A stretch of DNA of 53,068 nt, taken from NCBI GenBank assembly GCA_945903605.1, contig CAMDOH010000008.1, positions 1 to 53,068 of the forward strand. The letters run 5' to 3'. How positions within the stretch are numbered: position 1 is the stretch's first letter; the number at the start of each line of letters is the position of its first letter. Source of the stretch: Akkermansia muciniphila. Lineage in GTDB: Bacteria > Verrucomicrobiota > Verrucomicrobiia > Limisphaerales > UBA1100. The translations under genes were made by a program, and so were the position numbers. Under the pieces are notes generated by a model. The model searched no databases. It was not told the DNA's origin and worked only from the letters and a program-made list of their open reading frames with translations. Shown in pieces: positions 1 to 53,068 of the stretch.

Positions 1-420
1 TTCAACACGCCGACGATTTATTCGGGCACGAAGTTCGAGAACGTGCGGCTGGAATTTGAGAACGGCAAGATCATCAAAGCCACGGCGAACAACACGAAGA
101 AGCTCAACGAGATTTTGGACACGGACGCGGGGGCGCGGTACATCGGCGAATTCAGTTTGGGATTCAACCCGCACATTCTCTCGCCGATGTGCGACATCCT
201 GTTCGACGAAAAGATTGCCGGCTCGCTGCACTTCACGCCGGGTCAGGCTTACGAAGTGGCTGACAACGGGAATCGCTCGGCGGTGCACTGGGACATGGTG
301 CTCATCCAGCGCAAGGAATGGGGCGGCGGCGAGGTGTGGTTCGACGGCGAACTGATCCGCAAGAACGGCCTCTTCCTGCCGGCCGATCTGCGCGGACTGA
401 ATCCGGATCGCCTGCGCTGA
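1..420 (+). CDS. M29-family metallo-aminopeptidase, C-terminal part (5' truncated by window)
   Basis: The open frame runs from the first base to a TGA at 418-420, giving 139 residues of a C-terminal half; the start is outside the window. The segments [35 protein letters not shown] and AVHWDMV match the conserved core of M29 aminopeptidases (AmpS/PepS/aminopeptidase T). In that family the Glu after the first glycine, the His and Tyr of the LHF..QAY segment and the His-x-Asp of HWD belong to the two-metal catalytic site, and all are present here. The expected role is cytoplasmic release of N-terminal amino acids from peptides. Third codon positions are strongly G/C. Family assignment is firm; substrate preference cannot be read. 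Confidence 0.88.
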
Positions 421-426
421 TTGCGC

Positions 427-1305
427 TCAGTCTTCCTTGAGCAGGTCGATGAATTGTTTCATCGCAGGCGAGAGCACTTTATTCTTGCGGTGGATCGCCG
501 CCAGTGGCCGGTAATAATTCCCGTCGGAAATCGGAACGCACACGAGGGATTTGCGTGCCGTTTCCTGCGCGATGGTGCCCTTGGGCAAAATCCCAACACC
601 GGCATTGATCTCGATGGCGCGTTTCACAGTCTCGATATTGTCAAATTCCATCACGGTCTGGACGGTGACATCGCGCGATTTGAAAAGCTTGTCGATCTCG
701 CGCCGCGTGGGGATGTCCGGCTGGAAGCTGATAAACTTATGGCCGCGTAGATCGGGCAGCGTGATGGATTTGCGCGAGGCAAACGGATGCTCGGGATGAC
801 AGACGAGGACAAGCAGGTCGCGACGAAGCGGCACGATCGTCAGCCGCAAATCAGAATGCGGATAGGCGACGAGACCCAGATCGGCGGAGTTGCCGATGAT
901 GTCCTCATAAACTTGCGACGCGCGCCGGTATTCCACGGCGATATTCACGGTGGGATGCGAGCGCAGGAACTGTTTGAGATAGGGCGGCAGCTCGTGCAGC
1001 CCGATGCTGTAGATGGTCGAAACCTTGATGGAACCTGAGACGATGTTCTTGATCTCCTGAATGCGGTGTAGCAACGAATCGTAATTCTGAACAATTTGTT
1101 TGCTGAATTCGTAGAGAGCCTGGCCTTCACGGGTGAGCGCAAATTTCTTGCTCGTGCGTTCGATGAGCGGAGTACGAAAGTGACGCTCCATTGAGCTGAC
1201 CTGCTGGCTCACGGCGGATTGTGTGACGTCGTTGTTCTTGGCAGCGCGGGTGAAACTCTGCGTTTCAACCAAGTCGCAAAACACCTTGAATGTATCGATC
1301 TGCAT
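427..1305 (-). CDS. LysR-family transcriptional regulator
   Basis: This is a 292-residue protein of normal LysR length. An N-terminal winged helix-turn-helix occupies about residues 1-60, with SFTRAAKNNDVTQSAVSQQV as the helix-turn-helix core. A periplasmic-binding-protein-like effector domain follows at about 90-290, with the usual ADLGLVAYP and NAGVGILPKG segments. The ATG start at 1303-1305 lies 5 bases after the cytidine deaminase stop, on the same strand. The gene therefore looks like the last member of a punA-cdd-lysR operon, instead of being divergent from its target as many LysR genes are. It may autoregulate or sense a nucleoside (inference). The effector is unknown; the effector domain resembles the CysB/CysL type in general layout only. 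Confidence 0.9.
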   Translation of the reverse strand: MQIDTFKVFCDLVETQSFTRAAKNNDVTQSAVSQQVSSMERHFRTPLIERTSKKFALTREGQALYEFSKQIVQNYDSLLHRIQEIKNIVSGSIKVSTIYSIGLHELPPYLKQFLRSHPTVNIAVEYRRASQVYEDIIGNSADLGLVAYPHSDLRLTIVPLRRDLLVLVCHPEHPFASRKSITLPDLRGHKFISFQPDIPTRREIDKLFKSRDVTVQTVMEFDNIETVKRAIEINAGVGILPKGTIAQETARKSLVCVPISDGNYYRPLAAIHRKNKVLSPAMKQFIDLLKED

Positions 1306-1310
1306 GGCGA

Positions 1311-1745
1311 TTAAGTCTTATGACGTAAGCTGGATTTGACCTTGGATAAGGCGGAGCCATCAAAATGGAGTGGCAACAAGTCTGCCACTCGCGTCTCAAA
1401 GTAACGGTGAGGCTTTCGGCTGTCGACCACAACCACCACGGCATCGGGCGCGTGTTCTGCAAGTAGCTGACGGCAGGCGCCACAGGGCATTGCTCCTCCG
1501 GGCGAAGCGATGGCGATTGCTTGGAAGTTTCGATCGCCGTTTGTTATCGCATTGAAGAGCGCCACTCGTTCGGCGCAACAGGTCAGTCCGTAGCTTGCGC
1601 TTTCAACATTTGCTCCAGTCACAATCCGCTTCGATCCCACCAACGCCAAGGCTGCCCCAACGCAAAATCCCGAGTAGGGACTGAACGAGTTCGCTTGTGC
1701 TTTGATTGCTGCGCGACACAATTTAATCAGGAACTTGCTTTGCAT
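1311..1745 (-). CDS. cdd: cytidine deaminase
   Basis: This 144-residue protein hydrolyses cytidine or deoxycytidine to uridine or deoxyuridine in pyrimidine salvage. The zinc site is complete: the substrate-binding NVES (residues 46-49), CAER with ligand Cys57 and proton-shuttle Glu59, and PCGAC with ligands Cys88 and Cys91. This is the small homotetrameric class with three Cys ligands. ATG at 1743-1745 is chosen as start; a TTG at 1755-1757 would add four residues. It overlaps the end of the purine nucleoside phosphorylase gene by 23 bases in another frame, so the two are almost certainly co-transcribed and probably translationally coupled. Confidence 0.93.
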   Translation of the reverse strand: MQSKFLIKLCRAAIKAQANSFSPYSGFCVGAALALVGSKRIVTGANVESASYGLTCCAERVALFNAITNGDRNFQAIAIASPGGAMPCGACRQLLAEHAPDAVVVVVDSRKPHRYFETRVADLLPLHFDGSALSKVKSSLRHKT

Positions 1746-2583
1746 AGAGCTGGACAAAATGAGCGATTAGATTGGTGAGTTTGTGCGCCGAGGTGCCAGC
1801 GACTTCAAGGACTTCCTTGTGACTGAGTTTTGTTCGGTTGATTCCGGCGGCCATGTTGGTGATGCAGGAAATGGCAGCGACTCGGAGTCCACATTGGCGT
1901 GCGACGATCACTTCAGGAACAGTGCTCATACCCACTGCGTCTGCGCCCCATCGACGAAAGGCTTTGATCTCCGCAGGTGTTTCATAATTTGGACCCGACA
2001 ACGCGAGGTAAACTCCGAGTCTTGGTTTTGTTCGGCCAGCGGCTTGGATGAGCAATCTGATGAGGTGGGGATCATAGGCATTTGTCAGGTCGACAAAAAC
2101 GGGCTGGTGGGATGGATGTGCTTCGCCGCGAAGTGGATTGTCGCCCATGAAATTGATGTGATCTCGAATGATCATCAATTCGCCGGGTTTGAATGTGCGG
2201 TTGACCGCGCCGGCGGAATTGGTGAAGAGGACAGTCTTAATTCCCAACTCGGCCATCACCCGGACTGGAAAGGTGATGTCCGCCATCGAATGACCTTCAT
2301 AATAATGTGAACGACCAGAAAAGGTAATCACCGGAAGATCGGAAATCATGCCGGTGACAATCATTCCGGCGTGGCCAGTAACAGTTGGTTTCTTGAATCC
2401 AGCAAGTTTGCTGTAATGAATGATGGTGGGGTTTTTGACCTGTTGAGTGAAGTCACTCATGCCACTTCCAAGCACGATGGCCAGCTGTGGCTTGATGGCG
2501 GATGAGCGCAGGATTTGCTTTGCGGTTTTGGCAGGAGAATTCTTCACTGGCTTTTGGTGTCTTGATTTATCAGACAGCATCAT
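1723..2583 (-). CDS. punA: purine nucleoside phosphorylase (PNP family I)
   Basis: This 286-residue protein should cleave purine nucleosides with phosphate to the free base and ribose-1-phosphate. It carries the trimeric PNP/MTAP-family signatures: LGSGMSDF near residue 38 (phosphate loop), GHAGMIVTG, FSGRSHYYEGH, TNSAGAVN, SGPNYETPAEIK and the base-binding MSTVPEVIVA, followed by a TNMAAGI segment. Two adjacent ATG codons (2581-2583, 2578-2580) are the best starts; a TTG at 2617-2619 would overlap the divergent moeB start. No clear Shine-Dalgarno sequence is visible. It is the first gene of the punA-cdd-lysR cluster. Only 22 bases separate its start from that of the divergent MoeB gene, so the promoters must overlap coding sequence. 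Confidence 0.92.
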   Translation of the reverse strand: MMLSDKSRHQKPVKNSPAKTAKQILRSSAIKPQLAIVLGSGMSDFTQQVKNPTIIHYSKLAGFKKPTVTGHAGMIVTGMISDLPVITFSGRSHYYEGHSMADITFPVRVMAELGIKTVLFTNSAGAVNRTFKPGELMIIRDHINFMGDNPLRGEAHPSHQPVFVDLTNAYDPHLIRLLIQAAGRTKPRLGVYLALSGPNYETPAEIKAFRRWGADAVGMSTVPEVIVARQCGLRVAAISCITNMAAGINRTKLSHKEVLEVAGTSAHKLTNLIAHFVQLYAKQVPD

Positions 2584-2605
2584 TACGCTGTCGAACCCAA
2601 TTTGT

Positions 2606-3754
2606 ATGGAATTAAGCAATGAAGAGATCCGGCGTTACTCGCGCCATTTGATTTTACCCGAGGTCGGGTTGGCGGGGCAAAAGCGAATAAAAGCTTCAAG
2701 TGTGCTGTGCATTGGCGCGGGCGGACTGGGCTCGCCCATCGCGATGTACCTTGCCGCAGCGGGTATCGGCAAGATCGGAATTGTGGATTTCGATACGGTG
2801 GATTACTCAAATCTCCAGCGCCAGATTCTCCACACAGACGCCGACGTGGGCCGATCCAAAGCGCAATCGGCTAAAGAAACCATCGCTGGGATCAACCCCA
2901 ATGTCGAAGTCGTGATTCACGACACGCGTATCTCGGCCGACAACGCGTTCGATCTCATCGCGCCATACGACATCGTGGTGGACGGTACGGATAATTTCCC
3001 CACCCGCTATCTGACCAATGATGCCTGTGTACTTTTGAAGAAGCCCAACGTGTACGGTTCGATTTTTCGTTTTGAAGGTCAGGCCAGCGTGTTTGCCCCG
3101 CAACTGGGAGGGCCGTGTTATCGTTGCCTGTATCCGGAACCTCCACCGCCGGGAATGGTTCCCAGTTGCGCCGAGGGCGGTGTGCTCGGTGTTTTGCCCG
3201 GCATCATCGGTTGCATTCAGACGACGGAGATTTTGAAGCTCGCGCTTGGCAAAGGAAGTTCACTCGTTGGTCGATTGATGCTCTTCAATGCGCTCGACAT
3301 GAAATTCCGCGAATTGAAACTTCGTCGTGATCCTTCTTGCCCACTCTGTGGTGATAATCCGACAATCAAAGAGTTGATCGACTACGAGCAGTTCTGCGGT
3401 ATCTTGCCCGAACCCGCCACGCCAGCGCACAACCCTGATGAAGTTTTGGTGCAGGATATGAAGAAGGCGTTGGATGATGTGAAACTGAACATCAAGGTGA
3501 TCGATGTTCGAGAGCCGGATGAATACGAAATCGCACACATTCGCAACGTGCCGCTCATTCCATTGGGCACATTGCCGCAACGATTCACCGAGCTTGATCC
3601 GAACCAGATTATCTACGTGCATTGCAAGAGCGGGATTCGTTCTCTCAAGGCCGTGAGTTTTTTGCGCGAACAAGGATTCAAGTATGTGAAGAGCGTAAAG
3701 GGTGGTATCAACGCTTGGGCTGATGAAGTGGATCACTCAGTTCCGAAATATTAA
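2606..3754 (+). CDS. moeB: MoeB/ThiF adenylyltransferase with C-terminal rhodanese domain
   Basis: This 382-residue protein has an N-terminal E1-like domain and a C-terminal rhodanese domain, the MoeZ/UBA4/MOCS3 layout. It shows the ATP-binding GAGGLGSP (37-44), DGTDNFPTRYL (128-137), zinc pairs Cys172/Cys175 and Cys246/Cys249, and PSCAEGGVLG with the E1-type Cys189. The rhodanese part starts near 285, with VIDVREPDEYE and the active-site loop HCKSGIRS (Cys341). Proteins of this kind adenylate the C-terminal Gly-Gly of MoaD, ThiS or related carriers and can pass persulfide sulfur to them. ATG at 2606 is chosen because it begins MELSNEEIRRYSRHL, the family N-terminus; an upstream in-frame ATG at 2447 lies inside the opposite gene. 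A partner ThiS lies at 48.3 kb. Confidence 0.93.
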   Translation: MELSNEEIRRYSRHLILPEVGLAGQKRIKASSVLCIGAGGLGSPIAMYLAAAGIGKIGIVDFDTVDYSNLQRQILHTDADVGRSKAQSAKETIAGINPNVEVVIHDTRISADNAFDLIAPYDIVVDGTDNFPTRYLTNDACVLLKKPNVYGSIFRFEGQASVFAPQLGGPCYRCLYPEPPPPGMVPSCAEGGVLGVLPGIIGCIQTTEILKLALGKGSSLVGRLMLFNALDMKFRELKLRRDPSCPLCGDNPTIKELIDYEQFCGILPEPATPAHNPDEVLVQDMKKALDDVKLNIKVIDVREPDEYEIAHIRNVPLIPLGTLPQRFTELDPNQIIYVHCKSGIRSLKAVSFLREQGFKYVKSVKGGINAWADEVDHSVPKY

Positions 3755-3775
3755 GCAGTCGATTTTTGAAACATT

Positions 3776-4279
3776 ATGGGTTCCAGACGTGAAGCGCGCG
3801 AACGCGCAGTACAGTTTTTGTTTCAGGCCGATGTAAATCATCCCGATGACATCGAGGTTGCCTTGGATCATTTCTGGTCATCTCAAAGATCAGCCGCCAT
3901 TGCCGATGCCGATGGGCCAGCCAAATGGGGTGAGACGCACGAGCTGCCCCCACCCACATCGAAAGAGATTGAGATTCGAGCCTTCGCCGACCCCCTCATC
4001 CGTGGCACGATGGAGCATCGTGATGAGATTGATTTGTTGCTGACGGTGCAGGCACAGAATTGGGATTTGAATCGGATGGCTGTCCTTGATCGAAATATTC
4101 TCAGACTGGCAGTCTATGAAATGCGGCATCGACTGGATATTCCTCCGGTCGTGTCCATCAACGAAGCCGTCGACATCGCTAAGAAATTTTCAACAGACGA
4201 GAGCGGGAAATTCGTGAACGGTATTCTCGACAAGATCAAAGGCGAATTGTTGCGCCCAGCGAGAACAGGGGTTCAATGA
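3776..4279 (+). CDS. nusB: transcription antitermination factor NusB
   Basis: This 167-residue all-helical protein of the NusB family acts with NusE (S10) at boxA sites in rRNA antitermination. The N-terminal SRREARERAVQFLFQADVN and the C-terminal DRNILRLAVYEM and SINEAVDIAKKFSTDESGKF segments, ending FVNGILDKI, are diagnostic. It is slightly longer than the usual 130-150 residues because of an insert at about residues 38-63 (WSSQRSAAIADADGPAKWGE region). It starts 21 bases after moeB, and its stop overlaps the next gene's ATG (ATGA at 4276-4279), so the downstream PHP gene is probably translationally coupled. Confidence 0.92.
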   Translation: MGSRREARERAVQFLFQADVNHPDDIEVALDHFWSSQRSAAIADADGPAKWGETHELPPPTSKEIEIRAFADPLIRGTMEHRDEIDLLLTVQAQNWDLNRMAVLDRNILRLAVYEMRHRLDIPPVVSINEAVDIAKKFSTDESGKFVNGILDKIKGELLRPARTGVQ

Positions 4280-5121
4280 TGTACGCAGATCTTCATCTGC
4301 ATACGAATTACTCGGACGGAACTTTTACGCCGCAAGAGTTGGTTGCACGCGCATTTGATGCAGGCTTGCAGACGTTGTCATTGACCGATCATGACACGAT
4401 GGAAGGTTGTCAGGAGATGTTGGATGCCTGCGCCAAAGTGGGGCTGACTTTCATCACGGGTTGCGAATTTACAGTCGAATTCGAAGATCAGGAACTGCAT
4501 TTGCTCGGCTACGGAATGAGGCTGGAGAATCCTGAATTGCAGTCGACGTTGAGCTATTACCAGTCCGTTCGCAGAGAGCGAATAATACGGATGACCGAGC
4601 GGCTTGCAGGATTGGGAATCCGGATCTTACCGGAAAAGGTGGTTGAAATTGTCCAATGCAATTCACCCGGTCGCCCTCATCTTGCCCGTGCCCTCATTGC
4701 TGGCGGACATTGTACGAGTATCGACGACGCTTTTGCCAACTACCTCAAAAAGGGCAAGCCGGCTTGGGTGGCAAAGCCGAAGTTGAATGCCGAAAAAGCG
4801 ATTGACCTCATTCATCGCACGGGTGGCGTTGCTGTGTTGGCTCATCCCGGCATCACGCGCAAAGATGAATTGATCGCTGGCCTCGTTTCCGTGGGGATGG
4901 ATGGTTTGGAATGTTTCTACATTCGACATTCAACTCCCATGACTGAGCATTATCTTGTTTTGGCCGACAAACATCGTTTGCTGGTCACTGGCGGTTCTGA
5001 TTGCCACGGCATGAATAAAGGCCATCCATCGGTCGGCAAGATCAAGCTGGAACAACCCTTCGTGGAATCGTTGCAACGCGCGATTGCGAATCGGCAATCG
5101 TCCATTTCCACCGCGCTTTGA
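4276..5121 (+). CDS. PHP-domain phosphoesterase (TrpH/RNase AM-like)
   Basis: This 281-residue protein is built on the PHP metal-dependent phosphoesterase fold. Visible motifs are ADLHLHTNYSDGTFTP (first His-x-His metal pair), SLTDHDTMEG, GCEFTVEFEDQELHLLGY, AVLAHPG and the C-terminal GGSDCHGMNKG. Length and motif order match the TrpH/YciV group, whose E. coli member trims RNA 5' ends and degrades short oligonucleotides or 3',5'-bisphosphates. The RNA role here is inferred from homology. It overlaps nusB by 4 bases, and only 2 bases separate its stop from the ftsY ATG, so it sits inside a tight operon. Two consecutive ATG codons make the exact start uncertain by one codon. Confidence 0.85.
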   Translation: MMYADLHLHTNYSDGTFTPQELVARAFDAGLQTLSLTDHDTMEGCQEMLDACAKVGLTFITGCEFTVEFEDQELHLLGYGMRLENPELQSTLSYYQSVRRERIIRMTERLAGLGIRILPEKVVEIVQCNSPGRPHLARALIAGGHCTSIDDAFANYLKKGKPAWVAKPKLNAEKAIDLIHRTGGVAVLAHPGITRKDELIAGLVSVGMDGLECFYIRHSTPMTEHYLVLADKHRLLVTGGSDCHGMNKGHPSVGKIKLEQPFVESLQRAIANRQSSISTAL

Positions 5122-5123
5122 TC

Positions 5124-6035
5124 ATGGGGTTGTTCGATAGATTCAAGGCTGCACTCGGCAAGACAAATGCCGTTCTCACACACGAAATCAAACGGGTTTT
5201 CTCTGGCTCACCCAAACTCGATGCGACTTCGATGGAAACTATCGAAGTGGCTCTGCTCTCTGCGGATTTCGGCGTTTCGATGACCAGCCGAATCCTCAAG
5301 GCGGTTAAAACTTCCTACGAATCACAAGGAAGTCAGTCCTCATCAGTTTCCGAAATTGCCCAACGCGAAGTCATCTCTGCACTGCAACAAACCACGCCAG
5401 TCGCAAATGGAATTGCAAGCGCGCTACGAATTGTTTCAGTCGTTGGCGTCAACGGCACTGGGAAAACAACGACGTGTGCCAAGCTCGCGTATCTACAGCA
5501 AACTGCCGGGCACAAACCGATGCTCGCCGCCTGCGATACTTTCCGCGCTGCTGCGGTGGATCAATTAAAGGTGTGGGGAACTCGTTTAAACATTCCTGTC
5601 ATCGCCGGCGCGCCCGGAGCCGATCCCGCAGCCGTTGCTCACGATGCCGTTGTCGCTGCGGAATCCAGAGGTATTGATTGGCTTTACATCGACACGGCTG
5701 GCCGAATGCACACCAAAGCCAACCTCATGCAGGAGCTTCAGAAAATCCATCGAGTCATCGCCAAGAAGATTCCCGGTGCACCCCATGATGTGTTACTGGT
5801 GCTCGATGCCAGCACCGGCATGAACGCCTTTGCGCAGGCTCGCGAGTTTCATTCGACAGTTCAATTGACAGGACTTGTCGTCACGAAATTGGACGGCACA
5901 TCAAAAGCAGGAATGATCGTGGCAATTCAACATGAGTTGGGTATTCCCGTGCGATACGTCGGCCTTGGCGAAAACCCAGATGATCTTCAGCCCTTCGATG
6001 CCACAGCATTTGCCCAAGCCCTATTTGCAGCCTGA
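5124..6035 (+). CDS. ftsY: signal recognition particle receptor FtsY
   Basis: This 303-residue SRP-GTPase receptor docks ribosome-SRP complexes at the inner membrane. It has an N domain (about 1-95), then the G domain with P-loop GVNGTGKT (108-115), DTFRAAAVDQL, the DTAGRMH G3 motif, VLDASTGMNA, the G4-type TKLDGTSKAG, and the C-terminal VGLGENPDDLQPFD. The acidic A domain found in E. coli FtsY is missing; the protein starts almost directly with MGLFDRFKAAL, an amphipathic targeting helix as in short FtsY proteins. ATG at 5124 is preferred to the TTG at 5118 inside the PHP stop region. It is followed after 18 bases by ribD. Confidence 0.95.
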   Translation: MGLFDRFKAALGKTNAVLTHEIKRVFSGSPKLDATSMETIEVALLSADFGVSMTSRILKAVKTSYESQGSQSSSVSEIAQREVISALQQTTPVANGIASALRIVSVVGVNGTGKTTTCAKLAYLQQTAGHKPMLAACDTFRAAAVDQLKVWGTRLNIPVIAGAPGADPAAVAHDAVVAAESRGIDWLYIDTAGRMHTKANLMQELQKIHRVIAKKIPGAPHDVLLVLDASTGMNAFAQAREFHSTVQLTGLVVTKLDGTSKAGMIVAIQHELGIPVRYVGLGENPDDLQPFDATAFAQALFAA

Positions 6036-6053
6036 ATTATTCTCGGCACGATC

Positions 6054-7178
6054 ATGAACCGTTTCGCTTCTCCCTCTGATGAAAAGTGGATGCGACTAGC
6101 ACTGAAACTCGCGCAAAAGGGGCAGGGCGCTGTCTCCCCAAATCCAATCGTTGGTGCTGTGCTCGTGAAGCGTGGAATATTAATCGGGCAAGGCTGGCAT
6201 CGAAAAGCAGGCGGCCCACACGCAGAGATTGTAGCTCTCAGTGATGCGCGTCGACGCGGTCAGAATCCGCGCAGTGCGACGTTGTATGTGACATTGGAAC
6301 CCTGCTGCACACATGGCCGCACTCCGCCATGCACAAAATCCATCATTGATGCGGGAATCAGCAGAGTGGTGGCCAGTGCTACTGACCCAAATCCAAAACA
6401 TGCAGGACGTGGATTTCGTATTCTGAGGCGAACAGGAATTGGAGTCACTCGAGGTGTGCTTGCGGCTGAATCCACTGCGATGAACGAGGCATTCAATCAT
6501 TGGATCGTCAAAAAAACGCCATGGGTGACCGTGAAAACTGCGATGACTCTGGATGGGAAGATTGCCACTGCGAATGGCCAATCGAAATGGATCACTGGTG
6601 AGCAATCGCGTGACCATGCAATGGGATTCCGTCGTTGTGCAGACGCAATTCTAGTCGGTGTTAATACTGTTCTGAAAGATGATCCATCGCTGACGGTGCG
6701 TGGGGGCACGCGAAAAGTTTTCTCGAAAAAGAGACTTGTGCTGGATTCAATGGCTCGAACGCCATTGACTGCAAAAGTGGTGTGCGATTCGTTTGCCAAT
6801 TTGACGACGATCATCGTTACGAGCGCTGCAAGAAAGAGCAGGATCTCTGCGTTGGCGAAGCACGTTTGTGTTTGGGTTGCGCCTTCGAGGGATGGGCAAG
6901 TTGATTTGCGCTGGCTCTTGCGCAGGCTTGGGACTGAAGGCGTGACAAGTTTGTTGGTGGAGGGTGGGGGCGAGGTAAATGCTTCGTTTTTATTGTCGGG
7001 ATTGGCTCATGATATTGCGTTTTATTACGCGCCCAAAATCATTGGAGGGCACGATGCGCGAAAGGCAGTTGCTGGTGTAGGGATCAATCGGCTGGCTGAC
7101 ATGATTCGATTGCAAGATATCGAATGGAAACGATTGGGGTCAGATTTGCTGTTGACGGCTCGCATCAGGAAGGTTTGA
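6054..7178 (+). CDS. ribD: bifunctional riboflavin deaminase/reductase RibD
   Basis: This 374-residue two-domain enzyme does the second and third steps of riboflavin synthesis: deamination of the pyrimidine intermediate, then NADPH-dependent reduction of the ribosyl side chain. The deaminase domain (1-145) has the zinc site HAE (His56, Glu58), PCC (Cys84) and PPC (Cys93). The reductase domain (about 150-370) has VTVKTAMTLDGKIATANGQSKW written as VKTAMTLDGKIATANG, then SKWITGEQSR, ADAILVGVNTVLKDDPSLTVR and LLVEGGGEVNASFL. The length is normal for RibD. It is 9 bases upstream of riboflavin synthase, forming a ribD-ribE pair, while ribBA and ribH are elsewhere. No FMN riboswitch is visible in the 18 bases in front of it. 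Confidence 0.94.
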   Translation: MNRFASPSDEKWMRLALKLAQKGQGAVSPNPIVGAVLVKRGILIGQGWHRKAGGPHAEIVALSDARRRGQNPRSATLYVTLEPCCTHGRTPPCTKSIIDAGISRVVASATDPNPKHAGRGFRILRRTGIGVTRGVLAAESTAMNEAFNHWIVKKTPWVTVKTAMTLDGKIATANGQSKWITGEQSRDHAMGFRRCADAILVGVNTVLKDDPSLTVRGGTRKVFSKKRLVLDSMARTPLTAKVVCDSFANLTTIIVTSAARKSRISALAKHVCVWVAPSRDGQVDLRWLLRRLGTEGVTSLLVEGGGEVNASFLLSGLAHDIAFYYAPKIIGGHDARKAVAGVGINRLADMIRLQDIEWKRLGSDLLLTARIRKV

Positions 7179-7187
7179 AAGGGCGCG

Positions 7188-7796
7188 ATGTTCACTGGGA
7201 TTATCGAAGAAATGGGGATCGTTGAATCGGTCTCGCCTTCTGAATCGGGTTTTAGATTGAAGGTGACGATCCGTAAATGCGGTCGTGGATTGCGACTCGG
7301 AGACAGTTTGGCGGTCAATGGATGTTGTTTGACCGTGGTGAAGATTGGGATCGACGGCCGCAAAAAACATGTTTGCTTCGATCTGCTTCAAGAGACTTGG
7401 ATCCGTACGAACCTGCAGTTTCTGCGCGCGGGATCATTGGTGAATCTGGAACGGGCGTTGGCTGCGGGTGGGAGATTGAGTGGACATTTTGTCACCGGCC
7501 ATGTGGATGCTCTTGCGAAAATCACTCGCTGGGAAAAAGTAGGGAATGACCATCAATTGAGGATCGTTCCGCCGCTGGAACTAATGCGATACATGATTCA
7601 CAAGGGATCGATCGCAGTGGATGGCATCAGCCTCACAGTTGCGGAAGTGACGGCGACGGATTTCATGATGTGGATCATTCCGCACACGTTGGAGAGCACG
7701 GCGCTCAAAGAGCGATCTGTGGGCGGCTTTGTCAATATCGAGGCTGATATTCTCGGCAAATACGTGGAGCGACTTTCGCGCCAGTCGGTGCTCTGA
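7188..7796 (+). CDS. ribE: riboflavin synthase alpha subunit
   Basis: This 202-residue enzyme dismutates two 6,7-dimethyl-8-ribityllumazines to riboflavin. It starts with the hallmark MFTGIIEEMG and contains two tandem lumazine-binding barrels. Barrel one has LGDSLAVNGCCLTV and SLVNLERAL with GHFVTGHVD; barrel two (from about residue 95) has KGSIAVDGISLTVAEV, followed by IPHTLESTAL. The short hydrophobic C-terminal trimerisation segment follows. It is directly downstream of ribD. Its TGA (7794-7796) abuts the stop of the convergent LacI gene with no base between, leaving no room for a separate terminator. Confidence 0.95.
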   Translation: MFTGIIEEMGIVESVSPSESGFRLKVTIRKCGRGLRLGDSLAVNGCCLTVVKIGIDGRKKHVCFDLLQETWIRTNLQFLRAGSLVNLERALAAGGRLSGHFVTGHVDALAKITRWEKVGNDHQLRIVPPLELMRYMIHKGSIAVDGISLTVAEVTATDFMMWIIPHTLESTALKERSVGGFVNIEADILGKYVERLSRQSVL

Positions 7797-8810
7797 TCAG
7801 GATCGAGGCACGGGGCCAGTACTTTGGCGGATGATCAATTCTGATGGAAGTCGTTTCAATTCGTTCGGCTTGCCATCGAGCAAATTCTGCATTGTCTCCA
7901 TCGCAGCAATTCCCTGTCGATATTTCGGTTGTCGAACCGTGGTGAGCGGGATGCGGTAGTGTTCGCTGGTGAGAATGTTTCCAAAACCGGCGATGGAAAG
8001 GTCGCGCGGAATCTGAACGCCCTGTGCGAGAAATGTGTTGGCGGCACCGATGGCCACGAGGTCATTCGTGGCCTGAATGGCTGTGGCGGGAGTTGATTCG
8101 TTGATCATCTCCAGCGCAGCCGCCTGTCCTTCTTCAATAGTGCTGCCTGCTTGAAAGATGAGTTGGTCATCGAGTGGAATGCCCGCTTCGGACATCGCCT
8201 GGCGGTATCCTTCGAATCGTTCTTGCGCCCAGGGCGCAAAGGGCGGGCCGATGAAACAGGCAATCTTTCGGTGGCCGAGTGAAAGAAGGTGCTGAGTCGT
8301 CGCCCGACTTGCAGCGATGTCATCCGTTTCCACATTGGAAAAGCGTTCGCAAAACAATGCGCGATGACCAAGAATTACAACGGGTGTTTGCTGGCGTCGC
8401 AATTCTTCGTAGATGGGTGCATGCGCTTCGATGCGATAAACCGGACTGAGAAAAATTCCGTTCACGCGTCGGGAAAGGAGCCGTCGGATACAGTTCTCCT
8501 CGCGGTCAGCGCGATTGAGTGACTGTGCGATGATGATTTCCCACCCCATTTCATGGGCGCGCTCTTCCAATGCCATCACAACGCGCGCGAAAATGGGATT
8601 AATCAGAGAAGGGATCACCAGCCCGAACATGCAGGTGGATTTGGCGCGCAGGCTGCGGGCAGCCGCATTGGGAACATATCCCAGCTGAGCTGCGAGTTTT
8701 TTTACCTTTGTTTTTGTGGCAACGGAAACGTCAGGTTCGTCGCGGAGCGCCTTCGAAACAGTCATCGCCGACACGCCCAATCGGAGGGCGATGTCCTTGA
8801 GTCGAATCAT
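7797..8810 (-). CDS. LacI/GalR-family transcriptional regulator
   Basis: This 337-residue repressor-type regulator has an N-terminal LacI helix-turn-helix (MIRLKDIALRLGVSAMTVSK) and hinge (NAAARSLRAKST at about 45-60). A sugar-binding-protein-like effector domain follows, with FGLVIPSLINPIFARVV, CFIGPPFAP, IQATNDLVAIGAA and LSIAGFGNI. The ligand is not readable. ATG at 8808-8810 overlaps the NAD kinase stop as ATGA (8807-8810), implying translational coupling to nadK; a GTG at 8826-8828 is a less likely start. No sugar catabolic operon adjoins it, so the regulon cannot be guessed from neighbours. Confidence 0.93.
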   Translation of the reverse strand: MIRLKDIALRLGVSAMTVSKALRDEPDVSVATKTKVKKLAAQLGYVPNAAARSLRAKSTCMFGLVIPSLINPIFARVVMALEERAHEMGWEIIIAQSLNRADREENCIRRLLSRRVNGIFLSPVYRIEAHAPIYEELRRQQTPVVILGHRALFCERFSNVETDDIAASRATTQHLLSLGHRKIACFIGPPFAPWAQERFEGYRQAMSEAGIPLDDQLIFQAGSTIEEGQAAALEMINESTPATAIQATNDLVAIGAANTFLAQGVQIPRDLSIAGFGNILTSEHYRIPLTTVRQPKYRQGIAAMETMQNLLDGKPNELKRLPSELIIRQSTGPVPRS

Positions 8811-9691
8811 AGGTTTGATCCGCGCCACTGTAGTTTGTGGCGAAGGGTGCTGAAAAACGACGCGCTGGCGAGTCGGGCCAGATTGACAAAATGGCGACTG
8901 CGCCGGATGAGAAGCCGGTCTCCGATTCGCAGCTCCGCCTGCACATGGCCGTCGGCTGAGAGAAAAGTTTCAGCACGGTGTTTCAGGATTCGTAATTCAA
9001 TTTGCGAATCCCAGCCGAGAATGACGGAGCGGTTCGATAGTGTGTGCGGGCAGATGGGAGTGAGTGTGAGCACTTCGGCATCAGGTGTGACAACCGCGCC
9101 GCCAGCGGCCAATGAGTAGGCGGTGGAGCCAGTCGGTGTGCCGATGATCAATCCATCGCAGCGATAGTGCGTCAATGATTCGCCGTTGATTTTCACTTCG
9201 ACATCAATCAAGCGAGGAATGGTTCCACGGCTGATGACCATGTCATTCAAGGCGACTCGTCGAAAGGGTTCTCCTTGATGTTCGCCGAATGCTTCCAGCA
9301 TGGAGAGTCGTTCAAGTTGGAATTTGCCCGCCTTTATTTTTTTCAACGAGTCTTTTAATTGTCCCGTCGCGCTGCCCGTGAGAAAACCAAGTCCACCCGT
9401 GTTGATGCCAAAAATTGGGGTGGAGAGTCCTGCCATTTCGCGGGCGACACGAAGGATCGTTCCATCGCCGCCGAAGACGAGCATGAGGTCGGCTGATTTC
9501 GCCAACAGATGGGTGCTGGCGATCGTGCCGGAATGAATGTCCAGCAAATGGGCTGTCGGTTCATCCAACGTCAACTGGAATCCCGCTGCGTGAATTTCGC
9601 GAATAGCCTTCCGGAGAATGGGGCGCAAGTTGGGGCGCTCGACATTCGCAATGAGCGCCAAGTGGCGCACCTTATTTGCTTTGGACTTCAA
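8807..9691 (-). CDS. nadK: NAD kinase
   Basis: This 294-residue protein should phosphorylate NAD to NADP. The PPNK family motifs are clear: LVFGGDGTILRVARE (GGDG at 74-77), FGINTGGLGFLTG, MVISRG for the substrate pocket, YRCDGLIIGTPTGSTAYSLA and CPHTLSNRSVIL. Start choice is open. TTG at 9691 overlaps the end of tlyA by 20 bases, while GTG at 9670 starts just after the tlyA stop and would give 287 residues beginning with the beta strand RHLALIANV. Its stop overlaps the LacI ATG. The tlyA-nadK adjacency is common in bacteria and supports the call. Confidence 0.94.
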   Translation of the reverse strand: MKSKANKVRHLALIANVERPNLRPILRKAIREIHAAGFQLTLDEPTAHLLDIHSGTIASTHLLAKSADLMLVFGGDGTILRVAREMAGLSTPIFGINTGGLGFLTGSATGQLKDSLKKIKAGKFQLERLSMLEAFGEHQGEPFRRVALNDMVISRGTIPRLIDVEVKINGESLTHYRCDGLIIGTPTGSTAYSLAAGGAVVTPDAEVLTLTPICPHTLSNRSVILGWDSQIELRILKHRAETFLSADGHVQAELRIGDRLLIRRSRHFVNLARLASASFFSTLRHKLQWRGSNL

Positions 9692-10439
9692 TCAGAGCTA
9701 AAAATTCTTTGTTGCCGGCCGGTCCCAAGAGCGGCGATTCAGTCGAGCCTAGCCAGCGCAACGTGCCGGAAGCATCCACGAATTGAGTCAGTTCGTCCAG
9801 CACCCGCTGGTGAATCGCTGCGTCACGAATCACGCCGCGCCCCTTCGAAACCTCGCTTCGGCCAGCTTCAAACTGGGGTTTGACGAGCGCGATGATCTTA
9901 CCACCTTTGCGGACGATGCTGCACGCTGGCTGCAGGAGAAGCCGCAACGAGATGAAGGAACAATCAATGACGGCGATATCGATTGGAGATTGAAAATCGG
10001 ATGGCTTGAGAAATCTGGCGTTTGTTTTTTCCATGACCTTGACTCGTGGGTCTTGGCGCAATTTCCATGCGAGCTGGCCTTGCCCAACATCGACTGCGAA
10101 CACTTTTGCGACTCCGTATTGCAGTAGGCAGTCTGTGAATCCGCCAGTCGATGCGCCGAGGTCGGCGGCTGTCAATCCAGTCACATCAATTTTGAAGTGT
10201 CCGATCGCGTGCTCGAGTTTGTGGCCACCTCGACTCACAAATCTTTCTGTGCCTTCCAAGGTGATGGAGTCGTCCTCTTGAACCAACTCGCTGGCTTTAT
10301 GAGCGAGCTGTCCGTTGATGCGCACACGGCCGGCGATCACTGCGCGTTTGGCCTTTTCGCGGCTCTCGCAGAGTTCGCGGTCGAACAACGCTTGGTCAAT
10401 CCGGACAGGCTTCGCGGGTTTGATTTTCTTGGTGGTCAA
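9672..10439 (-). CDS. tlyA: TlyA-family 2'-O-rRNA methyltransferase (S4 + FtsJ domains)
   Basis: This 255-residue TlyA/hemolysin-A family protein has an N-terminal S4 RNA-binding domain (RIDQALFDRELCESREKAK to about residue 70) joined to an FtsJ-like Rossmann methyltransferase. Key segments are SRGGHKLEHAI, the SAM-binding DLGASTGGFTDCLLQ, VDVGQGQLAWKLR and the KPQFEAGR-type lysine segment. TlyA proteins methylate ribose 2'-OH in 16S and/or 23S rRNA; the exact target here is unknown. The only possible start before an in-frame stop is TTG at 10437-10439. Sixty-three bases separate it from the divergent MidA-type gene. Confidence 0.92.
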   Translation of the reverse strand: MTTKKIKPAKPVRIDQALFDRELCESREKAKRAVIAGRVRINGQLAHKASELVQEDDSITLEGTERFVSRGGHKLEHAIGHFKIDVTGLTAADLGASTGGFTDCLLQYGVAKVFAVDVGQGQLAWKLRQDPRVKVMEKTNARFLKPSDFQSPIDIAVIDCSFISLRLLLQPACSIVRKGGKIIALVKPQFEAGRSEVSKGRGVIRDAAIHQRVLDELTQFVDASGTLRWLGSTESPLLGPAGNKEFLALIEVQSK

Positions 10440-10502
10440 AGCAAAGGCGCATCTCGATTGCGTTGATATGAGTTTTAGTCAAACTCGACCGAGGTCGCAA
10501 GC

Positions 10503-11591
10503 ATGGCAACTGTCCGAGAAATTATCGAGGCGGAGATTCGATCGCGCGGCGTGATTCCATTCACGCGATTCATGGAGTTGGCATTGTACTCTCCCGGGCT
10601 TGGCTATTATGAACGCGAACATCGGCAAATTGGTCGGGCGGGTGACTTTTTCACCAGTGTGAGTGTTGGAAAGTTGTTTGGAGAACTGCTTGGATTTGCA
10701 TTCGGAGAATGGTTGCAGTCGATGCCTGTTGAGGGTCATCAGATTGTCGAAGCGGGCGCGCACAATGGACAACTGGCTTTGGACATGCTCGAACATATTC
10801 GAATGCGCCGACCTGAAATCTTCAGCGCGCTCGAGTATTGGATAGTCGAACCTTCCCAGTCTCGGCGTGCTTGGCAGCAGCAGACGCTCGAATCCTTTGA
10901 TGGCAAAGTGAAGTGGTTTGATTCTCCTGCAGAGCTACCGTTGGTGAATGGCGTCATCTTCAGTAACGAATTGATTGACGCCTTTCCAGTCCATCGAGTC
11001 GGCTGGGATGCCAAGGCAAAATGCTGGTTTGAATGGGGAGTGATAATTCAAGACGGGAAATTTACATGGTCGAGAATGGTTGAGCCGGTTGCCAAAGCGA
11101 TCCGTAGTCAATCGCTGCTTTTGCCACTTGAATTATCTGCGGTCTTGCCAGACGGCTTCACAACCGAACTTTGCCCAGCCGCTGCACAATGGTGGCTCGC
11201 CGTAGCAGAGAAGCTGGAACGAGGCAGATTGGTGACGATTGATTACGGGCAGCAAGCAGAGGGATTTTACACGCCGCAACGATCGGATGGAACTTTAAGA
11301 GCATATCGAAATCATCGGTTGTGCGACAATCCACTGGAGGAACCCGGAGAGCAGGATTTGACCGCATCGGTCAACTTCTCAGTTCTCACTTCGATGGGCG
11401 AATTGGCTGGGCTACGAACTGAGCACTACTTCACACAAGCCACTTTTCTGACGAGCATTTTGGATCGGACAATCAAGTCTCCACAGCATTTTGGCGAATG
11501 GACGCCGGAGCGGACGCGTCAGTTTCAGACATTGACGCATCCGGAACATTTGGGCCGACCATTTCAAGTATTGATGCAAGCTCGTGGCTGA
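10503..11591 (+). CDS. SAM-dependent methyltransferase, MidA/NDUFAF7 (DUF185) family
   Basis: This 362-residue protein has the conserved N-terminus ITFxRFME-like VIPFTRFMELALYSPGLGYY, GRAGDFFTSVSVGKLFGELL, the SAM-binding IVEAGAHNGQLALDML, IVEPSQSRRAWQ, VIFSNELIDAFPVHRV and GRLVTIDYGQQAEG. NDUFAF7/MidA proteins methylate an arginine of complex I subunit NDUFS2 in mitochondria; bacterial substrates are largely unknown, so only the methyltransferase activity is inferred. The ATG start follows a divergent 63-base gap shared with tlyA. Its stop is 5 bases before the next gene, so both probably lie in one transcript. Confidence 0.88.
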   Translation: MATVREIIEAEIRSRGVIPFTRFMELALYSPGLGYYEREHRQIGRAGDFFTSVSVGKLFGELLGFAFGEWLQSMPVEGHQIVEAGAHNGQLALDMLEHIRMRRPEIFSALEYWIVEPSQSRRAWQQQTLESFDGKVKWFDSPAELPLVNGVIFSNELIDAFPVHRVGWDAKAKCWFEWGVIIQDGKFTWSRMVEPVAKAIRSQSLLLPLELSAVLPDGFTTELCPAAAQWWLAVAEKLERGRLVTIDYGQQAEGFYTPQRSDGTLRAYRNHRLCDNPLEEPGEQDLTASVNFSVLTSMGELAGLRTEHYFTQATFLTSILDRTIKSPQHFGEWTPERTRQFQTLTHPEHLGRPFQVLMQARG

Positions 11592-11596
11592 TTATC

Positions 11597-12874
11597 ATGA
11601 AGAATATGAATCAAACTTCTTGTGGTGCGTTTTCATTGTCGCGCCGTAATTTTCTGCAGTTGGTGCCGATGGTTGCAGCGGGATGTGTGGCCGCGCCTGC
11701 ACCGCGTGGCCCAAAGAAAATCGCTGCGATTGTATCCACCTATTATCAGAATTCGCACGCCGATGTGATTGTCAGTCGACTTTTGGAAACGCAAACATTG
11801 GACGGGAAAGGCGAACGGCTGGATTTAGTTCTCTCATCGTTGTACACGGATCAGGTTCCAAAAACTGACAAGAGCCGCACGCTTGCGACAACCCACGGCT
11901 TTAAGATTTACAAGACTGTCGAAGAGGCTTTGACGCTGGGGACGGGCCGACTGGCTGTCGACGGCGTGTTGTTGGTTGCCGAGCATGGGAATTATCCCAT
12001 CTCGGATACTGGGCAAGTGATTTATCCCAAGCGCAGGCTGTTTGAAGAAGTGCAGCGCGTCTTTCGCAAGACTGGTCGCGCTGTACCAGTGTTCATCGAC
12101 AAACATATCGCTGATAATTGGACTGACGCAAAATGGATTTATGATACCGCGAAAGAACTCGGTGCGCCGTTGATGGCGGGTTCTTCGCTGCCCACATTGT
12201 GGCGGCGTCCGATTGCAGACGTTCCGCGTGGCGCACGACTTGAAGAGATGCTTGCCGTTTCCTATCACACACTCGATGCCTACGGATTTCACGCGTTGGA
12301 AATGATGCAATGCCTCGCTGAGAGGCGAGTGGGTGGCGAGACAGGCATTCGACAAGTCCAGTGTTTAGAAAACGACGCAGTTTGGGCTGCAGGTGAGCAA
12401 GGTGTGTACAGCGATGAGCTGATGAAAGAGGCATTCACTCGTCTCGAACGGCCACCGAAAGGTGATTGGCGGGCACAAGTAAAGAATCCGGTTTTGTGGG
12501 TGATTGATTATGATGATGGTTTTCGTGCGCGCGTGCTGACGTTGAATAATGTCGTCGGCGAATGGGCGGTGGCGTGGCGCGAACGCGGTGTGACCAAGCC
12601 TGTTTCCACCTGTTTCTGGACACAGGAAGCGCGACCGTTCATGCATTTTGCGCACCTATTGGAGGGAGTGAACCAGATGTTTCAGACTGGCAAACCTGCC
12701 TGGCCAGCCGAGCGCACTCTCATGACCAGTGGCTTGCTTGATGCCTTGCTTCAATCCAAAAAACAAAGCGGGAAAATACTGGCAACGAACCATCTGCGAT
12801 TTGCTTATCGGACAGACTGGAATTGGCGCCAGCCTCCTGAGCCGCCCAAAGGCCGTCCCATGGATGGCCAGTGA
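11597..12874 (+). CDS. Tat-exported protein with Gfo/Idh/MocA-like organisation, function unknown
   Basis: This 425-residue protein has a twin-arginine signal (SRRNFLQLVPMVAAGCVAA); the Cys after AAG could make it a Tat-exported lipoprotein. After the signal, strand/helix order and several segments look like Gfo/Idh/MocA oxidoreductases: KKIAAIVSTYY as strand 1, DGVLLVAEHGNYP, then PVFIDKHIADNWTDAKWIYD, which aligns with the E/DKP loop, and GAPLMAGSSLPTLWR. The dinucleotide-binding GxGxxG expected near the N-terminus is not present, and the P of the D/EKP motif is H. It may therefore be a non-redox or differently acting homologue (inference). ATG at 11597 is used; an in-frame ATG at 11498 lies inside the upstream methyltransferase gene. 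Confidence 0.7.
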   Translation: MKNMNQTSCGAFSLSRRNFLQLVPMVAAGCVAAPAPRGPKKIAAIVSTYYQNSHADVIVSRLLETQTLDGKGERLDLVLSSLYTDQVPKTDKSRTLATTHGFKIYKTVEEALTLGTGRLAVDGVLLVAEHGNYPISDTGQVIYPKRRLFEEVQRVFRKTGRAVPVFIDKHIADNWTDAKWIYDTAKELGAPLMAGSSLPTLWRRPIADVPRGARLEEMLAVSYHTLDAYGFHALEMMQCLAERRVGGETGIRQVQCLENDAVWAAGEQGVYSDELMKEAFTRLERPPKGDWRAQVKNPVLWVIDYDDGFRARVLTLNNVVGEWAVAWRERGVTKPVSTCFWTQEARPFMHFAHLLEGVNQMFQTGKPAWPAERTLMTSGLLDALLQSKKQSGKILATNHLRFAYRTDWNWRQPPEPPKGRPMDGQ

Positions 12875-12922
12875 TAAATCCGTTTGCGGAATCGCTTTGC
12901 TTCGCGTAAGTCTCGAAGTATT

Positions 12923-12999
12923 GCGCGTGTAGCTCAACTGGATAGAGCGTCGGTCTCCGAAGCCGAAGGTTGTGGGTTCGACCCCCGCCATGCGCACCA
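12923..12999 (+). tRNA. tRNA-Arg (anticodon CCG)
   Basis: A full cloverleaf can be drawn. The acceptor stem is GCGCGTG (12923-12929) with CATGCGC (12989-12995), pairing with one G-T wobble. The D arm is GCTC/GAGC, the anticodon stem TCGGT/GCCGA carries loop CTCCGAA, and the T arm GTGGG/CCCGC has loop TTCGACC. The anticodon CCG reads the arginine codon CGG. Discriminator A and an encoded CCA follow (12997-12999). It lies between the Tat-exported protein gene and transketolase, on the same strand. Confidence 0.96.
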
Positions 13000-13063
13000 G
13001 AAAAAACGTACTTCCATTTTCTGCTCTCAATCCTAAAGTCCGACGCTTGTTTTAAGGAATTAT

Positions 13064-15142
13064 ATGGGTGTTGATACCTCCGCTGGAATCAAAGCAGTCG
13101 AAGCGCCGCCGCTGACACCGCTGAAACTGAAATCGAAATTAGCTGCTGCGCCCACCGTCGCGCCAAAGTTCGCGGTGAAGTTGAAAAACCTCGCTGGTGC
13201 TGAAGTGCTCGTGGCCGATCCTCGAGCCACTCGCGCTGCTGTGGCTCTGATGAACGTCCATGCCGTCAATGGTGGGGCGGCTTGTCATTGGGGCGGGCCA
13301 TCGGCGTTTGCTGAGATCATGGCTGCGGTCCATGCACAGATGTTTGCGACAAGCGGCCGTCCATGGCATGAGGCGTTCAATTTCATCAACGACGCTGGCC
13401 ACACTGAGAATGGAATCTATGCACTTCGCGCTCTGTGCGGATTCGATGGGATGAATCTTGAGACACTGAAAGGGTTTCGCAGCATCGAGAGCAAACTAAC
13501 TGGTCACGGAGAAAGCCATATCAATCCCGAAGGCGTGCTCGTGAGTAATGGTCCGCTTGGATCAAGTCTGCCGCAGGCACAAGGAATCGCGATTGCCGAT
13601 AAAGTGGCCAAGCGAGATCGGGTGACAATCTGCACTGTGTCCGATGGCGCAGCGATGGAGGGTGAGGCAAAAGAATCGTTCGCAGCCATTCCTGGACTCG
13701 CTGCAAAAGGGCGAGTGAATCCGTTCATTCTCATTTTATCTGACAACGACACGAAACTATCTGGCCGCATCACGAAAGATTCTTTTTCAATGCAGCCGAC
13801 CCTGAATGCGATGGCCGTGCTTGGATGGAATGTCATCTCAGTGCCGAACGGCCACGACCTGTCGGCGGTTTATCACTCAGTCGAAACGGCGATCAGTCAG
13901 GCGCTGTCGAATCCTAATCATCCCGTGTGTCTTTGGGTTAAAACAATCAAGGGCTACGGCATCAAATCGACTGAAGAAAACTCGGCTGGTGGCCATGGAT
14001 TTCCACTCGCCAATGGCGAAAAGATTCAGGATTGGATCACTGAAATCTATTCAGGCGACACAGCCCCAGATGAATTTGTGAACTGGGCGAATGCGTTGCG
14101 CGTGGATTGGGAAATGAAGGAGGCCGATAAGAAAGGGAAGGCCGCCGCTGCGCCGACTGCCACCACAGGAGTGAAGAAAGACAAAGTGCAGAGTGGACTT
14201 GCAAAAGGTGCTGTTCGCGCTGCGCAGGAGGGTTATCCCGTTTTTTCGATCAGCTCGGACGTGCAGGGGTCGACCGGTATCAGCCTGTTTCAGAAAAGTT
14301 TTCCAGATCGATTCATCGAGGTGGGAATTGCTGAGGCGAATATGGTGAGCACGGGTGCGGGATTTGCGAAGGCGGGCTTCATCCCGATTGTGGACACGTT
14401 TGGGCAGTTCGGAGTGACGAAAGGAAATCTGCCACTCACCATGGCTGCGCTTTCGCAGGCGCCGGTGATTGCGATGTTTTCACACGTTGGTTTTCAGGAT
14501 GCCGCCGACGGAGCCAGTCATCAGGCGACCACTTACTTCGCCGCCACCAGCGCCATCCCCCACACTGTTGTTATCGCGCCGAGTTGTTCTGATGAAGCAG
14601 AAGCGTTCATGTACGAAGCGATCAAGCGATTCGCCGAAGATCGCAAGGCTGGCAATGATGGCGAGAGTTACCTCTTTTTTGTGGGACGCGAGAATTACCC
14701 GTTAACGTGGATTGACGGCGCGACATTTCCTTGGGGCAAAGCGCAGGTGTTGCAGCAGGGAAATGACGTTGTGCTGGTTGGTTCGGGGCCGTTACTCAGC
14801 AAAGCGATTGAGGCAGGTGCGAAGCTCAAAGCAAAGGGCGTCAACGCCACTGTCATCAATAATCCATTCATCAACCGCGTGGATATCGAAACCATCGGAG
14901 CTGCTGTGAATGTGGCTGGCGGTCGACTGGTGACCATCGAGGATCATCAAGCAGTGTGCGGGATGGGCGCGCAGATTTCGCACGCTCTCAGCGATGCAGG
15001 AATCGCCCATCGCATCAAGACACTCGCCATCCACGGGGAATTCGGTCAATCGGCCTATCTCGCCGATGAGCTTTACAAGAAGCACGGATTGACGGCGGAC
15101 AAAATGGTGGAGGCGGCGTTGCAACTGCTCGGAAAGTCGTGA
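13064..15142 (+). CDS. tkt: transketolase
   Basis: This is a 692-residue ThDP-dependent enzyme of the non-oxidative pentose phosphate pathway, full length for the family. The catalytic histidines align: CHWGGPS, DAGHTENG, TGHGESH, GGHGFPL and DGASHQ, with catalytic Glu in VGIAEANM. The ThDP/Mg motif reads SDGAAMEGE...SDND instead of the canonical GDG...N. Two unusual low-complexity parts are an Ala/Lys/Pro-rich N-terminal extension (about 1-45) and a Lys/Ala/Thr-rich linker at about 350-375 between the PP and Pyr domains. AAGGAA at 13054-13059 gives a good ribosome binding site for ATG 13064. It is a divergent transketolase, but I see no better family. Confidence 0.87.
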   Translation: MGVDTSAGIKAVEAPPLTPLKLKSKLAAAPTVAPKFAVKLKNLAGAEVLVADPRATRAAVALMNVHAVNGGAACHWGGPSAFAEIMAAVHAQMFATSGRPWHEAFNFINDAGHTENGIYALRALCGFDGMNLETLKGFRSIESKLTGHGESHINPEGVLVSNGPLGSSLPQAQGIAIADKVAKRDRVTICTVSDGAAMEGEAKESFAAIPGLAAKGRVNPFILILSDNDTKLSGRITKDSFSMQPTLNAMAVLGWNVISVPNGHDLSAVYHSVETAISQALSNPNHPVCLWVKTIKGYGIKSTEENSAGGHGFPLANGEKIQDWITEIYSGDTAPDEFVNWANALRVDWEMKEADKKGKAAAAPTATTGVKKDKVQSGLAKGAVRAAQEGYPVFSISSDVQGSTGISLFQKSFPDRFIEVGIAEANMVSTGAGFAKAGFIPIVDTFGQFGVTKGNLPLTMAALSQAPVIAMFSHVGFQDAADGASHQATTYFAATSAIPHTVVIAPSCSDEAEAFMYEAIKRFAEDRKAGNDGESYLFFVGRENYPLTWIDGATFPWGKAQVLQQGNDVVLVGSGPLLSKAIEAGAKLKAKGVNATVINNPFINRVDIETIGAAVNVAGGRLVTIEDHQAVCGMGAQISHALSDAGIAHRIKTLAIHGEFGQSAYLADELYKKHGLTADKMVEAALQLLGKS

Positions 15143-15161
15143 AACGGCTGAGAAACCTTTT

Positions 15162-15278
15162 TCAGCGACGCACAGGTTCCCAACCTTTGCCGGGAATAAA
15201 TTCACGATCGCCGCGCCAGGTGCAGCAACCAGAATTCAACACCATCAACGCGAGCAGAAGGATAATTGCCAGTTTCAT
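15162..15278 (-). CDS. putative small lipoprotein, 38 residues
   Basis: A short ATG-to-TGA frame lies on the opposite strand in the gap between transketolase and the YqgE gene. The predicted product starts MKLAIILLLALMVLNSGCC, a short basic n-region followed by a hydrophobic stretch and Gly-Cys-Cys. It ends with a hydrophilic 18-residue tail containing RGDREFIPGKGWEP. The pattern resembles the very small entericidin-like lipoproteins of Gram-negative bacteria, though Asn at -3 of the first Cys is a weak lipobox. No Shine-Dalgarno sequence is evident. Being this short, it could be chance; the coherent signal-like N-terminus is the only support. Confidence 0.4.
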   Translation of the reverse strand: MKLAIILLLALMVLNSGCCTWRGDREFIPGKGWEPVRR

Positions 15279-15335
15279 AGTTGAAGGAATTAATTGTCCG
15301 TTGGAGGTATTTCTGGCATATTAGCCGTGGGGAGC

Positions 15336-15896
15336 ATGAAGTCAAAGTTCAAGTCGCTTCAAGGAAAGTTGCTGTTGGATGGCGGCAATTTACAGGGATC
15401 ATTTTTCACTCGCACCGTGGTTCTCATTTGCCAGCATTCGCAAGAGGCCGCATTCGGACTGGTCCTGAATCGGAGCAGCAACAAGCAAGTTGGCGAACTC
15501 ATCATTGAAGAGTTGCCTGAATTGATTCGCGAACAGAACCTGTTCCTCGGTGGCCCTGTCCAACCCGGTATCATGAGTTTCCTTCATACCGATTCGTTCA
15601 TGCCTGATGCCAACGTGATTCCAAATCTGAGCGTCGGCAATTCACTTGAGAAACTTGCCGATCTTTCAAATTCATTCGCGATCGAAAGAAAGTTTCGTGT
15701 CTTTGCTGGATACGCTGGTTGGGGACCCGGACAACTCGATGCCGAGATGAAGCGCAAGTCGTGGATTGCACACCCCGCAAGTGTCGAACTTGTTTTCAAC
15801 GCCGAACCCGAATTACTTTGGCGGAAAATCCTACTGAAGAAGGGCGGATTATTCAGGCTGCTTGCCAACGCTCCCGAAGATCTTTCCTGGAATTAA
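15336..15896 (+). CDS. YqgE/AlgH family protein (DUF179)
   Basis: This 186-residue single-domain protein has the DUF179 hallmarks: GKLLLDGGNLQGSFFTRTVV, AAFGLVLNRSSNK, LFLGGPVQPGIMSFLH, KFRVFAGYAGWGPGQLDAE and SWIAHPAS. YqgE/AlgH proteins are widespread, cytosolic and of uncertain biochemical role; AlgH was linked to alginate regulation in Pseudomonas, which need not apply here. ATG at 15336 is used because family similarity begins just after it; the frame stays open back to 15294. Its TAA (15894-15896) interlocks with the TAA of the convergent uvrB on the other strand. Confidence 0.9.
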   Translation: MKSKFKSLQGKLLLDGGNLQGSFFTRTVVLICQHSQEAAFGLVLNRSSNKQVGELIIEELPELIREQNLFLGGPVQPGIMSFLHTDSFMPDANVIPNLSVGNSLEKLADLSNSFAIERKFRVFAGYAGWGPGQLDAEMKRKSWIAHPASVELVFNAEPELLWRKILLKKGGLFRLLANAPEDLSWN

Positions 15897-17923
15897 AGCG
15901 AGTTCGCGCCGCGCCGCTTGTATCTTTTTGATTCTTGGTTTGCATCGCCCGCCTTTCCGTCTTCAAATAATCCTTTCAGCTGTTTGACTTGGTCACGCAG
16001 CAGCGCCGCTTTTTCGAATTCGAGATTGTTTGCCGCCTCAATCATCTCCGCTTCCAATTCGCGAATAGTTTCGGTCACATCGAATTTTGAGCCCGCATCA
16101 TGCAGCATCGATTCCGCCCGTTCCGATTTGACCTGATGCGATGAAAGCCGCTCTTCTATTGCTCGAATCACGCTTCGCGGAGTGATGTTGTTGGTTTTGT
16201 TGTAGGCAATCTGTGTTTCCCGGCGCTGTTTTGAGATGGCAAGGAACCGTTGGATGCTCTGAGTCAAGACATCGGCATACAAAATCACGGCACCATTCAA
16301 ATGACGCGATGCGCGCCCTGCAGATTGAATGAGGCTGGTGGTGGAGCGCAAATATCCTTCTTTATCGGCATCGAGAATGGCCACGAGCGAAACCTCGGGC
16401 AGATCCAGTCCTTCGCGCAGAAGGTTGATGCCAACGAGGACATCGAAGTCGCCTTGGCGCAACGAACGCAGAATTTCGACGCGTTCGAGTGCGCCGATCT
16501 CGCTGTGCAGGTATCGGACGTTGATGCCGATATCGCGCAAATAATCCGTCAACTCTTCTGCAGATCGTTTGGTGAGTGTGGTGACGAGTACGCGTTCTTT
16601 TCGCTCGATGCATTTGCGTGATTCCTCGATAAGATCATCGATCTGCCCTTTGAGTGGCTTCACCGTCACCGGCGGATCAATCAGTCCCGTGGGGCGCACG
16701 ACGAGTTCGGCAACTTTGCCGTTCGCCCAAACCAACTCTTTCGGTCCCGGCGTTGCGCTGGTGTAAATCGTTTGCGGCTGCAGATCTTGAAATTCAGTAA
16801 ACTTCAATGGTCGATTATCGAGTGCGCTGGGAAGGCGAAACCCGTGTTCCACCAGCACCGTTTTGCGAGAGCGATCACCTTCGTACATCGCGCCAATCTG
16901 CGGGACGCTGGCGTGAGATTCGTCGATGACCATCATGAAATCCTTTGGGAAGAAATCGATCAATGTTCCCGGACGCGAGCCAGCAGGTCGGCCGGCGATG
17001 TGCCGCGAATAATTTTCAATGCCGGAGCAATAGCCAAGCTCCTCCATCATCTCGAGGTCATAATCAGTGCGTTGCTTGATCCGTTGCGCTTCGAGCAACT
17101 TTCCGTCCATCTCAAACTGAGCCAATTGCTGGCCGAGTTCCACGCCGATAGACAGAATTGCGTTCTTCAGCTTGTTAGTGGAAGTGACAAATTGCTTGGC
17201 GGGAAAAATGGTCACCGATTCAATGGGTTCGGTTGCATTGCCCGTGAGCGGATCGAATCGACAGATGCGGTCAATCTCATCGCCGAAAAACTCCAGTCGC
17301 AATCCATCCTCGGTTTGCGCAGGGCGTAATTCAACCGTGTCACCCCGTACTCGGAATTGGCCGCGCTCAAAAGCGATGTCGTTGCGCGTGTATTGCAAAT
17401 CAATCAGTCGCAACAAGAGGTGGTCGCGTGAAATGGACATCCCGCGATTCACCGGTATCATCAGGCCTTCGTAATCTTCCTTGCTGCCGATCCCATAAAT
17501 GCACGAAACGCTTGCCACCACGATCACATCGCGCCGAGTGAGCAGGGAACCCATCGTTGAGAGGCGCATTCGCTCGATCTCCTCATTCACTGAAGAATCC
17601 TTTTCTATGAACGTATCGGTGCGCGGGATGTAGGCCTCGGGCTGGTAGTAATCGAAATAGCTGATGAAATATTCGACCGCATTGCGCGGGAAAAAACTTT
17701 TGAATTCGGAGTAGAGCTGGGCGGCGAGAGTTTTATTATGCGAGATGACCAGTGTGGGACGGTTCACTTGCGCGATGATATTCGCCACAGTGTAAGTCTT
17801 GCCGGAACCCGTCACCCCCATCATCACTTGATGCTTGATTCCATCGCGCAGTCCTTCGACCAGCTTTGCGATGGCCGCTGGCTGGTCGCCTGCGGGTTGA
17901 TAGGGCGAGACGAGCTCGAACAT
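15893..17923 (-). CDS. uvrB: excinuclease ABC subunit B
   Basis: This 676-residue nucleotide excision repair helicase-like subunit receives DNA from UvrA and recruits UvrC. It shows Walker A GVTGSGKT (36-43), the beta-hairpin region ISYFDYYQPEAYIPRTDTFI, VASVSCIYGIG, Walker B-type MVIDESHASVPQ, helicase motifs V and VI (INLLREGLDLPEVSL, IQSAGRASRHLNG), and a C-terminal UVR motif (IRELEAEMIEAANNLEFEKA) that binds UvrC. The length is normal. It is a single gene, convergent with YqgE (4-base overlap of stop codons) and divergent from hemW with an 85-base gap, where an SOS-type box was not recognisable by eye. Confidence 0.97.
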   Translation of the reverse strand: MFELVSPYQPAGDQPAAIAKLVEGLRDGIKHQVMMGVTGSGKTYTVANIIAQVNRPTLVISHNKTLAAQLYSEFKSFFPRNAVEYFISYFDYYQPEAYIPRTDTFIEKDSSVNEEIERMRLSTMGSLLTRRDVIVVASVSCIYGIGSKEDYEGLMIPVNRGMSISRDHLLLRLIDLQYTRNDIAFERGQFRVRGDTVELRPAQTEDGLRLEFFGDEIDRICRFDPLTGNATEPIESVTIFPAKQFVTSTNKLKNAILSIGVELGQQLAQFEMDGKLLEAQRIKQRTDYDLEMMEELGYCSGIENYSRHIAGRPAGSRPGTLIDFFPKDFMMVIDESHASVPQIGAMYEGDRSRKTVLVEHGFRLPSALDNRPLKFTEFQDLQPQTIYTSATPGPKELVWANGKVAELVVRPTGLIDPPVTVKPLKGQIDDLIEESRKCIERKERVLVTTLTKRSAEELTDYLRDIGINVRYLHSEIGALERVEILRSLRQGDFDVLVGINLLREGLDLPEVSLVAILDADKEGYLRSTTSLIQSAGRASRHLNGAVILYADVLTQSIQRFLAISKQRRETQIAYNKTNNITPRSVIRAIEERLSSHQVKSERAESMLHDAGSKFDVTETIRELEAEMIEAANNLEFEKAALLRDQVKQLKGLFEDGKAGDANQESKRYKRRGANSL

Positions 17924-18008
17924 CCAAAGACGTTACGGGCGTCATTGGCGCGGTGTCAACTTGGGCAAATGGATTGCCAACCTCGCCCGCTATGAGAGCC
18001 TCTTGGTG

Positions 18009-19172
18009 ATGGTTGCAATTTCTAATGAGCCGCTCCGAAGCCTGTATGTTCACGTGCCTTTCTGTGCGCACAAATGCGAGTACTGCGCCTTTTATTCCGC
18101 GCCACCGAGTGGCGATATCGTCAACCGCTACATCGCTGCGCTCGTTCGCGAATTCGAATTGGTTGCGCATGATCTGAAACCTCGGACGATTTTCTTCGGC
18201 GGCGGTACTCCTTCAATGCTCAACATGCGCCAGTGGGAATTGATCCTCACCGAGTTGGATCGATTCAATCTTCTTGGCGCTGCGGAATGGACCGTCGAGT
18301 GCAATCCCGCCACTGTCTCAGCCGACAAAGCCAAATTGCTTCGCGATTTCGGCGTGAATCGGATTTCGATGGGAGTGCAATCACTCGATGAGCGACTGCT
18401 TGAACGATTGGGGCGCATCCATTCGCGCGCGCAGGTTTTCAAATCGTACGACATTCTTCGTGCAGCAGGATTCGACAACGTGAACATCGATCTGATGTTT
18501 GCCATTCCAACACAGACGATGGAGATCTGGCGCGCAACATTGGCTGAAGCCGCCTCACTTGATAGCGAGCACCTCTCCTGTTACGAGGTCATCTACGAAG
18601 AAGACACGCCGCTTTACGCGCAGCTCAAAGCGGGCGAATTTGATGTGGATGAAGATCTCGCCTGCGCGATGTACGATGAATTGACCGCGTTTGCCGGCGA
18701 GCGCAATTACCAGCAGTACGAGGTGGCGAATTTCGCAAAACACAAAGGGACTGCTGCGAGCGACATTCCGGATCGCGCCTGCCGACATAACGTGAATTAT
18801 TGGCGCGGCGGCTCGTATCACGGCGTTGGCCCGAGTGCCACCGGCTATGTGCGAGGAGTGCGCACGAAGAACTGGGCAAACACACAAATCTATTGCGAGC
18901 AGTTGGAGAAAGGTGTTCGTGCCATCGAATCGCGCGAAGAACTGCCTCCACGCCGACGCGCGGGAGAGACAGCTGCTTTCGGACTGCGAATGAATTCGGG
19001 CTGGCCTTATGCGGACTTTCGAGAAGCGACTGGATTTGACCTGCGGACCGAGTGGCCGCGAGAAATGGATTCGCTGATCGCGCGTGGTTGGGCTCAGGAA
19101 ACGCAGAACCAATTCAAACTGTCCGAACGCGGCTTGCGCTTTGCCGATTCCGCAGCTGAAATGTTTTTATGA
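18009..19172 (+). CDS. hemW: HemW-like radical SAM protein (heme chaperone / CPO-like)
   Basis: This 387-residue radical SAM protein has the cluster motif HVPFCAHKCEYCAF (Cys19, Cys23, Cys26, with Cys-x3-Cys-x2-Cys and a following Phe typical of HemW). Next come FFGGGTPSML, TVECNPATVS, RISMGVQSLDERLL, VNIDLMFAIPTQT and the C-terminal HemW extension, with the NYWRGGSYHGVGPSATGYV segment. HemW proteins bind heme and insert it into cytochromes; they were formerly annotated as oxygen-independent coproporphyrinogen oxidase. ATG at 18009 is used; the frame extends upstream to a TTG at 17961. Its TGA overlaps the ATG of the next gene (ATGA, 19169-19172). Confidence 0.93.
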   Translation: MVAISNEPLRSLYVHVPFCAHKCEYCAFYSAPPSGDIVNRYIAALVREFELVAHDLKPRTIFFGGGTPSMLNMRQWELILTELDRFNLLGAAEWTVECNPATVSADKAKLLRDFGVNRISMGVQSLDERLLERLGRIHSRAQVFKSYDILRAAGFDNVNIDLMFAIPTQTMEIWRATLAEAASLDSEHLSCYEVIYEEDTPLYAQLKAGEFDVDEDLACAMYDELTAFAGERNYQQYEVANFAKHKGTAASDIPDRACRHNVNYWRGGSYHGVGPSATGYVRGVRTKNWANTQIYCEQLEKGVRAIESREELPPRRRAGETAAFGLRMNSGWPYADFREATGFDLRTEWPREMDSLIARGWAQETQNQFKLSERGLRFADSAAEMFL

Positions 19173-20281
19173 GAGCCCAACAGCGACGAATCCTCGCCAT
19201 TGCTTTGGCAGGTGCGATGACTGTGTCAACCGTATCAGCCGTCATGGCTGCGGAGGCCCCGGCGAAACTGCATGTCAAATTTCCAGACGCACGGCTGACC
19301 ATCAGCGGGCTTCCGTGGTTCGATGAAGAGAAGCCCGAGTTGCGCCGCTTGCCGACGCGAATGAAGGAATTGTTTCGTCCGCCGGTTTGGGCACTGGCTC
19401 AGAACCCCAGCGGAGGTCGTATTCGGTTTCGTACGGATTCAGGAGTCGTTGGAATCGCGGCGAAGAATCCCGACGCATCTTCAATGCATCACATGACGAA
19501 GATTGGACAGAGCGGTTTTGATTTGTATGTGGGCAATGATTATCTCGGCAGTGCGGCGCCAGACAAAGATGGCCGCATCGTGAAGGAATGGGCACTGGGC
19601 GAAGCGGGAATGATGCGTGACATCACGATTTATTTACCATTGTACAAGAACGTGACGGTGGAAGAACTCACGTTTGATTCGAAGGTAAAATTCGAGCCAG
19701 CCAAGCCATTCGCGGTCAAAAAACCCGTGGTCTATTATGGGTCGAGCATCACGCAGGGAGGCTGCGCGTCGAATCCGGGGATGAGCTACCAGGCCATTCT
19801 CGGTCGCATGACAGGATCGGATTTTGTGAACCTCGGTTTCAGCGGCAATGGACTTGGAGATGCTCCTGTGGCACTCGCGATGACGGAGATAGACGCGTCA
19901 TGTTACGTGCTGGATTACTGGGGAAATCCGACAGCGTCGCAATACATGGCGACGTTGCCTGGGTTCACAGATCTCCTGCGCAAGAAATATCCCAAAGTGC
20001 CGATTATCATTCCCGGTCCATTTTATTTCTCAGCCGAATCACTCGGTGGCGATGTGGCCAGAACGCAAATGGAGAAACGCAAGATCGCGCGCGACTTTGT
20101 CGAGAAGCGCCAGAAGGACGGAGACCTGTTCATCTCATATGTGGATGGGCTTGAACTGCTCTCGCGTGAACAGACCGGTGGCCTTGTTGACGGGGTTCAT
20201 TGCAACTCGCTCGGATTTCATTTTATTGCACGCGGACTGGATCCCCATCTCCGTCGCGCCCTCGGCCTGCCGTCGAAATAA
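19169..20281 (+). CDS. exported SGNH/GDSL hydrolase with N-terminal GxDLY domain
   Basis: This is a 370-residue secreted esterase. A Sec signal (basic MRAQQRR, hydrophobic core, cleavage near AVMA) leads to an N-terminal jelly-roll-like domain with the GFDLY motif (about 116-120), which names the GxDLY domain family. The SGNH domain has YYGSSITQGG (nucleophile Ser193), LGFSGNG, LDYWGNPT and DGVHCNSLGFHFIA (catalytic Asp340/His343). Homologues deacylate polysaccharides or related esters in carbohydrate-degrading bacteria; the substrate here is unknown. It overlaps hemW by an ATGA, which is odd for two unrelated functions. Confidence 0.88.
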   Translation: MRAQQRRILAIALAGAMTVSTVSAVMAAEAPAKLHVKFPDARLTISGLPWFDEEKPELRRLPTRMKELFRPPVWALAQNPSGGRIRFRTDSGVVGIAAKNPDASSMHHMTKIGQSGFDLYVGNDYLGSAAPDKDGRIVKEWALGEAGMMRDITIYLPLYKNVTVEELTFDSKVKFEPAKPFAVKKPVVYYGSSITQGGCASNPGMSYQAILGRMTGSDFVNLGFSGNGLGDAPVALAMTEIDASCYVLDYWGNPTASQYMATLPGFTDLLRKKYPKVPIIIPGPFYFSAESLGGDVARTQMEKRKIARDFVEKRQKDGDLFISYVDGLELLSREQTGGLVDGVHCNSLGFHFIARGLDPHLRRALGLPSK

Positions 20282-20325
20282 GATTGGCATTCGCCAGCGC
20301 ACTCCGTGATTATCCGGCTTCATTT

Positions 20326-21462
20326 ATGAGTCAAGTGACCGTTCCAATTCAAATCGCCGACCCGATCAATGCACAGATTCTCGCTGTGTCCGAGGATCAG
20401 GTGCAGGGATTTCAGCGCGAGCCTCTCCACGAGATCGCGCGGCTTTCTGGAGTGAATCTTGAGTTGGTGATCGAGCGCATCACCGAGATGTTGCGAGCGG
20501 GGACGATTCGTCGTGTTCGTCAAACATTACTGGCGACGAACCTTGCGCAAGGTGCCTTGGTGGCGTGGGAAGTTTCACAGGAACGACTGGATGCCGCGTT
20601 CGACTACATGTTCAAGACAGACCCTTTTTCGGGTCATGTGGTCACTCGCTCAACCGATGTGGCCTCGCCCGGTTCGGCCTACAAACTTTGGACCACGCTC
20701 AAAGTGCCTCAGGGGTATTCGATGCCCAAGCATTGCGAATATCTCGCGAATCAGACGGGCGCATCCAAGTTCATTCTATTGCCGGCAAAAAAACTATTTG
20801 CCCTTGGAGTCGGGCACGTGCGCCGCAAAGGAATGGAATTTGGCAGCCGATCTGATGGGCCAGCCGTTATACAGGATGTCAGTATGACATCGTTGAACGA
20901 ACTGGAGTGGCGTGTTCTCACAGCCATCAAGCGCGAATTCAAGCCGGAGGAGTTGGTGAGTAATATTTGGGATGCACGCGCATTGGAGGCCGCTGTGCCG
21001 TTGTCGACTTTCTTCGAGGTGGCCGAAGATTTGAATCGCCGCCGCGTGATTGGCCGTTTCTCGACTTTCCTCGAACACGTGAAGCAATTGAGCACCGGAG
21101 AGCACGTCACGCGTTACAACGCCCTCTTTCACTGGGCTGTGCCAACGGGACGAGAGATCGATGCTGGCTGCGAGGTTGGTCGACACCACATCATGACTCA
21201 TGCTTATTGGCGCGAAGGCGGTCCTGAGTTTCGCAATGTCAACGTCATGGGTGTCGCGCACGGAACGGAAAAAGCAACAGTGCTGGGACACAAAGCGGCA
21301 ATCGATGAGCACCTGAAAGAGGCAGGAATTGATATTTCCTACACAAATGTTTTTTGGGGCGGTCGCAGTGAAATCAAGCCGAGCGAAATCTCGCCATTTG
21401 TCTATCGTCATTGGTGCGAGATGAACGGCATCAATCCTGACGACATGAAGGTCGTGGGTTGA
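20326..21462 (+). CDS. two-unit Lrp/AsnC-type protein resembling fused siroheme decarboxylase subunits AhbA/AhbB
   Basis: This 378-residue protein contains two similar halves. Half one (about 15-165) has a helix-turn-helix-like FQREPLHEIARLSGVNLELV with TIRRVRQTLL, followed by an RAM-like domain (GHVVTRSTDVASPGSAYKLW). Half two (about 185-375) repeats the pattern: LNELEWRVLTAIKREFKPEE, a divergent HTH, then RHHIMTHAYWREGGPEFRNV and NVMGVAHG. The HxMTHAYWR...NVMGVAHG stretch resembles the siroheme-decarboxylase signature in which a His/Tyr/Arg loop contacts the tetrapyrrole. AhbA and AhbB are normally separate proteins; here both would be fused. Function is inferred and could instead be regulatory. 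It is 44 bases after the SGNH gene and near hemW. Confidence 0.6.
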   Translation: MSQVTVPIQIADPINAQILAVSEDQVQGFQREPLHEIARLSGVNLELVIERITEMLRAGTIRRVRQTLLATNLAQGALVAWEVSQERLDAAFDYMFKTDPFSGHVVTRSTDVASPGSAYKLWTTLKVPQGYSMPKHCEYLANQTGASKFILLPAKKLFALGVGHVRRKGMEFGSRSDGPAVIQDVSMTSLNELEWRVLTAIKREFKPEELVSNIWDARALEAAVPLSTFFEVAEDLNRRRVIGRFSTFLEHVKQLSTGEHVTRYNALFHWAVPTGREIDAGCEVGRHHIMTHAYWREGGPEFRNVNVMGVAHGTEKATVLGHKAAIDEHLKEAGIDISYTNVFWGGRSEIKPSEISPFVYRHWCEMNGINPDDMKVVG

Positions 21463-21543
21463 TCTTTCCTGCAAGGCTCATCGACGTTGACTCTTCGAGC
21501 GGCTTTGCTACGTTTTCGCGCCGGTTTTTTCGGCAACAATTTT

Positions 21544-24291
21544 ATGACCAACAAAAAGTCCGCTAAATACGTTTACACATGGGGCAACAAGAAGGCTGAT
21601 GGCGATGGCTCGATGAAGCCGCTCCTCGGCGGCAAGGGCGCGAATCTTGCCGAGATGACGCGCATCGGTCTGCCCGTGCCCCCGGGATTCACCATCACCA
21701 CGGATGTCTGCACTTATTTCTACGCGAACAAGCGCACGTATCCCAAGCTGCTACAGTCGCAGATGGAGGCGGGCGTCTCGAACATGGAGAAGATCATGGG
21801 AACGAAGTTTGGCGCGACGTCCGGAATGCCACTACTGGTCGCCGTCCGATCGGGCGCGCGCGATTCGATGCCGGGCATGATGGACACCATTCTCAATCTC
21901 GGTCTGAACGATGAGAGCGTTGTCGCGCTCGTGAACGCGACGAAGAACGAACGATTCGCGTGGGATTGCTATCGTCGTTTCATCCAGATGTATGGCGACG
22001 TGGTGTTGGGCGTGCAGAAGCGCGAGGGTGAAGATCACGAACCTTTCGAGACGATCATCGAGAGTTTCAAGCACGAGAAATATCACAAGGACATTGTGGA
22101 CAGCGATCTCACGCCCGGGGATCAGCAGGAACTCGTGAAGCGTTTCAAGGCGCTCGTGAAGGAACGCACGGGCAAAGTGTTTCCGAATGATCCGTGGGAT
22201 CAGCTTCGCGGCGCAGCGGGTGCCGTGTTCAGTTCGTGGATGAATGACCGCGCGATTGTCTATCGCCGCAAATACAACATCCCCACCGAATGGGGCACGG
22301 CCGTCAATGTGCAGGCGATGGTGTTTGGCAACACGGGTACGACATCCGGTTCGGGCGTAGCCTTCACCCGCAATCCGGCCAATGGCGCGAATGAATTTTA
22401 CGGCGAGTTCCTCATCAACGCGCAGGGCGAGGATGTCGTCGCCGGCGTGCGCACGCCCGAGCCGGTGATCAAGCTCAAGGCGCAAATGCCCAAGAGCTAT
22501 GCCGAGTTGCTTGCTGTACGCAAAACCTTGGAGAAACATTTCAAGGACGTGCAGGACATCGAATTCACCGTGCAGGAAGGCAAACTTTTCATGCTCCAGA
22601 CGCGCAATGGCAAGCGGACCGCCGCCGCCGCGCTCAAGATTTCGATGGACATGTTCAAGGAGAAACTCATCGATGCCGAGACTGCGGTGCTGCGCAATCC
22701 AGCCGATCAGCTCGATCAACTGCTCGCGCCCATCTTCGATCTCGCAGAGGTGAAGAAGGGCAAGATCATCGCCACCGGCCTGCCCGCAGGTCCCGGAGCG
22801 GCTTCAGGCAAAATCTATTTGAACGCCGAGCGTGCCGTTCAAGCTGCGGACAAGGGCGAGAAAGTGCTGCTCGTTCGGCTCGAAACTTCGCCCGAAGATT
22901 TGCGCGGCATGATCGCCGCCGAGGGCATTCTTACCGCGCGCGGCGGCGTGAGTTCGCATGCCGCACTCGTTGCCCGGCAGATGGGCAAGGTCTGCATCTG
23001 CGGCGCAGCGGCGCTGGAGATCAATTACGAAAAGAAAACCGTAACGGTCGCGGGCCAGACTTTTGCCGAGGGCGATTTCCTTTCCATCGACGGCACGGCC
23101 GGCACCGTTTATGCGGGCCAGATCAAAACGGCTCCGGCAGAAATCATCTCCGGCACGCTGCATGGCGACAAGGCCGCGAGGGCTACAGAGAAATTCAAGA
23201 GCTTCAACCAGCTCATGAAATGGTGCGGCCAATTCAGCCGACTGCAAGTCCGTACCAACGCTGATAATCCGGAGCAGACGCGCAACGCCGTGGCATTCGG
23301 CGCGACGGGCATCGGACTCACCCGCACCGAGCACATGTTTTTTGAGGGCGACCGCATCGATGCGATGCGCGAGATGATTCTCGCCGAGTCCACCACCGAC
23401 CGCGAAACGGCGCTGGCAAAGTTGCTCCCGTATCAGCGCGATGATTTCCACGGCATTTTCAAGGCGCTTGAAGGTCATCCAGCCACGATCCGTTTTCTTG
23501 ATCCGCCGTTGCATGAGTTTTTGCCGCACTCGCAAGATCAGCAGCAGGCACTGGCGAAAAAGCTCGGCATCTCGGTGGCCAAGATCGAAGCCCGCGTGCG
23601 CGAGCTGCACGAGTTTAATCCGATGCTCGGATTCCGTGGCTGCCGTCTCGGTATCAAGTATCCGGAGATCACGCGTATGCAGGCCCGCGCCGTGTTCGAG
23701 GCTGCCGCCAAGTGCATCAAACAAAAAATCAAGTGCAAGCCCGAGATCATGATTCCGCTCGTCGGTTTCAAGAAGGAACTCGATCTGCAAGTGGCCATCG
23801 TTCACGAGACGGCGAAGCTCGTGGAGACCGAGTTAAAAGTGAAACTCAGCTACAGCGTCGGCACGATGATTGAAGTCCCTCGCGGCGCGCTCACGGCCAA
23901 TGAGATTGCCGAGACGGCCGAGTTCTTCAGCTTCGGCACCAACGATCTCACGCAGATGGCGATGGGTATGAGCCGCGATGATTCCGGTTCGTTTCTCGCG
24001 CCCTATCAGGAAGCCGAGATCATGAAGAAGAATCCCTTCGCTTCGATTGATCAGACAGGCGTGGGTCAGCTCATGGAAATTGCCATCGCGAAGGGCAACC
24101 AGACGCGCCCCGGCATCAAGCTGGGCATTTGCGGCGAACACGGCGGCGATCCCGAGAGTGTGAAATATTGCCACCGCATCGGCCTCACGTATGTGAGCTG
24201 CTCGCCGTTCCGCGTGCCTGTCGCCCGCCTCGCCGCCGCGCAAGCCGCCATCGAGGAAAAGCGCAAAGCCAAAACCGCAAAACGGAAATAG
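21544..24291 (+). CDS. ppdK: pyruvate, phosphate dikinase
   Basis: This 915-residue enzyme interconverts pyruvate + ATP + Pi and phosphoenolpyruvate + AMP + PPi. The order is an N-terminal ATP-grasp ([42 protein letters not shown]), the swivelling phosphohistidine domain ([20 protein letters not shown]) and a C-terminal PEP/pyruvate barrel. The barrel shows [32 protein letters not shown] split as FHGIFKAL and [34 protein letters not shown] and [13 protein letters not shown]. All key motifs are intact. ATG at 21544 is chosen; the frame extends to 21487 without homology. Codon third positions are much richer in G/C than in flanking genes, consistent with high expression. A strong terminator follows. 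Confidence 0.97.
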
Positions 24292-24309
24292 CGCGCCACA
24301 GAATCAAGA

Positions 24310-24341
24310 AAGCCGCTGCGAGTTATTGCAGCGGCTTTTTG
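24310..24341 (+). terminator. Rho-independent terminator after ppdK
   Basis: A perfect 10-base-pair stem AAGCCGCTGC (24310-24319) / GCAGCGGCTT (24328-24337) with an 8-base loop is followed by a T-run (TTTTTGTTTT). It lies 18 bases after the ppdK stop and before the next same-strand gene. Confidence 0.93.
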
Positions 24342-24414
24342 TTTTCACTGAAATCAGTACGGATCCGTGCGCTGTGGATTGCAATTTTGTTTCGGGGCGT
24401 GATGATTGAGTGAA

Positions 24415-25053
24415 ATGAGTGCCGGCAAAAAACGGGTGGGGTCAGCGGGGGAACACGCGCTGCAATCGCGCTGCGGCACGACGCAACGGGCGCAGGCTTT
24501 TTACGAGCAGCAGATGCGCGACCGGCTCAATCCAGCGATGCGAAAGTTTTTGGCGCGAATGGAATTGATGTTCGTCTCCACCGCCGATGCTCACGGCGAA
24601 TGTGATTGTTCCGTACGCGCGGGGCAACCGGGCTTTGTCTGCGTGCTGGATGAGCGGACGCTTGCCTATCCCGAATATCGCGGCAATGGAGTGATGGCCA
24701 GCCTGGGCAACATTACCGAGAATGGCCACGTGGGACTGCTCTTCGTGGATTTCCTGCGCAGCACGGTGGGCATGCACATCAATGGCCGCGCGCACGTGGT
24801 GGAGAATGAGGACTTGCTGCGTCGCCCGAAGCTGCCTGCCAAAGTGCGCGAGGCGATTGCCAAAGAAAGTCCGCGTGCGGATTCGTGTGCCGAACCGTCT
24901 GCGGAGCGTTGGGTGGTGGTGGAGATTATAGAAGCGTATATTCACTGCTCCAAACATCTGCCGCGATTTCAGAAGGTTTCAAAAACCATCCACTGGGGCA
25001 CGGATAGCAAGCGTCACAAAGGCGGCGACTTCTTTCATGTGAAGGCGACTTAG
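24415..25053 (+). CDS. pyridoxamine 5'-phosphate oxidase-like flavin/F420-type split-barrel protein
   Basis: This 212-residue protein fits the PNPOx-like split-barrel fold: RMELMFVSTADAHGECDCSVRAGQPGFVCVL, then TLAYPEYRGNGVMASLGNI, HVGLLFVDFLRSTVGMHINGRA and a C-terminal VVVEIIEAYIHCSKHLPRF. The layout matches the group annotated as pyridoxamine 5'-phosphate oxidase family FMN-binding proteins, in which substrates are mostly unknown. The conserved CSKHLP-type tail and the DCSVRAGQPGF nucleotide-phosphate loop are the strongest marks. True PdxH activity is not supported by the sequence. ATG at 24415 is chosen over the TTG at 24406. It is isolated from ppdK by a terminator and convergent with the DUF1501 gene. 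Confidence 0.78.
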   Translation: MSAGKKRVGSAGEHALQSRCGTTQRAQAFYEQQMRDRLNPAMRKFLARMELMFVSTADAHGECDCSVRAGQPGFVCVLDERTLAYPEYRGNGVMASLGNITENGHVGLLFVDFLRSTVGMHINGRAHVVENEDLLRRPKLPAKVREAIAKESPRADSCAEPSAERWVVVEIIEAYIHCSKHLPRFQKVSKTIHWGTDSKRHKGGDFFHVKAT

Positions 25054-25095
25054 TTCAGGAACCTTGTCAGCCGTGAATTCCACGGCATCGTTGGT

Positions 25096-26520
25096 TCAAG
25101 TGAAGAGAGGCAGAAGCGGTCGGCCTTGTTCGAGCAAGTTGTAGGGTCGGCCTTGCAAGTCGGTCGCTTCAAGATTTTCAATTCCCATCGCGTGATAGAC
25201 GGTTTTGACGACATCGGCTGGATCGACTGGATTCTCTGCGGGATATTCTGCATGGGCATCTGTCTTGCCGTAGGTTTGTCCGCCGCGAATACCCCCACCG
25301 GCGAGTAGCACACTCATGCAGGAGGTCCAGTGATCGCGCCCGGCGGCACCCATTCCACGCGTTCGCGGGTCGCCGACTTTCGGTTTGCGTCCCATTTCAC
25401 TGGTGACCATCAGCAATGTGTCATCCAGTAGATTGCGTTGTGCGAGATCGGCGATGAGCGCTGAAAAACTGCGGTCGAATTCGGGCAGCAAGTTTTCTTT
25501 GAGGCAACTGAAGTTATTGCCGTGAGTGTCCCAGCCACCGCCGCTGAGGCATTTCTTGGCGATGACCTCGTCATCCTCAGCCCAAAATACGGTGATAAAA
25601 GGCACGCCGGCTTCGACGAGTCGGCGCGCCATCAGAAGGCTCGTGCCATTGATGGTCTTGCCGTAGCGCTCGATTGTCGCTGATTTTTCAGTGGCGATAT
25701 CGAATGCGCCTGCCGTGCCGCTAGATGAAAGTAGCGAGAATGCCTTTTCTTGTTGGTGAGTGTAGTTGCGCGCTGCAGCGGTGTGGTCGAGTTCGCGGCG
25801 CGCTGTGTTCAAAGATTCCAATAATGCGCGGCGATCCTGCATGCGTTGGGCAGTCATGCTGGCGTCGAGCGTCAGTGTCGGTGCAGAGAACTGGAGTGGA
25901 TTGTCGCGATGGCCTGTGACGAAGAAGGGATCGAATTCCATTCCGAGTCGCCCAGCAAATTGGCCCGGCCGGGTGTAAGGCGCTCGACTCGGTTTGAATG
26001 GAAGAGTGATGACTTGCGGTAATTTGGGATGTAACGGACGACGCGAGCCGACGACGCAGCCCATGTGCGGCCAATCGGTGGAGTAGGGACGGCGATCGTT
26101 TCCTTGCTGGCGAAATGTTTCGTCGGGCGCGTGGCCAGTGAGGTTGTAATAATATCCAGCATGATGATCGCCAGTGGCGCGACCGAAGTCGGTGACGCCA
26201 TGAACCAGCGAGAAATGATGTGCCTGTTTTGCGAGCATTGGCAGGTGTTCGCAGATGCGCAGTTCCGGCGCGGAGGTGCGGACGGGGCTGAATTCACCAC
26301 GATATTCAACGGGCGCTTCCGGTTTCATGTCCCACATGTCAATGTGAGAGGAGCCGCCACAGAGAAAGAAAAGGATGGTGGACTTCGCTGGCTTTTTACG
26401 CGGTGTCACGGGAACTGCGCCGAGAGCAGAATTGGCAACGCCCATTCCAGCCAGCGCGCAGGTGGACGCAACCAGAAAAGTACGTCGGCTCTGCGAAGGT
26501 TGAAAAAGGGAGCGGCTCAT
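25096..26520 (-). CDS. Tat-exported DUF1501 (sulfatase-superfamily) protein
   Basis: This 474-residue protein has a twin-arginine signal (QSRRTFLVASTCALAGMGV) and the DUF1501 body: STILFFLCGGSSHIDMWDMKPEAP, split as ILFFLCGGSSHIDMWDMKP, then LVHGVTDFGRATGDHHAGYYY, GWDTHGNNFSCLKENLLPEF, LLMVTSEMGRKPKVGDPRTRG and GRDHWTSCMSVLLAGGGI. DUF1501 proteins belong to the alkaline-phosphatase/sulfatase superfamily and are abundant in Planctomycetes and Verrucomicrobia; their substrate is unknown. ATG at 26518-26520 immediately precedes the Tat signal; upstream frame to 26607 is spurious. Here it lacks the usual neighbouring DUF1549/DUF1553 cytochrome-type partner. It is divergent from the FG-GAP gene (94-base gap). 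Confidence 0.92.
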   Translation of the reverse strand: MSRSLFQPSQSRRTFLVASTCALAGMGVANSALGAVPVTPRKKPAKSTILFFLCGGSSHIDMWDMKPEAPVEYRGEFSPVRTSAPELRICEHLPMLAKQAHHFSLVHGVTDFGRATGDHHAGYYYNLTGHAPDETFRQQGNDRRPYSTDWPHMGCVVGSRRPLHPKLPQVITLPFKPSRAPYTRPGQFAGRLGMEFDPFFVTGHRDNPLQFSAPTLTLDASMTAQRMQDRRALLESLNTARRELDHTAAARNYTHQQEKAFSLLSSSGTAGAFDIATEKSATIERYGKTINGTSLLMARRLVEAGVPFITVFWAEDDEVIAKKCLSGGGWDTHGNNFSCLKENLLPEFDRSFSALIADLAQRNLLDDTLLMVTSEMGRKPKVGDPRTRGMGAAGRDHWTSCMSVLLAGGGIRGGQTYGKTDAHAEYPAENPVDPADVVKTVYHAMGIENLEATDLQGRPYNLLEQGRPLLPLFT

Positions 26521-26614
26521 GCTCGCAGTTTTGACAAACCAGCCATGAGCTACATTCAAGCGCTCATTTTTCAGTTTGTACAGTTCGTGTTCGCTGCCTA
26601 AGCTCAATCACCCT

Positions 26615-27775
26615 ATGAAGCCATTCAACTACATCGTTCTACTTGCTACTGGAATCACCGCCATCGCAGCCGAATTGCCGCAGCCCAAGTTTCGTGCGGT
26701 GGATGTGGATGCCGCTGTCTCCATCGGCTACGGGATTGCCATTGCCGATGTGGATGGCGACAAGCGGCCGGACATTCTGCTCGCCGATCAAAAGACCATT
26801 CAGTGGTACCAAAATCCGACCTGGAAAAAGCATGTCATCGCCGAGAATCTCACGCCGCAGGACAATGTCTGCATCGCAGCGGCGGACATCGATGGCGACG
26901 GCAAGGCCGAGGTGGCGGTGGGCGCAGGCTGGAATCCCGGCGACACGGTCAATAGCGGCGCGGTGTTTTATTTGATCGCCCCTAAGGATCGCACGCAGAA
27001 ATGGGAGGCGGTGAAGCTGCCGCATGAGCCGACGGTGCATCGGATGCATTGGGTGATCAATCCGGCGGGCAAACATGAACTGATTGTGAAACCGCTGCAC
27101 GGACGCGGCAACAAGGGCAACGAGGGGGTGGGCGGTAAAGTGCTCGCTTATACCGTGCCTGCGAATCCGAAAGGTGAGTGGAAGACCACGGTGGTGAGCG
27201 ACGCGCTTCATGCCAGCCATAATTTTCAGCCGATCAACTGGGACAAAGATCCGGAGCACGAGATGATTCTCGGCGCGAAAGAGGGACTATTCTGGTTCGG
27301 GCAAAGCACGGGCGCATGGAAACGGCGTCAGCTCGGCACCAACTGGGTCGGCGAAGTGCGCGATGGCAAGCTGCCCGGCGGCGGGCGTTTCATCGCCACG
27401 ATTGAGCCCATGCACGGCGTGGTCGCGGCTGTTTACACGGAGCCAGCGGGCGGCAAGGGGCTTTGGAATCGCACGGCGCTGGATGAGGCATTGAAGGATG
27501 GGCACGCAGTGGGCGTCGCTGATTTTCTCGGCGCGGGCAGTGATCAGGTGGTGGTCGGCTGGCGCGGGATGAGTCCCAAAGGCGTGCCGGGCATCAAACT
27601 TTTTGCGCCGCTGGACAAGGAAGGCAAAAAGTGGCGCGCCACACAGGTTGCCGCCGAAGAGGTGGCGGTGGAGGATTTGAAGGTCGCTGATTTGAACGGC
27701 GATGGCCGGCCCGACATCATTGCCGCCGGCCGGCAGACCAAAAATCTGAAGGTCTTTTTTAACGAGCTGAAGTGA
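26615..27775 (+). CDS. exported FG-GAP/VCBS-repeat beta-propeller protein
   Basis: This 386-residue protein has a signal peptide (MKPFNYIVLLATGITAIAA) and calcium-binding FG-GAP-like repeats: IAIADVDGDKRPDILLADQ (about 36-54), IAAADIDGDGKAEVAVGAG and the C-terminal LKVADLNGDGRPDIIAAG. Each has the DxDGDxxxD loop typical of propellers that bind Ca2+. The middle third (HELIVKPLHGRGNKGNEG, HNFQPINWDKDPEHEMILGA) fits further blades. It is probably periplasmic or surface-bound, with a ligand- or polysaccharide-binding role (inference). Its 3' end overlaps the convergent symporter gene by 17 bases. Confidence 0.85.
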   Translation: MKPFNYIVLLATGITAIAAELPQPKFRAVDVDAAVSIGYGIAIADVDGDKRPDILLADQKTIQWYQNPTWKKHVIAENLTPQDNVCIAAADIDGDGKAEVAVGAGWNPGDTVNSGAVFYLIAPKDRTQKWEAVKLPHEPTVHRMHWVINPAGKHELIVKPLHGRGNKGNEGVGGKVLAYTVPANPKGEWKTTVVSDALHASHNFQPINWDKDPEHEMILGAKEGLFWFGQSTGAWKRRQLGTNWVGEVRDGKLPGGGRFIATIEPMHGVVAAVYTEPAGGKGLWNRTALDEALKDGHAVGVADFLGAGSDQVVVGWRGMSPKGVPGIKLFAPLDKEGKKWRATQVAAEEVAVEDLKVADLNGDGRPDIIAAGRQTKNLKVFFNELK

Positions 27776-29144
27776 CGGGCGCGCGTTCGCGAGCACCCAT
27801 CACCACGCACACGACCATTGCCACGGCAATCGAGATGAGGAATGGCGCCTGCCATTTGCCGATGTAGTTTCCCCAAGCCCACACGGAAATCGAGGTGATC
27901 ATCGTCACCAAACCGGCGTGCGCACCGCCCCGTTTTGTAAAAGTACCCAGGAGGATCAGCACGAATAATCCACCGCCACCAAAGGCCGATGCGTTGGAAA
28001 CGAGTTTGTAGATGGACTCGGAGGAGAGTGCGAGCACGCAGGCGGTGATGCCGCCGCACAGGACACAGATGCGCGAGATGCGCAGCTTGGTGTCTTCGTT
28101 CAAGCCCGGGCGCAGCGGTAGGATGAGGTTGTGCGAGACCACAGCGGCAGCGGCCAGAAGCGTGCTGTCCACAGTGGAAAGAATCGCGCAGATGATCGCG
28201 CCGATAAAGAGCACGTAGAGCAGCGGGCTCAGTTTCTGCATCATCAACGTGGGCAGAAATTGTTCCGGATCTTTCAAGTCCGGCAAGAGCACAGGGCCGA
28301 GCAGGCCGAGCACGGCCGGGATTAATCCGATAGAGAGGTACAGTCCCGCGCCAATGAGTCCGGCGCGCCTCGCCACCTGCGGGGATTTTGCCGCGAGCAC
28401 GCGCGCGACCAATTCCTGCGCCACGAGCGAACCGCAGATGGGTATCGACCACGCCTCCAGAAATGCCCAGATGGATTTGCCACCTGTGGAAATCGGATTC
28501 CAGCGCGTGGCGTCCAACTGGCGCAGGGCTGCGACTGGCCCTCCATCGATTGATCCCATCACGCTTACAAAGACAATGATGAGACAGGCGATGATGATGA
28601 GACCTTGCACACAGTCATTGATGACGTCGGCCCCCAGTCCGCCCATCGTGGTGTAAATCATCACCACGGCCGTGGCGATGATGATGCACTCGTTCACGCC
28701 AATTCCCAGCGAGGTGTCCATCACTTGGCCAAAGGCGCGTAGTTGAGCCGCTGCCCAGAGGATGGAAGTTGGCGCCAAAAGAAGGACGGCGATTTTTTCC
28801 ACCGCAGGTGAATAGCGCGCGCGATAAAAGTCGGGCAGGGTGGTGACTTTGCTTTTCCAAAGCGGCACGGCAAAGACGAGCGCCATCAGCAGTAGGCAAA
28901 GTGCGTAACCGAAGGGATCGGCAGAACCGCCGGCCAATCCGTTTTCATAAATGCGACCCGAGGCGCTCAGACAGGTTTCCGCGCCGAACCAAGTAGCGAA
29001 GATGCTGAAGCTGGCCAGCCCCAGCCCGAGAGTGCGGCCCGCCAGAAAATAATCCTCTGAATTGCGCACCCGTCGCGACACCCAATAGCCGATGCCCAGC
29101 TGCACGGCGACAAAGACGATGATTCCAATCTGAGTTGCGTTCAT
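27759..29144 (-). CDS. sodium:solute symporter (SSS family)
   Basis: This 461-residue inner-membrane protein has about 12-13 hydrophobic segments, beginning MNATQIGIIVFVAVQLGIGYW. SSS marks include RRVRNSEDYFLAGRTLG near the first loop, ATWFGAETCLSASG, VIYTTMGGLGADVINDCVQG and the central SFLEAWSIPICGSLVAQE-like segment. It couples import of an organic solute to Na+; the substrate cannot be inferred from sequence. The last 17 bases overlap the convergent FG-GAP gene. It is preceded on the opposite side by tRNA-Val. Confidence 0.93.
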   Translation of the reverse strand: MNATQIGIIVFVAVQLGIGYWVSRRVRNSEDYFLAGRTLGLGLASFSIFATWFGAETCLSASGRIYENGLAGGSADPFGYALCLLLMALVFAVPLWKSKVTTLPDFYRARYSPAVEKIAVLLLAPTSILWAAAQLRAFGQVMDTSLGIGVNECIIIATAVVMIYTTMGGLGADVINDCVQGLIIIACLIIVFVSVMGSIDGGPVAALRQLDATRWNPISTGGKSIWAFLEAWSIPICGSLVAQELVARVLAAKSPQVARRAGLIGAGLYLSIGLIPAVLGLLGPVLLPDLKDPEQFLPTLMMQKLSPLLYVLFIGAIICAILSTVDSTLLAAAAVVSHNLILPLRPGLNEDTKLRISRICVLCGGITACVLALSSESIYKLVSNASAFGGGGLFVLILLGTFTKRGGAHAGLVTMITSISVWAWGNYIGKWQAPFLISIAVAMVVCVVMGARERAPVTSAR

Positions 29145-29214
29145 CCGTGGTTCAATTGGAGTAACACTTGGCAGGGATGCTGCATTTCGTTAACGTCCCT
29201 GAGCAATATTTTAT

Positions 29215-29290
29215 GGGCGGTTGGCGCAGTGGTTAGCGCAGATGCTTTACACGCATTTGGTCGGGGGTTCGAGTCCCTCACCGCCCACCA
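29215..29290 (+). tRNA. tRNA-Val (anticodon TAC)
   Basis: The cloverleaf is complete: acceptor GGGCGGT (29215-29221) / ACCGCCC (29280-29286), D arm GCGC/GCGC, anticodon stem GATGC/GCATT with loop TTTACAC, and T arm GGGGG/CCCTC with TTCGAGT. The anticodon is TAC (valine codons GUA/GUG). Discriminator A and CCA follow at 29287-29290. It lies 85 bases upstream of rpmI on the same strand, so it may share a transcript with rpmI-rplT. Confidence 0.96.
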
Positions 29291-29333
29291 TGTTTTGCTT
29301 TGTGTATCGATTGCCAAAATAAGTGCTTGCTCC

Positions 29334-29360
29334 AGCGGCAAGATTACCTATATTGCCGCT
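29334..29360 (+). promoter_or_regulatory. leader hairpin upstream of rpmI, possible L20 autoregulatory or attenuator element
   Basis: The perfect 8-base-pair inverted repeat AGCGGCAA (29334-29341) / TTGCCGCT (29353-29360) has an 11-base loop and is followed by CCTTTT. The rpmI Shine-Dalgarno GGAG (29367-29370) is 6 bases further on. Its place directly before the ribosome binding site suggests a control structure; termination of the tRNA-Val transcript is the alternative. Function is inferred. Confidence 0.5.
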
Positions 29361-29375
29361 CCTTTTGGAGAAATT

Positions 29376-29585
29376 ATGCGTCGAGCAAGAAATCAGAAAA
29401 CTCGGAAATCTGCAGCCAAGCGTTTCAAGATAAGTGCTACTGGCAGGGTGTTTCGCAACCGACCGGGCAAACGCCATTTGCTTTCCAGCAAACGGCCAAA
29501 CCGCCGTCGCCGTCTCGGGACGGCCACCGAAGTGTCACCCACCGATTTGGATCGCGTGCTCCGATGCCTGCCATTTAGCCGATAG
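29376..29585 (+). CDS. rpmI: 50S ribosomal protein L35
   Basis: This 69-residue basic protein of the large ribosomal subunit begins MRRARNQKTRKSAAKRFKIS and contains GRVFRNRPGKRHLLSSKR, the L35 signature. The last 20 residues (SPTDLDRVLRCLPFSR) correspond to the family's helical C-terminus. A GGAG Shine-Dalgarno lies 5 bases before ATG 29376. It is 6 bases upstream of rplT. The usual infC gene is not upstream here; a tRNA-Val gene and a hairpin are. Confidence 0.94.
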   Translation: MRRARNQKTRKSAAKRFKISATGRVFRNRPGKRHLLSSKRPNRRRRLGTATEVSPTDLDRVLRCLPFSR

Positions 29586-29591
29586 GAACCT

Positions 29592-29963
29592 ATGAGAGTT
29601 ACCAATTCACCAGCCTCACGCAAACGCCGCAAGCGGATGATTACAGCCGCGAAGGGCTATCGCATGCGTCGTAGTAAACTTTACCGTTACGCCTCCGACG
29701 CAGTGGATCACGGGCGCCAATACGCCTTTCGCGATCGCAAGACAAAGAAGCGCACCTTCCGCGGACTGTGGCAGGCGCGCATCAATGCGGCCACTCGTGT
29801 TGTCGGCCTCACCTACAGCCGTTTCATCGAAGGATTGAAAGCGGCAAAAATCATTTTGGATCGGAAGGTCATCGCCGATCTCGCAGCGCAGGATAACGCC
29901 GCTTTTTGTGAATTGGTCAAGATCGCCCAAAGCGCTCTGAAGGCCAAGGCAGCGAAAGCCTGA
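29592..29963 (+). CDS. rplT: 50S ribosomal protein L20
   Basis: This 123-residue protein is needed early in 50S assembly. The N-terminal RNA-binding tail MRVTNSPASRKRRKRMITAAKGYRMRRSKL and the globular part are typical, with HGRQYAFRDRKTKKRTFRGLW, INAATRVVGLTYSRFIEGLK and ILDRKVIADLAAQD. L20 commonly represses its own operon by binding leader RNA in other bacteria, which makes the hairpin before rpmI a candidate target. A terminator follows 17 bases downstream. Confidence 0.97.
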   Translation: MRVTNSPASRKRRKRMITAAKGYRMRRSKLYRYASDAVDHGRQYAFRDRKTKKRTFRGLWQARINAATRVVGLTYSRFIEGLKAAKIILDRKVIADLAAQDNAAFCELVKIAQSALKAKAAKA

Positions 29964-29980
29964 GTCAACACATTCAAGCG

Positions 29981-30017
29981 AACGGGCGGCCAGATTTTGG
30001 TCGCCCGTTTTTGTTTT
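29981..30017 (+). terminator. Rho-independent terminator after rplT
   Basis: An 11-base-pair stem AACGGGCGGCC (29981-29991) / GGTCGCCCGTT (29999-30009), with one G-T pair and a 7-base loop, is followed by TTTTTGTTTTT. It ends the rpmI-rplT transcript before pheS, so pheST probably has its own promoter in the following 45 bases. Confidence 0.92.
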
Positions 30018-30058
30018 TACACGTCGCAATCCTTCATTAAGCTCCGCCCACATTCGAT

Positions 30059-31063
30059 ATGTCTCTCATCAACGATATCGAGCCACTCAAACAAGATGGC
30101 ATCGCGGCATTGTATGCAGCGGCTGACTTGCCGGCGCTGGAGCAGACGAAGGGTGCGTGGATTGGGCCGCAGGGCAAGTTCACGGCACTGATGAAACAAC
30201 TGGGCACGCTCTCCAAAGAAGAGAAGCCCGCTGCGGGCAAGGCCATCAACGCCGCGAAGATTGAACTGGAGTCAGCGCTCGCCGCGCGTCGCGATGAACT
30301 GGAATTAAAAGCGGCGCTGCCAAAAGAGCCGACGGATTTCACGCTGCCCGGTCGCCGCCGCACGCTCGGCAAACTTCATCCGCTCACGCAGGTCACCGAG
30401 GACATCGTGCGCTGTTTTCGGAAAATCGGTTTCGCTGTGGCCGATGGTCCGGAGTCGGAGGATGAGTATCACTGCTTCGATGCGTTGAACACGCCTGCCG
30501 ATCATCCCGCGCGCGATGCGCAGGACACGTTCTATCTCGGCACGGCTGCGCGCCCGCTTTTGCGCACGCACACAAGCTCCGTGCAGATTCGCGTGATGAA
30601 AAGCCAGCCGCCGCCCATCCGCATCATTGTGCCGGGCCGCGTTTATCGCCGCGACAACGCCGACGCCACGCACAATCCAACCTTCCATCAGATCGAAGGA
30701 TTGTACGTGGACAAGCACGTGACGGTTGGCGATTTGAAAGGCACGGTCGAGTTTGTCTTCAAGCAACTTTTGGGCGACGATGTGAAGCTGCGCTTTCGTC
30801 CGCATTATTTCAGCTACACCGAGCCGAGCTTCGAGATTGATTTCTCAAACGCGCTTGTGAAGAAGCTTGGCAAAGATTGGCTGGAAATCGCCGGCTGCGG
30901 TATGGTGCATCCGCAGGTTTTTGAAAATGTCGGCTACGATCCTGAGGTGTGGACAGGCTGGGCCTTTGGCTTCGGCATCGAACGCATCGCCATGCTGCGT
31001 TACGGCATCACCGACATCCGACTTTTCTACGAAAACGACGCGCGCTTCTTGCGCCAATTCTGA
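30059..31063 (+). CDS. pheS: phenylalanine--tRNA ligase alpha subunit
   Basis: This 334-residue catalytic alpha subunit of the class II (alpha-beta)2 synthetase has an N-terminal coiled-coil arm (1-85), then the catalytic core. Core motifs are GRRRTLGKLHPLTQ, GPESEDEYHCFDALN, HTSSVQIRVM (motif 1 region), FHQIEGLYVD, FRPHYFSYTEPSFEID and the motif 3 segment WAFGFGIERIAMLRYGI. All expected motifs are present. The stop TGA overlaps the ATG of the following alkaline-phosphatase-like gene by one base (TGATG at 31061-31065), and pheT is displaced downstream. Confidence 0.97.
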   Translation: MSLINDIEPLKQDGIAALYAAADLPALEQTKGAWIGPQGKFTALMKQLGTLSKEEKPAAGKAINAAKIELESALAARRDELELKAALPKEPTDFTLPGRRRTLGKLHPLTQVTEDIVRCFRKIGFAVADGPESEDEYHCFDALNTPADHPARDAQDTFYLGTAARPLLRTHTSSVQIRVMKSQPPPIRIIVPGRVYRRDNADATHNPTFHQIEGLYVDKHVTVGDLKGTVEFVFKQLLGDDVKLRFRPHYFSYTEPSFEIDFSNALVKKLGKDWLEIAGCGMVHPQVFENVGYDPEVWTGWAFGFGIERIAMLRYGITDIRLFYENDARFLRQF

Positions 31064-32169
31064 TGACCTGTCTTGGCCAATATCTGTTCGCACTCGCGGC
31101 TTTTGCTTTCGCGCTGTCAGCGGCACCGCAGGGGAAAACAAAAAATGTTTTTCTCATCACAACCGATGGGCTGCGCTGGCAGGAGGTTTTTTCCGGGGCG
31201 GAGGAACAGTTGATGTCCAAAACCAACGGCGGCGTGCTGAACACGAACGCCCTGCGCCGGGATTTTCTGCGGGACACTCCTGAGGCGCGACGAAAAATGC
31301 TGATGCCATTTTTATGGAATGAGGTTGCAGGCAAAGGACAGATTTTTGGCAATCAACAAATAGGCAGTGTGGCGCGCGTGACCAACGGACGGTTCTTTTC
31401 CTATCCTGGCTACAGCGAGTTTCTCACCGGCGTTGTGGATCCCACCATCAAGAGCAACGACAAGCGTCCGAATCCCAACACGAATGTCTTCGAGTGGCTG
31501 AACCTCAAGCCCGCGTATGCCGGCAAAGTTGGTGCCGTTGTGAACTGGGATGTCATCCCGTGGATACTCAACGCCGAGCGCAGCAAACTACCGGTCTGGT
31601 CGGGTTTCGCCTTGCCGCGCGGCGCACCTGAGCTCATCAAAGTTTCGCCCGCGCTTGAGCAACTCATCCAAAATGCCACGCCGCTTTGGGACATGATGAT
31701 GCTCGACACCTTCACTCATCAAGCGGCGATCGATCACATCAAAATTGCCAAGCCGCGCGCGCTTTACATCGCTTATGGCGAGACCGATGAATGGGCGCAT
31801 GAAGCGCGTTACGATCTTTATCTGCGCTCGGCAAACAACGTGGATCGCTACATCAAGTCGCTTTGGGAAATGGTGCAGGCCATGCCGGAGTATCGCGACC
31901 AGACGACTTTTGTCATCACGACCGACCACGGGCGCGGTGTTGGCAAGACGGCTTGGAAAAGTCACGGCGCAGAAATTGCCGAGGCCGAGTTCATCTGGCT
32001 CGCGGTCATCGGGCCAGACACGGCGCCACTGGGCGAGCGCAGTCATTGCGAGCCAGTGACGCAAAGTCAGGTCGCCGCCACCGTTGCCGCATTATTGGGC
32101 GAAGATTTCCGTGCCGCCTTGCCGCAAGCCGCGCGGCCCATCGCCGATGTGCTTAAAAAGTCCAAATGA
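31063..32169 (+). CDS. exported alkaline-phosphatase-superfamily protein encoded between pheS and pheT
   Basis: This 368-residue protein has an N-terminal signal (MTCLGQYLFALAAFAFALSA). Alkaline-phosphatase/sulfatase-superfamily metal-site segments follow: FLITTDGLRWQEVFSG (first metal Asp and a nearby nucleophile-type Ser/Thr), GETDEWAHEARYDLYLRSAN (Asp/His) and VITTDHGRG (Asp-His), then a late His (SHGAEI). It is predicted to act outside the cytoplasm as a phospho- or sulfo-ester hydrolase or phosphotransferase; the substrate is unknown. Both ends are interlocked with synthetase genes: TGATG with pheS and ATGA (32166-32169) with pheT. Co-expression with the synthetase is therefore likely even though the functions seem unrelated. 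Confidence 0.8.
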   Translation: MTCLGQYLFALAAFAFALSAAPQGKTKNVFLITTDGLRWQEVFSGAEEQLMSKTNGGVLNTNALRRDFLRDTPEARRKMLMPFLWNEVAGKGQIFGNQQIGSVARVTNGRFFSYPGYSEFLTGVVDPTIKSNDKRPNPNTNVFEWLNLKPAYAGKVGAVVNWDVIPWILNAERSKLPVWSGFALPRGAPELIKVSPALEQLIQNATPLWDMMMLDTFTHQAAIDHIKIAKPRALYIAYGETDEWAHEARYDLYLRSANNVDRYIKSLWEMVQAMPEYRDQTTFVITTDHGRGVGKTAWKSHGAEIAEAEFIWLAVIGPDTAPLGERSHCEPVTQSQVAATVAALLGEDFRAALPQAARPIADVLKKSK

Positions 32170-34628
32170 AAATTACACTCAACTGGCTCAGGCAATACGT
32201 GGACTTCGATGGGTCGCCTGTGGAATTGGCCGAGCGGCTCACGATGCTCGGGCTTGAAGTCGAGGGTGTGCAAAAAGTCGCCGGTGATTTTGATGGCGTT
32301 GTCGTTGGGCAGGTGCTCTCGCGCGAAAAAGTGGCGGGCTCCGACAAACTTTCTGTCAACCGCGTCGCTGATGGTCGCGGTGAGCGCACGATTATCTGTG
32401 GCGCGCAGAATCATCAGCCCGGCGATAAGGTCGCGGTCATCCTGCCGGGCTTCGCGCTGCCGTTGAAGCCGGGCGAGAAAGAACCTTTCGTCATTCAAGA
32501 ACGCAAAGTCTTCGGCGTCGTCAGTCAGGGAATGATGTGCTCGAATAAAGAACTCGGCCTCGGCGAAGATGCCGATGGCATCATCATTCTGCCTGCGGAG
32601 GCGAATGTGGGCCAGACTTTCGCCGCCCATCTTGGCCGCACCGGCGGCGATGTCATTTTTGATTTGGAGATCACGCCGAACCGGCCGGATTGGAATAGCG
32701 TCATTGGCATTGCACGCGAAATCAGCGCGGTGACGGGCAATCCGCTCAAGCTGCCGGAAATCAAGTTGCCCGATGCGGCGGGCCATGTGGATGAGATTGT
32801 CGCCGTCCGCGTGGAGGATGCCGAGTTGTGCCCGCGCTACACCGCGCGCGTGATTCGCGGTGTGAAGGTCGGCCCGAGTCCCGACTGGCTTCGCGCCGCG
32901 CTGGAGAAGGTCGGTCTGCGCAGCATCAACAACGTCGTGGATGTGACAAACTTCGTCATGCTGGAAAGCGGCCAGCCTCTGCACGCATTTGATTTTCATC
33001 TCATCGCAAAGGCCGCTTCTGGCAAGCCGACGATTGTGGTCCGTCCGGCGCAAGAGGGCGAAAGATTCACTACGCTCGACAATCAAGAGCGCGTGCTTAC
33101 GGCGCAGAATCTACTCATCGCCGATGGCGGGAAGGGCATTGCGCTTGCCGGTGTGATGGGCGGCGCGAATACCGGGATTGCCGATGACACACGCGATGTG
33201 CTCATCGAGAGCGCGTACTTTAGTTCCGTGAACATTCGCCGCACGAGCAAGTCGCTCGGTCTGCGCTCTGATTCCGCCTATCGTTTCGAACGTGGCGCGG
33301 ACATCGGCATTTGCGATTGGGCCAGTCGCCGAGCCGCGCAGCTCATCCTCGAGACTGCGGGCGGTCAACTGGTCGGTGGCGTGGTGGATACCTGCCCGCA
33401 GCCGCCCGAGCCAAAAGCGCTTTCGGTACGGCAAGAGAAAGTGCAGCAACTGCTCGGCATCGAGATTTCGCGAAGCGAGATTGAACGGATGCTGGGTTCG
33501 TTGGGTTTGATGGTCGCGCGCGTGCCGCAGCCGCTGGATGGGACCATGGCCGATGCGCCACCCATCAGCGTTCGCGTGCCTAGTTTTCGAGTGGACTTGA
33601 AGCGCGATGTGGATCTCATCGAAGAAGTCGCCCGGCTCTTTGGCGTGGACAAGATTCCGAGCACGCCTCCGCGCGGCGCCATCGGCATGAACGCTTATGA
33701 CTTCGTGCATGATCAACTGGCTGAAGCGCGGCGCCTCCTCGCTGGTCTCGGCCTCAACGAAGCGCAGGGGCAGACGCTCATCGACGATGCCAAGGCGAAG
33801 CTCGCGGTTATACCCGCTGCGATTGTGCCGCTCGCCAATCCACTGAGCAGCGACATGAACGTGCTTCGGCCGTCGTTACTTCCCGGCTTGCTCGATTCAC
33901 TCCAACACAATCTCAGTCGCAAGAGTGGCGATGTGGCTTTGTTTGAAGTTGGCCGGGTGTTCACGCTTGTAAACGGCCACTCGAAGGAAGAGCGCCGGAT
34001 CGCCATCGCGCTCACGGGTCGTCGCGCCGCCACTTTCTGGAGCGGAGCCGAGCGCGATGCGAAATTCAATGTCAGCGATCTCAAAGGGATGCTCGAAGAA
34101 TTTCTCGAACAGTTTGGACTGCGTGGAGTTGTTTATTCCAGGCGCGCCGAGAGCACGCCGCTCTTTCTGGAATCAGCCACGGTCTCCCTTGGTGGCAAAT
34201 TGCCGCTGGGCGAACTGGGCCAGCTTTTGCCGGTGTTGGTAAAAAAATACGATCTGCGCGACGCGGTCTTTCTCGCCGAACTCAACCTCGACACATTGCT
34301 CGCCCGGCGCAATCCAGCACGCTCCTTCAAACCGTTGCCGCAATTTCCTGCCATCGGTCGCGATGTGGCGATGCTCGTGCCCGATGCGACGACTCACGAG
34401 ACCGTCCTTGCCGCAGTCAAACAAGCCCGGCCAGCGAATCTGGAAGGCGCCGAACTCTTCGACATCTTCCGTGGCAAAGGCGTGCCCGATGGGCAGAAGA
34501 GCATGGCCTACGCCTTCACCTACCGCGCCGCCGACCGCACCCTCACCGATGCAGAAGTGAACACGGCGCATGAGAAAGTGATCGAGCAGTTGGAGAAGGA
34601 AGTTGGCGCTACGATGCGGGCGGGTTGA
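32166..34628 (+). CDS. pheT: phenylalanine--tRNA ligase beta subunit
   Basis: This 820-residue beta subunit carries tRNA recognition and editing. Domain order is: N-terminal LNWLRQYVDF, the EMAP/tRNA-binding B1-like domain (GVVVGQVLSREKVAGSDKL, IICGAQNHQPGDKVAV), B3/B4 editing (RSDSAYRFERGAD), B5 (RVPSFRVDLKRDVDLIEEVA), the catalytic-like core and a C-terminal FDX-ACB domain (QFPAIGRDVAMLVPD, SMAYAFTYRAADRTLTDAEV). Full length for the family. The ATG lies inside the stop of the alkaline-phosphatase-like gene (ATGA). G/C-ending codons dominate as in pheS. Confidence 0.97.
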   Translation: MKITLNWLRQYVDFDGSPVELAERLTMLGLEVEGVQKVAGDFDGVVVGQVLSREKVAGSDKLSVNRVADGRGERTIICGAQNHQPGDKVAVILPGFALPLKPGEKEPFVIQERKVFGVVSQGMMCSNKELGLGEDADGIIILPAEANVGQTFAAHLGRTGGDVIFDLEITPNRPDWNSVIGIAREISAVTGNPLKLPEIKLPDAAGHVDEIVAVRVEDAELCPRYTARVIRGVKVGPSPDWLRAALEKVGLRSINNVVDVTNFVMLESGQPLHAFDFHLIAKAASGKPTIVVRPAQEGERFTTLDNQERVLTAQNLLIADGGKGIALAGVMGGANTGIADDTRDVLIESAYFSSVNIRRTSKSLGLRSDSAYRFERGADIGICDWASRRAAQLILETAGGQLVGGVVDTCPQPPEPKALSVRQEKVQQLLGIEISRSEIERMLGSLGLMVARVPQPLDGTMADAPPISVRVPSFRVDLKRDVDLIEEVARLFGVDKIPSTPPRGAIGMNAYDFVHDQLAEARRLLAGLGLNEAQGQTLIDDAKAKLAVIPAAIVPLANPLSSDMNVLRPSLLPGLLDSLQHNLSRKSGDVALFEVGRVFTLVNGHSKEERRIAIALTGRRAATFWSGAERDAKFNVSDLKGMLEEFLEQFGLRGVVYSRRAESTPLFLESATVSLGGKLPLGELGQLLPVLVKKYDLRDAVFLAELNLDTLLARRNPARSFKPLPQFPAIGRDVAMLVPDATTHETVLAAVKQARPANLEGAELFDIFRGKGVPDGQKSMAYAFTYRAADRTLTDAEVNTAHEKVIEQLEKEVGATMRAG

Positions 34629-34704
34629 CTCGGCTATTCGTTGTCCGATTGGTGGATGTAAGTGAAGATTGCGGGCGGGAAGCGCGTCGACTATTCTTAC
34701 AGCC

Positions 34705-35979
34705 ATGAATCACCTCAGCCTATTTCTATTGGGTTCATTGTTCATTCAAGCATCACTTTCTGCAGCCAACTGGCCGGCGTGGCGCGGAGCAAATGGGGAT
34801 GGTGTTTCTTCAGAAAAAGATCTGCCGGTGAAATGGTCTCCCACTGAAAACGTGAAGTGGCGCGTGCCGTTGCCTGAGCGCGGTAATTCAACACCGGTCA
34901 TTTGGGGTAAACGTGTTTTCGTCACGCAGCCAATTGAGAAAGAGGGGCGTCGCGAACTTCACTGCTATGATCGAGCTGATGGCAAATTACTTTGGCAAAA
35001 GGGCGTGACATACAAAGAGAAGGAATTGACCCACGGCACCAACCCGCAGTGTTCAGCTTCGCCTGTCACAGATGGCGAGCGCGTCATCGCGTTCTACGGT
35101 TCGGCGGGCATTTACTGCTACGACATGGAGGGGAAGGAACTTTGGCATCGTGACCTCGGTAAACTGAATCACATCTGGGGTTGGGGGCCTTCGCCGGTGA
35201 TTTATGGCGATTTGTGTCTGCTGAATTTCGGGCCTGGACCGCGTCAGTTTCTAGTCGCACTGAACAAGAAGTCGGGTGTGACGCTTTGGCAACACGACGA
35301 GCCGGGTGGACACTCGGGCGAAAAGAAACCCGAGGAGCAGGGGAACCAGTGGATCGGAACATGGACGACGCCCATCATCATCAAGGCCGGTGTCCGCGAA
35401 GAATTGGTGATGAGCTGGCCGAAGCGTGTGGCAGCGTTCGATCCGAAGACGGGCAAGGAACTTTGGACTTGCGCGGGACTTAATCCGCTCGTTTACACAT
35501 CGCCAATTCATAGCGACGGAATTGTCGTTGCGATGGGCGGCTTCGGTGGTTCCGATCTTGCGGTGAAAACTGGAGGCAGCGGCGATGTGACATCCACCAA
35601 TCGGCTCTGGCAACATCCGCGTAATTCGCAGCGCATCGGCTCTGGAGTGATCAGCGCGGGCCATGTGTTCATTCTGAATGAGACTGGCGTTGTGCAGTGC
35701 ATTGATCAAAAGACGGGCGAAGACAAATGGAATACGGATAAACCGCGACTCACAGGCTCGGGCGGTCGCACAGCATCGTGGGGTTCGATGGTGCTGGCGG
35801 GCGACAAGATTTATGTGATGAACAAATCGGCCGATACGTTCGTGTTGCGCGCAGCCTTGAATTTCGAGTTGCTCTCGCAGAACTTACTCAACGAACAAAC
35901 CGAATCCTCGCCGGCACCCTCCGATGGCGAGATCTTTCTGCGGACACACAAAGCGCTTTGGTGCATCGGCGCTAAATAG
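34705..35979 (+). CDS. exported PQQ-like beta-propeller repeat protein
   Basis: This 424-residue protein has a signal peptide (MNHLSLFLLGSLFIQASLSA) and repeated propeller blades with Trp and [DG]xKTG[KE]xLW motifs: LHCYDRADGKLLWQKGV, CYDMEGKELWHRDL, VALNKKSGVTLWQHD, AAFDPKTGKELWTCAG and QCIDQKTGEDKWNTD. The N-terminal WPAWRGANGDGVSSEKDLPVKW (split as WPAWRGANGDG and PVKWSPTENVKW) is typical of the PQQ/BamB-like proteins of Verrucomicrobia and Planctomycetes. No PQQ-enzyme catalytic set was recognised; a binding or scaffold role is more likely. Only one base separates it from the next gene. Confidence 0.85.
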   Translation: MNHLSLFLLGSLFIQASLSAANWPAWRGANGDGVSSEKDLPVKWSPTENVKWRVPLPERGNSTPVIWGKRVFVTQPIEKEGRRELHCYDRADGKLLWQKGVTYKEKELTHGTNPQCSASPVTDGERVIAFYGSAGIYCYDMEGKELWHRDLGKLNHIWGWGPSPVIYGDLCLLNFGPGPRQFLVALNKKSGVTLWQHDEPGGHSGEKKPEEQGNQWIGTWTTPIIIKAGVREELVMSWPKRVAAFDPKTGKELWTCAGLNPLVYTSPIHSDGIVVAMGGFGGSDLAVKTGGSGDVTSTNRLWQHPRNSQRIGSGVISAGHVFILNETGVVQCIDQKTGEDKWNTDKPRLTGSGGRTASWGSMVLAGDKIYVMNKSADTFVLRAALNFELLSQNLLNEQTESSPAPSDGEIFLRTHKALWCIGAK

Positions 35980-35980
35980 C

Positions 35981-36421
35981 ATGGAAACCCTGACAATTCG
36001 CCAGACTTACAAAGCGCCGGTCAGCCGCGCATTTGAAGTATTTACCGATCTGCAAAAGGCTGCGGAACGCATCAAGGCGATCAAGAAGATTGAATTGATT
36101 TCCGGTACTTCGGTTGCTCCAAACGCCCGATGGAAGGAGCTGCGGCGATGCGGTTGGCGTGATGCGTGGATGGAGTTTTCGGTGACGGAGTTCACACCAG
36201 AAAAGAGCTACACGATCATCTCCGAGACTGGTGGCACGCTGTGGACGACGCAGTTTGAGTTCACGCCAGTGGCCGACGGTACAGAGGTGATTGTGGCGAT
36301 GGAGTGGCAGCCCAAGTGGCTCATGATGCGCCTCTTCAACGGGATGATCCGGCGCAAAATAACCGAGGGCATGAAGCAGGATTTTGAGGATGTGAGGCAG
36401 GCGATCGAGGAGAGCATATGA
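35981..36421 (+). CDS. SRPBCC (START/Bet v 1-like) family protein
   Basis: This 146-residue cytoplasmic protein fits the polyketide-cyclase/SRPBCC fold: an N-terminal strand METLTIRQTYKAPVSRAFEVFTD, split as LTIRQTYKAPVSRAFEVF, a middle beta-rich part (RWKELRRCGWRDAWMEFSVTEF, as KELRRCGWRDAW), and a C-terminal helix ending DFEDVRQAIEESI. Such proteins bind hydrophobic ligands in a deep cavity; the ligand is unknown. ATG at 35981 is adjacent to the previous stop, and the TGA overlaps the next ATG (ATGATG at 36418-36423), so it is embedded in an operon of exported proteins although it has no signal itself. Confidence 0.8.
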   Translation: METLTIRQTYKAPVSRAFEVFTDLQKAAERIKAIKKIELISGTSVAPNARWKELRRCGWRDAWMEFSVTEFTPEKSYTIISETGGTLWTTQFEFTPVADGTEVIVAMEWQPKWLMMRLFNGMIRRKITEGMKQDFEDVRQAIEESI

Positions 36422-38430
36422 TGAAACAGTTGCTGATGATATGGGTGTTGGTGGTGGCGCAGGTTGCGGTCGCCGCGCCGTTCGGCCAGTTGCCGAAGAA
36501 CGCCACTCACGGTGACCGGATGTTCGCTGAGTATTTCAAAACGGAGACCGAGAAACTTTCCAAGCGCAGTCTTGCGGAGATCAAGACGATTGAAGATTGG
36601 AACGGGCACAAGACCGAGTATCGCCGCCAACTTGCAGAGATGCTGGGTTTGGATCCGATGCCAGCAAGGACGGATTTGAAACCAGTCATCACAGGTAAAA
36701 TCGATCATCCCGATTTCATAGTCGAGAAACTGACATTCCAGTCGTTGCCTGGTTTGTATGTCACGGCGAATTTGTATTTGCCGAAAAAGTCTGGAAAGCC
36801 TGCGCCTGCCATTCTCTATGTTTGCGGTCACGCACAAATGAAAACGAATGGTGTGAGTTTCGGTAACAAGACCGGCTACCAGCATCACGGTGCCTTGTTC
36901 GCTCGCCACGGCTACGTCTGTTTGGTCATCGACACGATTCAATTGGGTGAGATTGAAGGCAAGCATCATGGCACGTATCGATTCGGTCATTGGTGGTGGA
37001 ATAGCCGTGGATATTCTCCAGCAGGCGTCGAGGCGTGGAACGGAATTCGTGCGCTGGATTATCTCGAGACACGGCCCGAGGTGGACAAGACACGATTTGG
37101 AGTCACTGGGCGATCGGGTGGTGGCGCGTATTCATGGTGGATAGCCGCGATGGATGAACGCATCAAAGTGGCTGCGCCGGTTGCGGGCATCACCGATTTG
37201 CAAAACCATGTTGTGGACGGCTGTGTGGAAGGACACTGCGATTGCATGTACCAGGTGAACACGTACCGCTGGGAATATGCGCAAGTGGCCGCACTTGTAG
37301 CGCCGCGCCCGTTACTCATCTGCAACACGGATAAAGATTCAATCTTCCCGCTTGATGGTGTGGTGCGACTGCATTCCAAGGTCAGCCGGATTTATGATCT
37401 TAACAAAGCTGGGGGGAATCTGGGTTTACTCATCACCGAAGGGCCGCACAAGGATACTCAAGATTTGCAGGTGCCAGTATTGCGCTGGTTCAATCGCTTT
37501 CTCAAAGGCGAGGACAAGCCGATCACGATTGCGGCCGAGAAACTATTCGCCCCGTCGCAATTGAAGGTGCTCGCATCAACGCCTACTGACGAACGAGTGA
37601 CCACCATTCACGAAACTTTTGTTCCCGCAGCAGCATCGGAGGGGAATCCCGACGAAGTGTTGCGCTTGATGCGCGCGAAGACATTTGCGGGTTGGCCGGA
37701 GCAGGTAGAGTCGATCAAAGTGCGAGAGGTGGCACGTGCCGAGAAGGATGGAGTGCGGCTCACGGTTCACGAATTCACCAGTCAACTGGGTGTGAACCTG
37801 CGGTTCTATCTCGCGCAACCGACGGCAGCGAAAGCCAAGTCACTCCATTTTGAAGTGGTGGACGAGAAACAATGGCAGCAACAACTCCAACTGGCGCGCG
37901 CCGGTTTTGCATCCGCATTCAAAGAAGAATTATCGGCTGCAGGTGTGGATGCAAATGCACCTGTGCCGGATTCCTTGCAGACGACTTTTGGTAAATGGAT
38001 GAGCTACATCCGAGACCACAATGGTGCGTACATCACTTTTGCTCCACGAGGGATCGGGCAATCGGCGCTGAGTGCCGATGAGAAATACAGGACGCAAGTC
38101 CGCCGCCGATTCATGTTGCTGGGGCAAACGCTGGACGGAATGCGCGTGTGGGATATCCGACGCGCATTGCAATCCGCGCGCACGATTGATGGGATTACGA
38201 CGTTGCCGACGGTATTATGGGGGACTGGGAATGAAGCCAGCAACGTGATCGTTGCCTCATTGTTTGAGCCGGGCATGGGCGAATTGCAATTGGGTGCATT
38301 GCCGGAATCGGCAAATGACTGGCCAGATTATCTGAACGTGTGGCGGTTCACTTCGCCGGATCAACTGCTAAAGATGGCCGGGGCACGAAGCAAACTGAAT
38401 CTTCCCAAAAAGAAAACACTTAAAAAGTAA
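36418..38430 (+). CDS. exported alpha/beta hydrolase, acetyl-xylan-esterase/prolyl-oligopeptidase-like
   Basis: This 670-residue protein has a signal peptide (MMKQLLMIWVLVVAQVAVAA). The alpha/beta hydrolase domain spans about 90-360, with nucleophile elbow GVTGRSGGGAYS (Ser233), acid in CNTDKDSIFP (Asp305 or Asp307) and His344 in TEGPHKDTQ. The LPKKSGKPAPAILYVCGHAQ and YVCLVIDTIQLGEIEG segments resemble the AXE1/S9 family. A long C-terminal region (about 400-670) has a second, poorly recognisable domain with no catalytic triad of its own. The substrate could be a carbohydrate ester or peptide. A second ATG at 36421 is an equally good start. Confidence 0.83.
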   Translation: MMKQLLMIWVLVVAQVAVAAPFGQLPKNATHGDRMFAEYFKTETEKLSKRSLAEIKTIEDWNGHKTEYRRQLAEMLGLDPMPARTDLKPVITGKIDHPDFIVEKLTFQSLPGLYVTANLYLPKKSGKPAPAILYVCGHAQMKTNGVSFGNKTGYQHHGALFARHGYVCLVIDTIQLGEIEGKHHGTYRFGHWWWNSRGYSPAGVEAWNGIRALDYLETRPEVDKTRFGVTGRSGGGAYSWWIAAMDERIKVAAPVAGITDLQNHVVDGCVEGHCDCMYQVNTYRWEYAQVAALVAPRPLLICNTDKDSIFPLDGVVRLHSKVSRIYDLNKAGGNLGLLITEGPHKDTQDLQVPVLRWFNRFLKGEDKPITIAAEKLFAPSQLKVLASTPTDERVTTIHETFVPAAASEGNPDEVLRLMRAKTFAGWPEQVESIKVREVARAEKDGVRLTVHEFTSQLGVNLRFYLAQPTAAKAKSLHFEVVDEKQWQQQLQLARAGFASAFKEELSAAGVDANAPVPDSLQTTFGKWMSYIRDHNGAYITFAPRGIGQSALSADEKYRTQVRRRFMLLGQTLDGMRVWDIRRALQSARTIDGITTLPTVLWGTGNEASNVIVASLFEPGMGELQLGALPESANDWPDYLNVWRFTSPDQLLKMAGARSKLNLPKKKTLKK

Positions 38431-38485
38431 ATTGGACTGACATCGATGGTTGTAGCATTATTCGTCCGTAACAATATCTTATATT

Positions 38486-39451
38486 ATGATCACAAGAACT
38501 CTTCTGGCCATTTTCGCATTATCGCTTATCCAACTCAACGCGGCTGATTACAAGGTGGTGCCGGATTGGGTGAAGCTTCCCGAAGCGCGGGAGAAAATCG
38601 GCAACATGCACGGCGATGTCGCCGTCAGCTCCAAGGGCGAAGTGTATGTGAGTGTGATGGACGCGAAGGCGGGACTGCAAGTTTTCAGCGACGAGGGAAA
38701 GTTTCTACGCAATGTTACGAATGCGCCGTCGGATTTTCATGGCTTCGTCATTAAAAAGGAAGCAGGCGGCGAGTTTATCTACGGGCCACGGCTCGGCTCG
38801 GGGAACATCCTGAAGCTCACTTTGGATGGCAAAGAAGTCCTGAACATTCCTTCCAGTTCGATCCCTGATGAATTCAAATCCAAGACCAAGGAGGGCGCAA
38901 CGCGCGTTGCAATGACGGGCATGGATGTCGCGCCCAACGGCGATTTGTTTGTGACTGATGGCTACTCGAGCAGTTTCATCCATCACTTTAACAAGTCCGG
39001 CAAGTACATCAAATCGTTCGGCGGAAAGAATCCACCCTACAATTTCACCACGCTCCACAAGATTGCGGTGGACACACGGTTCAAGCCTGTCCGCATCATC
39101 GCTTGTGATCGGGAGGCGCTTCGCGTGGTGCATGTTTCCATCGATGGAGAATTCATCGGAGTGGTTGCGAAGGATTTGCTCGCTCCGGCGGCGATTGCTG
39201 TGCAGGGCGATTACGCGCTGGTCGGTGAAATTAGAGGCAACGTGAGCGTGATCGACAAAGAAGGCAGGATCGTGGCCAAGCTTGGGTTGAATGAGGTGAA
39301 GAGTGAAGTAGGCACAAATGCAACGCCGCCGCCGAAATGGCGGCCCGGCATTGTGACTGCCCCGCATGGCGTCGCTTTCAATTCAAAGGGCGACATCTTT
39401 GTTGCGGAATACAGCGTGTTCGGTCGAGTGCATCGATTCAACCGTCAATAG
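38486..39451 (+). CDS. exported NHL-repeat beta-propeller protein
   Basis: This 321-residue protein has a signal peptide (MITRTLLAIFALSLIQLNA) and at least four NHL-type repeats: NMHGDVAVSSKGEVYVSVMD, MTGMDVAPNGDLFVTDGYSS, LHKIAVDTRFKPVRIIACDR and APHGVAFNSKGDIFVAEYSV. NHL six-bladed propellers bind ligands or act as lyases/hydrolases in the 6-bladed fold; nothing specific is readable. It is 55 bases after the hydrolase gene, where no clear promoter was seen, and its stop faces that of the HpaI-type aldolase gene 12 bases away. Confidence 0.85.
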   Translation: MITRTLLAIFALSLIQLNAADYKVVPDWVKLPEAREKIGNMHGDVAVSSKGEVYVSVMDAKAGLQVFSDEGKFLRNVTNAPSDFHGFVIKKEAGGEFIYGPRLGSGNILKLTLDGKEVLNIPSSSIPDEFKSKTKEGATRVAMTGMDVAPNGDLFVTDGYSSSFIHHFNKSGKYIKSFGGKNPPYNFTTLHKIAVDTRFKPVRIIACDREALRVVHVSIDGEFIGVVAKDLLAPAAIAVQGDYALVGEIRGNVSVIDKEGRIVAKLGLNEVKSEVGTNATPPPKWRPGIVTAPHGVAFNSKGDIFVAEYSVFGRVHRFNRQ

Positions 39452-39463
39452 TCGGTACGCGAA

Positions 39464-40228
39464 TCAGGGCTTGCGGAATTCATCGATGAATCGTCGGACG
39501 GCTGGCCCGAGTATGGATTCGATGGTGACGGTGAGATAGCGAGCGCCGCGAAGTTGCCACTCGCGCGCGTTTTCGACGGAGGTGGCCATCAGTCCGAGTG
39601 CTTTGCCTGACGGCAACACGATATCGGCGATTCGTTTCATGGCGTCCTGCACCAGCGGGTGTTGTATCTGACCGGGTAATCCGAGTGAATGGGAGAGGTC
39701 GTTCGGGCCGATGAAGATGACGTCGACGCCATCCAACTTCGTGATTTCTGCAAGGTGCTTGATGGCCGGCTCTGTTTCAATTTGAGCGACAAGAAGTGTT
39801 TCGCGATTCGATTGCAGACAGTGTTCGGTGAAGGTGATGCCTTGGGCGTAGTGCGCGGCACGAGTGCCTGCCAGTCCGCGGTTACCGAGTGGATGAAATT
39901 TCAAAGATCGGACAGCTTGCGCCGCATCGTCGAGCGTATTGATGAATGGGATTTGTGCGCCATGTGCGCCGATGTCCATGTATCGGAGAATGACGGGCGG
40001 TTGATTGGTCGTGACGCGGACGATGGGTGTGACGCCGCGCAGCTCGCAGGCGCGGACGAGATTTTCGCAGTCGCGCGGTTCGAGTGAGCCGTGTTCAGCA
40101 TCGAGCACGAGAAAGTCCCAGCCTTGATAACCGAGAAATTCAATCAGTCCGGCATCGGCGTAACGGCTGAAACAACCGAGTACAGTATGGCCTGCAGTGA
40201 GTTTTTGTTTGGTGAGATTTGTTTGCAT
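39464..40228 (-). CDS. HpcH/HpaI-family aldolase (2-keto-3-deoxy acid aldolase type)
   Basis: This 254-residue class II TIM-barrel aldolase has GYQGWDFLVLDAEHGSLEP (catalytic His area), RVTTNQPPVILRYMDIGAHG, AQIETEPAIKHL (Glu metal ligand), GVDVIFIGPNDLSHSLG (Asp metal ligand) and the C-terminal TVTIESILGPAVRRF. Family members cleave 4-hydroxy-2-oxo acids to pyruvate and an aldehyde. The closest named members are HpaI, GarL and YfaU, but substrate identity cannot be read. The gene is 19 bases downstream of exbD and probably the last gene of the tonB-exbB-exbD operon. Confidence 0.9.
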   Translation of the reverse strand: MQTNLTKQKLTAGHTVLGCFSRYADAGLIEFLGYQGWDFLVLDAEHGSLEPRDCENLVRACELRGVTPIVRVTTNQPPVILRYMDIGAHGAQIPFINTLDDAAQAVRSLKFHPLGNRGLAGTRAAHYAQGITFTEHCLQSNRETLLVAQIETEPAIKHLAEITKLDGVDVIFIGPNDLSHSLGLPGQIQHPLVQDAMKRIADIVLPSGKALGLMATSVENAREWQLRGARYLTVTIESILGPAVRRFIDEFRKP

Positions 40229-40247
40229 GTGCGGCGAATTGGACGCG

Positions 40248-40667
40248 TCAGGGTTTGAGAGGTTTGACGTAGGCTTCGATGGAAGTGATGCCGGTGGAAT
40301 GAGCCGCGTCGCGCACTTTTACAATCTGTCCGAATGGGGCGTCGTTGTCTGCCCGAATGGAGAGGATGAGTCGCGGGTTGGCGGCGAAGCGCTGTTTGAA
40401 AATGGTTTCAAGGGTGGTGATGGAGATCGGCTTATTGTCGAGATGAAGGTGAGGATCGGACTTGGTGATGGTGATGATGAGCGGCGTGGTGGGCGAGGTG
40501 TTGGTTTGCGAATGGGCTGCCTCGGGGATGGAGAGATTGATTGAGGCTTGGAATTCTTTGAACGTGGTGGTGACGAGCAGGAAAATGAGGACGACCATCA
40601 GGACGTCGATCAGCGAAACGATGATGACCGAGGGCGTGTTTCGCTTCGGACGATTGTGGAATTTCAT
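40248..40667 (-). CDS. exbD: ExbD/TolR-family biopolymer transport protein
   Basis: This 139-residue inner-membrane protein has one N-terminal transmembrane helix (VIIVSLIDVLMVVLIFLLVT) containing the conserved proton-path Asp in LIDVL, then a periplasmic domain with ILSIRADNDAPFGQIVKVRD. This is the ExbD/TolR layout. With ExbB it forms the proton-driven motor of the TonB complex. ATG at 40665-40667 overlaps the ExbB stop by four bases (ATGA), so ExbB and ExbD synthesis is coupled. The periplasmic end is rich in Ser/Thr/Pro. Confidence 0.9.
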   Translation of the reverse strand: MKFHNRPKRNTPSVIIVSLIDVLMVVLIFLLVTTTFKEFQASINLSIPEAAHSQTNTSPTTPLIITITKSDPHLHLDNKPISITTLETIFKQRFAANPRLILSIRADNDAPFGQIVKVRDAAHSTGITSIEAYVKPLKP

Positions 40668-41266
40668 GGCTGCTGCGCGCGACGCGGTTTGCGCTGGACG
40701 ATTAGAAAATGGGATACGAGCGATTCCATCTCCAAGGAAAGACTTTCCACTTTGCGATTGAAGTAACTCCAGGCAGCGAGTGAGGGAATGGCGATGAAGA
40801 GTCCCATGAATGTGGCGCGTAACGCGAGACTGATGCCATCGGCGAATTTCGTGCCGCTGGCAGCGACGGATGGATCGAAACCGCGAAAGAGGAGTATCAA
40901 TCCGTAAATGGTGCCGACCAGTCCGAGCAGCGGCGCAATGCCTGTGACAATTTCAATGACGACCAGTCCGCGTTCCATGCGGCAGATTTCTTGTCGCGCC
41001 CGTGTCTGGACGGTGTCGATGAGATCGGTTCGTGGAAGTTGGCTGTGGTCGATTGCGTGGCCAAGCACGGCTCCGTAAGGCGAATTGTGTTTCTGACAAA
41101 GCGCGCGGAGGGATTCTTGATCTTCGGGGTGTCTGTAGTTCCGCTGCGCTTCGATGATTTCAGTGGGGATGATGGCGGCTCGGCGCAGCGCCAGTGCGCG
41201 CTCGATGATGACGGAGATGCTGATGATCGAGGCCAGCCCGAGTAGGGCGAGGATCAGGTGTTCCAT
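40664..41266 (-). CDS. exbB: ExbB/TolQ/MotA-family proton channel protein
   Basis: This 200-residue inner-membrane protein has three hydrophobic segments: N-terminal LILALLGLASIISISVIIE, central IVTGIAPLLGLVGTIYGLILLF with the diagnostic LGLVGT loop, and a third with ALRATFMGLFIAIPSLAAW. The fold and motif are those of ExbB/TolQ proton-conducting motors. It lies 15 bases after tonB and overlaps exbD, so tonB-exbB-exbD are expected to assemble together. TolQ is the alternative, but the adjacent TonB protein favours ExbB. Confidence 0.9.
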   Translation of the reverse strand: MEHLILALLGLASIISISVIIERALALRRAAIIPTEIIEAQRNYRHPEDQESLRALCQKHNSPYGAVLGHAIDHSQLPRTDLIDTVQTRARQEICRMERGLVVIEIVTGIAPLLGLVGTIYGLILLFRGFDPSVAASGTKFADGISLALRATFMGLFIAIPSLAAWSYFNRKVESLSLEMESLVSHFLIVQRKPRRAQQP

Positions 41267-41281
41267 GTGCGAGACGAAAGG

Positions 41282-42310
41282 TCAGTAGTAATGAAAAGTG
41301 AAACGGATGCGGCGCGTTTCTCCGCCGGCTTCTTCTTTCATGGCTTCGGGCCATTGGCCGTACGGGGCGGGTTTGGTGATGGATCGTAAACACATGAATG
41401 CCTCGACCTCGTGTGTGACGCCGTCGACAATGGTGGCATCGTCAATTCGTCCGTCGGACTTGAGCTTGAATTCAATGGCGACAGTGCATTGGTGAACGGA
41501 ACCGCCAGCTCTGCGACGTTCTTCGATGAGGAAGTACCACTGGTGTTGCACAGCGGCGACGAGTTTAGAGTCGTACTCTCCAAAGTTGCTGCCTGCGACA
41601 TCGAATGCCAATTTTCCAAGGCGGGGCGCACCGCCCGGCTGGCGAATGGTTTCACCCGCAGTCAGCGTGCGAGGCAATGCGGCAATGGCTTCTTTCAGTG
41701 ATGGGGGACTTAGTGATTCGGGTTTGGTGACAGCGAGGGCTGTTTTGATGGGTGGCGTTGGCGGTTTTGTGACGGCAGGCGGATTGTTGGCGATTGGCTT
41801 GACTGACTTTGGTGGGTCGAGTTTGGCAATGGTTTGAGTTGGCTGCAGCGGTTCTGGTTTGATGACAGATGGAGAAGGTTGCAATGGCTCAGATGGTTTG
41901 ATCGCGACAGGCTTTGGTGTGACTGTCGGTTTTACTGACTCGACGATTCTTGGGATGATTGTCTGGCCGACCTTGCTCTCGGGAGTTGTGGATTTTGTGG
42001 TTGAGGGATTCGGCGAGGCGGCGAGTGTGTTCTGAGCCGCGTAGAATTTTGTATTTTCGGGTTTCGAGGTTGAAACTGTGGCGGGATCGACATCGACAAA
42101 TACGAGCGCCTTCTTTTGCAAATCGGGTGTGATCGCAGGTGGCGGTTCGGGGAGGATGGCTGCTGTGATGCGGTCAAGCAGCGGTATTCGGATGTCAAGT
42201 TTTTGACTGATCTCCCAAGCGCCGTAGGCAGTGAGATGGACGATGAGAGAAAAAACCAATGCCCAATTGTATTGGTTGGCCACTTCAGTTACTGCAGGTT
42301 TCGCCACCAT
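41282..42310 (-). CDS. tonB: TonB-like energy transducer with long proline-rich linker
   Basis: This 342-residue protein has an N-terminal membrane anchor (NWALVFSLIVHLTAYGAW; the SxxxH pattern SLIVH is conserved in TonB), then a long Pro/Lys/Thr/Ser-rich spacer of about 150 residues. The spacer repeats units such as KPSEPLQPSP, KPEPLQPTQ and PPAVTKPPTPP. A C-terminal TonB-type domain follows, with IEFKLKSDGRIDDATIVDG and RIRFTFHYY. It transmits proton-motive force to outer-membrane receptors, whose genes are not in this window. ATG at 42308-42310 is used; a GTG lies three codons earlier. It is first in a tonB-exbB-exbD-aldolase operon. Confidence 0.85.
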   Translation of the reverse strand: MVAKPAVTEVANQYNWALVFSLIVHLTAYGAWEISQKLDIRIPLLDRITAAILPEPPPAITPDLQKKALVFVDVDPATVSTSKPENTKFYAAQNTLAASPNPSTTKSTTPESKVGQTIIPRIVESVKPTVTPKPVAIKPSEPLQPSPSVIKPEPLQPTQTIAKLDPPKSVKPIANNPPAVTKPPTPPIKTALAVTKPESLSPPSLKEAIAALPRTLTAGETIRQPGGAPRLGKLAFDVAGSNFGEYDSKLVAAVQHQWYFLIEERRRAGGSVHQCTVAIEFKLKSDGRIDDATIVDGVTHEVEAFMCLRSITKPAPYGQWPEAMKEEAGGETRRIRFTFHYY

Positions 42311-42358
42311 CCTCGTCACAAGATAATCAATTTACACCGTGATTTCCAATCAATTGTT

Positions 42359-43753
42359 TCAGATTGAGGAGACTTCGAGATGTTTGGGAACGATGACGTT
42401 TGCATGGGGTTTCAGTCGCCGGAGAGTTTCTCCAAAGGCGAGCGCCTGCGATTCTTCGCCGTGGATGACGTGAATGGTTTTGATGTTTCCCGTGAGTGAC
42501 CGGACGTAGTCGGAAAGTTCGCTGGAGTCGGCATGGCCGGAGAACGCATCGATTTTGGCGATCTGCGCGCGGACTTCCACTGGCTCGCCAAAAATGTTCA
42601 CTGGTGATTTCCCAGCGAGGATCTGAGAGCCGAGTGTGTGCTCGGCGCAATAGCCAACGAACATAACGAGGTTGGCCGGATTACCGATGTTGTTCTTCAA
42701 ATGATGCCGGATTCGGCCAGCCTCGCACATGCCCGATGCGCTAATGATGATCGCGGCACCCTTCAGCTCGTTGAGCTTCATCGACTGCGATTGCTCGCGA
42801 ATGTAGGTAAGTCCTTCCATGCCGAACGGATTGGATTTCTCGCGCAGAAATTTATATGTCTGCTCATTGAAACATTCTGAATGGAGTCGAAACACCTCGG
42901 TTGCGTTCACACTGAGCGGGCTATCGACAAAGATGGGCACTGGCGGGAGTCGTCCGGCTTCGGCCATCTGATTCAGAATATAGACAATGGTCTGTGTGCG
43001 ACCGACGGAAAAGGCTGGGATGATGATCTTGCCATTTCGCGCGATGGTTTCGCAGATGAGTCGCTCAAACTCCGCCTGTACCGAAGTGATCTCGGCATGC
43101 TCACGCCCTCCGTAGGTGCTTTCAATCATCAGCGCATCGACGTTTTCCACGGACTGCGGATCGCGGAGTATTGTGCTTTTGCCACGGCCAATATCGCCGG
43201 TAAAAAGCCAGCGAAATTTGCGGCGACCTTCCTGAATATCAAGTACCACTTGGGCGGAACCGAGGATGTGTCCGGCATCACGAAAGGTGAGATGGACTCC
43301 ATCGGCAATGGGGATTGATCGATCGTAGTTGATGGCGACAAATTGCCTGACCGCCAGCTCGGCATCCGTCGCCGAATAAAGCGGCTCAACTGGCGGCAGT
43401 CCTTTTCTCGCTCTTTTCTTGGAGATGTATTCCGCGTCGGAAATCTGAATGTGCGCGGAGTCCTCCAACATGATCGCTGCGAGATCGCGAGTGGCGAATG
43501 TGCAGTAGATATTTCCCTTGTACCCGGCACGGCAGAGTGTCGGGAAATTTCCGCAGTGGTCGATATGAGCGTGGCTGAGGATGGCGACATCGATCGATTT
43601 GGGATCGTATGGAATCTGGCGGTTGCGTGCGAAAGATTCTTCGCGTTGGCCTTGGAAAAGTCCGCACTCGACTAGAATCCGCTTGCCGTTGACTTCGAGA
43701 AGGTAATTCGACCCAGTAGTGGTGCGCGCTCCACCGAAGAATTGAATCCTCAT
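42359..43753 (-). CDS. MBL-fold beta-CASP ribonuclease-like protein with RMMBL domain
   Basis: This 464-residue protein begins MRIQFFGGARTTTGSNYLLE. The metallo-beta-lactamase signature AILSHAHIDHCGNFP gives zinc ligands His61, His63, Asp65 and His66. A beta-CASP insert (about 200-330, with YGGREHAEITSVQ) follows, then HHLKNNIGNPANLVMFVGYC and the RMMBL C-terminus with DAFSGHADSSELSDYV. This is the CPSF73/YSH1-like bacterial group of predicted RNA endo-/exonucleases; the catalytic motifs look complete. Cleavage preference is unknown. ATG at 43753 is used because family similarity starts there; the frame extends to 43822. It is 20 bases from the divergent apaG start. Confidence 0.88.
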   Translation of the reverse strand: MRIQFFGGARTTTGSNYLLEVNGKRILVECGLFQGQREESFARNRQIPYDPKSIDVAILSHAHIDHCGNFPTLCRAGYKGNIYCTFATRDLAAIMLEDSAHIQISDAEYISKKRARKGLPPVEPLYSATDAELAVRQFVAINYDRSIPIADGVHLTFRDAGHILGSAQVVLDIQEGRRKFRWLFTGDIGRGKSTILRDPQSVENVDALMIESTYGGREHAEITSVQAEFERLICETIARNGKIIIPAFSVGRTQTIVYILNQMAEAGRLPPVPIFVDSPLSVNATEVFRLHSECFNEQTYKFLREKSNPFGMEGLTYIREQSQSMKLNELKGAAIIISASGMCEAGRIRHHLKNNIGNPANLVMFVGYCAEHTLGSQILAGKSPVNIFGEPVEVRAQIAKIDAFSGHADSSELSDYVRSLTGNIKTIHVIHGEESQALAFGETLRRLKPHANVIVPKHLEVSSI

Positions 43754-43773
43754 TGAATGAAGCATGGGTTGAC

Positions 43774-44190
43774 ATGCAAGGATGTCGAGTTCAGAACATT
43801 TACCAGCAATCTGTGGAAACAATTTCTGAACCAGCCGGACTGAAGGTGACGGTCGATCGCGTCGAGTATCAAGTCGGCGCGAACACGCCTGTCGAGTCGC
43901 CTCATTGCTTTGCCTATTTCATCAGCATCCACAACGACACGGAGGGCTTGATCCAGATTCTCGGTCGAAAATGGGTCGTGCGAAGTGATGATGGACAGGT
44001 GATCGCTGTGGAGGGCGATGGGGTTGTCGGACAATTCCCAGACATTCTTCCGGGCGAAAAATTCAGCTACAACAGTTACCATCTACTTTCGGGGCGTTCC
44101 GCACTGGCTGAGGGAAGTTACATAGGCCGCGATGGCGATGGTCAACGGGTTCGTGTGCGAATTCCCGCATTCGAAATGCGCGTGCCTTAA
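43774..44190 (+). CDS. apaG: ApaG-domain protein
   Basis: This 138-residue FN3-like protein has the ApaG features: GLKVTVDRVEYQV-type N-terminal strands, HCFAYFISIHNDTEG, LGRKWVVRSDDGQVIAVEGDGVVGQFPDILPGEKFSY split as GRKWVVRSDDG and GDGVVGQFPDILPGEKF, and the C-terminal RIPAFEMRV. ApaG is widespread and of unclear role, implicated in Co2+/Mg2+ resistance and in nucleotide metabolism (ApaH linkage in enterobacteria). It sits alone here, divergent from the MBL gene and convergent with the thioredoxin gene. Confidence 0.9.
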   Translation: MQGCRVQNIYQQSVETISEPAGLKVTVDRVEYQVGANTPVESPHCFAYFISIHNDTEGLIQILGRKWVVRSDDGQVIAVEGDGVVGQFPDILPGEKFSYNSYHLLSGRSALAEGSYIGRDGDGQRVRVRIPAFEMRVP

Positions 44191-44205
44191 TCGGGCACCG
44201 GCAGC

Positions 44206-44970
44206 TCACTTCTCCGAAAGGAGATTCTCGATTTTCTTAGTGAGATCTTCGCGGGCATCCATATCGCGCAGTTTGCCCTGCTTGTCCACAAGCCACATGG
44301 CGGGGAGGCTGTCGATGGCGAAGTCCTTTGCGATTTTGTTTTGCCAGCCCAAGCCGTCAAAATACTGCGGCCAAGTCATGCCGTTCTCTTTCACAAAGCG
44401 GCGCAGCGTGTCCTCTTTTTTATCGAGTGAAATGCCGACGATCTCAAAACCTTGCTTACGATATTTCTCGTAGGCAGCTTTGACGTTGGGCAGTTCTGCC
44501 ACGCAAGGGCCGCACCATGTGGCCCAGAAATCCACGAGCACCACTTTGCCTTTCATCGCAGCAAGATCGACCTTCGATTCGTCGAGGGCTACAAATTTGA
44601 GAGGGACCGGCTTGCCAAGGGATTCAAATTTTCTGAGTTGGGCCTCTGCAGTCTCTCGGATGTCTTTGTTCGTGTTTTTTGAAAGCTCAACAAGGATGAC
44701 CTTTGCTTTTTCAGCGGGGAGATTCACGGCCAGATCCAGCAGCATGGAGTCCACTCGCTCATCCTTTGGAAATTCTTTCTTCAATTGGCGGATGCCCAGT
44801 AACGCTTCGGCCAGCATGGCATCTTTGCCTTCCTTCCGTTTCTCGCCGACCGCAGTGAAAATCTCTTTCGCGCGCTGTTCAAACGTTGGCGCGGGTTTCT
44901 TGTCTTCGGCGGTGGTATTGAAAGCCACAGTGATGGCGGCCAGTGCAGCGAAGATGAATTTCTTATTCAT
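44206..44970 (-). CDS. exported TlpA-like thiol:disulfide (redoxin) protein
   Basis: This 254-residue protein has a signal peptide (MNKKFIFAALAAITVAFNTTA), then a helical region (about 25-120) and a C-terminal thioredoxin domain with GKVVLVDFWATWCGPC (Cys153/Cys156). The thioredoxin part continues VAELPNVKAAYEKYRKQGFE and SLPAMWLVDKQGKLRD with the cis-Pro loop. This is the TlpA/ResA-type architecture, so a periplasmic reductant for cytochrome c or envelope proteins is likely. ATG at 44968-44970 is chosen; upstream codons to 45021 lack the signal pattern. The helical N-terminal domain may be a partner-binding module. Confidence 0.88.
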   Translation of the reverse strand: MNKKFIFAALAAITVAFNTTAEDKKPAPTFEQRAKEIFTAVGEKRKEGKDAMLAEALLGIRQLKKEFPKDERVDSMLLDLAVNLPAEKAKVILVELSKNTNKDIRETAEAQLRKFESLGKPVPLKFVALDESKVDLAAMKGKVVLVDFWATWCGPCVAELPNVKAAYEKYRKQGFEIVGISLDKKEDTLRRFVKENGMTWPQYFDGLGWQNKIAKDFAIDSLPAMWLVDKQGKLRDMDAREDLTKKIENLLSEK

Positions 44971-45017
44971 TGGGCAACTATATCGGCGAGCCAAACCGTG
45001 GCAAGAACGTACTCTAA

Positions 45018-45629
45018 TCAACAGGCTTGTTCCTTCAATCTACGGAAAGCGATGCGTGTTGACTCCAAGTGGAGCGCACAAGGTTCCCAGCATGGAATGC
45101 AGGATTTTGACTCGACTAAATCCGTCGTGAGATTGCCCACCGTCCATCGCCGTTGCCGAATGCAGCGCTTGCTGGCGCAGCAATGGCGAGTGACATCTGC
45201 AGCTTGTTCATCAGTCAACTTTGCAGTGACTCGGTACATGCCTGATTGTCGTGAGGTGAATTCGGTGAAATGCGTTGGTTTGCCAGTGCCATTTGTTGCG
45301 GAAAACCAATCCGCTGCAGCGCCGGGATAAATGCAATCTAACGTTTCAAACAATGCCGCTGCGGTCGTAACAATGCAGGTCCAGCCGCGTTTCATTGTCG
45401 GTGCAGTGCGAAGTGGGCGAAAGACGCCATCGGTGTCGAATTGAAACCAGTGGCGCAACTCAGGCGAATTCAGCTTGCGCAATTCAGTGATGAGGCGAGA
45501 GCGGTCGGAATGATGTCGAACCTCAAAAGATTTTCCGATACGAGAGATGATCATTTCACCAAAGGTAAATTCTGGTGCAATCGCAATGTCGAGCGCTGCG
45601 TGGATGGGATTGATAAACGTCGCAGACAA
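45018..45629 (-). CDS. Cys-rich protein of unknown function, possible metal or Fe-S binder
   Basis: This is a protein of about 203 residues that I do not recognise with certainty. It has a compact N-terminal part and a C-terminal Cys cluster: HCCASKRCIRQRRW followed by SCIPCWEPCALHLE, giving six cysteines in about 40 residues. The spacing could bind an Fe-S cluster or zinc; a resemblance to the Cys-rich tail of DR2241-type proteins is a weak impression only. It starts close behind the mscS stop (45634) on the same strand. TTG at 45629 is chosen to avoid the 50-base overlap required by the TTG at 45683. No partner gene indicates a pathway. Confidence 0.6.
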   Translation of the reverse strand: MSATFINPIHAALDIAIAPEFTFGEMIISRIGKSFEVRHHSDRSRLITELRKLNSPELRHWFQFDTDGVFRPLRTAPTMKRGWTCIVTTAAALFETLDCIYPGAAADWFSATNGTGKPTHFTEFTSRQSGMYRVTAKLTDEQAADVTRHCCASKRCIRQRRWTVGNLTTDLVESKSCIPCWEPCALHLESTRIAFRRLKEQAC

Positions 45630-45633
45630 AAGA

Positions 45634-46878
45634 TCAGGCAGGTTTGATTTCTTTGAGATAGACCGTTTGTGTGGGGAAGGCAAATTCGAGTTTTGCAGCG
45701 TCGAATCTGTTTTTGAGTGCGAGGTTCATCTCTTGCAGGTCGGCGAGCTGAGCAGGGTGAAAGTTGCCTTGCCACCAATGGATCACTTGCAGGTTCAGTG
45801 AGGTGGTTTCGAATTTATTGAAAGTGACGAGCAAGTCATGAGTCTTCGGATGTTTTCGGAACACTTCGTCAATTATGCGGATGGCCTCGCGGATTCGAGA
45901 TTCGGGAGTGTCGTAGGTCAATCCGATGTTCATGACGGTTCGGATGGTCGGTCTTCCGCTGATGTTGATGACGGTTGTGCTGGCCATCGTTTTGTTTGGC
46001 ACGGTAATGAGGTGCCCGTCCAAATGCCGGATTCGCGTGCTGCGAAGGCCGATGTTTTCCACGTGGCCTTCGTGCTGTTCGAATCGGATTTGATCACCCA
46101 CTTGAAATGGTTTGTCCAAAAAAATGGAGGCGGCACCAAAGAGATTGCCCAAGGAATCCTGCGCGCCAAGGCCAAGTGCCAACCCACCGATGGAGAGTGA
46201 TGCGAGAAGACTGGTGATGTTCATTCCCATGTTTTGCATCGTCACGAGCAAACCAATCACAACGACGAACGCTCTTAAAATCTTTTTGAGAATCGGAAAG
46301 AACTGCTGCGCCATTGATTTATCCACGTCCTTATCCAAACGCTCGCGCCAAATGGAAAGAAGCAGGTCGACCAGCTTGATCGACAAATAAATTAACGATC
46401 CGGCGACGATTAACTGAAGCGCCTTCGAGATCCATTTCTCTGCCCAGTCCGGCCAAGGAAAAAAATCGAGGCTAATCTGAAGCAGAAGAACGAAGATGAG
46501 AACTTTTACTGGGCCGGCTAATAGATCCAACAACAGGTCGTCGTACGGAGAATCCGTTTTCTTGACGAGCCGCTTGAAATAACCGCGCGCCAATAGGTCG
46601 ATGACTTTCGCCAGGAGTATCGCAATGACTACGTAAACCAAAAAGGCGGCGTATTGCCAAAGCTCGATACCGAAGAGTTGGTTGTTCTTCAAAGGTGGAT
46701 ACTGGTCGAGGCCGAAGGTGAGATGGAGTGGCGATGTAGAACCGATTATGTTATTGCTGGGTGGAATAAGTTCCTTCGTCGAGTTGGTTGTCTCGGCACT
46801 TGCCCACAGGGAAAAGCAAAGCAGGCAGCCTAGAAAGAGCAGGGATCCACGGTAGAATGTCTTAAATTCCATCCTCAT
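45634..46878 (-). CDS. MscS-family mechanosensitive channel
   Basis: This 414-residue membrane protein has an N-terminal signal or first helix (YRGSLLFLGCLLCFSLWASA), several further transmembrane segments, and the MscS core. The pore helix region has LLASLSIGGLALGLGAQDSLGNLFGA, read as ASLSIGGLALGLGAQDSLGN. The beta domain has FQVGDQIRFEQHEGHVENIGLRSTRIRHLDGHLITVPN, as VGDQIRFEQHEGHVENIGL, and the C-terminal domain follows. It should open on membrane tension and release osmolytes. Length is above E. coli MscS (286), so extra N-terminal helices are present. ATG at 46876-46878, with another ATG two codons later. Confidence 0.93.
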   Translation of the reverse strand: MRMEFKTFYRGSLLFLGCLLCFSLWASAETTNSTKELIPPSNNIIGSTSPLHLTFGLDQYPPLKNNQLFGIELWQYAAFLVYVVIAILLAKVIDLLARGYFKRLVKKTDSPYDDLLLDLLAGPVKVLIFVLLLQISLDFFPWPDWAEKWISKALQLIVAGSLIYLSIKLVDLLLSIWRERLDKDVDKSMAQQFFPILKKILRAFVVVIGLLVTMQNMGMNITSLLASLSIGGLALGLGAQDSLGNLFGAASIFLDKPFQVGDQIRFEQHEGHVENIGLRSTRIRHLDGHLITVPNKTMASTTVINISGRPTIRTVMNIGLTYDTPESRIREAIRIIDEVFRKHPKTHDLLVTFNKFETTSLNLQVIHWWQGNFHPAQLADLQEMNLALKNRFDAAKLEFAFPTQTVYLKEIKPA

Positions 46879-46943
46879 GATTGCGGATTTAGCAATGTCT
46901 CTCGTTTCGGGACAAGCATTTCGTATTCGCGCTTCAAACGCAA

Positions 46944-48284
46944 TTGGGTGAATTGCGTATAGCTGATATCAATCGATTCAGCTTTGCTCCAGCCCCAACG
47001 CTGATTAAAACTCCGTCCGTGGAGTCTGGGTTGTCGCCGAATCTTTGGATGGTACTTCCGTTTCTCGCGTTGCTCATTGCAATTGCGACGGGTCCATTAT
47101 TTTTTCCCCATTGGTGGCTTCGGCATTATCCGAAGCTGGCCATTGGCCTCGGGTCCGTCACAATCGCCTATTACATATTCGGACTTCACGCGGCACCTCG
47201 TGTGCTTCACACGGCTCAAGAATATGTGAGCTTCATCACGTTGATCGGATCGCTCTTTGTTGTCTCCGGTGGAATCCACATCCATGTCAAAGACGAGTCG
47301 ACCCCGCTGGCGAACACACTGTTCCTATTATTTGGCGCAATCATCGCAAATCTGATCGGCACAACCGGCGCATCGATGATCCTCATCCGTCCGTGGCTGC
47401 GCATGAACAAATCTCGAGTCGATGCGCATCACATTGTCTTTTTCATTTTTATCGTATCGAATGTTGGAGGCGGTCTGACGCCGATTGGTGATCCGCCACT
47501 ATTTTTGGGATTTCTCAAAGGCGTGCCTTTCATGTGGGTTCTCAAGAACTGCTGGCCAATGTGGCTCTGCGCAATCGGCGTGTTGCTGGCTATTTTCTAC
47601 GCAATGGATCAGCGAAGTTTTGTGCGTGGCCCAGTCGCCGTCCTTGAAGTTAAAAAACGGTCAGAGGATAAATGGAAAGTCGATGGATCAACCAATTTAG
47701 TTTTTCTAGCTGTCATCCTCGCTTCGGTCTTCATCGACAAACCACTATTCCTGCGAGAAGCAATCATGATCACGGCAGCAGTCGCTTCCTACTTTGTCAC
47801 ATCGAAAACAATTCATGCGGCGAACGAGTTTAATTTTCATCCCATCCGCGAAGTCGCAATTCTTTTCGTTGGAATCTTTGCAACCATGTTGCCCGCGCTT
47901 GATTGGCTTGGGTCGAATGCAAAATCATTTGGCAAGTTGGAACCGACGTTTTTCTACTGGGGATCAGGTTTGTTGAGTGGCGTCTTGGACAATGCGCCGA
48001 CCTATCTGAGTTTCTTCGAGGCTGCGAAAGGGATGTATGGCACATCAATTGGAACGGCGGAGTTGCTGCATAATCCTCAATTCGCAAGTCAGCTCGTAGC
48101 CATCAGCATCGGCGCCGTTTTCTTCGGCGCGAATACGTATATCGGCAACGGGCCTAATTTCATGGTGAAGTCCATCGCCGAGCACCAGAAAGTTCGCGTG
48201 CCGACATTTTTGGGCTACTTGAAATATACTTTCCTAATCCTAATGCCGGTCTGGACGCTTATCTGGTTTGTCTTCATCCGCTAA
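46944..48284 (+). CDS. nhaD: NhaD-type Na+/H+ antiporter (ion transporter superfamily)
   Basis: This protein of about 430 residues has about 12 hydrophobic segments and the ion-transporter hallmarks: ANLIGTTGASMILIRPWL, SNVGGGLTPIGDPPLFLGFLKG in two pieces (NVGGGLTPIGDPPLFLG), SGVLDNAPTYLSFFEAA and GAVFFGANTYIGNGPNFMVK. NhaD members exchange Na+ for H+. The start is uncertain: TTG 46944 is the longest; GTG at 47019 or ATG 47049 would begin just before the first membrane segment (WMVLPFLALLIAIATGPLFF). It is divergent from mscS with a 65-base gap, so both osmotic functions may share a promoter region. Confidence 0.9.
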   Translation: MGELRIADINRFSFAPAPTLIKTPSVESGLSPNLWMVLPFLALLIAIATGPLFFPHWWLRHYPKLAIGLGSVTIAYYIFGLHAAPRVLHTAQEYVSFITLIGSLFVVSGGIHIHVKDESTPLANTLFLLFGAIIANLIGTTGASMILIRPWLRMNKSRVDAHHIVFFIFIVSNVGGGLTPIGDPPLFLGFLKGVPFMWVLKNCWPMWLCAIGVLLAIFYAMDQRSFVRGPVAVLEVKKRSEDKWKVDGSTNLVFLAVILASVFIDKPLFLREAIMITAAVASYFVTSKTIHAANEFNFHPIREVAILFVGIFATMLPALDWLGSNAKSFGKLEPTFFYWGSGLLSGVLDNAPTYLSFFEAAKGMYGTSIGTAELLHNPQFASQLVAISIGAVFFGANTYIGNGPNFMVKSIAEHQKVRVPTFLGYLKYTFLILMPVWTLIWFVFIR

Positions 48285-48294
48285 CACTCGCACG

Positions 48295-48507
48295 TCAGCC
48301 ACCAGCAACAATTCGCACGATCTCCAATCGGTCATTCGGCTGTAGGAGACGGCTTGAGAATTCGGACGGAGCCACGGCTTCACCATTGTGTTCCACCACG
48401 ACACTGCGCGGGGGCAATTGCTGACTGAGTAAAAATGTTTCGATGGAGCAGGGAAGGGCGACTTGTTTTTTCTCGCCATTGGCGATGACGAGTCCGGTGG
48501 CAGACAT
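48295..48507 (-). CDS. thiS: sulfur carrier protein ThiS
   Basis: This 70-residue ubiquitin-like protein ends in the required Gly-Gly (IVRIVAGG), the site that is adenylated and thiocarboxylated before donating sulfur to the thiazole ring. The body includes VALPCSIETFLLSQQLPPRS and VVEHNGEAVAPSEFS, typical of ThiS. ATG 48505-48507 overlaps the stop of the metallophosphoesterase gene (ATGA). It is the last gene of a thiH-MPE-thiS operon, and the MoeB-rhodanese protein at 2.6 kb is a possible activating enzyme. No thiG or thiE is visible here. Confidence 0.9.
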   Translation of the reverse strand: MSATGLVIANGEKKQVALPCSIETFLLSQQLPPRSVVVEHNGEAVAPSEFSSRLLQPNDRLEIVRIVAGG

Positions 48508-49370
48508 CACACCTCCAAGATGCTGATCTCGGGACGACAATTCAGACGGACACCGTGCAGGTTGCCAACGCCTTTGGTGATATTCAACCAGCGGTCTTGA
48601 ATCTTGTGGAGTCCGCGGACATAGCGTTTATCGCGGACTGGGGCGAAGGGTGCGCCGATGCCCGGGAGATAAAGTTGTCCGCCATGTGTGTGACCGCTCA
48701 ACATCAAATCCCAACGGAACTCCATCAGTCGTTCTTTTGAATCCGGGTTATGCGAGAGAACAATGCGAGTGGCTCCTTCGCCAATCGCTTCGTTCAAGAC
48801 TTTGTCTGGCTCACATTCGTTATTCCAAATGTCGCCGAGGCCAGTCATCTCGATTGTGCGATTGCCAATGCGGATCTTTTTCATCCGGTTGTGAAGAAGT
48901 TGAACGCCGGATTGATCGAGAAGCGAACGTACCTGCTCACTACTGGAATATCCGAGCGAACGTCCGGCCCAAGTGCCGCCATCGTGATTGCCGAGACAGG
49001 CGAATGTGGGCGCGGCATCGGAAAGACTGCGCAGCGTGTCGGCGTAGTCTTCAAAACGGTTGTATTTCCACGTGATGAAATCGCCCGTGAGGCAAATGAG
49101 GTCGGGTTTGTGTTCTAGGCCGATCTCAAAGGCTCGTTCAAGATAACCGAGACTGACCACTCGAGATGCGTGCAGATCGGAGAGGTGCAGGATACGAATC
49201 GGCTCTAAATCGGGGGCGATTGGCAGCGAGCGCCGCGTCACTTCAATCCAGCCTGACTCCCAAAAGCGCATGTACGCTCCGGTGCCCACCATGCTGCCGA
49301 GAAACATTCCGGCGATGAAACGACGACGCGATTTGAATCCAGTCCAGAATTTGCGGGCGCGAATTAACAA
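48507..49370 (-). CDS. membrane-anchored metallophosphoesterase (YkuE/YaeI-like)
   Basis: This 287-residue protein has an N-terminal basic stretch and hydrophobic anchor (SRRRFIAGMFLGSMVGTGAY). The calcineurin-like dinuclear-metal site motifs are complete: LHLSDLHAS, CLTGDFITWK, CLGNHDGGTW, LSHNPDS and LSGHTHGGQLYLPG. The SRRRFIAG pattern may be a Tat-type or simple membrane signal; related YkuE proteins are Tat-exported. The reaction is phosphoester hydrolysis, possibly of lipid phosphates or nucleotides. TTG at 49370 is the start after the thiH stop; ATG 49307 is an alternative. It lies between thiH and thiS, which is unusual. Confidence 0.85.
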   Translation of the reverse strand: MLIRARKFWTGFKSRRRFIAGMFLGSMVGTGAYMRFWESGWIEVTRRSLPIAPDLEPIRILHLSDLHASRVVSLGYLERAFEIGLEHKPDLICLTGDFITWKYNRFEDYADTLRSLSDAAPTFACLGNHDGGTWAGRSLGYSSSEQVRSLLDQSGVQLLHNRMKKIRIGNRTIEMTGLGDIWNNECEPDKVLNEAIGEGATRIVLSHNPDSKERLMEFRWDLMLSGHTHGGQLYLPGIGAPFAPVRDKRYVRGLHKIQDRWLNITKGVGNLHGVRLNCRPEISILEV

Positions 49371-49392
49371 CGGGGCAAGATAGTCTGGAAAC

Positions 49393-50613
49393 TTAGCCCG
49401 TCAATACCTCATCCCAATCTTTCCAGACCGGTTCAAGATCGAGTCGGCGGATGAGTGCGGCGACTTCTTCTGGAGAACGTTCGTCGGCAATATCGAATTG
49501 GCCGGTGGCATTGGTCGCACGGCCGTTCGCTGGAGACCATTCACTGGAATCGGCCGATAATTCCACAATGCGGCCGCGTTCAGTGCGATGAAGATTATTT
49601 TTTCCTGCGCCCGTGTATCCGCCCGGCTCAGTGTGGCTGCCAGCACTAAGATGCGTCACACCCAAAGGAATGAGCCCATCACGAATGTGCGCCGGTTCAC
49701 GGGTTGAAAGCATGATTCCGACATCGGGTAGCAAGATGCGAAAGGCAGTGATGAGTTGCACAAATTCGCGGTCGCTCAATTGCGTCAGTGGCTGGAAATC
49801 TCCGGCGCATGGTCGCAGTCGCGGGAGTGAAATAGTCAGTTGCGCTTTCCAGCAATGTTTCAATAGATGAAGGGCATGTGCGGCAAGTGACAATGCTTCC
49901 ATTCGCCAATCCGCAAGGCCAAATAGTGCGCCGATACCCAGCCGCCGGAACCCAGCTTCATGGGCGCGCTCGGGTGTTTTCAATCGCCAATCAAAATCGC
50001 GTTTCGGGCCGGCGGTGTGCATCTCGGCGTATACTTCACGGTCGTAGGTTTCCTGATAAACGACAAGACCCTCGGCGCCGACATCGACCAGTTTTTTATA
50101 GTCACCGACTTCAAGTGGGCCGACTTCGAGCGCGACTGATGGGACAATTTGTCGGACAGCACGGACGCAGTCAGCGAGATAATCCGTGGCGACAAATTTC
50201 GGATGCTCCCCCGCGACAAGCAGGATGCTGCGAAATCCTTGCGCGGCTAAAGCCCGCGCTTCGGCCAGAACATTTTCAATATCCAGCGTGACTCTCAAGA
50301 TGGGATTATCGCGCGAGAAGCCGCAGTACTTGCAGTTGTTGATGCACTCGTTTGAAAGATAGAGCGGGGCAAACATGCGGATCGTCCGGCCGAATCGTTG
50401 GCGCGTGATGGTGGCGGATCGACGGGTGATCGCTTCGAGCTGCGTTGCAGCATTCGGCGAGATCAAAGATGCGAAGTCGCGCAAGTTGGGATGTGACGCA
50501 GTCAATGCACGCGAAACAGATTCAGAGTCAGCGCGAGTCGACAATTCTTGAAGTCCGCTGGTAGGCGCAAGTTGAACGCTGTCCAATAAAATCACGCTCC
50601 ATCTCTCGGACAA
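49393..50613 (-). CDS. thiH: 2-iminoacetate synthase (tyrosine lyase) ThiH
   Basis: This 406-residue radical SAM enzyme cleaves tyrosine to dehydroglycine for thiazole synthesis. The cluster motif LYLSNECINNCKYCGFSRDN (Cys90, Cys94, Cys97, Cys-x3-Cys-x2-Cys) is preceded by the MFAPLYLSNECINNC context typical of ThiH. GFRSILLVAGEHPK, LEVGPLEVGDYKKL, VYQETYDREVYAEMH and FGLADWRMEAL also match ThiH. The C-terminal half has the substrate-binding SLPRLRPCAG segment. TTG 50613 is the longest start; GTG 50595 is another candidate. It leads a leftward operon and is divergent from the ParA-type gene. Confidence 0.92.
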   Translation of the reverse strand: MSERWSVILLDSVQLAPTSGLQELSTRADSESVSRALTASHPNLRDFASLISPNAATQLEAITRRSATITRQRFGRTIRMFAPLYLSNECINNCKYCGFSRDNPILRVTLDIENVLAEARALAAQGFRSILLVAGEHPKFVATDYLADCVRAVRQIVPSVALEVGPLEVGDYKKLVDVGAEGLVVYQETYDREVYAEMHTAGPKRDFDWRLKTPERAHEAGFRRLGIGALFGLADWRMEALSLAAHALHLLKHCWKAQLTISLPRLRPCAGDFQPLTQLSDREFVQLITAFRILLPDVGIMLSTREPAHIRDGLIPLGVTHLSAGSHTEPGGYTGAGKNNLHRTERGRIVELSADSSEWSPANGRATNATGQFDIADERSPEEVAALIRRLDLEPVWKDWDEVLTG

Positions 50614-50697
50614 GTTTTGGTCGAAGTCAATCTCGCTGCTGGGGTGCGGTAATAACTTTTGCTGTTCTCATTGCGGCAGTCTTTTATCAATCAGGCA

Positions 50698-51525
50698 GTG
50701 CAGACTCACTTCATTGCCGTAGCGAATCAGAAGGGGGGCGTGGGCAAGACGACGACTGTCATTAACCTAGCCGCCAGTCTTGCTGCCCAACCGCGCAAAG
50801 TCCTCCTGATTGATTTGGACCCACAAGCAAATGCAACCAGTGGCCTCGGCATTGAAAAGAAACCCGGGGCCAGCGTGTACCCTTGCCTGATTAACGGCCT
50901 ATCATTGAAAAGTAAAATTCGGAGAACATCGGTTCGAAATCTTGACCTGTTACCGAGTGAGATGGATTTATGTGGAGCAGAAATCGAATTGCCACAACTC
51001 GAAAACCATCTGACTCGATTGCGCGATTTGATCAATCCCATCCGTCAGTCTGGTCGTTATGACATTATACTTTGCGACTGCCCTCCATCGCTGGGCATCC
51101 TCACATTGAACGCGCTCGTTGCCGCCGACCAAGTGCTCGTCCCCTCTCAATGCGAGTATTTCGCCCTGGAAGGATTAACGATGCTGAATCGCCTCATCGG
51201 GCAGGTTCGGGATGGTGGAGCTAATCCATCGCTTACAACCCTCGGTATTGTCATGACGATGTTCAACAACAGCACTCGACTGTCGCATCAAGTCGTCGAC
51301 GAAGTTCGAAAGCATTTTGGCAGTCAGGTGTTCGATGCGGTGATACCACGCAACACGCGATTGGCCGAAGCGCCAAGTCACGGAAAAGCCGCCATCGTTT
51401 ACGACCCTAATGGGGCTGGGACGGCTGCTTACTCTGTACTCGCCGAAGAAGTTGTTGGTCGGCTCGGCCTGAACTCGAAGAGTGCTATTGAGCCAATGAT
51501 CGGCCTTGTCGAAAAAAGTGCTTAA
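50698..51525 (+). CDS. ParA/Soj-family ATPase
   Basis: This 275-residue deviant Walker A ATPase is chosen at GTG 50698, which starts directly in VQTHFIAVANQKGG. Motifs: KGGVGKTTT (12-20), VLLIDLDPQANATSGLG, DIILCDCPPSLGILTLNAL, VPSQCEYFALEGLTMLN and AVIPRNTRLAEAPSHGKA. ParA proteins segregate chromosomes or position cargo through ATP-driven DNA gradients. The canonical partner ParB is not encoded next to it; the next gene is a flavin oxidoreductase. A longer frame reaches 50659, but homology begins near the GTG. Confidence 0.9.
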   Translation: MQTHFIAVANQKGGVGKTTTVINLAASLAAQPRKVLLIDLDPQANATSGLGIEKKPGASVYPCLINGLSLKSKIRRTSVRNLDLLPSEMDLCGAEIELPQLENHLTRLRDLINPIRQSGRYDIILCDCPPSLGILTLNALVAADQVLVPSQCEYFALEGLTMLNRLIGQVRDGGANPSLTTLGIVMTMFNNSTRLSHQVVDEVRKHFGSQVFDAVIPRNTRLAEAPSHGKAAIVYDPNGAGTAAYSVLAEEVVGRLGLNSKSAIEPMIGLVEKSA

Positions 51526-51585
51526 CGACTGGCGGCTGTTTCCATACATTCACCAAACTTCGCGGCTCAATCGCTGCGTCTATTT

Positions 51586-52308
51586 ATGGCCAAACAAATC
51601 GCCGAGATGTTGATTGAATCGGTCAACATGGAATTACCCGACGTCAAGACGCTCCGCTACAAATGGCCGGAAGGATATGACCCGGGAGAATTCAAGACAG
51701 GCCAGTTCATCACCGTTTATTGGCCCGACACGACCGCTTACAAACGCGCTTACTCGCTCAGTTCCTGCGCGCTGGATCGGGGGTTCTATGAAGTGACTGT
51801 GAAGCGTGACGGTAAGATGGGCACGCGCATAGTAGACTGGGCAAAAGCAGGCGACAAAATGTTTGTGATCCCGCCGACGGGACGGTTTCTGCCGGCTTTT
51901 GATCCACCGGGCAAACATCTCATCTGCGTTGCAGGCGGTTCGGGCGTGACTCCTTTTCGCGGGTTTGTGCGCGATGCCACGCGTCGCAATCTCGACACAA
52001 AAATTACCGTTCTTTATTCCGTGCGAACTACGGCTGACATCATTTTTAATGACGAGTTTCGCCAATTGGAGAAGGAAAATCCTCACTTCCAATTCAATGT
52101 CACCTGCACACGGCTACCTGAAACTGATCCTTGGACCGGCCGGCGCGGACGCATCACCGCAGAGTGGGTGAAGAGTTTCATCGGCGATCTTGCCAATACG
52201 GTCGTGTACGCCTGCGGCACAACCGAGTTGGTTGAATCCACGGAGCATCTCGTGCTGGGCGAATTGAAACTAGCAAAGGAACAAATGCGCACGGAGAAAT
52301 GGGGTTGA
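51586..52308 (+). CDS. ferredoxin-NADP reductase-like FAD oxidoreductase
   Basis: This 240-residue protein has an FAD-binding barrel (GEFKTGQFITVYW, then RAYSLSSCAL, the RxYS flavin motif) and an NAD(P)-binding domain (HLICVAGGSGVTPFRGFVRDA, TKITVLYSVRTTADIIF, VVYACGTTELVES). No C-terminal 2Fe-2S ferredoxin domain is present, so it is probably a reductase component that passes electrons to or from a separate protein. Similarities are to flavodoxin/ferredoxin reductases and phenol-hydroxylase-type reductases. It overlaps gcvT by 10 bases, suggesting co-expression with glycine cleavage. Confidence 0.88.
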   Translation: MAKQIAEMLIESVNMELPDVKTLRYKWPEGYDPGEFKTGQFITVYWPDTTAYKRAYSLSSCALDRGFYEVTVKRDGKMGTRIVDWAKAGDKMFVIPPTGRFLPAFDPPGKHLICVAGGSGVTPFRGFVRDATRRNLDTKITVLYSVRTTADIIFNDEFRQLEKENPHFQFNVTCTRLPETDPWTGRRGRITAEWVKSFIGDLANTVVYACGTTELVESTEHLVLGELKLAKEQMRTEKWG

Positions 52309-53068
52309 GCTTGTCGACGACACCACAACGCACACCGCTGTTTGCGGCTCATCATAAACTGGGTGCTCGCCTCATTGATTTTGGTGGCTGGGAAATGCCA
52401 GTGCAGTACACGAGCATTGTCGATGAACATCTCGCTGTCCGTAATGCCGCTGGCGTATTCGACATCTCACACATGGGCGAAGTGATTGTTTCAGGCCCTT
52501 ACGCCAGGCAGTTTCTGAATGGATTGCTGACCAACGATGTCGGCAAACTTCAGCTCGGCAGAGCGCAGTACACGCTCATGTGTAATTCGCGAGGTGGCAC
52601 GGTGGACGACTTGTACCTGTACGAAATCGCCAACGAAACTTATCTAATGATCATCAATGCCTCGCGTATTGACGCTGATCTGGCTTGGATGCAATCGGCC
52701 TTGGTAGAATTTCCGGATCGAGCTGGTGTGACCATCGAGAATGTTTCCAACTCCTTTGGAGCTGTCGCTGTTCAAGGCCCCAAGGTTGTCAGTTTCATTA
52801 GCGATATTTTTAGCGGCAAGGGAAAGTTCGGTGCTGAAGTGCCGACTGAATTGGCAAAGAATGAAATCGGTGCTTTTTCTTTTTGCGGCGAAGAAGTGTT
52901 CGTGACTCGCACAGGTTACACCGGAGAGGATGGGTTTGAAATTCTTGCGCCAGCGGAGACAATCGAATCGATTTGGAATCGTGTGCTCGATGCTGGCAAA
53001 GCACATGGCATCAAGCCCTGCGGACTCGGTGCGCGCGACACGTTGCGGACGGAAGTCTGCTATCCGCT
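52299..53068 (+). CDS. gcvT: aminomethyltransferase GcvT (glycine cleavage T protein), 3' truncated by window
   Basis: An ATG at 52299 begins MGLSLSTTPQRTPLFAAHHK and the frame stays open to the end of the window, so about 256 N-terminal residues are seen. GcvT marks include LGARLIDFGGWEMPVQYTSI, GVFDISHMGEVIVSG, QYTLMCNSRGGTVDDLYLY, AVAVQGPKVV and RTGYTGEDGFEIL with the CGLGARDTLR segment. In the glycine cleavage system it transfers the methylene from aminomethylated GcvH to tetrahydrofolate and releases ammonia. The start overlaps the flavin oxidoreductase stop region by 10 bases. gcvH and gcvP would be expected further right. Confidence 0.95.
   Translation, partial: MGLSLSTTPQRTPLFAAHHKLGARLIDFGGWEMPVQYTSIVDEHLAVRNAAGVFDISHMGEVIVSGPYARQFLNGLLTNDVGKLQLGRAQYTLMCNSRGGTVDDLYLYEIANETYLMIINASRIDADLAWMQSALVEFPDRAGVTIENVSNSFGAVAVQGPKVVSFISDIFSGKGKFGAEVPTELAKNEIGAFSFCGEEVFVTRTGYTGEDGFEILAPAETIESIWNRVLDAGKAHGIKPCGLGARDTLRTEVCYP

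Follow-up and report, generated by a model that had tools for sequence, protein, structure and literature searches.

A predicted exported relative of the Gfo/Idh/MocA proteins without the dinucleotide glycine loop, and its family in Planctomycetota and Verrucomicrobiota

The window analysed here is a stretch of 53,068 nucleotides, contig CAMDOH010000008.1 of the Akkermansia muciniphila assembly GCA_945903605.1. Positions 11597..12874 of its forward strand encode a protein of 425 amino acids, which is described, on the basis of the open reading frame, its relatives, an AlphaFold2 model and the fold matches of this model, as a predicted exported Gfo/Idh/MocA relative without the dinucleotide glycine loop. 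A methyltransferase gene (PF02636), which we take to be of the type named MidA, ends 5 bases upstream, and a tRNA-Arg gene at 12923..12999 followed by a transketolase gene is situated downstream. No sugar operon was seen beside the gene in the window. A pseudogene or a private decay of this one gene is ruled out by the open frame and by the conservation of the family across phyla.

The N-terminal signal region (11597..11695, forward strand) contains the twin-arginine motif SRRNFL (residues 15-20, at 11639..11656). With the NCBIfam model TIGR01409, whose cut-off lies at 16.7 bits, the protein reaches 15.3 bits; the signal is Tat-like and falls just short of the threshold. The sequence-only reading had connected this signal to a folded cofactor protein. 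The motif is indeed present, but the cofactor argument is weakened, since our own twin-arginine pattern, run on the 75 residues preceding the domain of the family members, fits only one of the nine stand-alone proteins in the clade of the window protein, namely the window protein itself; the motif thus says little about a cofactor. Across the family the pattern was found in 28 of 54 members. The clade comprises 16 tips (support 0.953), seven of which are fused and have their N-termini outside the twin-arginine scan. L023 has RRQLP, which is not counted by the pattern, and the N-termini of the remaining stand-alone clade members are hydrophobic and without twin arginines. By eye, an export signal is apparently absent in L045:1474, in both copies of L046, in L047:1495 and in L060:1420, and export is presumably not universal across the family.

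Cys30 of AAGC (residues 27-30; the cysteine codon at 11684..11686, forward strand) is a possible lipobox cysteine. The lipobox follows the pattern [LVI][ASTVI][GAS]C. AAGC carries Ala at -3, and VFGC in L001 and AGGC in L023 are loose fits as well. Lipid anchoring of the window protein via Cys30, as judged from these residues, is possible.

The Gfo/Idh/MocA-like two-domain region extends over about residues 41-405 (11717..12811, forward strand), as delimited by the AlphaFold2 model, of which the best VIA-align match covers model residues 4-371. The model of residues 35-425, built from an alignment of 20 sequences, reached a pLDDT of 90.5 and a pTM of 0.90 and consists of a Rossmann-type N-terminal domain and an alpha/beta substrate domain, i.e., the two-domain Gfo/Idh/MocA fold. 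Among 319 Foldseek matches at E<=0.001 the best 50 (E 9.3e-13 to 2.2e-10) are all of this fold, and so are the 50 matches listed by VIA-align (Z 24.7 to 21.6), with 3ec7, the myo-inositol dehydrogenase 4mie and GenD2 (6nor) as the best of those listed (Z 24.7-24.4 over 285-294 residues); the fold assignment of these matches was taken from their titles or, in part, from what we presume to be their classification. An unrelated fold does not occur among the matches listed by either program.

The HMM-HMM comparison with Gfo/Idh/MocA families that the sequence-only reading had suggested as a check agrees with this assignment. With hhalign, the family was aligned to five Gfo/Idh/MocA proteins of a type with a GLDTSH loop (see below) at 99% (E 8e-18, 268 columns) and to six classical Gfo/Idh/MocA proteins of the window's genome at 90% (E 1.6e-6), and the two short-chain dehydrogenases (SDR) used as controls gave 0.1% and 0.7%, although these are single sequences and thus a softer test than a profile. 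A search of PDB sequences with the family profile yielded four matches up to E 10, all four of them Gfo/Idh/MocA chains. These matches are weak (best E 0.095), and two proteins, RgNanOx and YjhC, account for all of them; the alignments listed place Lys169 on the EKP-type lysine of these chains. A single-sequence PDB search had returned HIV-protease matches to residues 195-269 (best E 2.6e-4), which are considered spurious, as they vanished with the family profile and conflict with the predicted fold. In Pfam, no family including PF01408 was matched by the window protein at E<=1, and a scan of 19 members at E<=10 yielded ten Pfam families, none of which is PF01408. Taken together, the predicted fold, the profile comparison and the aligned lysine support the proposed Gfo/Idh/MocA ancestry and a placement of the window protein as a divergent relative on this fold.

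As the sequence-only reading had stated, the N-terminal strand KKIAAIVSTYYQNSHA (residues 40-55) lacks GxGxxG, and this turned out to be a trait of the whole family: for the 53 of 54 domains that cover the loop, GxGxx[GAS] was found in none. The former GxGxxGxxHA loop now reads VSTYYQNSHA (residues 46-55; 11732..11761, forward strand). When aligned with a classical protein from the window's genome, this loop pairs with GTGSLGKEHA without a gap, so that the three glycines correspond to V46, T48 and Q51, and His54-Ala55 is ancestral; His54 is kept in 53 of 53 domains. The four commonest residues at the three former glycine positions (n=53) are T22/V17/A6/I4, E18/V13/I9/T5 and H12/Y12/P12/K5, respectively. 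As a yardstick, 12 loci of the 32 PF01408 matches in the window's genome were inspected, and 11 Gfo/Idh/MocA frames in 10 of these 12 loci show a G.G-type loop; L069 was not recovered and L075 has a variant loop.

Other parts of the fold are kept. At the end of strand 2, Asp85-Gln86 (11849..11854, forward strand; D in 48/53, Q in 52/53) lies, according to the alignment with classical proteins, near the position that we take to be that of the usual NAD-ribose acid, with an uncertain register. The loop after strand 4, TP-x-x-x-H in classical proteins, is replaced by EHG-x-Y (residues 129-133; 11981..11995, forward strand), of which E129, G131 and Y133 are found in 54/54 and H130 in 53/54 domains. 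EKP is replaced by Asp168-Lys169-His170 (12098..12106, forward strand) within FIDKHIA (166-172), with 54/54, 54/54 and 53/54, respectively. Hence the lysine is the sole residue retained of EKP, in a DKH context, and the retention of a catalytic-type lysine, which had been read from FIDKHIA, holds for all 54 family domains. The loop Ser196-Ser197-x-Pro199 (12182..12193, forward strand) is found in 54/54 at each of its three named residues, and DAYGFH (residues 227-232; 12275..12292, forward strand) ends on His232 (54/54), which occupies the position of the triad histidine when aligned with YGIH of the GLDTSH-type proteins. The mean frequency of the commonest residue is 0.60 for the beta1-alpha1 loop, 0.79 for EHG, 0.87 for DKH and 0.83 for SSxP, compared to 0.57 overall. 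Since the lysine, the triad histidine and the EHG and SS-x-P loops are near-invariant while the glycine positions vary, the dinucleotide loop has been dismantled in a conserved clade as a whole and not in a single decayed gene. A replacement cofactor motif elsewhere in the protein was not recognised, although conservation is seen in the loops EHG, DKH and SS-x-P.

The canonical Gfo/Idh/MocA oxidoreductases (PF01408; e.g., 4mie/3nt2 and the glucose-fructose oxidoreductase 1h6d) share with the window protein the two-domain fold, the lysine at the EKP position and the triad histidine, and some of them share export. They differ from the window family in GxGxxG, in EKP instead of DKH, in TP-x-x-x-H instead of EHG-x-Y, in the Pfam match and in the triad aspartate. 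In one studied enzyme the triad consists of Lys106, Asp191 and His195, with Asp four residues before His, as given in passages of PMC5969746. At the corresponding position -4 (A228) the family alignment shows no conservation, and residue 227 at -5 to His232 is D in 41/54 and E in 12/54, i.e., an acid in 53/54. Since searches for the glycine loop, for a match in Pfam and for the aspartate of the triad were all negative, we do not class the window protein, by its sequence, among the canonical Gfo/Idh/MocA oxidoreductases.

Weak matches in the window's phylum led to another group of proteins whose nucleotide loop is altered. In the sample of 387 genomes of this phylum, 13 have a match at E<=1e-5, of which three (the window's own genome, G110 and G349) contain true members; the matches of the other ten genomes are weak (E 2e-8 to 9e-6) and were not counted as members. 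A GLDTSH loop was read in six of these ten (L025, L026, L027, L029, L031, and L033), together with a DKPLA motif and YGIH or YGVH; L028, L032, and L034 were read from the DKP motif onward and L030 was left unread. The proteins of this group, termed GLDTSH-type here, belong to Verrucomicrobiota and are about 300 amino acids long (L025:1168-2067, L026:1192-2091, L027:213-1112, L029:1198-2097, and L033:150-1046). Like the family they lack a clean GxGxxG, and they share DKPLA/DKHLA, the SS loop and YGIH/YGFH with it. Unlike the window protein, they show no export signal, and their loop, in which one glycine is kept, aligns as shorter than that of the family. PF01408 was found in all four weak-match proteins scanned (E 5e-7 to 2e-10), and in three of them the match starts past the loop.

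These relatives bear on the question whether NAD(P) might still be bound, tightly and non-canonically, which would make the window protein an oxidoreductase or an NAD-dependent glycosidase like other exported Gfo/Idh/MocA proteins. The GLDTSH-type proteins pass PF01408 despite their altered loop, the K-H pair is kept, and the high conservation of Asp85 near the ribose position suggests that some nucleotide binding could survive. Zymomonas GFOR and Caulobacter AAOR bind NADP tightly. Both carry Tat signals, as described in parts of PMC4628093. This explanation has to accommodate that the residues in place of the three glycines vary and are often bulky or charged, that the strand-4 loop is rewritten to EHG-x-Y, that PF01408 does not match the window protein and that the twin-arginine pattern is rare among its stand-alone clade members, and we regard it as unlikely. 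An ordinary NAD(P)-dependent Gfo/Idh/MocA enzyme with a shifted motif was discarded as the leading reading due to the complete lack of GxGxx[GAS] and the variability of the glycine positions.

The conserved H54, E129, H130, D168, and H170 could alternatively coordinate a metal within the former cofactor cleft, which would make the protein a metal-dependent enzyme. Their near-invariance is in agreement with this idea, and the alignment with classical proteins puts these residues at loops that presumably border the cofactor cleft in the Gfo/Idh/MocA fold. However, H54 matches the ancestral histidine of GxGxxGxxH and is hence not a new ligand, and a relative from Arthrobacter has AERN instead of AEHG, so that a metal site is considered quite improbable.

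This Arthrobacter relative is encoded on a plasmid record of Arthrobacter sp. Hiyo8, where it is annotated as conserved hypothetical protein; it shares 30.5% identity with the window protein over 86% of the latter and keeps DKH and SS-x-P. The gene (L098:13416-15266, AP014720.1) is located near annotated phosphoenolpyruvate phosphomutase and phosphonopyruvate decarboxylase genes. In the contigs of GTDB genomes, 19 relatives with 35-61% identity to the window protein were found. By record title, most of them come from Planctomycetota and Verrucomicrobiota, while one MAG each is labelled Bacteroidales and Actinomycetota. A second family copy in the window's own genome (L021) is 41% identical. 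L010 comes from G392, a genome titled Planctomicrobium; of 294 genomes sampled from the phylum of G392, 21 have a family match and 17 of those more than one, and the 13 source genomes of the collected loci contain one to ten family matches each, a few of them being fragments. The count of 54 domains leaves out the partial duplicates L060:3577-4179 and L047:1-624, repeats of the same gene and six low-scoring rows of the GLDTSH kind. In a literature search that largely excluded subscription papers, no publication was recognised as describing this family.

In L004, L005, L008, L040, and L043 the family domain is fused to an N-terminal propeller-like region, part of which is also present in L009, where it is cut by the contig end. 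The model of the L005 region (pLDDT 81.0, pTM 0.86) resembles beta-propellers. Among the Foldseek matches listed for it, the top TM-score by target (0.78) is that of the streptogramin B lyase 2qc5, the lactonases RPA3624 and Drp35 occur, and the periplasmic domain of a heparin/heparan sulphate sensor ranks first by E-value; since Keap1 Kelch domains are the most numerous, the lyase/lactonase likeness of the modelled propeller may serve as a lead only. Among its relatives, the window protein is closest to L043, a fused protein (64% identity; joint support 0.963). The propeller of L043 represents a second type with 39-41% identity to the other fused propellers. Because of this second type on the nearest relative, propeller fusion seems to have arisen at least twice.

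A propeller of the first type is encoded separately in the window's genome (L087, G000:C54:6011-7201; L089:4991-6334, reverse strand) and has an NRRGFL motif; it is 55-59% identical to four fused propellers and 36% to that of L043. L087 adjoins a DUF1549/DUF1553-like gene and an FAD-oxidoreductase-like gene, both read by eye. In L095 (G124:C13:15768-16919), a related propeller occurs in one frame with a different C-terminal region. Propeller and family co-occur above expectation in both phylum samples, as determined by tests that ignore relatedness: in the phylum of G392 the family was found in 4 of 6 propeller genomes compared to 17 of 288 others (Fisher p 2.7e-4), or in 2 of 4 compared to 17 of 288 if fusion genomes are removed (p 0.022), and in the window's phylum in 1 of 2 compared to 2 of 385 (p 0.015). 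At E<=1e-20, ten of the 13 source genomes gave no match to such a propeller; two of these ten, G387 and G388, contain close relatives of the window protein.

Gal80p, a yeast repressor, has a non-enzymatic role. Its structures 3v2u and 3btu match the fold of the model closely (Z 21.9 and 21.6; 8-9% identity), so the same fold is shared with a eukaryotic transcription regulator, which the window protein is not. By analogy, the family might comprise non-catalytic ligand binders or sensors that perhaps present a sugar to another protein, for instance the beta-propeller. The propeller fusions, the sensor domain heading the match list of the L005 propeller and the loss of the triad Asp at -4 are in line with this possibility, but the invariance of Lys169, His232, and two serines in all 54 domains exceeds what a pure binder would need, and we consider such a role doubtful.

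Further fusions are rare. In L048 the family domain is fused to PF06439 (3keto-disac_hyd, E 2e-43), a single case among 54, and in L036:1-1572 (reverse strand) it shares an open frame with a preceding NAD-dependent epimerase domain. A fusion to a glycosidase of the GH type, suspected for L044, was rejected: its 897-residue frame is without a Pfam match at E<=0.01 and its N-terminal part is unlike the GH42-like neighbour of L001. Genes for a GH42 trimerisation domain and for DUF4838 are located upstream of L001 and L002, and an upstream glycosidase common to both loci was unsupported on comparison. Among 53 neighbouring ORFs scanned with Pfam, no family occurs more than four times, and there is no one conserved neighbour gene; DUF1501 and DgaE-type PLP enzymes, with four occurrences each, do not spell out a single pathway. 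The DgaE-type PLP ammonia lyase-like neighbour is found in one clade (L049, L053, L065, and L066, by our own reading). The window's genome (G000, 2.7 Mb) contains 32 PF01408 and 17 PF06439 match pieces and thus a heavy load of Gfo/Idh/MocA and 3-keto-sugar proteins.

The reading that we prefer, with a probability of roughly one half, is that of a carbohydrate-handling exported protein that acts independently of NAD(P) on the Gfo/Idh/MocA fold. In this reading, an unnamed clade centred on Planctomycetota and Verrucomicrobiota descends from this fold; its dinucleotide loop is dismantled, and the substrate pocket and a Lys/His acid-base pair remain under strong selection. A carbohydrate, perhaps a keto-sugar or an oxidised glycoside, would be bound and probably converted outside the cytoplasm in a non-redox, NAD(P)-free step for which Lys169 and His232 would be responsible (e.g., an enolisation, isomerisation or elimination), possibly beside a lyase/lactonase-type beta-propeller and 3-keto-glycoside hydrolases. 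A changed function and a different ligand, as already suggested by the sequence-only reading, are what we infer for the window protein. The L048 fusion to PF06439, the propeller fusions, the genes upstream of L001 and L002 and the PF01408 and PF06439 load of the genome are counted in favour of a sugar context; the heterogeneous neighbours, the setting of the window gene with no sugar operon seen beside it, the singularity of the PF06439 fusion, the retention of Asp85, the non-universal export and the several carriers without a propeller count against this reading.

One source of the keto-sugar idea is the 3-oxo-glycoside route: as outlined in parts of PMC11239390, NAD-dependent relatives first oxidise the substrate, and deprotonation, elimination and hydration steps follow. 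The other is the DUF1080 proteins, which parts of PMC9007349 tie to 3-keto-sugar hydrolysis and to whose family the 17 match pieces in the window's genome belong. NAD-dependent glycoside hydrolases and 3-oxo-glycoside enzymes (8qc5, 8qc8, and DgpA 7xre) are close fold matches of the window protein (Z 22.5-23.1). Glycoside chemistry is a feature of these enzymes and a proposal for the window family; unlike what is proposed here, they keep and use NAD+, according to their titles and the same parts of PMC11239390. It is tempting to speculate that the exported family, without NAD(P), employs the Lys/His pair for a cofactor-free, non-redox conversion of oxidised sugars, such as the elimination or isomerisation of 3-keto-glycosides, and that it works together with the lyase/lactonase-type propellers to which it was fused more than once; in this specific form, we deem the scenario improbable as a whole.

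Gfo/Idh/MocA proteins are generally regarded as NAD(P) enzymes. With its multiple copies, the present family, which has their fold and the catalytic lysine and lacks the dinucleotide loop, offers a natural opportunity to see what this fold is capable of without its cofactor, and fold-based annotation of such proteins as oxidoreductases could be wrong. The family would add an uncharacterised component to the extracytoplasmic sugar breakdown of Planctomycetota and Verrucomicrobiota.
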